DNA from: a virus
Direction: 5' to 3' (one strand)
Length of the DNA: 31,023 nt
IMG/VR virus record: IMGVR_UViG_3300027832_000074
Coordinates: 1 to 31,023 of that record
The first letter of the stretch is position 1. The number at the start of each line of letters is the position of its first letter. Under the pieces are notes generated by a model. That model worked only from the letters and a program-made list of their open reading frames with translations. It made no database searches and was not told the origin of the DNA. Below are positions 1 through 31,023 of the stretch, piece after piece. A program made the translations under genes and the position numbers.

Positions 1-2765
1 TTACAACCATCTGTTGCGCCCCAACTACTTAACTGTTCACAAGTTGGCATGTTGTTAATGTCATCTAGAAAATCTAATTGACCCCAAGTAGTTATACTTA
101 GGTTTTCGTTAGTAGTTTTTTCAGTTATATTACAACCTAAATAAAACGTATTTATTTGTTCTGTAATACAATCATTTACCCAGTCCCAAGTTTGTCTAGA
201 AGCTGTAAATTTATTACTTAATGTGTTTCCATCATATAATTCAACAGATGTCTCAAGTGTGCCTTTTTTGTATTGAAATTTTTGTTGGTCAAATATAGTG
301 TTACCTAATATTATAGAGCTACCCCATATTGTTGTTGAAGGAACTACTTGTTCAACTAAATCAACCCAGTATGTACCTATAACATCTGAAAAACTACCCA
401 TAGTTTGATAGGTAAATTTAGATGATATATTATCACAATTAGTATTATTTAAATATCTTTCATATAAACCTCTAAGTGTTGGGTAAGCTGAAAGTGTTTT
501 TCTATTTTTAACATCGATTAATTCAGATGTTAAATTCTCTTCAAACTCATTAACGGTATCAACATTGATTAAATCTTCTGTTAATAGGTTTGAATAGCTT
601 ATAATTCCATTATCGCCACATCCAGAAAAACAAAGAGTACCATATGTGGTACCAGTTAATAAACATGGGTTATCCAATACGTATTTCCAAACATCAAATT
701 GAATAGCGTTTGATATGTCTACGTCTAAATCAATTTCTTTTGTGTTAATAACTAATCTTTCATCGTTAACATCATATTTGGTTTGTCTAATTGAATTATC
801 CCCTTTATTATCTGAAACATTGAAACGTCTATTTACGTTGGATGTGTTATTTATCCAAGATTTTTTGTTATCAACATATTTTTCTAAAACAAAACCTGGT
901 GATGAACTCAATGTTATAATATTTTCTATAGTATTAGTACAATTGGAATTAATTTTAATATTATCCATAAGAACACAAACATTACTACATGAATTATTAA
1001 CTTTCAACGTAATTGTTATTTTCTTATTCTTAATTCTATCTAGAATATCGATATCTGTAATTTCAATACTTTTATTTAACCAAGTTGATGCGAAAATATT
1101 TTTAGATAAAGAACTTTTAAATGAATTTAATTGTGAATTATCTAAATTAGATGCATCAAATAGATTTTTTAATAATATATCCTTAGCTGTTCTACATGTT
1201 AAAACGTTACACCAATATCCTTCTGGAAAATCACCATCCCAACAGTTCATTATGATTGGTGCTGCTGGTCCGTAAAGTTCATCATCGTTATATTTTAATA
1301 CTACACCATCGTTTATTGTGTAGTAATTATTAATTTCCTCTTGATTAGGTTTTCCATTAACATAAAAACCACTATCTGTAGGGCGTTGTATTAGATAGTC
1401 ATATAAATTACCTAAACCAATTGCTTCATGTAATGGTTGTTCTAGTACGGTTGTGTGTGTACCGTTATTTTCTATAATATCAATAGTAAAAGATACGTCT
1501 AAAGTTTCTAATACTTGAGCTGGAGAACTACAAATTGATTTTAATTCAGTTTCGGTTGATTCAGTTGTAACTATAGATTGTAATTCATCTTCTAGTTCCA
1601 TAACTCTTAATGTACAAACTTTTTTATCTTCAGTTAATTTATTTATATTATCATTTAAACTAGACTTAAAACCAAATGGAGTATTACAAGCATATACTAA
1701 TGCTGATTCACCTTTTCTTAATCTTATATCATTTAAATTGGATAATGCTTTTACATCATTGCAATTGTAAGATAATGCATCACCATTAATAAATCTATCG
1801 AATCTAGTATTACCTAGTATTGTTTTCCACTCATTTAAACCATCTGGTTCGTTTATACAAAAACTAACTTGTTTAGTAGGGCTTACTGGGCTATAAAAAG
1901 AGTTTGAGTTTATAGAATATGAAAAAGGTGCTGTTAATGTATTAAACGCTGTACGACCCCAAGCTTTATTCTCGTTAAAATCATCTAATCTAAATCTTTG
2001 TCTTTGGGGTCGTTCGTACCAATTCTCTTCAAAATCATCAATTGTTCTAGATATTGGAAAATTATCACAATTAATAGAATGTCGAGAGGTATTGTATTCT
2101 TTAGTCGTTGATTGTATTTTATTTGTGATAGTTTCACACTCTATTTTAGTTTTTACTATTCTCTCTTTTAAATCATTAATTAATTTTACGTTTACATTAC
2201 TTGTAGTGATAGCATTTGTTGTTTCAAGTGTATCAGTTAAATCTTTACAATCATATTTGAATAAAAAATCGAATTCTATATTTAATGTACAGTCATCATC
2301 TTTACCTACTTTAAATACCGTACCATCGTTACCACTTGGGTTAATAGCTATTTTAAACGGGTCAAAATTGCCATCTTCTATGGATGGTTTTTTCCATCTA
2401 CATGCTTGCGTATTATTATCCCAATAAATAGTACTAGTCTCTAAGTTTGGAAAGAATGGTAAATTATTTTCACTAAACCTAGAACTCATTAGTAATGGTA
2501 CTGTATTTTCACAACAGAAACTACCGAAACCTTCATTTTCACTTTTAGAAATTTTGCCTCTTAAAGAGGCAAAAACTTTAATTTCACCGTTAGGTGCTAA
2601 AACAATTATTCTTTGTTTTGGTAAATAACCTTCGTATGTTTTGTTTTTTAGATAATAATCGTTACGAAACGTTAAGGCATCTTTTTCCATTTGTTTTAGA
2701 TAGGAATCACCCCTTTCTGTACAATTAACATTACTATAGTCTTCTAACTCGAAAAAATAACACAT
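1..2765 (-). CDS. Large cysteine-rich putative tail protein, C-terminus beyond left edge
   Basis: The frame is open from an ATG at 2765 to the left edge: 921 codons without a stop, so the protein is longer than this. It starts MCYFFELEDYSNVNCTERG. I do not recognise a family. What can be seen is an unusual cysteine content: about 28 Cys spread along the visible part (for example FCCEN, MNCWDG, YWCNVLTC, SGCGDNG), many followed by polar or acidic residues. Two short stretches look able to form coiled coils, near LINDLKERIVKTKIECETI and VCTLRVMELEDELQSI. There is no signal peptide or obvious membrane segment. It begins 32 bp after the 906-aa tail protein and closes the visible structural block, so a peripheral baseplate, fibre or adhesin role is an inference from position and size. 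It could also be another kind of virion surface protein. No Shine-Dalgarno sequence is visible; the leader is A-rich. Confidence 0.75.
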   Translation of the reverse strand, partial: MCYFFELEDYSNVNCTERGDSYLKQMEKDALTFRNDYYLKNKTYEGYLPKQRIIVLAPNGEIKVFASLRGKISKSENEGFGSFCCENTVPLLMSSRFSENNLPFFPNLETSTIYWDNNTQACRWKKPSIEDGNFDPFKIAINPSGNDGTVFKVGKDDDCTLNIEFDFLFKYDCKDLTDTLETTNAITTSNVNVKLINDLKERIVKTKIECETITNKIQSTTKEYNTSRHSINCDNFPISRTIDDFEENWYERPQRQRFRLDDFNENKAWGRTAFNTLTAPFSYSINSNSFYSPVSPTKQVSFCINEPDGLNEWKTILGNTRFDRFINGDALSYNCNDVKALSNLNDIRLRKGESALVYACNTPFGFKSSLNDNINKLTEDKKVCTLRVMELEDELQSIVTTESTETELKSICSSPAQVLETLDVSFTIDIIENNGTHTTVLEQPLHEAIGLGNLYDYLIQRPTDSGFYVNGKPNQEEINNYYTINDGVVLKYNDDELYGPAAPIIMNCWDGDFPEGYWCNVLTCRTAKDILLKNLFDASNLDNSQLNSFKSSLSKNIFASTWLNKSIEITDIDILDRIKNKKITITLKVNNSCSNVCVLMDNIKINSNCTNTIENIITLSSSPGFVLEKYVDNKKSWINNTSNVNRRFNVSDNKGDNSIRQTKYDVNDERLVINTKEIDLDVDISNAIQFDVWKYVLDNPCLLTGTTYGTLCFSGCGDNGIISYSNLLTEDLINVDTVNEFEENLTSELIDVKNRKTLSAYPTLRGLYERYLNNTNCDNISSKFTYQTMGSFSDVIGTYWVDLVEQVVPSTTIWGSSIILGNTIFDQQKFQYKKGTLETSVELYDGNTLSNKFTASRQTWDWVNDCITEQINTFYLGCNITEKTTNENLSITTWGQLDFLDDINNMPTCEQLSSWGATDGC

Positions 2766-2797
2766 ACTTTTTATCTATAATTATCTATTTTTTTATT

Positions 2798-5518
2798 TTA
2801 TTCATATAAACTTTTAGTGTATGTTTTAGCTATAACGTTTTCAGTTACACAACAGCCAATTCCACCATTAGTTTTTAGATTAAAAAATTTATTTAGGTAG
2901 CTTTCATCTCCTAATGCCATATCTTCTTGACCTAGCATAGTTAATTTACATCCAACTCCAACTTTATTTGTATATGGGTCAACTATTCTAGATGGTGTGG
3001 TGTATTTAACTGGACAGTTAGAACCATCAGTTGTGGTTACAGCTTTACCACCTTTACCCCTAAACATATTAAAGTCTAAATATAGGTTACCACTATTTAT
3101 TGGTATCTCCAGTGGTTGATTAATCTCACCAAAATCATATTTACCCGTTTCTTTATTTTCAATAAGTGGTTTTAATAACCATTTACAAGCAGAGTTACAA
3201 CCACATTTATTTGTTGTGCAACAAACATAACCACTACTAATTAACCGAGTATTATTACTAATATGACCTAACGTGTCAGAGTCTAAGTAACTAGACGTCC
3301 CCCCTAAAGATTTACAACACTCTTTACCTATAAATGATGTACTTGTAAAACCTTCGTCTTGAACAAAATTATCATTTAAATCAGTTTTGTAAAGTCTAAA
3401 GACATAAAAACCACTAGTATTATCAATTGTTGGTTGTTGACTAAAACCTTCGCAAGGCATTTTAATCTTTGTTTTTGTTTTAACACAAATACTTAAGGCA
3501 TCATCTTTACCTTCAGTATCACAACCACAAGATGTTAAAACTTCTTGAGGCATAGGGTTGGTTATTATGCTTGAATTATAAACAACATAATCACCCACAT
3601 TTGAACCATCTAATGCTTTAACGTCTATATATAGTTTACCATTATAATTTGTTATATTACCTAGATTATAATTTATAAATAAATTATTTGTTAATACATT
3701 AACTGTTGTTGAACTTATAGTTACTGGTTTAAAGTCAGTAATAATTGTTCTAAATTGATTAATGTATTTTGTCCCACCATCATAAGAACCGATATGTGGA
3801 TTATTACCAGTTGTGATATCTACTGTAGAACCAGTACCAGCTGTTTCTCTAAACCATAGACCGTAGTTTTGGAAATACATATCATTTGTATCTGGTAATG
3901 GTTTAGGATAACCATCTTCATCTATAGGATATCTACTTAAATCTGTATCTAAATCATTTAATAATAATGCATTTACGAATAAATCCATATCTAATGGACC
4001 ATTAGCTTTATATATGTGTTCGTTAAACGTGATTAAGCCTTGTGGTACACCTATGAAATTAAGTAAAAACTCGATAGATTTTCTAGCACCTTTTGATTTC
4101 CAAATCCAAGGTGAGTTTAATATTAGTCTTCTCCAAAGTTCAATATCTGCTTCAGCTGCTGTTAAACCAACTGATTCACCAAGGAAACTTGAGTTAGATG
4201 TTGTGACGTAATTGGATATTAAATCATTTCCTTCTAATGTTGAAATTAAATCCCAACCAAATACTTTGGATAAATCTTTTAAAAAATTATCTGGTACATT
4301 GTCTTTTTTGTCGTATGTTACAACGTGTGCAAATGATATACTTTCAATGAATTTATTAATATCATCAAATGCTCTACCATATATATTTAAAGTTTTAATA
4401 ACTTTTTGACCAGTTGTTGTATCTTGATGGCGAGGGTCTAATTTTACTGGAGTAGAATCAAAATCTGAAATAGATTCAGATACTAAAAATCGTTTCATTA
4501 ATCCAGTTTCCGTTAAATCATAATTTGTTGCTATGTTTAACATTTCTGTTGCAAATGTATTGTATTCTGGTGTGTTAAAGTCAATATTATAACCATCACT
4601 TACTGGCCAAGTAACTGATTTTGATGTATACATTAATATACCGTTATCGGTTCTTATTGAATAATTAAATGTAGAATTATATAAAGGGATAGATTTACGA
4701 TTTAATAAATAATTCTCAAAATCTGGTAATGCATTAAAAAATGTTTCACCAATTATTTTAAGTGGTTTAATATGGTAAAATATACTTTCATTTGTTGTTA
4801 AACCACTAAATGGGTTACCTTTTGCTTTGATATATATATAATCCGCTTTTTCGTAAGTTGAACCAGTAAACCCTAATATATCATATTCTTTATTGTCTTT
4901 AAATACACTATACGATAAATAATTTATCGTTAAATTTCTCAAATCGTTGGATTCATTAAATGTATCAATGATTGTACCATTTGTCAGATAATTAACTTGG
5001 AAGTTATTCTTAATAAATGTTGTGTTAATTTTAAAAGTAGAAGTATCTTCAATTGAATCATATTCATAGTTTTCATATGTATAACCGTTTAATTGTTGGC
5101 TATTATAAAAAGTAACTGGGTCTAAGTATAACGATGCTGGCCATTTTGTTATTATATTCTCTAAAGATACACGGATAAAATCAACCATTGAACCAAATAA
5201 TGCATAATATTTTAAATTAGATTTATCTAAATTTAAAATAACATTAGTATTATTTTTTAATGACGCTACAATTGTCTCAGTTGTTAATTTAAGCGTATCT
5301 AACGTTACAAATTCTGAAAACTTACTGGTAATATAGTTTTTGTCAGATTTAGGGTCTAGATTAGTTGTAATAGCAAAATTACCCATTGTAAACAATGATG
5401 TACCTCCTTCATTACCTAATTGTGCACCTATTAAATCTGGACTAAAATTTCTATATGATACATCACCATTATAAGTTGTTTCTTTTGAATATCCAACTAC
5501 TTTTATCTTATTTGCCAT
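2798..5518 (-). CDS. Putative tail/baseplate protein with P2 gpI-like segment and Cys-rich C-terminus
   Basis: A 906-aa protein in the structural block. Residues roughly 420-500 contain ELWRRLILNSPWIWKSKGAR followed by an FLLNFIGVP segment. This resembles the core of P2 tail protein I-type baseplate proteins, where an arginine-rich helix and a 'kGT/kGA' turn precede a helix ending in a G-V-P-like motif; I rate this moderate. The N-terminal 360 residues look beta-rich and are unrecognised. The last third has about 15 cysteines in around 230 residues, including SCGCD, KECCKS, YVCCTTNKCGCNSACKW and GIGCCVTE, which suggests metal binding or disulphides. The start at 5518 leaves an 11-bp gap after the 306-aa gene, with an A-rich leader and no Shine-Dalgarno. 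The position after the baseplate genes suggests a wedge-to-fibre connector or fibre protein, which is inference. Confidence 0.8.
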   Translation of the reverse strand: MANKIKVVGYSKETTYNGDVSYRNFSPDLIGAQLGNEGGTSLFTMGNFAITTNLDPKSDKNYITSKFSEFVTLDTLKLTTETIVASLKNNTNVILNLDKSNLKYYALFGSMVDFIRVSLENIITKWPASLYLDPVTFYNSQQLNGYTYENYEYDSIEDTSTFKINTTFIKNNFQVNYLTNGTIIDTFNESNDLRNLTINYLSYSVFKDNKEYDILGFTGSTYEKADYIYIKAKGNPFSGLTTNESIFYHIKPLKIIGETFFNALPDFENYLLNRKSIPLYNSTFNYSIRTDNGILMYTSKSVTWPVSDGYNIDFNTPEYNTFATEMLNIATNYDLTETGLMKRFLVSESISDFDSTPVKLDPRHQDTTTGQKVIKTLNIYGRAFDDINKFIESISFAHVVTYDKKDNVPDNFLKDLSKVFGWDLISTLEGNDLISNYVTTSNSSFLGESVGLTAAEADIELWRRLILNSPWIWKSKGARKSIEFLLNFIGVPQGLITFNEHIYKANGPLDMDLFVNALLLNDLDTDLSRYPIDEDGYPKPLPDTNDMYFQNYGLWFRETAGTGSTVDITTGNNPHIGSYDGGTKYINQFRTIITDFKPVTISSTTVNVLTNNLFINYNLGNITNYNGKLYIDVKALDGSNVGDYVVYNSSIITNPMPQEVLTSCGCDTEGKDDALSICVKTKTKIKMPCEGFSQQPTIDNTSGFYVFRLYKTDLNDNFVQDEGFTSTSFIGKECCKSLGGTSSYLDSDTLGHISNNTRLISSGYVCCTTNKCGCNSACKWLLKPLIENKETGKYDFGEINQPLEIPINSGNLYLDFNMFRGKGGKAVTTTDGSNCPVKYTTPSRIVDPYTNKVGVGCKLTMLGQEDMALGDESYLNKFFNLKTNGGIGCCVTENVIAKTYTKSLYE

Positions 5519-5529
5519 TTAGTTAGTTA

Positions 5530-6450
5530 TTATGTTATAATATTATTAAATGATTTTGCGAAATCTATAGCTGTTTTTTGTTCTCTAACTTCAAATAATG
5601 GTTTACCATTAATTTCATCTTTAATTTCAAAAAGATTAAATTGTTTGTAAATTTGATTTTTAAAATTGTATATTGTATATATTCCATCTTCCAAACTTTT
5701 TGTTTGATTTCCGTATAATGAAAATGCTAATGTTTCTATGTCGTGTTCAACCATTTCTACCTCAATCATAATAGGGTTAAAGAATGTATTGGTAATTATG
5801 ACCTCTTGATTGGGATTACCTATAAAGGGTAAAGTATTTGGTTTAATATTAGAAGATGATGATGGTGAAACAGTGCAATAAGTTAAAGTAGAGTTATCAT
5901 TAAATCTGTATCTAATAGCTTTTTGATTAGAATTTGTTAGATTTTGATTTACTGGTTCACATCTATTGTTTGATGTTATAATTCTAAAGAAATTATTCAT
6001 TTTAACATCATTGTTAGTACTACCAACATTAATGTATTCGATTCTATAACCAATTAATCCATTGTTTTCAAATTTACTAGCTAAACTAGTTGGTACGCTT
6101 GAAATATCAAAAATAAGACCAGTTGCGTCTGGGTATGCTGATAATACTCCAACATCAACTATTTTAGTTCTTATTTCTACTGGTTTAATCATTATTGTGT
6201 AATATCCTTTAATACCAAAATCAGCTACTGGTAGTTTTAGGGTGTACATACCACCAAAAACCTCAAAACCAGTTACATTAGATTGACTTTTATTTGGATT
6301 ATCAACCTTTAATAGAACTTCATTTGAATTTAATTTAATCAATGTATCATTACCTATTTTATCCCTAGATGGTGTGAAATGGTAAAATATCTCAACATCT
6401 TCTGGTGAAATATCTGCTGCTCTTACTGTGCCGTATGTTCCCGTTGCCAT
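5530..6450 (-). CDS. Conserved-looking putative structural protein, unknown function (306 aa)
   Basis: A 306-aa soluble protein beginning MATGTYGTVRAADISPEDVE. I do not recognise a family. It has no signal peptide and no membrane helix, and the alternation of short hydrophobic stretches with Gly/Asn turns (for instance GGMYTLKLPVADFGIKGYY) suggests mostly beta structure. One cysteine-containing loop occurs around NNRCEPVNQN and another at LTYCTVSP. It lies between a 292-aa protein upstream (59-bp gap) and the 906-aa tail protein downstream (11-bp gap), with the same orientation and base composition, so it is probably a virion or tail component. The 59-bp gap before it holds an AT-only imperfect hairpin but no convincing promoter. 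The ATG at 6450 is preceded by an A-rich leader. Confidence 0.75.
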   Translation of the reverse strand: MATGTYGTVRAADISPEDVEIFYHFTPSRDKIGNDTLIKLNSNEVLLKVDNPNKSQSNVTGFEVFGGMYTLKLPVADFGIKGYYTIMIKPVEIRTKIVDVGVLSAYPDATGLIFDISSVPTSLASKFENNGLIGYRIEYINVGSTNNDVKMNNFFRIITSNNRCEPVNQNLTNSNQKAIRYRFNDNSTLTYCTVSPSSSSNIKPNTLPFIGNPNQEVIITNTFFNPIMIEVEMVEHDIETLAFSLYGNQTKSLEDGIYTIYNFKNQIYKQFNLFEIKDEINGKPLFEVREQKTAIDFAKSFNNIIT

Positions 6451-6509
6451 ATTTTTTATCTTTATTTTATTAAGATACTTAAAAATCTTAGTAAGTAACT
6501 ATTTAATTA

Positions 6510-7388
6510 TTATTTATTTAATTTGTAAAAACCATTCCCATATTTATCTAACTCACCAATACTGCTGATTTCGGATAATTTTAGATGCATATCATTTACA
6601 CTTGTTATTCCTCTTTCTATAAATATATCATTTGTTATTTCTGGTGGAGAAACTATGCCAAATAAATATTCTTCTTTATGTAAAGCACTCAAAGATGTGT
6701 TCGTTTCGTTTTTGCCCTCACCAATATATTGATAAGTTGTTAATGGAATTGTAGTTATAACATTATCAACAAGTATTGTTCTAGTGTTACCACTATAATC
6801 GTAAAATAATAAACCGCTTTTTTGATTAGTGGAACCTAAAAATATGTCATTATTCCCATCAAATACATATTTTTTAGGTTCTTGGGCTGAAATAATCCTA
6901 TCAACACCGTTTATCGTGTTATTGTCGTAATTATTGTATATTTCTTTTGACATGTCGAAACCAACTTTAAATGGTGATTGTCTATTATAACTTCTAACAT
7001 CTTCTATTCTGCTATCAGTGGCACCAGTTATAACTGAATTTCCAAAATTATAGTAATTTGATGCATTATTGATTGGTAACCTAAGTATATATCTAGAGTT
7101 TACTGGAATTGACGAGTTTGTAAAAACTGGACTTACATTTCCCCTCATGAAAGGGAATGTGTGACCTAAACCATTTAATTTATCTTTTAAAATAGTATAA
7201 TCTGGTACGGTATTGTTTTTATCCTTAGTTATGTACTCCATATCATAAAACATACCCATATCATCCATGTTTTGAGTTAAGATAATTTTAATGAAGAAAG
7301 TAGATGCGGTTAGTTTACCCCATTCTTTACTTTCATGGTTTCTATCTACACTATTTTCTAATAATATTTTTCTTTTTAATACTTCCAT
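6510..7388 (-). CDS. Putative structural protein, unknown function (292 aa)
   Basis: A 292-aa protein starting MEVLKRKILLENSVDRNHES. No family is recognised. The composition is rich in Asn, Ile, Thr and Tyr with no cysteine cluster, membrane segment or signal peptide; it reads like a beta-rich virion protein. Its ATG overlaps the TAA stop of the preceding 282-aa gene in a TAATG arrangement (shared base at 7388), which suggests translational coupling. Both genes sit between two large putative tail proteins and the 306-aa gene, so a role in the outer baseplate or tail is the simplest inference. Nothing in the sequence identifies an enzyme activity. Confidence 0.75.
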   Translation of the reverse strand: MEVLKRKILLENSVDRNHESKEWGKLTASTFFIKIILTQNMDDMGMFYDMEYITKDKNNTVPDYTILKDKLNGLGHTFPFMRGNVSPVFTNSSIPVNSRYILRLPINNASNYYNFGNSVITGATDSRIEDVRSYNRQSPFKVGFDMSKEIYNNYDNNTINGVDRIISAQEPKKYVFDGNNDIFLGSTNQKSGLLFYDYSGNTRTILVDNVITTIPLTTYQYIGEGKNETNTSLSALHKEEYLFGIVSPPEITNDIFIERGITSVNDMHLKLSEISSIGELDKYGNGFYKLNK

Positions 7389-8236
7389 TATAATGCATTT
7401 ATTTCGTAAAGTTTAATAGTTACAATATCTGATGAATAAGTTATGTTATTTAAATTAGAAGAACTATCACCATTATATGTATCATCAATTTCATAATGAT
7501 ATCCAGTAGATGTTCTACTTAGTTTATATCTAGTATATAGTTTATGTATTAACTTGTCTATCGATAAGGCTGAATTTTGAACCATAAGATTAACACTTTT
7601 GCCAGTTTTTGCGTTTTTAAATGAAGCTCTCATATATAAATACATTGAATCACCTATTTTTAATTGTGATTTGTAACCATAAATATTAAAGCCTTCGTTA
7701 TAGCTTTTTGGTCTAATTAATGGATTTTCCAAAACAAAATTAGTTGATATCTCATTTGCTGGTTTGGTTTGACCTACACTACCAATTGGTAATATGTCAG
7801 AACTATTAAGTTCTGAAAATAATGTAGTGAAACTAATTAAAGTTTGTGTTAATGGATTATCAGTATCATAAAACCTTAAATCTAATAATGTATTTTTAAA
7901 AGAGTTTTTTCTTTTATTTATATCTTCATTAGTAAATCCAATATCACCATATGTGTTGACATATGATTTATTTGAGTCAAATAAGAATACATCATATATT
8001 AATGTTAACATATTGTCATTATTACTATTAACTGGTGAAAACCTAACTTTCTCATAATCTAATATAGTGTTAATTGAATTCTCAACACCAAAATCTACAA
8101 ACTCCTTTTCTATTAATTCACTATTATCAACATTATCATATGTCATAGTTATAGGGATATTAACAGTTGTTTCTGTTGTACCAGAAAGTAATTTACTTAT
8201 ATTTATTTTAATTTTATTAACAAACATCTTCTTCAT
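7388..8236 (-). CDS. Putative structural protein, unknown function (282 aa)
   Basis: A 282-aa protein with no family that I recognise. The start is ambiguous: ATG at 8236 (MKKMFVNKIKINISKLL) overlaps the previous gene by 20 bp, and an in-frame ATG at 8227 would reduce this to 11 bp. Both give the same body. The protein is acidic to neutral, rich in Asn, Ser and Tyr, without cysteine-rich motifs, membrane helices or a signal peptide. The segment LKIGDSMYLYMRASFKNA looks like a beta hairpin. The stop overlaps the next start (TAATG at 7386-7390), so this gene and the 292-aa gene are likely translated together. Context suggests a tail or baseplate component; that is inference. Confidence 0.72.
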   Translation of the reverse strand: MKKMFVNKIKINISKLLSGTTETTVNIPITMTYDNVDNSELIEKEFVDFGVENSINTILDYEKVRFSPVNSNNDNMLTLIYDVFLFDSNKSYVNTYGDIGFTNEDINKRKNSFKNTLLDLRFYDTDNPLTQTLISFTTLFSELNSSDILPIGSVGQTKPANEISTNFVLENPLIRPKSYNEGFNIYGYKSQLKIGDSMYLYMRASFKNAKTGKSVNLMVQNSALSIDKLIHKLYTRYKLSRTSTGYHYEIDDTYNGDSSSNLNNITYSSDIVTIKLYEINAL

Positions 8237-9995
8237 TATTAGTAGTAAATTTATCTGTCAGTCTATCTCCAACTGGGTCTTCTGGAAAATTACCATAGTA
8301 TAAGCCCCATATAGCAAATGGGTCTTGTCTTTTTAACTTAAAGCAGAAATTATCATATAAATAGTGACAACCGTTTAAGAATGGATAATCCAACACCTTA
8401 AATTCGCTTTCATTAAATCCTATGTCAATTAAATCTCTCCAAATAATTCTACCATCACCTAGGTTTACAGCGTAATCTGGTGTACCCACAGTAAAATTAT
8501 CACCTTCTTCTATATAGTTAGATAAATCTCTTATTTTTATTTTATAATGAGCTTTATACTCATAACCTTCATGTCTTGGACCTAAATATATATTTTTTAA
8601 ATTTGGTGCTAGTGATTGGTTATCTATATAATTTAAACTAGCTGAAGATTCTCTATTTAAAGTGTTAAATCTATGATGCACATCAGATAATACAGTTTCT
8701 AATAATATAATTTGATTATATTCAACTAAATCACCATAGAATTCGGCATCTGATACCCTTACGGATGTGTTTAATGGTTTAAAAGTATTAAATGGTAATG
8801 TTCCACCATTGTGTATTTTATTGATTACTGGGATGTCCTTGATATGTGAAGGTGGGTTATTATTATATGATTTTAAAAATGGTGATTCAATACCAGATGA
8901 TGTTCTAGAAAACAAACCATTACTATTAGTCTTGATAATTGATAAATAAATTTCACTTAATGGTCTACCTAAATTATCTACAATATCTGAAACATCTATA
9001 TCTTCATTAAATACAAATTGAACTATTTCATCATTAAAGATATTTTGGCTAAAAGCAAGATTATATGTCTCATAATCATCTGGTTCTAATTCTAAAGTAT
9101 TTCTCGTTTTAATTTTTTTAAACTTTCTAAAATAATATTCAGATTCTACACCATTTATTACTTTTTTAATTCTAGAATTAACACCAATAGAACCATTTGG
9201 TGATAAATTTAAAACAAAGAAATTTTCTTTTAAATCACCATTATCCAAACCAACCCTAACTATAACGTGTTCACCATTAAACCCATTTGTTCCAGTAATC
9301 CTAACTGTATCACCAGTTTTTAAATTGTGTTTACAGTACATTCCTATACCTACCATTTCTCTAGTTGAAACGATAACTTTTTGAATTTCTACAATTAATA
9401 AACCACCATTAACAACGGAATGTGTCTTATCTGTTGAAAAGGGATAAGTTATAGTTAATTCCCAATTTTTAACTGATTTAATATTATTTGTGTTATTATA
9501 TGGTGTAAAATCTGGTATAAATTTAAACCTTTCTCTTTTTGGTTCCATATCAATGAAACTACATAGACTATTTGATTTGGTAGTGTCTTGATTTGTGTAA
9601 CCGAACCAACCATTTTGTTCTTTAAGTTCACTATCAATAGCTGTAGAAAAAGTGTAATCTGTGTCATCTACATTGTTATTGTCTTTAGGGTAAGATTGGT
9701 CTAAAAAGTAATAAGAATTGAATCCAGCCCATGTATATTTATTATTCATTACCGAATCATTAAGATTAAATAAAGGATTCGATATTGTAGGATTAATTGT
9801 ACCTATTAACCTATAAAATTTACTACGCTGTCTTTCGGTATTAAATCTTTCTGAAACATCAACTATTTTATAAATATCATTGGTTGGAATTAACCTATTT
9901 GTATTTTCTAAATTAATTTTTAAATAGGTATCATTATTTGCCGATTTTTTTGAAGTCTCTAAATTTAATCTTTGTTGTGTTCTTTCACTACTCAT
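8217..9995 (-). CDS. Putative tail/baseplate protein (592 aa), unknown function
   Basis: I choose the ATG at 9995 (MSSERTQQRLNLETSKKSAN) over an upstream in-frame ATG at 10025. It follows the tandem stops TAA TAG of the 1424-aa gene by 5 bp, whereas 10025 would add ten residues inside that gene. The protein is unrecognised. Around the middle it contains KHNLKTGDTVRITGTNGFNG followed by a 'valine-rich strand', a pattern (H-x-L-x-x-G-D-x-V ... N-G) seen in small beta domains of phage structural proteins. Its N-terminus contains DTYLKINLEN, similar to DKYLKIKVEQ near the N-terminus of the 1424-aa neighbour, perhaps a shared docking segment. No membrane helix or signal peptide. It overlaps the next gene by 11-20 bp. 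A baseplate or tail role is inferred from position. Confidence 0.75.
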   Translation of the reverse strand: MSSERTQQRLNLETSKKSANNDTYLKINLENTNRLIPTNDIYKIVDVSERFNTERQRSKFYRLIGTINPTISNPLFNLNDSVMNNKYTWAGFNSYYFLDQSYPKDNNNVDDTDYTFSTAIDSELKEQNGWFGYTNQDTTKSNSLCSFIDMEPKRERFKFIPDFTPYNNTNNIKSVKNWELTITYPFSTDKTHSVVNGGLLIVEIQKVIVSTREMVGIGMYCKHNLKTGDTVRITGTNGFNGEHVIVRVGLDNGDLKENFFVLNLSPNGSIGVNSRIKKVINGVESEYYFRKFKKIKTRNTLELEPDDYETYNLAFSQNIFNDEIVQFVFNEDIDVSDIVDNLGRPLSEIYLSIIKTNSNGLFSRTSSGIESPFLKSYNNNPPSHIKDIPVINKIHNGGTLPFNTFKPLNTSVRVSDAEFYGDLVEYNQIILLETVLSDVHHRFNTLNRESSASLNYIDNQSLAPNLKNIYLGPRHEGYEYKAHYKIKIRDLSNYIEEGDNFTVGTPDYAVNLGDGRIIWRDLIDIGFNESEFKVLDYPFLNGCHYLYDNFCFKLKRQDPFAIWGLYYGNFPEDPVGDRLTDKFTTNNEEDVC

Positions 9996-10000
9996 TTCTA

Positions 10001-13000
10001 TTACATTTCTGTTGTGTAAGTACAACCAACATTATCTGTGATTGTCATTTTTATTTTGACTAAGTTTATGTCAGTTGATACGGGTACATTATTTGCAGTA
10101 CCAGTTATTAATTCTCGATTAAATGATATAGTAGCTGTTTGAGGTGTACCATTATTTACAGTGTAAGATAGATGGTATGGTGACCTCTTAGCATATCCAG
10201 CCGCTAGATGGCTAATATTGAATTTAAACATTACATTGGTACCATTAATAACTTTAGAATCTGAAATATTGTTTATATTTGTTGATAAAAGTACTGGTGG
10301 TAATTCTATGTCTGATAATCTTATTACTATTGGGTCACTACTACAAGTACCATCCGTATTATTAATCCTTATACTTATAGAAGTGTCAAATGAATCTTTA
10401 GGTATCGTTATATATAATGGTGTTGAGGAATTAACATAATCTAATGCAAGTAAAGAAGAATAGTCAGTTTCATTATCAAATAAGTGACTAACATATACTT
10501 TACCATTTATAGCGCCAGTTGGTACCATAAAAGGTATTGAATGACTTGCAGCGCTACATTGTTTATTCATCAACGATGAACTTGCGTTTGTAATAATTAA
10601 TTGTGGGTTAATTGTCGTGATTATACTAATAATTGACGTCGTTTCCCCTAAAGAATCAACAACCGTTGTTGTATATGAGCCAGATGATAAGTCATTAAAT
10701 TTAGTGAAATTACCTAACACTGTGTTTACTAAGGATTCTGGTGGTGATTGAGTCGTAACAGTATATGGTTTCTTACCACCAGTTATTGTTATAGCTATTG
10801 AACCATTTATATTATTGTGACAAACATTATTTGTTGTAACTGATGTTGCAACTATTGAGAGTGGTGCATCTAATATTAAATCGTTTATTGTTATTGTTTC
10901 ACCATTGCTATCTTTAATAACTATTTTATAACCATAGTACGGTGTTGTTGAGCCATCCGAATTAATATCCTTAGATAACCCACCTATAACCAAAGGTGTT
11001 ATATTTATTGGTGTTGGTGTTGTGTTTATTGCTGTGCCATCACTTTTAAATAATTGGTACGTCCATGTTCCAGAACCACCACCAATAGAATTAATAGTGA
11101 TTTCACCATCATTAGCGTTTTCTGATGAGGAATTTTTACTAACTGATGCTATAGCGTATAGTTTTGGTACTCCGTTAACGATTATTTCTTGTGATATTTC
11201 ACGTCCACTACTGTCAATACATGTTATTGTATATGTGCCAACCTCTAAGCCACTTAAATTAACTATTAATGAACCATTTGTCGTAGTATTACTATTATTA
11301 ACATAATTACTTGGACCACTAACAATGTATGTGAAAGGTCCTACACCAGAAGCAATTTGAAATTTTATTGAACCAGTAGATAAAACTTGAGTTGCAGCAA
11401 TTGATGATGCAATTATATTAAATTCTGGTGATATTAATGGTTTACAAATTGTGAAAAACTTTTTATTCATTTTATCAATGGCTGAAGAGCCTGGTTTTAT
11501 ACCAAAATAAAAGAAATAAGAATGTTTTGGTTGTGTAAATACGTTTTGACCACCAAAACCTCTAAAATTAGCGTAATCAGCACCATTATCTTTTAAACTA
11601 CTAAAATCATATGTTCCTTTACCTATAGTATTGAAGTTTGTTGAGAAACCATTCGATGGTAATGTAAATGTTGGTGTATTTGGCTTTTGATTTAAACCAA
11701 AAAATACATCTCTAAATAATTTACCACCACCATCATCAATATTTGTAATATCTAGAAAACCTTTAATAGGTAAAGTGGTAGTACCAACGTCTAATTGTTC
11801 ATCTAAACCTACACCGAATTCACACTGATGTCTAATGTTTAATATTTGTCTATAATTAGAACGTACACCTAAGCAGTTTATATCAAATATAACACCAAGT
11901 TCAGAATTAACACCGATATCTACCATACCAGCAACTATTTTTTTACTAATATTATCATCTTCTAATTCAGCCATTATTGGTGGAAGATTATAAGTCGTTG
12001 CTATCAATTTTTCTTGTAATTTAGGAATACCTTGCCAGTCACAATTTAATACTGAACCTAAACTAATTATTTCAGTTGCAAATAATTTATAATTTGCAAC
12101 ATGTGTCGATGCGGCATAGTAGAACTCTTCACTTATTTTTTTACCCTTAAAGAAGGTTTCAACTTTTTTAATTAAACCCTCTTTAATAGGACCGCTATCA
12201 TATGTTAATTTTTGAGAATTTCTATCACCATCATATCCAGTATCTAGTAAAAAATTATTCTTATTACATGAATTATCACCACCCTTCTTACCATCACCAT
12301 CTACACCAGTATATGTGGGGTCTCCCTTGAAGTCAGTACAATCATATTCACAGAATTTTTCTTTACCTCTTTTTCTTTTCTTATACTTAAGTAAGTAGCT
12401 ATATAAGGAACCATTAATCCAGTCGTTATAAAAATCTAAACTATATATGTTAAGTGAGTCGGCTAATGATGCTGCTATACAGTCAGATAGACCGCTATTT
12501 ACTGCAGTATGTCCATCTTCATCACCTGGGTAATGAATACAATCAGTACATCCAATGTTCTCATATGCTGTTTCTAAACCTTTAGTACCTTTTGCACAAC
12601 CTGGTGCAAAATGTTGATTGCTATCACTTGGACATTCGATATAAATACAAGGTATGTATTTTAATATATCTTTAAAGTCGTCACAGGCTTTATTTGGGTC
12701 ACTTTGTCTAGGTATAGAGAAATCTGGACACTGCTTTAAATTTGTGAATTTTTCGACTACCCCACCAATACGGTAAATAAGTTTAGAGATAACCTCAAGA
12801 ACTTTGTTTAATATTCGCATAACAACGTTAAGTAGTGGGATTAAAAGAAGATTTAACATTGTTACTATAAGACCAATAATTCTCATTAATAAGCATATAA
12901 TAAAAAACATAGGATTAGAATCGGTAGATATTTTGTTGTATGGAAATGGTGTTTTATCGCCAACACAATCATCAACATTTTTAATGCCAGTAAATGCTCT

Positions 13001-14275
13001 TCTATTTTTATTATTACCTTGATATCTTGGGATAAAACTTGATACCGAATAAATCTTGTTCCAATATAAAGACCTTAAACTCACTTTTTTAGTTTTAGGT
13101 CCAAATTCATAATCAATTTCACTACTATTATTAGGGTTGTGAGGAACTAAAAACTTAGCTCTAGTCCTTAATCTACCTTCACCACCAGTTTCGAACATTC
13201 CAACTTTAAATCTAACATTTGCTTTGGTTGGAATACCCATGTTTGGATTATCTGAAGGAATTAAATCACCAAACTCATTTGTAACTACATAATCTAAATT
13301 CATTGGTATTTGATATGACCAATTTCCATTATCATCAATCACGTTACCATCTTCAATATCAAAATCTTCAATATTACCATCAATAGTCTCTCTAATCATA
13401 TTAATGGTGCCCTGAGAAGAAACTTGCTCACATAGCTCACCCATTTTCTTTCTAGGTCTACATTGTTTATTGACACTATTCTTTTCAGAATCACCAAAAA
13501 TACTACCAATAAAAATAGCTGAAGGTGTTATATTATAATTTAAGTTTACGTCTAATCTATTAATACCAATCTCACATGTTTCAGAATCACCCCAAAAAGG
13601 TTGCACATTCACTCCTATATTTGCCGATTTTACTTGAACAAGAGAATCTAAATTAGTGCCACCCTTAAATTTTGTAGGAGATTCAAATATTTTTTCTGGT
13701 GTACCTTGTGAAATCATATCGTAAGGTCTTTGTGATGCTATACCTATGTCAGATATGTCAACATCTACATGTACAATATAATTGCCTAGTGGTACACCGA
13801 ATAACATAAAATCTCCAGCATAATTTGTTGTTGTTGTAAATTTATAATACTTACAATAAATTTCATCAATTTCTGGATTATCTAATATTTCCCTTTTAGT
13901 CGGAAACGTACCTATTGGTGTAAAGCATTCGTTGTCAGTCTCGTTTGTTTTTGATAATAGATTATACCTAACACCTTCATCATTTGAATCAGAAATAATT
14001 TCATAAGGATAAAGACCTTTTATATTAGAATCTTCTTTATCAATATCTTCTATTGGTATAAAGATACTGACCTTAGAATTTGGAACGCCAAATCCAGAGT
14101 TAATATTAACTCTACCTACCACAACACCATAATCTGAACAAAAGTTTCTATAAGCTTCTTCTTGAGTTATCTTCATAGATAGTGTCTCAATAAAGTCAAA
14201 TTCTTGCTCTACTTTAATTTTAAGGTATTTATCAGCACCATCTGGTGTTGTTCTTATTCTAATTGTTTCTGACAT
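10001..14275 (-). CDS. Large tail protein with regulatory-like beta domain, hydrophobic segment and SprB-like repeats
   Basis: A 1424-aa protein, the largest in the window, in the baseplate operon. Residues about 45-190 look like a carboxypeptidase-regulatory-type beta sandwich (VVGRVNINSGFGVPNSKVSI, later YAGDFMLFGVPLGNYIVHVD). Residues about 455-512 form a very hydrophobic stretch (IICLLMRIIGLIVTMLNLLL and beyond), unusual for a virion protein. This is followed by a cysteine-rich part with CIYIECPSD, GCTDCIHYPGDEDGH and CEYDCTD. From about residue 945 come at least three repeats resembling SprB repeats of Bacteroidota surface adhesins, for example NINGSIAITITGGKKPYTVT leading to LSSGSYTTTVVDSLGE. 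Such repeats make strings of immunoglobulin-like beta domains. It begins 7 bp after the 111-aa membrane protein and ends in tandem TAA TAG stops. A receptor-binding or tail-fibre role is likely but inferred. Confidence 0.82.
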   Translation of the reverse strand: MSETIRIRTTPDGADKYLKIKVEQEFDFIETLSMKITQEEAYRNFCSDYGVVVGRVNINSGFGVPNSKVSIFIPIEDIDKEDSNIKGLYPYEIISDSNDEGVRYNLLSKTNETDNECFTPIGTFPTKREILDNPEIDEIYCKYYKFTTTTNYAGDFMLFGVPLGNYIVHVDVDISDIGIASQRPYDMISQGTPEKIFESPTKFKGGTNLDSLVQVKSANIGVNVQPFWGDSETCEIGINRLDVNLNYNITPSAIFIGSIFGDSEKNSVNKQCRPRKKMGELCEQVSSQGTINMIRETIDGNIEDFDIEDGNVIDDNGNWSYQIPMNLDYVVTNEFGDLIPSDNPNMGIPTKANVRFKVGMFETGGEGRLRTRAKFLVPHNPNNSSEIDYEFGPKTKKVSLRSLYWNKIYSVSSFIPRYQGNNKNRRAFTGIKNVDDCVGDKTPFPYNKISTDSNPMFFIICLLMRIIGLIVTMLNLLLIPLLNVVMRILNKVLEVISKLIYRIGGVVEKFTNLKQCPDFSIPRQSDPNKACDDFKDILKYIPCIYIECPSDSNQHFAPGCAKGTKGLETAYENIGCTDCIHYPGDEDGHTAVNSGLSDCIAASLADSLNIYSLDFYNDWINGSLYSYLLKYKKRKRGKEKFCEYDCTDFKGDPTYTGVDGDGKKGGDNSCNKNNFLLDTGYDGDRNSQKLTYDSGPIKEGLIKKVETFFKGKKISEEFYYAASTHVANYKLFATEIISLGSVLNCDWQGIPKLQEKLIATTYNLPPIMAELEDDNISKKIVAGMVDIGVNSELGVIFDINCLGVRSNYRQILNIRHQCEFGVGLDEQLDVGTTTLPIKGFLDITNIDDGGGKLFRDVFFGLNQKPNTPTFTLPSNGFSTNFNTIGKGTYDFSSLKDNGADYANFRGFGGQNVFTQPKHSYFFYFGIKPGSSAIDKMNKKFFTICKPLISPEFNIIASSIAATQVLSTGSIKFQIASGVGPFTYIVSGPSNYVNNSNTTTNGSLIVNLSGLEVGTYTITCIDSSGREISQEIIVNGVPKLYAIASVSKNSSSENANDGEITINSIGGGSGTWTYQLFKSDGTAINTTPTPINITPLVIGGLSKDINSDGSTTPYYGYKIVIKDSNGETITINDLILDAPLSIVATSVTTNNVCHNNINGSIAITITGGKKPYTVTTQSPPESLVNTVLGNFTKFNDLSSGSYTTTVVDSLGETTSIISIITTINPQLIITNASSSLMNKQCSAASHSIPFMVPTGAINGKVYVSHLFDNETDYSSLLALDYVNSSTPLYITIPKDSFDTSISIRINNTDGTCSSDPIVIRLSDIELPPVLLSTNINNISDSKVINGTNVMFKFNISHLAAGYAKRSPYHLSYTVNNGTPQTATISFNRELITGTANNVPVSTDINLVKIKMTITDNVGCTYTTEM

Positions 14276-14282
14276 ATATTAT

Positions 14283-14618
14283 TTAATCTTTTTCTATTCT
14301 TATAGTGTCAACCTCCATCATTAATATTTCATCATCATCATCGTCATCATCATCGTCATCATCGTCATCATCATTGTCCTTATCATCAATTTTTAAATAC
14401 TTCTTAATTACTTCCTTTAAGTCAAAGTTTTGATTTAATACTAACATTTTAAAAATAAACCAAATAATAATAAGTACAATGACTGGTACTGTAATTAATG
14501 ACAATAAAAATCCAGACACCCTAACTGTATATTCAATTATTTTAGATATTGAGAATTTATAAGATTTAACATTTTCATCGTTTCCTAAAACACTTTCTTT
14601 TTTACAATTACAACCCAT
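14283..14618 (-). CDS. Small membrane protein with poly-aspartate tract (111 aa)
   Basis: A 111-aa protein starting MGCNCKKESV, with a hydrophobic helix at about residues 35-60 (GFLLSLITVPVIVLIIIWFI) and then a run of 14 consecutive aspartates at residues 83-96 after a KIDDKDN lead-in, ending EILMMEVDTIRIEKD. The likely topology is a short Cys-containing N-terminus, one membrane span and a highly acidic tail. I recognise no family. It is placed between the gp6-like wedge gene and the 1424-aa tail gene, spaced 7 bp from the latter, so it is co-expressed with virion proteins. The acidic run could bind divalent cations or basic partners. It might be a virion component, a membrane-assembly factor or an accessory protein; the sequence does not decide. 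The codons in the run are mixed GAT and GAC, so the acidity seems selected rather than only repeat slippage. Confidence 0.7.
   Translation of the reverse strand: MGCNCKKESVLGNDENVKSYKFSISKIIEYTVRVSGFLLSLITVPVIVLIIIWFIFKMLVLNQNFDLKEVIKKYLKIDDKDNDDDDDDDDDDDDDDEILMMEVDTIRIEKD
14331..14372 (-). repeat. Trinucleotide (GAT/GAC) tract encoding 14 Asp
   Basis: Fourteen consecutive GAT or GAC codons (ATC/GTC on the plus strand). The pattern is four GAT, GAC, three GAT, GAC, two GAT, GAC, two GAT. The interruptions by GAC reduce pure repeat slippage, but length variation between relatives is likely. It lies in frame in the 111-aa membrane protein gene. Confidence 0.95.
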
Positions 14619-14643
14619 ATTTTTTTTATTTAATTATAGTCAT

Positions 14644-14651
14644 TATTTATA
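14644..14651 (-). promoter_or_regulatory. TATAAATA box, possible T4-type late promoter
   Basis: On the minus strand this 8-mer is TATAAATA, identical to the T4 late-promoter core. It sits in the short gap between the gp6-like gene and the 111-aa gene, with its 3' end 25 bases before the ATG at 14618. A near match, TATAAAAA, lies at 16902-16909 before the gp25-like gene. The same 8-mer also occurs inside coding sequence in this AT-rich genome, and no gp55-like sigma factor gene is visible in the window, so this is only a candidate. Confidence 0.25.
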
Positions 14652-14663
14652 ACTAAATAAAGG

Positions 14664-16475
14664 TTATTTAACTCTAACTAGAATATCTTTATTTGGTAAC
14701 TTAATTTCAAACATAGATGTGGCTTCACCAAATAATGTATTATCATCACTTAGGTCTATCATTCTAGTTTCAGTATCGAAGTATACTTGTGAAATCTCAT
14801 TCATACTGTAAAGGCCGTTACCAACTTTGTTATAAACTCTTAAGTCAATCAAGTTAAGTACACCACCTACGTTATTTATAATTTCAATCAAAGGGGAAAT
14901 ATAAATATTATCACCCATATCAAATTTATTTATATCAAAGAATTTTGTAACTTCTTGAATAACTTGTGCTTGGATTTGAGATTGCGCAACTTTCTTGTCT
15001 ACCATCAAATCTATTTCTAAAGATAAATTTATAATTTTTCCATCAGAAATTTGAACATAATCATTTAACATTCTATAATCAGCTAAATAATTACTTATAT
15101 TTTGTTTAAGTGTACTTGTTAATTGATTGCTTAATTTACCATTAGGGTCTAGACTTAAGATAAACACCTTAACTTTATTTTGTTCTTCAAATACACCATT
15201 TCTAAATGGAGAACCAAATTTACCTGGCATTTGAGCTATTTTTGTTTGATAATCTTTAATTGTTACTGCTCTATTTTGAGCAGAAAAATTATACCTTACC
15301 ATATTTCTAATTTCCTCAATACTAGGACTATTTTTACCACCAATAGCTGGAAATAAATTATTAACTTTTAACGAACGCTTAACACTTTGATTAATTATAT
15401 CTTCTCTACCATTAACATCCATATTTAAAATACCAACACTATTTATTGTGTTTGGTCCTAGATTTGTATCAGCACCACCACCAACTCTATATTTAATAAA
15501 CATAGTCGTATTCGCTTTAGGTGTTGTACCTAAAGACATATTATTTATGAAATTGTTAATCTGATTAATCAATAATGGATTTGTATCAAAATCTGAAAGG
15601 TTACTAGTATCTTGCGTTCCAGAACCAAATATAACTTTTGTAAATCCTAAATCTGTATATTCAGTAATAAATTTTTTGGATGTTTTAATCCATTTACCTG
15701 CCCTAATACTAGCGTTGTCTAATGTTGCTGAATTATCCTCAATAAAAATTTTATCTTCAGCTAGAGCATCCATTTCAAACCATTTATTATTTAAATTCAA
15801 AAATTTATCATAAGTGGGTGTCGTTTCGAAACTTGTACCATCTAGCGTTATAACAGAATCAACCGATATAATATTATCGTCTGGTAAGACTATTTCAAAA
15901 AATGGTTTAATATCAGATATTGTTATTACTCTCTTGAACACTTTTGTTAAACCATTTGTAACCATTTCCCTTTTGATAATAGTATAATTAATTAAATTAC
16001 CGTTAGAATTAAAATTAGGTATAATTACTCTATTTGGAACCCCCCCCATGTTGAATGGATTTGCAAAATCAATATCTTCAATAAGTTCAAATACTTTACC
16101 AGCACCACTTACTTGTGAACCACTTCTAATTTTTGGTGCGTATGAAATATCAAATGTACTACCAAATACTGGAAGTGTTACTGAAAAATCAACGATTGTG
16201 GCTGATGCTCTTTTTCCTGGTATTTTTAAACCAAATGTTCTAGCCATAGATAATATCGATTTACGCTCTTGCGCATAATCAATTTGTGTTTCTTGAAACA
16301 TTCTATCGGTATTGAATGATAACATGTCACCTACCGCAGCATTTAATTCTAGAAGCATCATACCTACTGATGCATCATTATAATCATTGAATATGTCTGG
16401 ATAGTATTGTCTAACTAAATCAACAAGGTTTGTTCTTATATCTGCGTAATTTCTAGATGTATAATTTATTGACAT
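14664..16475 (-). CDS. Baseplate wedge protein, T4 gp6 / baseplate J family
   Basis: A 603-aa protein homologous to the core wedge protein of contractile-tail baseplates (T4 gp6, P2 gpJ, type VI secretion TssF-like fold). In T4, gp6 dimerises and, with gp25 and gp53, links wedges around the hub. Evidence: the N-terminal part NYTSRNYADIRTNLVDLVRQ with SVGMMLLELNAAVGDMLSFN and the DRMFQETQIDYAQERKSI helix is the typical start of baseplate J-like proteins. Later, RNMVRYNFSAQNRAVTIKDY followed by an RPxG-like 'FGSPFRNGV' region matches the conserved middle. T4 gp6 is about 660 residues, so the length fits. The gene follows the gp25-like gene by 4 bp, the same gp25-gp6 adjacency as in T4, and is followed by a 45-bp gap. 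The start at 16475 has no strong ribosome site. I am confident in the family. Confidence 0.92.
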   Translation of the reverse strand: MSINYTSRNYADIRTNLVDLVRQYYPDIFNDYNDASVGMMLLELNAAVGDMLSFNTDRMFQETQIDYAQERKSILSMARTFGLKIPGKRASATIVDFSVTLPVFGSTFDISYAPKIRSGSQVSGAGKVFELIEDIDFANPFNMGGVPNRVIIPNFNSNGNLINYTIIKREMVTNGLTKVFKRVITISDIKPFFEIVLPDDNIISVDSVITLDGTSFETTPTYDKFLNLNNKWFEMDALAEDKIFIEDNSATLDNASIRAGKWIKTSKKFITEYTDLGFTKVIFGSGTQDTSNLSDFDTNPLLINQINNFINNMSLGTTPKANTTMFIKYRVGGGADTNLGPNTINSVGILNMDVNGREDIINQSVKRSLKVNNLFPAIGGKNSPSIEEIRNMVRYNFSAQNRAVTIKDYQTKIAQMPGKFGSPFRNGVFEEQNKVKVFILSLDPNGKLSNQLTSTLKQNISNYLADYRMLNDYVQISDGKIINLSLEIDLMVDKKVAQSQIQAQVIQEVTKFFDINKFDMGDNIYISPLIEIINNVGGVLNLIDLRVYNKVGNGLYSMNEISQVYFDTETRMIDLSDDNTLFGEATSMFEIKLPNKDILVRVK

Positions 16476-16479
16476 AATT

Positions 16480-16866
16480 TTATAGTTTAACCACTAATGT
16501 GTCTGATGTTGAAAAAACATCATCTGTTATTGTGTAAGTAATAGATAATACAGCAGCATATTCGCTTTCTTCTGAATCATAAATATTAATATCGTTTAAT
16601 TGTAATTTTGGGAAAAATCTCTTTACCACACCTCTTATTTCATCTTTAACACTCTCTAGTGTTATTTCATTATTTGGTTCAAAAATAAATCTTAATAAAT
16701 CTGTACCGAAATCTGGGTTGTATAGTCTTTGACCTCTCCTAGTTAATATTAAATGTAATAAATCAGCTTTTACTGCTTGATTATTATCACTATTTAAATT
16801 TAAGAAAAATCCATCCTTACTATCTTTGAATGGATAATCGATATTTATAAATTTGCCGTTGGCCAT
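16480..16866 (-). CDS. Baseplate wedge protein, T4 gp25-like (gpW/gp25 family)
   Basis: A 128-aa protein of the gpW/gp25 family, a lysozyme-fold-like small subunit that nucleates sheath polymerisation at the baseplate and joins the gp6 core bundle. The diagnostic stretch is ADLLHLILTRRGQRLYNPDF followed by GTDLLRFIFEPNNEITLESV: the 'lLlTrpGeR...PdFGtdL...iFEP' signature. Length equals that of T4 gp25 (about 130 aa). It is the first gene after the terminator behind the reductase genes and is followed 4 bp later by the gp6-like gene. The leader (16867-16925) is almost entirely A and T with no recognisable host promoter; a TATAAAAA box lies about 35 bp before the ATG. Confidence 0.94.
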   Translation of the reverse strand: MANGKFINIDYPFKDSKDGFFLNLNSDNNQAVKADLLHLILTRRGQRLYNPDFGTDLLRFIFEPNNEITLESVKDEIRGVVKRFFPKLQLNDINIYDSEESEYAAVLSITYTITDDVFSTSDTLVVKL

Positions 16867-16925
16867 AATTTTCTTTATTATATAAATATAGTAATAAATT
16901 ATTTTTATAAGTAAATATGTTAAAT

Positions 16926-16952
16926 AAAAAAAAGGGGTCGTTAAACCCCTTT
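16926..16952 (-). terminator. Intrinsic terminator after nrdA
   Basis: On the minus strand a perfect 8-bp stem (AAAGGGGT pairing with ACCCCTTT, plus-strand arms 16931-16938 and 16945-16952) with a 6-base loop is followed directly by a run of T. It begins about 19 bp past the reductase alpha stop. It separates the replication/nucleotide block from the baseplate block, implying a separate promoter for gp25 onward. Confidence 0.88.
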
Positions 16953-16971
16953 ATTGTAGTATTTTATATTT

Positions 16972-19128
16972 TTAAGCTGAACAGCCAAAACAATCAAATG
17001 GTGAATCTTTTGGTTTATCAACCTCTTCAATCACAGAATTACTAGCTAGTTTAGTGTTAGTTTCTAATTTAGATTTAGTTCTAGTATAATAAACACCAGT
17101 TTTTAAACCACCTTTCCAAGCGTACATTAATGCTGATGCTATTTTACCATATTTAGCGTCTGAATGATAAATATTTAAAGATTGTGATTGGTCAACGTAT
17201 TTATTTCTAATTATTGCTAAATCTAACAATACTCTTTGTGGTATTTCCCAAACATCTTTATAACGAAATCTAATATCTGAAGGAATTTCGGTAATTGTTT
17301 GAATACTACCTTTATTTTTCTTAACCTTTTCAATTAATTTTGCATCCCAAAGTCCATTTTCAATTAATTCATCAACCATATATTTATTAACTACTAAGAA
17401 CTCACCTTGTCCAACACGTCTAGTAAATAAATTAGATGTAACTGGTTCAAATGATTCAAATACACCTAATAGTATAGCTGAAGATGCTGTTGGCATAAAC
17501 CCTAAGAATAAACTATTTAGTAAAGGAATTGGTTCTCCTTCTGGTAATGGTGACCAACCCTCAATATAAGTTTCACCTTTTGAGTATGGACTACCTTCCC
17601 ATGATGGATAATTCTCACCTTTTTCAATTGCTAATCTCATTGATTCCTCAATAGCAGATTTATACATTGTTTCAGTAATATCTTTATTCCATTGTTTAGC
17701 TTCTTCTGATTCGTATGATATTTTCTTTTTAGCGAAGAAATCAGCCATACCAGCAACGCCAATAGCTAAGGCTCTTTGGTCCATTCCAGCAGTTTTACTC
17801 CAATCGTCAGACCATTTATTTTTATCAATAACTTTATTTAATGATTTAACTAAAATTTTAGTTGTTTTAGCAATTGATTCTAAGTTAGTATGTTCAGATA
17901 AATTAACTGATGCTAAAGTACATTGTGGTGTGTATTTAGGTTTTGATGCTTGAAAAATTTCTATACATAAATTAGATTGTTTAATAATACCTATGTTTTT
18001 TTGCATATTACGCTTATTAGCGTTATCTTTGAACATTACATATGGTTTACCACTCTCTACTTGAGACTTGATAATTGAATCGAATATATCTTTTGGACTA
18101 ACAGCTTTGCCGATACCTAAATCAACAGCTTTATTGTATTCAGCAACAAACTCTTCACCATGTAAATCATAAAATGGTTTTAATCCATTTTTTTTAATAT
18201 CATTTGGACAGAAAGTATACCATGGTTCATCAGCTTTTAATTTATCCATGAATAAATCATTTATAATTACGGACGTAAATAAATCTCTAGTTCTTAATTG
18301 TTCGTCACCAATTGGTAATGTTAAATGTAAGAAATCAAATATATCTTTATGCCAAACCGATAAGTACAAAGCACAACTACCAGAACGAGAACCTTGTTTG
18401 TAAAATCTCATCTTAGATTGGACCATATCAGCTAACCTTACAACACCACCAGCATTTCCTTTAAACGATTCTACTATACTATCCTTACTTCTAAGAGGGT
18501 CTATTAGTAATCCGATACCAGAACCTTCTTTAGATGCTGAAGATATCTTAGTAAGAGTATTTTCGATACCCTCAAATGAATCATCTTCTAAGTGTGTAAG
18601 GTTACAAGAAATCATTCCATTTCTTTCTGGAACACCAGCATTTGTATATGTTGGTGTAGCGAAATTACCTTTCTTTAATGAAAGTTCATTTAATAATTCT
18701 AAGCGGTCAGCTTCATTGTCATCATGTAAAAAATTAGAAACACGATTATACATACATGAAGGTAATTCGGTTGGTGATTTAGCACTATCTTTTAACGAAT
18801 ATTTAGTTAAAAAAGTTGTAGCCGCAAAAAAATCATATGTTAAATCAACTGGTTGTAATTCTTTACCAATTAATTTTGATTGTCTTGATAATAATATTCT
18901 ACCACCCAATAATGAATAGTGTGAATGTTGAATAATCTTATCGGCAGATTTAAACGCAATAATCTCATCAATTTCAGTTGTTGTTATATTATCATTAATC
19001 AAGGGAATAACTTCTTGAAATAAGATATCACAATCAACATTTAAACCTTTGGCTTGGGTTTTAATCCTATTTAATATTTTATTAGGTGTAAATGCTTGCG
19101 TTGATTTGTCTCTTTTTTGTATTCTCAT
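16972..19128 (-). CDS. nrdA: Class Ia ribonucleotide reductase, alpha (large) subunit
   Basis: Reduces ribonucleoside diphosphates to deoxy forms for phage DNA synthesis, in complex with the beta subunit encoded just upstream. The 718-aa protein starts with an ATP-cone (RIQKRDKSTQAFTPNKILNRI region), the allosteric site. Catalytic residues are visible: redox Cys175 in GMISCNLTHL; Asn386, thiyl-radical Cys388 and Glu390 in SNLCIEIFQ; partner Cys403 in PQCTLASVNL; a tyrosine pair in TGVYYTRTK for radical transfer; and a C-terminal Cys713-x-x-Cys716 (FDCFGCSA) that is re-reduced by thioredoxin or glutaredoxin. Nothing essential is missing. It follows nrdB by 18 bp and is closed by the strong terminator at 16926-16952. 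No thioredoxin or glutaredoxin gene is seen here, so reduction may depend on another locus or the host. Confidence 0.97.
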   Translation of the reverse strand: MRIQKRDKSTQAFTPNKILNRIKTQAKGLNVDCDILFQEVIPLINDNITTTEIDEIIAFKSADKIIQHSHYSLLGGRILLSRQSKLIGKELQPVDLTYDFFAATTFLTKYSLKDSAKSPTELPSCMYNRVSNFLHDDNEADRLELLNELSLKKGNFATPTYTNAGVPERNGMISCNLTHLEDDSFEGIENTLTKISSASKEGSGIGLLIDPLRSKDSIVESFKGNAGGVVRLADMVQSKMRFYKQGSRSGSCALYLSVWHKDIFDFLHLTLPIGDEQLRTRDLFTSVIINDLFMDKLKADEPWYTFCPNDIKKNGLKPFYDLHGEEFVAEYNKAVDLGIGKAVSPKDIFDSIIKSQVESGKPYVMFKDNANKRNMQKNIGIIKQSNLCIEIFQASKPKYTPQCTLASVNLSEHTNLESIAKTTKILVKSLNKVIDKNKWSDDWSKTAGMDQRALAIGVAGMADFFAKKKISYESEEAKQWNKDITETMYKSAIEESMRLAIEKGENYPSWEGSPYSKGETYIEGWSPLPEGEPIPLLNSLFLGFMPTASSAILLGVFESFEPVTSNLFTRRVGQGEFLVVNKYMVDELIENGLWDAKLIEKVKKNKGSIQTITEIPSDIRFRYKDVWEIPQRVLLDLAIIRNKYVDQSQSLNIYHSDAKYGKIASALMYAWKGGLKTGVYYTRTKSKLETNTKLASNSVIEEVDKPKDSPFDCFGCSA

Positions 19129-19146
19129 AATGTTTTATATTTTTAA

Positions 19147-20100
19147 TTAAAATTCTTCATCAAACATACCATCAATTGATGTAGGTATCTCGACTCTCGT
19201 GTATTCACCCTCTCTTTTCTCAAAGAAATTGTTTTTACTAGATAATCCAATTCTAGACATATATTCTAATGGATTGTTAACTTTAAATTCAGTAGGGCAA
19301 CCGAAATCATTTAATACGATATCAGTAACGTACTGTACATATTTAATCATATCAGCTTTAGTTAAACCTTGTAAGCCATCTGGCATACTTTCATTAACAA
19401 ATAATTCCTCTACTTTACAACAACTTAAAATTATTTCTCTTAATTCATCAACTGAAAGTTTATACTCATCTTTTAAATAATTTTTATATAAGTTAAGTGC
19501 AAATTCATAATGGAATGTTTCATCTCTTAAAATCAATTCATTCATTGCCCCAAGACCAGGCATTTTATTACGACTTCTATACCAAAATACGCCAGAAAAT
19601 ACACTAGCGAATGATATACCTTCAACACATGCAAATGCAACTAATCTATGACCAAATGATGGATGATTAATCCAATCTTCAGCCCAAGATGCTTTGTTTG
19701 AAACGGCTATATTGGTCTCCATTGCGTTGAATAACTCTTCTCTCTCAGTTAAATTTGTTATATAAGTTTCGATAAGTAATGAATAACCATTGGCGTGAAC
19801 TTGTTCAGAAAATGTTTGATGACCATAGAAGTATTGTGCTTCTAAAATTTCAACTTCATTTAAGAAGTTTGTACATAGATTGTCTATAACTAATCCATCA
19901 GATATAGCAAAAAATGCTAAGATGTTTTTAAGATATACTTTTTCTTCATCTTTCAAATCATCAAAACGGTCCTTGCTTAAATCTGGTTCTTCAGCTACCC
20001 ATGTTTGAGCTTCTGCTTGTTTATACATTTGCCATAAGTCGTTGTGAATTACTGGAAATATTGAATACCTTTTTTTAAGTGTTTTATCCTTTAAATACAT
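19147..20100 (-). CDS. nrdB: Class Ia ribonucleotide reductase, beta (radical-generating) subunit
   Basis: Houses the di-iron tyrosyl radical cofactor that starts catalysis in the alpha subunit. All ligands expected from the E. coli enzyme can be placed with constant offsets: Asp68 (FFAISDGLV), Glu99 and His102 (TFSEQVHANGY), radical Tyr106, Glu160 (ACVEGISF), Glu194 and His197 (LRDETFHYEF). The tyrosine rules out the Tyr-less Mn/Fe type. The length of 317 aa is slightly shorter than E. coli NrdB, and the C-terminus (DGMFDEEF) gives the acidic, aromatic tail that docks to alpha. Gene order is beta then alpha. It starts 26 bp after the helicase gene and its leader is a long A/T run, so it is probably cotranscribed with the helicase. 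Confidence 0.97.
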   Translation of the reverse strand: MYLKDKTLKKRYSIFPVIHNDLWQMYKQAEAQTWVAEEPDLSKDRFDDLKDEEKVYLKNILAFFAISDGLVIDNLCTNFLNEVEILEAQYFYGHQTFSEQVHANGYSLLIETYITNLTEREELFNAMETNIAVSNKASWAEDWINHPSFGHRLVAFACVEGISFASVFSGVFWYRSRNKMPGLGAMNELILRDETFHYEFALNLYKNYLKDEYKLSVDELREIILSCCKVEELFVNESMPDGLQGLTKADMIKYVQYVTDIVLNDFGCPTEFKVNNPLEYMSRIGLSSKNNFFEKREGEYTRVEIPTSIDGMFDEEF

Positions 20101-20126
20101 AATTTTATTTGTTTTTTTTTTATTTG

Positions 20127-22658
20127 TTATCTGTCAGTTGGTACAACCAACCCATTTAAAATATCTTTTCTTTTATCAATGCCCGAAAGTATATCGTTTA
20201 CCCTTAATTGGTCGTTGACACCCTTTTGCACTTTATGTTGTGAGTGAGTTTTACCACCAACACTTTTACCCATATCTATTTGTATAGTACCATTATCGAA
20301 TGTTATATCTTCGAATATAATACCAGACTTACCAAAACGTGATTTAAGAATAGCAATTGTTGCTGTTCCAGCTTCTTTTTGGTCTAAAGTCTTAGCTACA
20401 GATAAAACAAAGTGAGCTATTTGTGCTTTTTTAATCGAACCACCCATTTGGTCTGCCTCAACTACATCAGCTTTAATTGAGCTTCTATTACCTTGAATTG
20501 CTGTCCATCCAGCCATATCTAGTTCAGATAACATAGCTTCAAACTCTCTCATAACACTACCCTCACCAGCATTTACATCGTCAAATTTTTTTGATGGACT
20601 AACACAATCAATATAGTCTAATAATATTAAATCTGGTCTAAAACCTTCAGCTATTTTTTTTCTAATGTATTGTTTAATTATTGGAATTGTTGTACCATCA
20701 CTAGAGAATTTTTTAAGTTTTAATCGACCCTTACTGTTTTCTTTCATATCTTTAGTCATAGTTTCTAACTCTTCTTTGTGTAGAGATAAACTATTCAAAT
20801 CATATCCAGACCAACATGACAAATGTTTTCGTTGAATCACCTTAGGGTTATCCTCGAAAAATATTTGTAACACATTATTACCATCATTCATAGCAGTGTT
20901 AGCGAATTTGGTCATCATTGTTGTATTATGCGTAACTATATAATCATCAGTAACATATAAGTGTTCTGGACTATCAACCATGATACACTGAGCTTCTTCT
21001 TTACCATAATATTCTATAGAAGAAATAAATTTATTTGATGAGTATTTATCACTTAACGTTAACTTATCTAATTTTCGTTCCAACCTAGATAACTTAAAAT
21101 TAATTGATTCTGGGAAACTAAAATAAACTCTATAAGCTTTTTTACACTTTATTTTAGTACCATCTATTTTTTTATATGAACCAATTTTACTTGATACATT
21201 ACAAGTACCACCTAATGACATAACCAATTCTTTAATTTGTTTACTCATTTGTTCAGATACTGTTACTATTTCAATTATATGTTTATCGATATACCCATCT
21301 GAATCAATTAAACCTTGTAAAAGACTTACCCTATCATCAATTGAAGAGAACAAATATTCATTAGGTATAAATTTAGTTTCTGAACCACAACCGTATAGGT
21401 TTAAACTCTCCAAACTTGGTTTAATACCTAATAGTGAAACCTTTTTTAATGAACGAGTAACTAAAACTAATTCACCATCTTCCTCGATTTCAAAATCTCT
21501 AACTTGTTCTGATATTAATAAATTATCATATATTTTAGAAATATCGGTTATAATTGATTCATCTTTAGTTACAAAATGTGGTTGATTAAAATTTGTAATG
21601 CACCCACCACCTAGAATAATACCTAATAAATATGGGTTAATAATTAATTCGTTTTTATTAAACTCAACTGGTGATACCGTTGGTACTTTATAGTTTAATC
21701 TTCTATTACCCCATACTTTAACATTACCAATCATATCAATTGTTTTCATTGTTTTATATGCACCATCAGACTCTAAATAAATAGTTTTACCATTTTTTTT
21801 AGTTTTTCTATTTCTTTGGTTAAGGGTATTTACAGACCATAAATGTTCTTCATCACATAACGTTTCAGTATTGTCATTAAATTTTACTTTATATATAGGT
21901 CTAATACCTTGTGGGAAAACTCCAACAACTTTAATTTTTTTACCATCACGACCAATTACTTCGTCACCAACACTAATATCACCCATAGTAACCCAACCAT
22001 TTGGTGTTAGAATCTTAGATTTTAATGGTTGTGCTTTACCAACACCAAATGGTGCTAATATAGCTGCTAATTCACCCTTAGATAAACCACCATCCATTAC
22101 ATCATCTAAACCTTCTATACCAGTTCTGATTGGTTTTCTGAAGTCTTCCTCTAAAACAGATGCTATATCATCAAATATATCTAAACCATCATCTCTGTTG
22201 TCACCATGTTCTAAAGCTTTCCTAAGTATAGTTTCACATTGTTCATAATCTTCTAAATTACCTTTTTCTATAATTTTGGTAATCTCAGCTACTGACCTCT
22301 TCATTTCTTGTTGTTTACAGAAAGTCATCGCAATATTCTGAACCTTTTCGGTATCATTTAAATCAGCTTCTTTTATCTTACGAAGTTGTGCTATAGTGTA
22401 TTTTTGTTGTATATCATCCTTAGCATCTTCCAATAATCTAAATTCGATGCTGCCCATATCTGGAACAACATCGTCTTTATCTTTGGCTTCTTTTATCGTA
22501 GCAGCAACAACTCTTAAGTAAGGGTCTTCAAAGTAGTTAGGGTTTAGGATGTCCAATATATTATTTGCAAATCTTTTGTCTGTTAATATTTGTGCAATTA
22601 ATCGTAATTGGTAGTCATATCCTAAGAAACCTAAACTATTTTTATCTATTTTTGCCAT
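20127..22658 (-). CDS. Replicative DNA helicase (DnaB/gp41 family) with intein in Walker A
   Basis: An 843-aa precursor. The exteins (residues 1-208 and 579-843) join to a 473-aa helicase, close to the 475 aa of T4 gp41, the hexameric 5'-3' fork helicase that works with primase. Extein evidence: an N-terminal DnaB-type helical domain (NSLGFLGYDYQLRLIAQILT), linker IRTGIEGLDDVMDGGLSKGE, Walker A re-formed as APFGVGKTT across the intein junction, Walker B PDLILLDYID, and a late QMGGSIKKAQIAHFVLSVAK helix typical of the family. The first Walker A residue is Ala instead of Gly. The insertion lies exactly between the Walker A Lys and Thr, so the enzyme should be inactive until splicing. The gene follows an unknown 162-aa gene by 64 bp and precedes nrdB. 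No primase gene is in view. Confidence 0.94.
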   Translation of the reverse strand: MAKIDKNSLGFLGYDYQLRLIAQILTDKRFANNILDILNPNYFEDPYLRVVAATIKEAKDKDDVVPDMGSIEFRLLEDAKDDIQQKYTIAQLRKIKEADLNDTEKVQNIAMTFCKQQEMKRSVAEITKIIEKGNLEDYEQCETILRKALEHGDNRDDGLDIFDDIASVLEEDFRKPIRTGIEGLDDVMDGGLSKGELAAILAPFGVGKAQPLKSKILTPNGWVTMGDISVGDEVIGRDGKKIKVVGVFPQGIRPIYKVKFNDNTETLCDEEHLWSVNTLNQRNRKTKKNGKTIYLESDGAYKTMKTIDMIGNVKVWGNRRLNYKVPTVSPVEFNKNELIINPYLLGIILGGGCITNFNQPHFVTKDESIITDISKIYDNLLISEQVRDFEIEEDGELVLVTRSLKKVSLLGIKPSLESLNLYGCGSETKFIPNEYLFSSIDDRVSLLQGLIDSDGYIDKHIIEIVTVSEQMSKQIKELVMSLGGTCNVSSKIGSYKKIDGTKIKCKKAYRVYFSFPESINFKLSRLERKLDKLTLSDKYSSNKFISSIEYYGKEEAQCIMVDSPEHLYVTDDYIVTHNTTMMTKFANTAMNDGNNVLQIFFEDNPKVIQRKHLSCWSGYDLNSLSLHKEELETMTKDMKENSKGRLKLKKFSSDGTTIPIIKQYIRKKIAEGFRPDLILLDYIDCVSPSKKFDDVNAGEGSVMREFEAMLSELDMAGWTAIQGNRSSIKADVVEADQMGGSIKKAQIAHFVLSVAKTLDQKEAGTATIAILKSRFGKSGIIFEDITFDNGTIQIDMGKSVGGKTHSQHKVQKGVNDQLRVNDILSGIDKRKDILNGLVVPTDR
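20925..22034 (-). mobile_element. Class 3-like intein with degenerate LAGLIDADG endonuclease
   Basis: Precursor residues 209-578 (370 aa). Block A is AQPLKSKILTPNGWVTMGDI followed by SVGDEVIG, so intein residue 1 is Ala, not a nucleophile. The end is CIMVDSPEHLYVTDDYIVTHN, then extein Thr. The class 3 signature can be placed: Trp274 in DEEHLW (block B), Cys558 (block F) and Thr576 before the His-Asn end (block G). In class 3 inteins the block F Cys starts splicing, so Ala1 is tolerated. The middle holds a two-motif homing endonuclease: NPYLLGIILGGGCI and VSLLQGLIDSDGYID. In the first motif the catalytic Asp is Gly (residue 351, codon 21606-21608); in the second the Asp is present. Boundaries are supported by restoration of Walker A on removal. 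Confidence 0.9.
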
Positions 22659-22722
22659 TTATTTTTTTTATATTTTTATATTTTTAAAAACCTTGTTATA
22701 ATAAATATGTCGATTATTTCAA

Positions 22723-23211
22723 TTATCCATTAACAAGTGAATAATTTTTTTTACCCATAAAATATCTAATCTCAGACGTTATAGATGGTATGATTTCCCT
22801 AACATCCACAGCGTATCTAACTTTAGGTGGGAAAAAATTACCAGAAAATTGGCTTTTACCAACAGAAACTTTATCCACCTTAATTTCGAATTGAAAGTTG
22901 TCTTCTTTATCAAAAATGTCTTTAGAAACCTCATCTTTTTGGATGTAATAAGGGTTGTAATTACTCCAGAGATATTCTCTAGATTTTTTTTGTAAATATT
23001 CTGGAATTATACCTAATGAACCATATTTCCCGTTATTCATTCCACATATATTATCCATTAATTCTTTCATTTCATAAGACTTTATAGAATCTTCGTTGTA
23101 ATCACGAATTTTAAAAAATCTCTGACAAATAATATGGTCATTGATGTACAAAATAAATTCAAATCTCTCATCTTCGAATTTTCTTACTGGTGTTCTTTCT
23201 TTTTCACTCAT
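22723..23211 (-). CDS. Unknown protein between helicase and RNase H (162 aa)
   Basis: A 162-aa protein starting MSEKERTPVRKFEDERFEFI, not recognised by me. It has a beta-rich N-terminal part (ILYINDHIICQRFFKIRDYN), a central aromatic region (YLWSNYNPYYIQKDEVS) and a C-terminal part with VRYAVDVREIIPSITSEIRY. There is no zinc motif, membrane helix or signal peptide. It sits 22 bp after the RNase H gene and 64 bp before the helicase gene, in the same orientation, so it probably works in DNA replication or recombination. In T4 the helicase loader gp59 lies near rnh and gene 32, and a loader or mediator is a reasonable guess, but I see no residue-level similarity to gp59 (217 aa). The leader is A-rich and lacks a Shine-Dalgarno sequence. 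Confidence 0.75.
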   Translation of the reverse strand: MSEKERTPVRKFEDERFEFILYINDHIICQRFFKIRDYNEDSIKSYEMKELMDNICGMNNGKYGSLGIIPEYLQKKSREYLWSNYNPYYIQKDEVSKDIFDKEDNFQFEIKVDKVSVGKSQFSGNFFPPKVRYAVDVREIIPSITSEIRYFMGKKNYSLVNG

Positions 23212-23233
23212 TTTTACTTTTTTTTTGTTGTTT

Positions 23234-24283
23234 TTAAAAAATTAACTTCTCTCTACTAATTAGGCTTTTAAATGGAACCAAATAGTCCTCCATCCTAAAT
23301 TCACCAATTGATTTGTCTATCTCATCTATCTTCAAATACTCATAAACTTTCTTAATTTCTCTACCCGATGAGTCTAGGGTGTTTTCCATTAAGTGTCTTA
23401 ATGCATCAATACCATTTTTAGTCATTTTTGGTTCTTCAAGGCTAACTATACTTTCATTTATTTCGTATATTTTATTTCCTTGCACACCATCCGTAACCGA
23501 ATTAATAATGTTATTAAATACAGTCAAAGGTTTCTTTTTATTACTTATTCTTTCATCTTGTTTTTCTTTAATAATTAATATAACTTCATCTAAAGACATT
23601 GCTCTTTCATTTAATTCTGGAACATGATTCAATAAAGTGGTTAAACCTAACCCTTTAATACCTTTTATTGAATCTGCAGAATCTCCTATCATAATTTTTA
23701 CCAATGCTGTATTTTCTAACTTATAGCGAAAGTACGAAGAAAAATTCGATATGTCAACATATTTCTTTAAATGTAGATAATAAATTCTAATATCTGTATC
23801 AATAACTTGTGCGATATCTGTATCATTTGTACATACAGTTATCTTTTCATTTGATTTTTTGTATTTACAGTAGTAGGCGATAAAGTCATCACTTTCAATA
23901 ACTTCATCTCTTAATTGTCTAACATATAATTCATTAAGATAATTCCAAATTTTCTTTAGTTGTCTTAATTCATTTTCTTCTGGAGTTGAACCATTTATAT
24001 AATCTTTACCTCTATCACTCTTGTAAGGCTCATATAATTCATATCTTAATTTACCGCTAAATTTACCATCCCAAAAAACATATACCCTATGGTATAAATC
24101 TTCAGTTAATAATTTTCGTATGACTGTAAAAAATTGATATATTCCACCAATATGTTCACCTTTGGAATTATACATATCTTTGGCACCAAAATACCCCGTT
24201 TTAAAGAGGGCATTTCCGTCTACCAATAATGTATGTTGTTTTTTTTCTTGAATTTCCCCATTTTTGGGTGGTCTTTTATTCAC
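23234..24283 (-). CDS. rnh: RNase H / 5'-3' exonuclease, FEN family (T4 rnh-like)
   Basis: Removes RNA primers and flaps from lagging-strand fragments. The 349-aa protein has the metal-binding acids of the 5'-nuclease family in order: Asp22 (LLVDGNALF), Asp72 (VYVFWDGKFSGKLRYELY), Glu130 with Asp132 and Asp133 (EVIESDDFIAYY), Asp154 and Asp156 (CTNDTDIAQV), and Asp201 and Asp204 (MIGDSADSIKGIKGLG), followed by the helix-three-turn-helix DNA-binding motif. T4 RNase H is 305 aa, so this one has about 40 extra residues, including a basic N-terminal extension. The only plausible in-frame start is GTG at 24283. An out-of-frame ATG eight bases upstream opens a three-residue frame (ATG AAG AAG TGA), so either a GTG start or a one-base error there is possible. 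It follows uvsX by 23 bp. Confidence 0.9.
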   Translation of the reverse strand: MNKRPPKNGEIQEKKQHTLLVDGNALFKTGYFGAKDMYNSKGEHIGGIYQFFTVIRKLLTEDLYHRVYVFWDGKFSGKLRYELYEPYKSDRGKDYINGSTPEENELRQLKKIWNYLNELYVRQLRDEVIESDDFIAYYCKYKKSNEKITVCTNDTDIAQVIDTDIRIYYLHLKKYVDISNFSSYFRYKLENTALVKIMIGDSADSIKGIKGLGLTTLLNHVPELNERAMSLDEVILIIKEKQDERISNKKKPLTVFNNIINSVTDGVQGNKIYEINESIVSLEEPKMTKNGIDALRHLMENTLDSSGREIKKVYEYLKIDEIDKSIGEFRMEDYLVPFKSLISREKLIF

Positions 24284-24306
24284 TTCTTCATTTTTAATAT
24301 TTAATA

Positions 24307-25410
24307 CTATTCGTTGGTATCATCACCTTCGAACCCACCTTCTTCTTCAGCGAACTGAATATCCGTATCGTAACCAACGTTTAACGCTTCGTGAATGAAC
24401 TTTCTATGTTCAGTCTTGTATTTGTCTAACTCATCTGGATTAACATACCCATGAGGCGTAGATGCGATAACACCATTTCTCTCAATACCAGTTACGTGAT
24501 TTTTTTCACATCGTATTTTAGCTTCAGTACCATATTGAAATTCTTGACTCAATGCAGTTGCTTTTAATTTCTTAGTACCATGTGTTAATATACCACCAAC
24601 GTGAACTATAAGTCTAGAGTTAAAGAACATAAATTCACCACCTTTGTGTTTAATAACAACACCATTCATAGAATCTAACCAAATTTTCTGAACACAAATC
24701 ATTGTATTAATATATGGACTTTCCTCACTTCTACTAGATGGAATTTTAAAGTTAACAATTGCTTGAAAAGCACCCATCGCACCAGCATTCCACATATTAT
24801 TAGAAGAATTAGAAACAGCTGATTTATAACAGTTTAAAGTACCAATTGAATCCCATAGAAAAACCATGTTTTTATTAATAATACCTTCTTCTTGTTTTTG
24901 AATCATTTCGGAAATAAATAATGAAACATCCTCAATAACTGGTTCCAGACGTGTTGGTTTAGCCATCATTTTACTATCTTGGTGATTGTAGTTCTTATAC
25001 CTATCATATAAATCTTTGCTTCTAATAAGGATAAAACCATCTGGTTTTTCAGTTATCTCACCAGTTTCTGAGTTAATAACTTCTTTGAATTTAACACCAA
25101 TTTGTTTTGCGTGTTCTGAATTCCAATTACCTTCAGTTTCTATAACAACTGCCATGTCACCAATTTTTTGTGCACCAGCAATGCCTTCGTAAAAAGCTGT
25201 TGATTTACCAGTATTTGAATAACCTCTAACAAGGCTTACAAATCCTCTTGGAAAACCTGGTAATTTTAAGGCATCATGCCAAGCTTTTGATAATGGGACC
25301 CATGTTAATGGTTTATCTTTTGGTTCTGAGCTGATGTTCTCAGCTTCTAAAAACGCATCTAAATCAAATTCTTGTTTCTCAATAGATTTCTTTTCTGGTT
25401 TTTTAGCCAT
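24307..25410 (-). CDS. uvsX: UvsX/RecA-like strand-exchange recombinase
   Basis: ATP-dependent recombinase that forms filaments on ssDNA displaced from the gp32-like protein and drives strand invasion in recombination-dependent replication. The 367-aa protein has Walker A GYSNTGKST (residues 63-71), a catalytic glutamate region AVVIETEGNW (about 88-95), Walker B NMVFLWDSIG with Asp187, and the family's later region ALSQEFQYGTEAKIRCEKNH. The length is near that of T4 UvsX (391 aa). The C-terminus is acidic (FAEEEGGFEGDDTNE), as in regulatory tails of RecA proteins. It starts 31 bp past the terminator behind the gp32-like gene, with an A/T-rich leader and no clear promoter, so expression may come from read-through of that terminator. 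It ends 23 bp before the RNase H gene with a TAG stop. Confidence 0.93.
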   Translation of the reverse strand: MAKKPEKKSIEKQEFDLDAFLEAENISSEPKDKPLTWVPLSKAWHDALKLPGFPRGFVSLVRGYSNTGKSTAFYEGIAGAQKIGDMAVVIETEGNWNSEHAKQIGVKFKEVINSETGEITEKPDGFILIRSKDLYDRYKNYNHQDSKMMAKPTRLEPVIEDVSLFISEMIQKQEEGIINKNMVFLWDSIGTLNCYKSAVSNSSNNMWNAGAMGAFQAIVNFKIPSSRSEESPYINTMICVQKIWLDSMNGVVIKHKGGEFMFFNSRLIVHVGGILTHGTKKLKATALSQEFQYGTEAKIRCEKNHVTGIERNGVIASTPHGYVNPDELDKYKTEHRKFIHEALNVGYDTDIQFAEEEGGFEGDDTNE

Positions 25411-25441
25411 TTAAATTAAATTTATTTTCTCGTTATTTTAG

Positions 25442-25476
25442 AACAAAAAAGCAGCTCTTTCAAACTGCTTTTTGTT
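25442..25476 (-). terminator. Intrinsic terminator after the gp32-like gene
   Basis: On the minus strand, AACAAAAAGCAG, a 10-base loop and CTGCTTTTTTGTT form a 12-bp stem with one bulged base, the 3' arm containing six T. It starts 17 bp after the gp32-like stop and lies 31 bp before uvsX. The tail beyond the stem is only moderately T-rich, so it may be leaky and set a high gp32 to UvsX ratio. Confidence 0.75.
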
Positions 25477-25493
25477 AATTACATCTAAACTAA

Positions 25494-26387
25494 TTAGAAT
25501 GGTAAATCATCTTCATCTATTTTAGAATCTGTTGATTTTAAACCTTCTGTAGTTGTGGCAACTTGAATGTTAGCTTTTAAGTTATCGATACCCATAGTGA
25601 TTTCATCTTCCTCTGGCGAAACTTCTTTCTCAGCATCCCTATCAACAAAACAATTTTCATTTTTATCCCAAATTGGAAAACCACCTTTTACTACGATTTT
25701 TAAATAATCATAATTCCTGATAGAATAAACATCTTCCCAAGTTCTAGTATCATTTAACCATTCTGCTTTTTTAACAGAGTCATCAGTTAATAATCCAGAA
25801 TCTTGTGAAACAATTGAATAAACAACTGGAATACTATTTTGGTTTCTTTGAATATTGATAGCTAAGTCACGTCCAGTTTCGGAATCTGTAATATTCCTAT
25901 TAGTTTTAAGTGCTGTTAACACTCCATGAATCTTATCAAAAATTCCTTCTTTACGATAATCATGGTTGAATCTCCAAAATTTAACCCCTTCTTCCTCAGC
26001 ATTTCTGTCGATTACTTTAACAACATACATTTTACGTGCATTGTATTTCTTCGCTAGTTCTTTGTCGGAAGCCTCACCAGTAGCTAATAAAGCCTCACGA
26101 GCCTCACAGAATGGACATGCTTCATTTTTCATATGTTTTAAACATGGGAAAGTTTTCCATTGACCATCTACTTGGATTTTGTGACCATGTAATTCCACAA
26201 ATGGAGAACCATCTGGTGATGGTAAGATTCTGATTTCTTTTGTTGCTGATTTTATTTCCTTCTCGATATAGGTATTGAAATAGTTAGCTAAATCATATAC
26301 TTTATCACTCTTCTTTTCGAACATAGGAGCATTGTTTTTCTCATACTGTTCTAACATCGCTTCTAAGCCTGTTTTTTCTTTACTCAT
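25494..26387 (-). CDS. Single-stranded DNA-binding protein, T4 gp32-like
   Basis: Coats ssDNA and organises replication and recombination proteins. The 297-aa length matches T4 gp32 (301 aa). A zinc site can be aligned with it: His69-x12-Cys82-x8-Cys91-x2-Cys94 (HKIQVDGQWKTFPC, then ACPFC) against His-x12-Cys-x9-Cys-x2-Cys in T4. Around it lie EIRILPSPDGSPFVELHGH and, later, a KMYVVKVIDRNAEEEGVKFW strand, similar in order to the T4 core. The N-terminal 35 residues are the likely cooperativity arm. The C-terminus is acidic and ends in DEDDLPF, which matches bacterial SSB tips rather than the T4 gp32 end. The gene has its own apparent promoters, an AAAT-repeat leader touching the start codon, and its own terminator, so it looks separately regulated. 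Confidence 0.88.
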   Translation of the reverse strand: MSKEKTGLEAMLEQYEKNNAPMFEKKSDKVYDLANYFNTYIEKEIKSATKEIRILPSPDGSPFVELHGHKIQVDGQWKTFPCLKHMKNEACPFCEAREALLATGEASDKELAKKYNARKMYVVKVIDRNAEEEGVKFWRFNHDYRKEGIFDKIHGVLTALKTNRNITDSETGRDLAINIQRNQNSIPVVYSIVSQDSGLLTDDSVKKAEWLNDTRTWEDVYSIRNYDYLKIVVKGGFPIWDKNENCFVDRDAEKEVSPEEDEITMGIDNLKANIQVATTTEGLKSTDSKIDEDDLPF

Positions 26388-26392
26388 TTTAC

Positions 26393-26423
<31 letters not shown>

Positions 26424-26457
26424 CTTTCATACATATTAATAAATTAATTAACATACT

Positions 26458-26487
26458 CAAACATAAGATATTATTCACAAAAGTCAA
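26458..26487 (-). promoter_or_regulatory. Putative Bacteroidota-type promoter P2 for the gp32-like gene
   Basis: On the minus strand TTG (26485-26487), a 19-base spacer and TATGTTTG (26458-26465) fit the TTG / TAnnTTTG consensus of Bacteroidota housekeeping promoters. The predicted start near 26452 gives a leader of about 65 nt that consists largely of the AAAT repeat. Confidence 0.55.
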
Positions 26488-26496
26488 GTAAAAATT

Positions 26497-26513
26497 AAAG
26501 TTATTTTAACTTT
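26497..26513. other. AT-rich inverted repeat between the two gp32 promoters
   Basis: AAAGTTA and TAACTTT pair around a 3-base loop. On the plus strand it is followed by more T, so it might be a weak terminator there. On the minus strand it would form a hairpin near the 5' end of transcripts from P1 only, not those from P2. Confidence 0.4.
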
Positions 26514-26533
26514 TTTTTAACACGTGATTTATA

Positions 26534-26567
26534 CAAATATACTATCTTAATAACCATAATGCAACAA
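26534..26567 (-). promoter_or_regulatory. Putative Bacteroidota-type promoter P1 upstream of the gp32-like gene
   Basis: On the minus strand TTG (26562-26564, with a second TTG at 26565-26567), a 20-base spacer and TATATTTG (26534-26541) match TTG / TAnnTTTG. It lies directly downstream of the terminator at 26588-26617. The predicted start is near 26528, giving a leader of about 140 nt. Confidence 0.6.
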
Positions 26568-26587
26568 AAATAAAAAAAAAATAAAAT

Positions 26588-26617
26588 AAATAAAAAAGGG
26601 CCCGAAAGGACCCTTTT
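26588..26617 (-). terminator. Intrinsic terminator after the 238-aa gene
   Basis: On the minus strand AAAAGGG-T-CC, loop TTTC, GG-G-CCCTTTT followed by more T. The single T/G position is a wobble pair in minus-strand RNA but a C/A mismatch in plus-strand RNA, so the hairpin is adapted to minus-strand transcription. It lies 19 bp after the stop at 26637. Confidence 0.88.
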
Positions 26618-26636
26618 AATGTTTTTTTTGTATATA

Positions 26637-27353
26637 TTAGAATTCTTCTTCTTCGTATTCGTTATTGTTATCAAAGCTGTTTTTAATATCACCTTCTGAG
26701 TAAGATTGATTAACATCGTCTTGAGTTAAAGAATACTCTTCCTCTTTTTGTTCACCATCCATAACATCGTAAGCACCTTTTTTATCAGCCCAAAAATCAC
26801 TTAGTTTTTGTGAATAAGGAAACGATGATAATGAACGCATCTCTAATTTTTCAACTGGAGTTGGGTTTCTATCTATAATTTCTTTCGCTAAACTATCTAT
26901 TTTATTTGTTATATTATCCATATTTGCAATCTTAGATTCCAAATCTGTTAATTTTTGTAATAAGATTTCGGTATTTTTTGTAGCTTTATCAGCAGCTTGT
27001 TTAGCTTCCTCTGAACCTTGAACTAATTCAGTAACATCTAATTCTACAGCATTATCAACTGGTTCATCCATTTTTGGTTCATCCATTTTTGGTTCATCCA
27101 TTTTTGGTTCATCCATTTTTGGTTCATCAATGCCTAATTCGTTAGCAACACCATCTAAATCATCATCACCTTGTGGTTGTAGTGATACATCATTATTATC
27201 TGTTGGGTCTTCATCAACTTCAGATATTGCATATTTACCACCTAATAATAAATTTTCATCTTCACCAATGCCAAATGTATATTCATTAATAGTCTTGAAT
27301 CTATTCAATTCTTCTTTCAGTAATTCTGAATTAAATTTAGTTTTTTTTCTCAT
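26637..27353 (-). CDS. Acidic protein with DEPKM tandem repeat and coiled coil (238 aa), unknown function
   Basis: A 238-aa, strongly acidic protein. The N-terminus is basic and helical (RKKTKFNSELLKEELNRFKT). Around residues 76-98 the five-residue unit DEPKM is repeated four times, followed by DEP. Next comes a predicted coiled coil (about KQAADKATKNTEILLQKLTD and the following LESKIANMDNITNKIDSLAK), and the end is NNNEYEEEEF. I recognise no family. The ATG overlaps the TAA stop of the 60-aa gene by one base (TAATG), so the two are probably translationally coupled. Acidic, helical, repeat-containing proteins in T4-like phages include prohead core and scaffold components, but nothing here proves that. 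The gene is closed by the terminator at 26588-26617. Confidence 0.78.
   Translation of the reverse strand: MRKKTKFNSELLKEELNRFKTINEYTFGIGEDENLLLGGKYAISEVDEDPTDNNDVSLQPQGDDDLDGVANELGIDEPKMDEPKMDEPKMDEPKMDEPVDNAVELDVTELVQGSEEAKQAADKATKNTEILLQKLTDLESKIANMDNITNKIDSLAKEIIDRNPTPVEKLEMRSLSSFPYSQKLSDFWADKKGAYDVMDGEQKEEEYSLTQDDVNQSYSEGDIKNSFDNNNEYEEEEF
27061..27120 (-). repeat. Four perfect 15-bp tandem repeats (DEPKM units)
   Basis: Four identical copies of GGTTCATCCATTTTT (plus strand) followed by a partial fifth to about 27129. In the minus-strand frame each copy encodes DEPKM-type residues, so copy number can change without shifting the frame. Perfect identity at the DNA level points to recent expansion. 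Confidence 0.95.
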
Positions 27354-27535
27354 TAGAATAATAATTGTCTACCATCTTCTGTTATTATTTTTTTATTGAT
27401 TCGTTCAACAAGGCTTTTATCACCTTTTAATACGCAAGTACCAGAACTACAATCTAAGTCAGTGTTTTGTTCTTGGTTACCTAAATATCCATCTAATGCA
27501 CTATTTAAATCTTTGGTAATTTTTTCGTTCTCCAT
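27353..27535 (-). CDS. Small unknown protein with CSSGTC motif (60 aa)
   Basis: A 60-aa protein starting MENEKITKDLNSALDGYLGN and ending EDGRQLLF. It has one Cys-x4-Cys (DCSSGTCVLKGD) that could form a disulphide or half a metal site. No family is recognised. It is the first gene after a 48-bp A/T-rich gap and is coupled by a TAATG overlap to the 238-aa gene, so the two probably act together. A perfect 10-base palindrome (ATAACGTTAT, 27551-27560) lies in its leader. Reality is supported by the coupling, by the plausible ATG and by continuous packing of the strand, not by homology. Confidence 0.68.
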   Translation of the reverse strand: MENEKITKDLNSALDGYLGNQEQNTDLDCSSGTCVLKGDKSLVERINKKIITEDGRQLLF

Positions 27536-27550
27536 AATTTTATTATTTTA

Positions 27551-27560
27551 ATAACGTTAT
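27551..27560. promoter_or_regulatory. Perfect 10-bp palindrome in the leader of the 60-aa gene
   Basis: ATAACGTTAT is a perfect palindrome 16 bp before the start codon at 27535. A small palindrome can arise by chance in A/T-rich DNA; operator function is speculative. Confidence 0.2.
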
Positions 27561-27583
27561 ATAGTTATAAATATAATAAAATA

Positions 27584-27985
27584 TTAAAAAACCTTAATTA
27601 TGTTGAAAATCTTTAATTCTGAGGAATTAATTATTATCATTTTATTCTGATATTCATCCCATTCTATTTTTATTGACTTATTATCAATATTACCAATTGA
27701 TTCTGGATGTAGAATTTCAATCATTTTATTTAACGCATTTATAGTGTAAATACAGCTACCTCTTTTATGTATTGGCATAGCATTAGGGAATAAATCTTTT
27801 AAATTTAAAGATTTATCTTCTGGTATACTTAGTTTAAATGTCATTATAACTTTAGATTCATCTTCTAAGTTTTTATAACAAAAAACATTGTCTTTTGTTA
27901 TTTTAAATTTTGTCTCTAAGTAGTTTAAAAACCATTCAACTCTCTCTGGGAATATGAATGAAGCTAGAAGTATCTTTTTGTTCAT
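27584..27985 (-). CDS. Unknown protein (133 aa) overlapping the 212-aa gene
   Basis: I take the ATG at 27985 (MNKKILLASFIFPERVEWFL), giving 133 aa and a 50-bp overlap with the preceding gene. An in-frame ATG at 28027 would give 147 aa, a 92-bp overlap and an odd hydrophobic lead (MIEFDLYLIYFLLI), so it is less likely. The protein mixes basic and hydrophobic residues, with NAMPIHKRGSCIYTINALNK as its most distinctive stretch. I recognise no family. It is about the size of the T4 translational repressor RegA but I see no convincing similarity. The long out-of-frame overlap is unusual in this window and suggests compact, coupled expression with the upstream gene. Confidence 0.7.
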   Translation of the reverse strand: MNKKILLASFIFPERVEWFLNYLETKFKITKDNVFCYKNLEDESKVIMTFKLSIPEDKSLNLKDLFPNAMPIHKRGSCIYTINALNKMIEILHPESIGNIDNKSIKIEWDEYQNKMIIINSSELKIFNIIKVF

Positions 27986-28574
27986 TATTAATAGAAAATA
28001 AATAAGGTATAAATCGAACTCTATCATTTAGTTCTTCAATATTGTTTTTATATTCTATAAGTATCCTTTCATCATCCAAAAATACAGTGCTTACTAATTT
28101 AATTTTATTTTTTATTTTATCAACATCTAATTTAAGGAACTTTAAAAGTTTTAAATCAAACCCGAAAATAAGATTATCACCATAAATATAAATCATATTA
28201 TTATACATCAAACTATATTTATTTTTAATATTTATAATTTTTCTTAATAATTTAATCATTACAGCACCCCTGTAATATATTGGGTCAACAAATATATAAA
28301 CTATTTGATTAAATAAATCATCATATACTTTTTGTTTAAACCAATATAAATCTTCCTCAAATTTATCACGTTTTTCTGTTCGTTTAAAAGTCCAATAAAT
28401 ATTAGTTTCAATCTCTCTATCTAAGATATTAAAATCTGGATAATTTTTATTAACGTAGTCAAAACCAACGATTAATGTTGGTAATCCTTGAATTATTTCG
28501 TCCATATTTTTTACCAAATTAAATTCATTGGAGATTTTAATATCAATACTTGAAACTATGTTACCTATTTTCAT
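27936..28574 (-). CDS. Unknown protein (212 aa)
   Basis: A 212-aa protein starting MKIGNIVSSIDIKISNEFNL. It is rich in Ile, Lys, Asp and aromatic residues (QIVYIFVDPIYYRGAVMIKL, NMIYIYGDNLIFGFDLKLLK), with no signal peptide, clear membrane span or catalytic motif I can name. The alternating strand and helix pattern suggests an alpha/beta fold; LPTLIVGFDYVNKNYPDF near the start could be a first strand and loop. It starts 23 bp after the hub gene. A good TTG-N21-TAnnTTTG promoter match ends 4 bp before its ATG, so its mRNA may have almost no leader. Its 3' end overlaps the 133-aa gene by 50 bp in another frame. Function unknown; codon and base use match the neighbours. Confidence 0.75.
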   Translation of the reverse strand: MKIGNIVSSIDIKISNEFNLVKNMDEIIQGLPTLIVGFDYVNKNYPDFNILDREIETNIYWTFKRTEKRDKFEEDLYWFKQKVYDDLFNQIVYIFVDPIYYRGAVMIKLLRKIINIKNKYSLMYNNMIYIYGDNLIFGFDLKLLKFLKLDVDKIKNKIKLVSTVFLDDERILIEYKNNIEELNDRVRFIPYLFSINNEQKDTSSFIHIPRES

Positions 28575-28578
28575 ATAA

Positions 28579-28610
28579 CAAAAGTACTAATAATATTTTA
28601 ATTTACCCAA
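28579..28610 (-). promoter_or_regulatory. Putative Bacteroidota-type promoter for the 212-aa gene
   Basis: On the minus strand TTG (28608-28610), a 21-base spacer and TACTTTTG (28579-28586) match TTG / TAnnTTTG. Only 4 bases separate it from the ATG at 28574, so transcription would begin at or next to the start codon. The overlap with the 3' end of the hub gene is small. Confidence 0.45.
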
Positions 28611-31023
28611 TATAAATCATCATCTGGGTTATTAAATCTCTCAAAGTAATCCAGAGCATACGATGACCTTTTATTTTGATAACTAGTATAGTAAGTTTGA
28701 TACCCTTGATTACATAAATGACAAATCTCAACAAGATTAGCAAATTCGAATGCCGCAGAATTGGCCCATTTTTTTGTTAGTTTTTTTTCTGGCAGGTTTT
28801 TCCATGTCTTATAGTTGTTCATATTGACTAAGAATTTCATTTGAGATTCAACTGAATTACCTACTGCAGCCAAATCGTAGGATGCTCCGTTCCACTGAAT
28901 AAGACCTACTGAACGATAACCGTTTCTATCTTTTTTATTCTCGGCTAATGGGTTAAACGTACTCTCTTGATGAATATTACCCATAACACCAGCAACTTGT
29001 TCTTTATTTAGATTGTCAGCTTTTAATAAATTCATAACTTTAACTTGTACGGCTTTGGCATCTCCTTTTAATTTGGTGCTTTTAGCTTCAGTACCATCGC
29101 CAGTATCTTTAACTACTTTGTAAGTGCAATCAGTATCACTATATACCGCAGGTTCGCCTTTCATGGTTTTAGGGTTGGTAACTGAATCATCTTGTTTTTT
29201 GTCTGTATTGATAGTGTACCCATATACAGTTGGATTTTGTTTTATTAAACAAATAGCGGATGTCCCGTGATACTCAAAATGCCAATGTTCATCTAAACTT
29301 TGCCCATCTCTAAGTATTGCAGGTAATACAAAACCATATCTATATGAATTATCATACATCCATTTTATCGCTGGATTTGTGGCAAGTTTAAATGATTCGG
29401 CTACATCTTCCTTATTACGAATCGTGACACTATATTTTTTTGGGGTTTCTGTACCTTTTGTTAAAAATTGTATATCAAAAGCTATACCCCATCCGTGAGC
29501 AGATGAACCTGGTGTTGCCGCTTTTTTTGGAGTTCCTGCAGCAATCATTTCAGCTTTAAGAGCAAATTGTTTGTCAAAATCCCTATATACAGATGTTATA
29601 TAAGTATAATAACCGTTAGTGTCACCTTGAAAACCCTCAGTCTTCAACCAAGCGACAAATTCTGTTAACATTTTAGTTAAAGGTTCTACAGCATTTTCTA
29701 ACATAAAGCCCTCCTTAGGATTATTTAATTTAATATTCCAAACCCCATCAATTTTAGGTATAGACTTTGTTTTTATATTGCCTGATACGATATTACCATT
29801 GCTACCACCGTTTTCATATATTGTCATCATGATAGGGGCTAATTTGCCAATCGTTGCTCTAATCTTGCCGATTCCAGCATTACTTGTATCCATTGTTTCT
29901 AACAAATCCATGTAGATGTCTGTAGAGGTGATTAAAGGTGTTTCTGGATACCTAATTCTAGTACCTTTAAATGATGTTGACATATAGTTGGGTTTAATTG
30001 AGTGAGAAACACTTTTAATTAAATAAGCACCATGAAACATAGGTATATTGTCCAATTGAAAAAACATCATTGGTTGAATCATAGCATTACCCATCATTTC
30101 AATGTCAGCAGTATAACTTCTAACGGCATATGTATTATAAATATTTTGACCAATTATACCTCTATTATTTTCTGCACCTAATTGAGAAATTTCATCTTGA
30201 ATTTGTAATGATTCATCTGTTTCTGAAAATTCACTTTGGTCTAGTTTAACATCCTTAAAAATATTTTGATTTTGTTGGCCATATCTAACAACAAACGTAC
30301 TTATTGGGTCTTCATAACCTTTAACTTCTTGTGATGTAAAATCAAGTGGTGCTTCTGTACTAACACCTTTGCCATCACATCTTAAGTCAAATCCGTCATT
30401 TGGATAATTTGCCCTAGTAAAATCTAAGTGTTTAGAGCCTTGTCCAATATATACCGCAACAAACGATGGTCCACATGAACCATCTCTAATAGCATCGGCA
30501 TAAGTACTATATGGTGTAAACATTGACTTTAAATTTTCTTCATCATTAAAGTTAATGAAGTTAGGTAAAGCATTAAACTCAAAATTATTTGCAGCTAGTA
30601 AACTTGATATTGAATTATATAAACTCATATTAGCATCATTTGTTAAATAGTTGTTAATTGGTACTGGATTTATGTATAGTTCTGTACCAATGTCTCTAAA
30701 TGCTCTATTTACAAATCTAAAACTATCTATTAATCTAGTCTTAGTATTTTTATGTTGTTCAGCTAATTTACTATCAACGTTATTTCTACCACCACATTGA
30801 AATATAGTCTTATCTATACTTTCAGAACCACCTAACCATTTATCGTAAATAGTTTTACAATGTCTATATAATTGTAATTTTATAACATCTTTATTTGTTG
30901 TCCCAAATATTTCTTGATTATCTTGTTTCTCTTTTTTGTTTGGTGATAAAGCATCAGCGTCAACTTTTAATTTATCTATAATTTTAGTTAGATAGTCTTC
31001 AAGTATATTAGGTTCCACGCTTA
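28598..31023 (-). CDS. Tail/baseplate hub protein with M15 peptidase and tail lysozyme domains, 5' end beyond right edge
   Basis: The frame is open to the right edge; an internal GTG at 31018 gives 806 aa, but the true start may lie outside. Counting from that GTG, residues 1 to about 380 form a probable hub domain (MFFQLDNIPMFHGAYLIKSV, then SHSIKPNYMSTSFKGTRIRY, reminiscent of gp27/hub proteins). Residues about 430-600 are a VanY-type zinc D,D/L,D-peptidase of family M15: SSAHGWGIAFD supplies the His and Asp ligands and DEHWHFEYHG the last His. Residues about 650-800 look like the phage tail lysozyme domain: NKEQVAGVMGNIHQESTFNP with the probable catalytic Glu, then SVGLIQWNG. It would open peptidoglycan during injection, the job of T4 gp5. 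Both enzymes appear intact. It ends 23 bp before the 212-aa gene. Confidence 0.87.
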   Translation of the reverse strand, partial: SVEPNILEDYLTKIIDKLKVDADALSPNKKEKQDNQEIFGTTNKDVIKLQLYRHCKTIYDKWLGGSESIDKTIFQCGGRNNVDSKLAEQHKNTKTRLIDSFRFVNRAFRDIGTELYINPVPINNYLTNDANMSLYNSISSLLAANNFEFNALPNFINFNDEENLKSMFTPYSTYADAIRDGSCGPSFVAVYIGQGSKHLDFTRANYPNDGFDLRCDGKGVSTEAPLDFTSQEVKGYEDPISTFVVRYGQQNQNIFKDVKLDQSEFSETDESLQIQDEISQLGAENNRGIIGQNIYNTYAVRSYTADIEMMGNAMIQPMMFFQLDNIPMFHGAYLIKSVSHSIKPNYMSTSFKGTRIRYPETPLITSTDIYMDLLETMDTSNAGIGKIRATIGKLAPIMMTIYENGGSNGNIVSGNIKTKSIPKIDGVWNIKLNNPKEGFMLENAVEPLTKMLTEFVAWLKTEGFQGDTNGYYTYITSVYRDFDKQFALKAEMIAAGTPKKAATPGSSAHGWGIAFDIQFLTKGTETPKKYSVTIRNKEDVAESFKLATNPAIKWMYDNSYRYGFVLPAILRDGQSLDEHWHFEYHGTSAICLIKQNPTVYGYTINTDKKQDDSVTNPKTMKGEPAVYSDTDCTYKVVKDTGDGTEAKSTKLKGDAKAVQVKVMNLLKADNLNKEQVAGVMGNIHQESTFNPLAENKKDRNGYRSVGLIQWNGASYDLAAVGNSVESQMKFLVNMNNYKTWKNLPEKKLTKKWANSAAFEFANLVEICHLCNQGYQTYYTSYQNKRSSYALDYFERFNNPDDDLYWVN

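Follow-up and report, generated by a model that had tools for sequence, protein, structure and literature searches.

A class 3-type intein with a damaged LAGLIDADG motif in the Walker A region of a T4-type phage helicase gene

The replicative helicase gene in the window (the whole stretch of viral DNA that was analyzed, 31,023 nucleotides) is interrupted by an intein between the codons for the Lys and Thr of the Walker A motif. We are highly confident in reading it as a class 3 LAGLIDADG intein of a T4-type helicase, one in which Cys350 of block F would initiate splicing and the endonuclease activity has probably been lost. The positions of all features are given in Table 1; residues are numbered within the intein unless stated otherwise.

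Table 1. Features of the intein-interrupted helicase gene (positions in the window)
Feature	Position	Strand	Evidence
DnaB/gp41-type replicative helicase gene, intein-interrupted	20127..22658	-	843-aa ORF, open throughout
Class 3-type intein, 370 aa, in frame, ORF residues 209-578	20925..22034	-	13 intein-free alleles; PDB class 3 matches, sequence and fold
N-terminal half of Walker A, APFGVGK (end of N-extein); the motif's Thr-Thr follows the intein	22035..22055	-	GK/T insertion common to relatives
+1 Thr, predicted acyl acceptor, first Walker A Thr	20922..20924	-	T or S at +1 in relatives
Intein residue 1, Ala; class 1 nucleophile absent	22032..22034	-	A in 31/40 relatives
Hint splicing domain, N-terminal part (blocks A and B), end approximate	21735..22034	-	AlphaFold2 pLDDT 94.4; alignment to 6rix/6bs8
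Block B His64	21843..21845	-	40/40 relatives
Block B Trp66 (ORF residue 274), W of WCT	21837..21839	-	40/40 relatives
LAGLIDADG homing endonuclease domain, intein aa 111-329, limits approximate	21048..21704	-	Pfam; PI-SceI structure match, Z 27
Gly143 (GGT) in place of the LAGLIDADG motif 1 catalytic Asp	21606..21608	-	Aligns with PI-SceI Asp218
LAGLIDADG motif 2, Asp244-Ser245-Asp246, intact	21297..21305	-	Asp246 aligns with PI-SceI Asp326
Block F Cys350 (ORF residue 558), predicted first nucleophile, C of WCT	20985..20987	-	40/40 relatives
C-terminal Thr368-His369-Asn370: T of WCT (ORF residue 576), penultimate His, cyclizing Asn	20925..20933	-	

Helicase gene and insertion site

The two ends of the interrupted ORF matched the DnaB-like replicative helicase family phrog_19 (1.2e-44, PHROG), whereas the ORF's match to NCBIfam phage_DnaB (2.2e-9) was well under the family cut-off. 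Genes nearby encode a gp32-like single-stranded DNA-binding protein (SSB), a gp25 baseplate protein, a UvsX-like recombinase, a 5'-3' exonuclease, and ribonucleotide reductase (RNR) subunits. Both the DnaB-like profile and the T4-type gene neighborhood expected of a T4-type (gp41/DnaB) replicative helicase were found, in agreement with the initial annotation, and assignment to a T4-type phage on the strength of the neighboring genes is reasonable.

At the insertion point the protein reads APFGVGK/A...THN/TTM, with LAPFGVGK and TTMMTK as the flanks. A whole-protein search of viral contigs returned 17 loci, 13 of which (L002 to L014) encode a helicase that lacks the intein and is 61 to 77% identical to the joined exteins. 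All 13 read LAP(F/L)GVGKTT(M/I) at the insertion point, uninterrupted, and in 9 of them the DNA of the site was identical to the window flanks (12 bp on each side) at 21 to 23 of 24 positions. The intein also occurs at this site in another contig, L001 (IMGVR_UViG_3300035034_000344), where the intein is 93% and the exteins are 94 to 95% identical to those of the window. Since 13 intein-free loci read GVGKTT, both junctions are fixed independently of any reading of the splicing motifs; its presence in L001 as well shows that the element is not an assembly artifact. Taken together, empty and filled sites therefore define a precise, optional insertion between the ATP-binding Lys and Thr. The initial annotation, which had derived both junctions from the re-formed APFGVGKTT, was exact as to the coordinates of the intein, and the intein-free alleles confirmed its placement within Walker A.

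Splicing residues and class assignment

The definition and chemistry of class 3 inteins have been described previously (PMC7891396, PMC7664689, PMC6195587), and the definition includes the absence of Cys at position 1 (PMC7891396). In the window intein, position 1 is Ala, at a junction fixed by the intein-free alleles. Cys350 occupies position 4 of block F (F:4, also C2:4), where it replaces the Asp of class 1 inteins and aligns with the Cys of 6rix and 6bs8, while Trp66 at B:12 and Thr368 at G:5 complete the WCT signature. These residues are located in the block B motif DEEHLW (His64 and Trp66), the block F motif CIMVDSPEHLYV (Cys350), and the terminal THN (residues 368 to 370). Ala1, Trp66, Cys350, and Thr368 were all found where the initial annotation had placed them. 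With Ala1 and Cys350, the intein has neither the Cys or Ser that serves as the first nucleophile at position 1 of class 1 inteins nor their Asp at F:4.

Regardless of the residue at position 1, His64, Trp66, and Cys350 were invariant in all 40 aligned relatives, which were selected by their C-terminal motif only; for most of them, the search pattern itself already contained the letters of Thr368-His369-Asn370. Residue 1 was Ala in 31 relatives, Ser in 5, and Val, Gln, Asp, or Cys in 1 each. A fixed Cys350 alongside a variable residue 1 is the pattern that a nucleophilic role for Cys350 rather than for residue 1 would produce. A further block B residue, Cys60, was present in 30 of the 40.

Relatives were gathered by DNA motif scans that are blind to residue 1, and the counts represent samples (the matches listed). 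Among the matches listed by a scan that fixed only DD[FY][IV]VTHN[ST], 99 of 101 distinct inteins contained HxW and 99 of 101 contained the block F Cys; where a GK fixed the junction, Cys1 occurred in only 2 of 68 of those listed. Residue 1 was assigned in these samples by shifting the junction by up to 3 residues to a GK, so that the assignments are firm only where the junction shows GK. In a control scan with NHNFxANGxxVHN, a Cys occupied the block F position in none of the 120 matches listed; 106 had Asp, 9 had Asn, and 5 had another residue. Because the block F Cys and HxW were found in 99 of 101 inteins, compared to a Cys in 0 of 120 controls, the match to WCT is not due to chance.

A tree of the splicing blocks separated 84 class 3-type rows, including the crystallized MchDnaB1 and MsmDnaB1, from 26 class 1-type rows, including gp41-1, by one branch with a support of 100/99. 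For the class 1-type rows, N termini were located by regular expressions (30 calls, of which 29 were usable). It should be noted that a different C-terminal motif was used to select each of the two sets, and the C-block columns are biased as a result. A tree of the N blocks only was therefore constructed. With residue 1 and Trp66 omitted, it required 2 changes, compared to 23.5 for shuffled labels, and the two sets were still largely separate.

The best sequence matches in the PDB were the class 3 structures 6rix, 6riy, and 6bs8. In an AlphaFold2 model (pLDDT 94.4), the fold of the splicing domain was closest to class 3 6bs8 (Z 20.2, 1.5 A over 123 residues), compared to a Z of 18.2 for class 1 gp41-1 and of at most 18.1 for other mini-inteins. 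The fold by itself does not distinguish the classes, because class 3 6zgq reached a Z of only 15.5. Every in silico test, i.e., motif, tree, and fold, supports the class 3 assignment. Both the phylogeny, which groups the intein with crystallized class 3 members apart from class 1, and the alignment to class 3 structures bear out the class that had been proposed from the motifs.

The WCT residues are not by themselves proof of activity, since grafting WCT and Ala1 onto class 1 gp41-1 did not result in an efficient class 3 intein (PMC7664689). Nor are WCT and the loss of Cys1 strictly coupled, because Cys1 and a complete WCT occur together in four viral inteins (L016:4091-4960, L118:3721-4839, L135:1792-2889, and L146). 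L118 and L146 are nearly identical, and the first branch among the class 3-type rows of the tree consists of L118, L135, and L146.

Endonuclease domain, proposed mechanism, and alternatives

The middle of the ORF matched the Pfam families Hom_end (4.3e-8) and LAGLIDADG_3 (1.8e-6). Over its whole length, the modeled intein resembles PI-SceI (Sce VMA intein), which also combines Hint and LAGLIDADG domains (Z 27) but splices by the class 1 pathway. Asp218 and Asp326 of PI-SceI, which we take to be catalytic, correspond to positions 143 and 246 of the window intein. Whereas the Asp of motif 2 is intact, motif 1 reads LLGIILGGG, with Gly143 in place of Asp218, so that one of the two catalytic acidic residues of an active LAGLIDADG enzyme is missing. 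Position 143 is Asp in 37 of the 40 relatives and Gly in the window copy only; the codon is GGT in the window, whereas the L001 intein, at 93% identity, has GAC. Cleavage, and with it homing, was probably lost in the window copy through this change from Asp to Gly, and a dead endonuclease is also what we infer from characterized class 3 inteins. Endonuclease decay is recurrent at the helicase site, because two shorter same-site inteins, L048 (260 aa) and L054 (233 aa), no longer contain recognizable LAGLIDADG motifs.

By analogy with characterized class 3 inteins (PMC7664689, PMC7891396, PMC6195587), Cys350, aided by His64 and Thr368, would attack the Lys-Ala bond and receive the N-extein, which would then be accepted by the +1 Thr. 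Asn370 would cyclize with the assistance of His369, and an acyl shift would restore the GVGKTT of the helicase. The element most likely came by homing into a conserved site common to many phages. The window copy, its endonuclease activity probably lost, would now be passed on mainly along with the helicase gene.

The initial annotation also proposed that splicing acts as an on-switch for replication, i.e., that the intein has been domesticated as a regulator. This would add to the class 3 reading and offers no alternative chemistry. The insertion does split the ATP-binding motif, redox control has been described for Msm DnaBi1 at the equivalent site (PMC6195587), and the splicing domain is conserved although the endonuclease is probably dead. 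However, the intein is missing from 13 related contigs, splicing should be conserved in any intein that resides in an essential gene, and Cys48 of Msm DnaBi1, which the published redox toggle uses (PMC6195587), corresponds to Ile47 in the window intein. Apart from the position of the insertion, no support for regulation was found. With intein-free relatives common and the redox cysteine absent, we consider the on-switch very unlikely. Slightly less probable still is a variant in which the endonuclease-dead copy is kept as a splicing gate on the helicase and senses a host condition without the Cys48 toggle, for example, via Cys60.

Equally hard to credit is a dead intein, in which splicing has been lost and the helicase is a pseudogene or retains the insert. 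The damaged endonuclease motif would fit such decay, and the locus of an Arthrobacter class 3-like intein is reported to be a pseudogene (PMC3196547). Every splicing residue is intact, however, the reading frame is open, and an essential helicase would be expected to lose its activity if the insert remained in Walker A between Lys and Thr. Few changes separate the window from L001, and the dN/dS values of 0.14 for the splicing domain (9 nonsynonymous and 15 synonymous changes), 0.26 for the endonuclease, and 0.10 for the helicase argue against loss of function of the first and last. Least probable of all is class 2-like splicing, in which the +1 Thr attacks the N-terminal junction directly, without a residue 1 nucleophile, and Cys350 is incidental: the Ala at residue 1 that class 2 requires and the +1 Thr are both present, but the block F Cys and Trp66 are fixed in all 40 relatives, and sequence, tree, and fold all side with the crystallized class 3 inteins.

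Related inteins, range of the class, and phage host

The closest characterized counterparts of the window intein, now taken as class 3, are the mycobacterial DnaB-b inteins Msm DnaBi1 (6bs8) and MchDnaB1 (6rix). They interrupt the same helicase superfamily at the same P-loop point after GK and share Ala1, DxxHxW, the block F Cys, and THN. Unlike the window intein, both are mini-inteins without an endonuclease, and Msm DnaBi1 has Ser instead of Thr at +1 as well as the redox partner Cys48, which the window intein lacks. Phage class 3 inteins (mycobacteriophage TerL and others; PMC5050341) likewise possess WCT, many with LAGLIDADG, and prefer P-loop ATPases, but reside in other extein genes and hosts. 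Identity between the window intein and named phage inteins was about 30 to 37%. The class 1 split intein gp41-1 (6qaz) also derives from a gp41-type helicase, ends in THN, and has a similar Hint fold. It differs in having Cys1 and a block F Asp, in being split, in its insertion point, and in its placement in the tree apart from the class 3-type rows.

In IMG/VR, about a dozen contigs contain class 3-type inteins at the same site of orthologous phage helicases. These include L038, L059, L064, L082, L086, L108, L120, and L125, which share the gene and the GVGK/.../TT site. Same-site inteins of full length are 43 to 69% identical to the window intein and, unlike it, most retain the Asp of LAGLIDADG motif 1. 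Two of them, L125:7064-8167 and L108:2402-3508, combine Ser1 with WCT. The positions of the same-site inteins L048 and L107, away from the window's closest group in a tree with many unresolved forks, suggest more than one invasion of the helicase site.

By 2020, 1701 class 3 inteins were present in the protein database, 82.5% of them with LAGLIDADG motifs (PMC7891396). Members at the DnaB P-loop have been described in mycobacteria (PMC6195587), phage class 3 inteins have been published, and insertion between Lys and Thr of the P-loop has been termed classic for phage terminases (PMC5050341). We also observed class 3-type inteins at GK/T or GK/S, in annotated helicases and unannotated proteins, in phages of Vibrio, Pseudoalteromonas, Enterococcus, Shewanella, Xanthomonas, Eggerthella, Bacteroides, and Parabacteroides, the last two represented by records L027 and L028. 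The window intein therefore adds a member and, contrary to what the initial annotation had anticipated, does not extend the range of the class; nor does it change the known capabilities of inteins. Its individual twist is what looks like a broken spreading enzyme. The one helicase site provides a natural series of empty alleles, full inteins, a point-damaged endonuclease (the window), and shortened endonuclease-less inteins, in which every intein is class 3-type and the first residue varies freely. Such a series can help in work on the homing cycle and in the search for compact splicing domains of class 3.

A Bacteroidota host, considered probable in the initial annotation, is plausible. Flavobacterium immuto phages were among the nearest named relatives of the baseplate wedge protein (26.9%), and a Microcystis phage and an unassigned huge phage matched it at similar identity. 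None of the 15 gene starts inspected in the window showed a Shine-Dalgarno-like motif, the leaders being A/T-rich instead; the GC content of the window is 29%. A search of bacterial genomes with the helicase returned no match.

Three other genes on the same strand were recorded. A 1424-aa baseplate/tail-region protein (10001-14275) matched the Pfam SprB repeat (8.3e-7), a family named after a Flavobacterium gliding adhesin. A single 806-aa ORF (28598-31018) carries a VanY-type peptidase domain together with a Phage_lysozyme2 (tail lysozyme) domain, and the protein encoded at 26637-27353 contains a short tandem repeat, DEPKM (EPKMDEPKMDEPKMDEPKMDEP).
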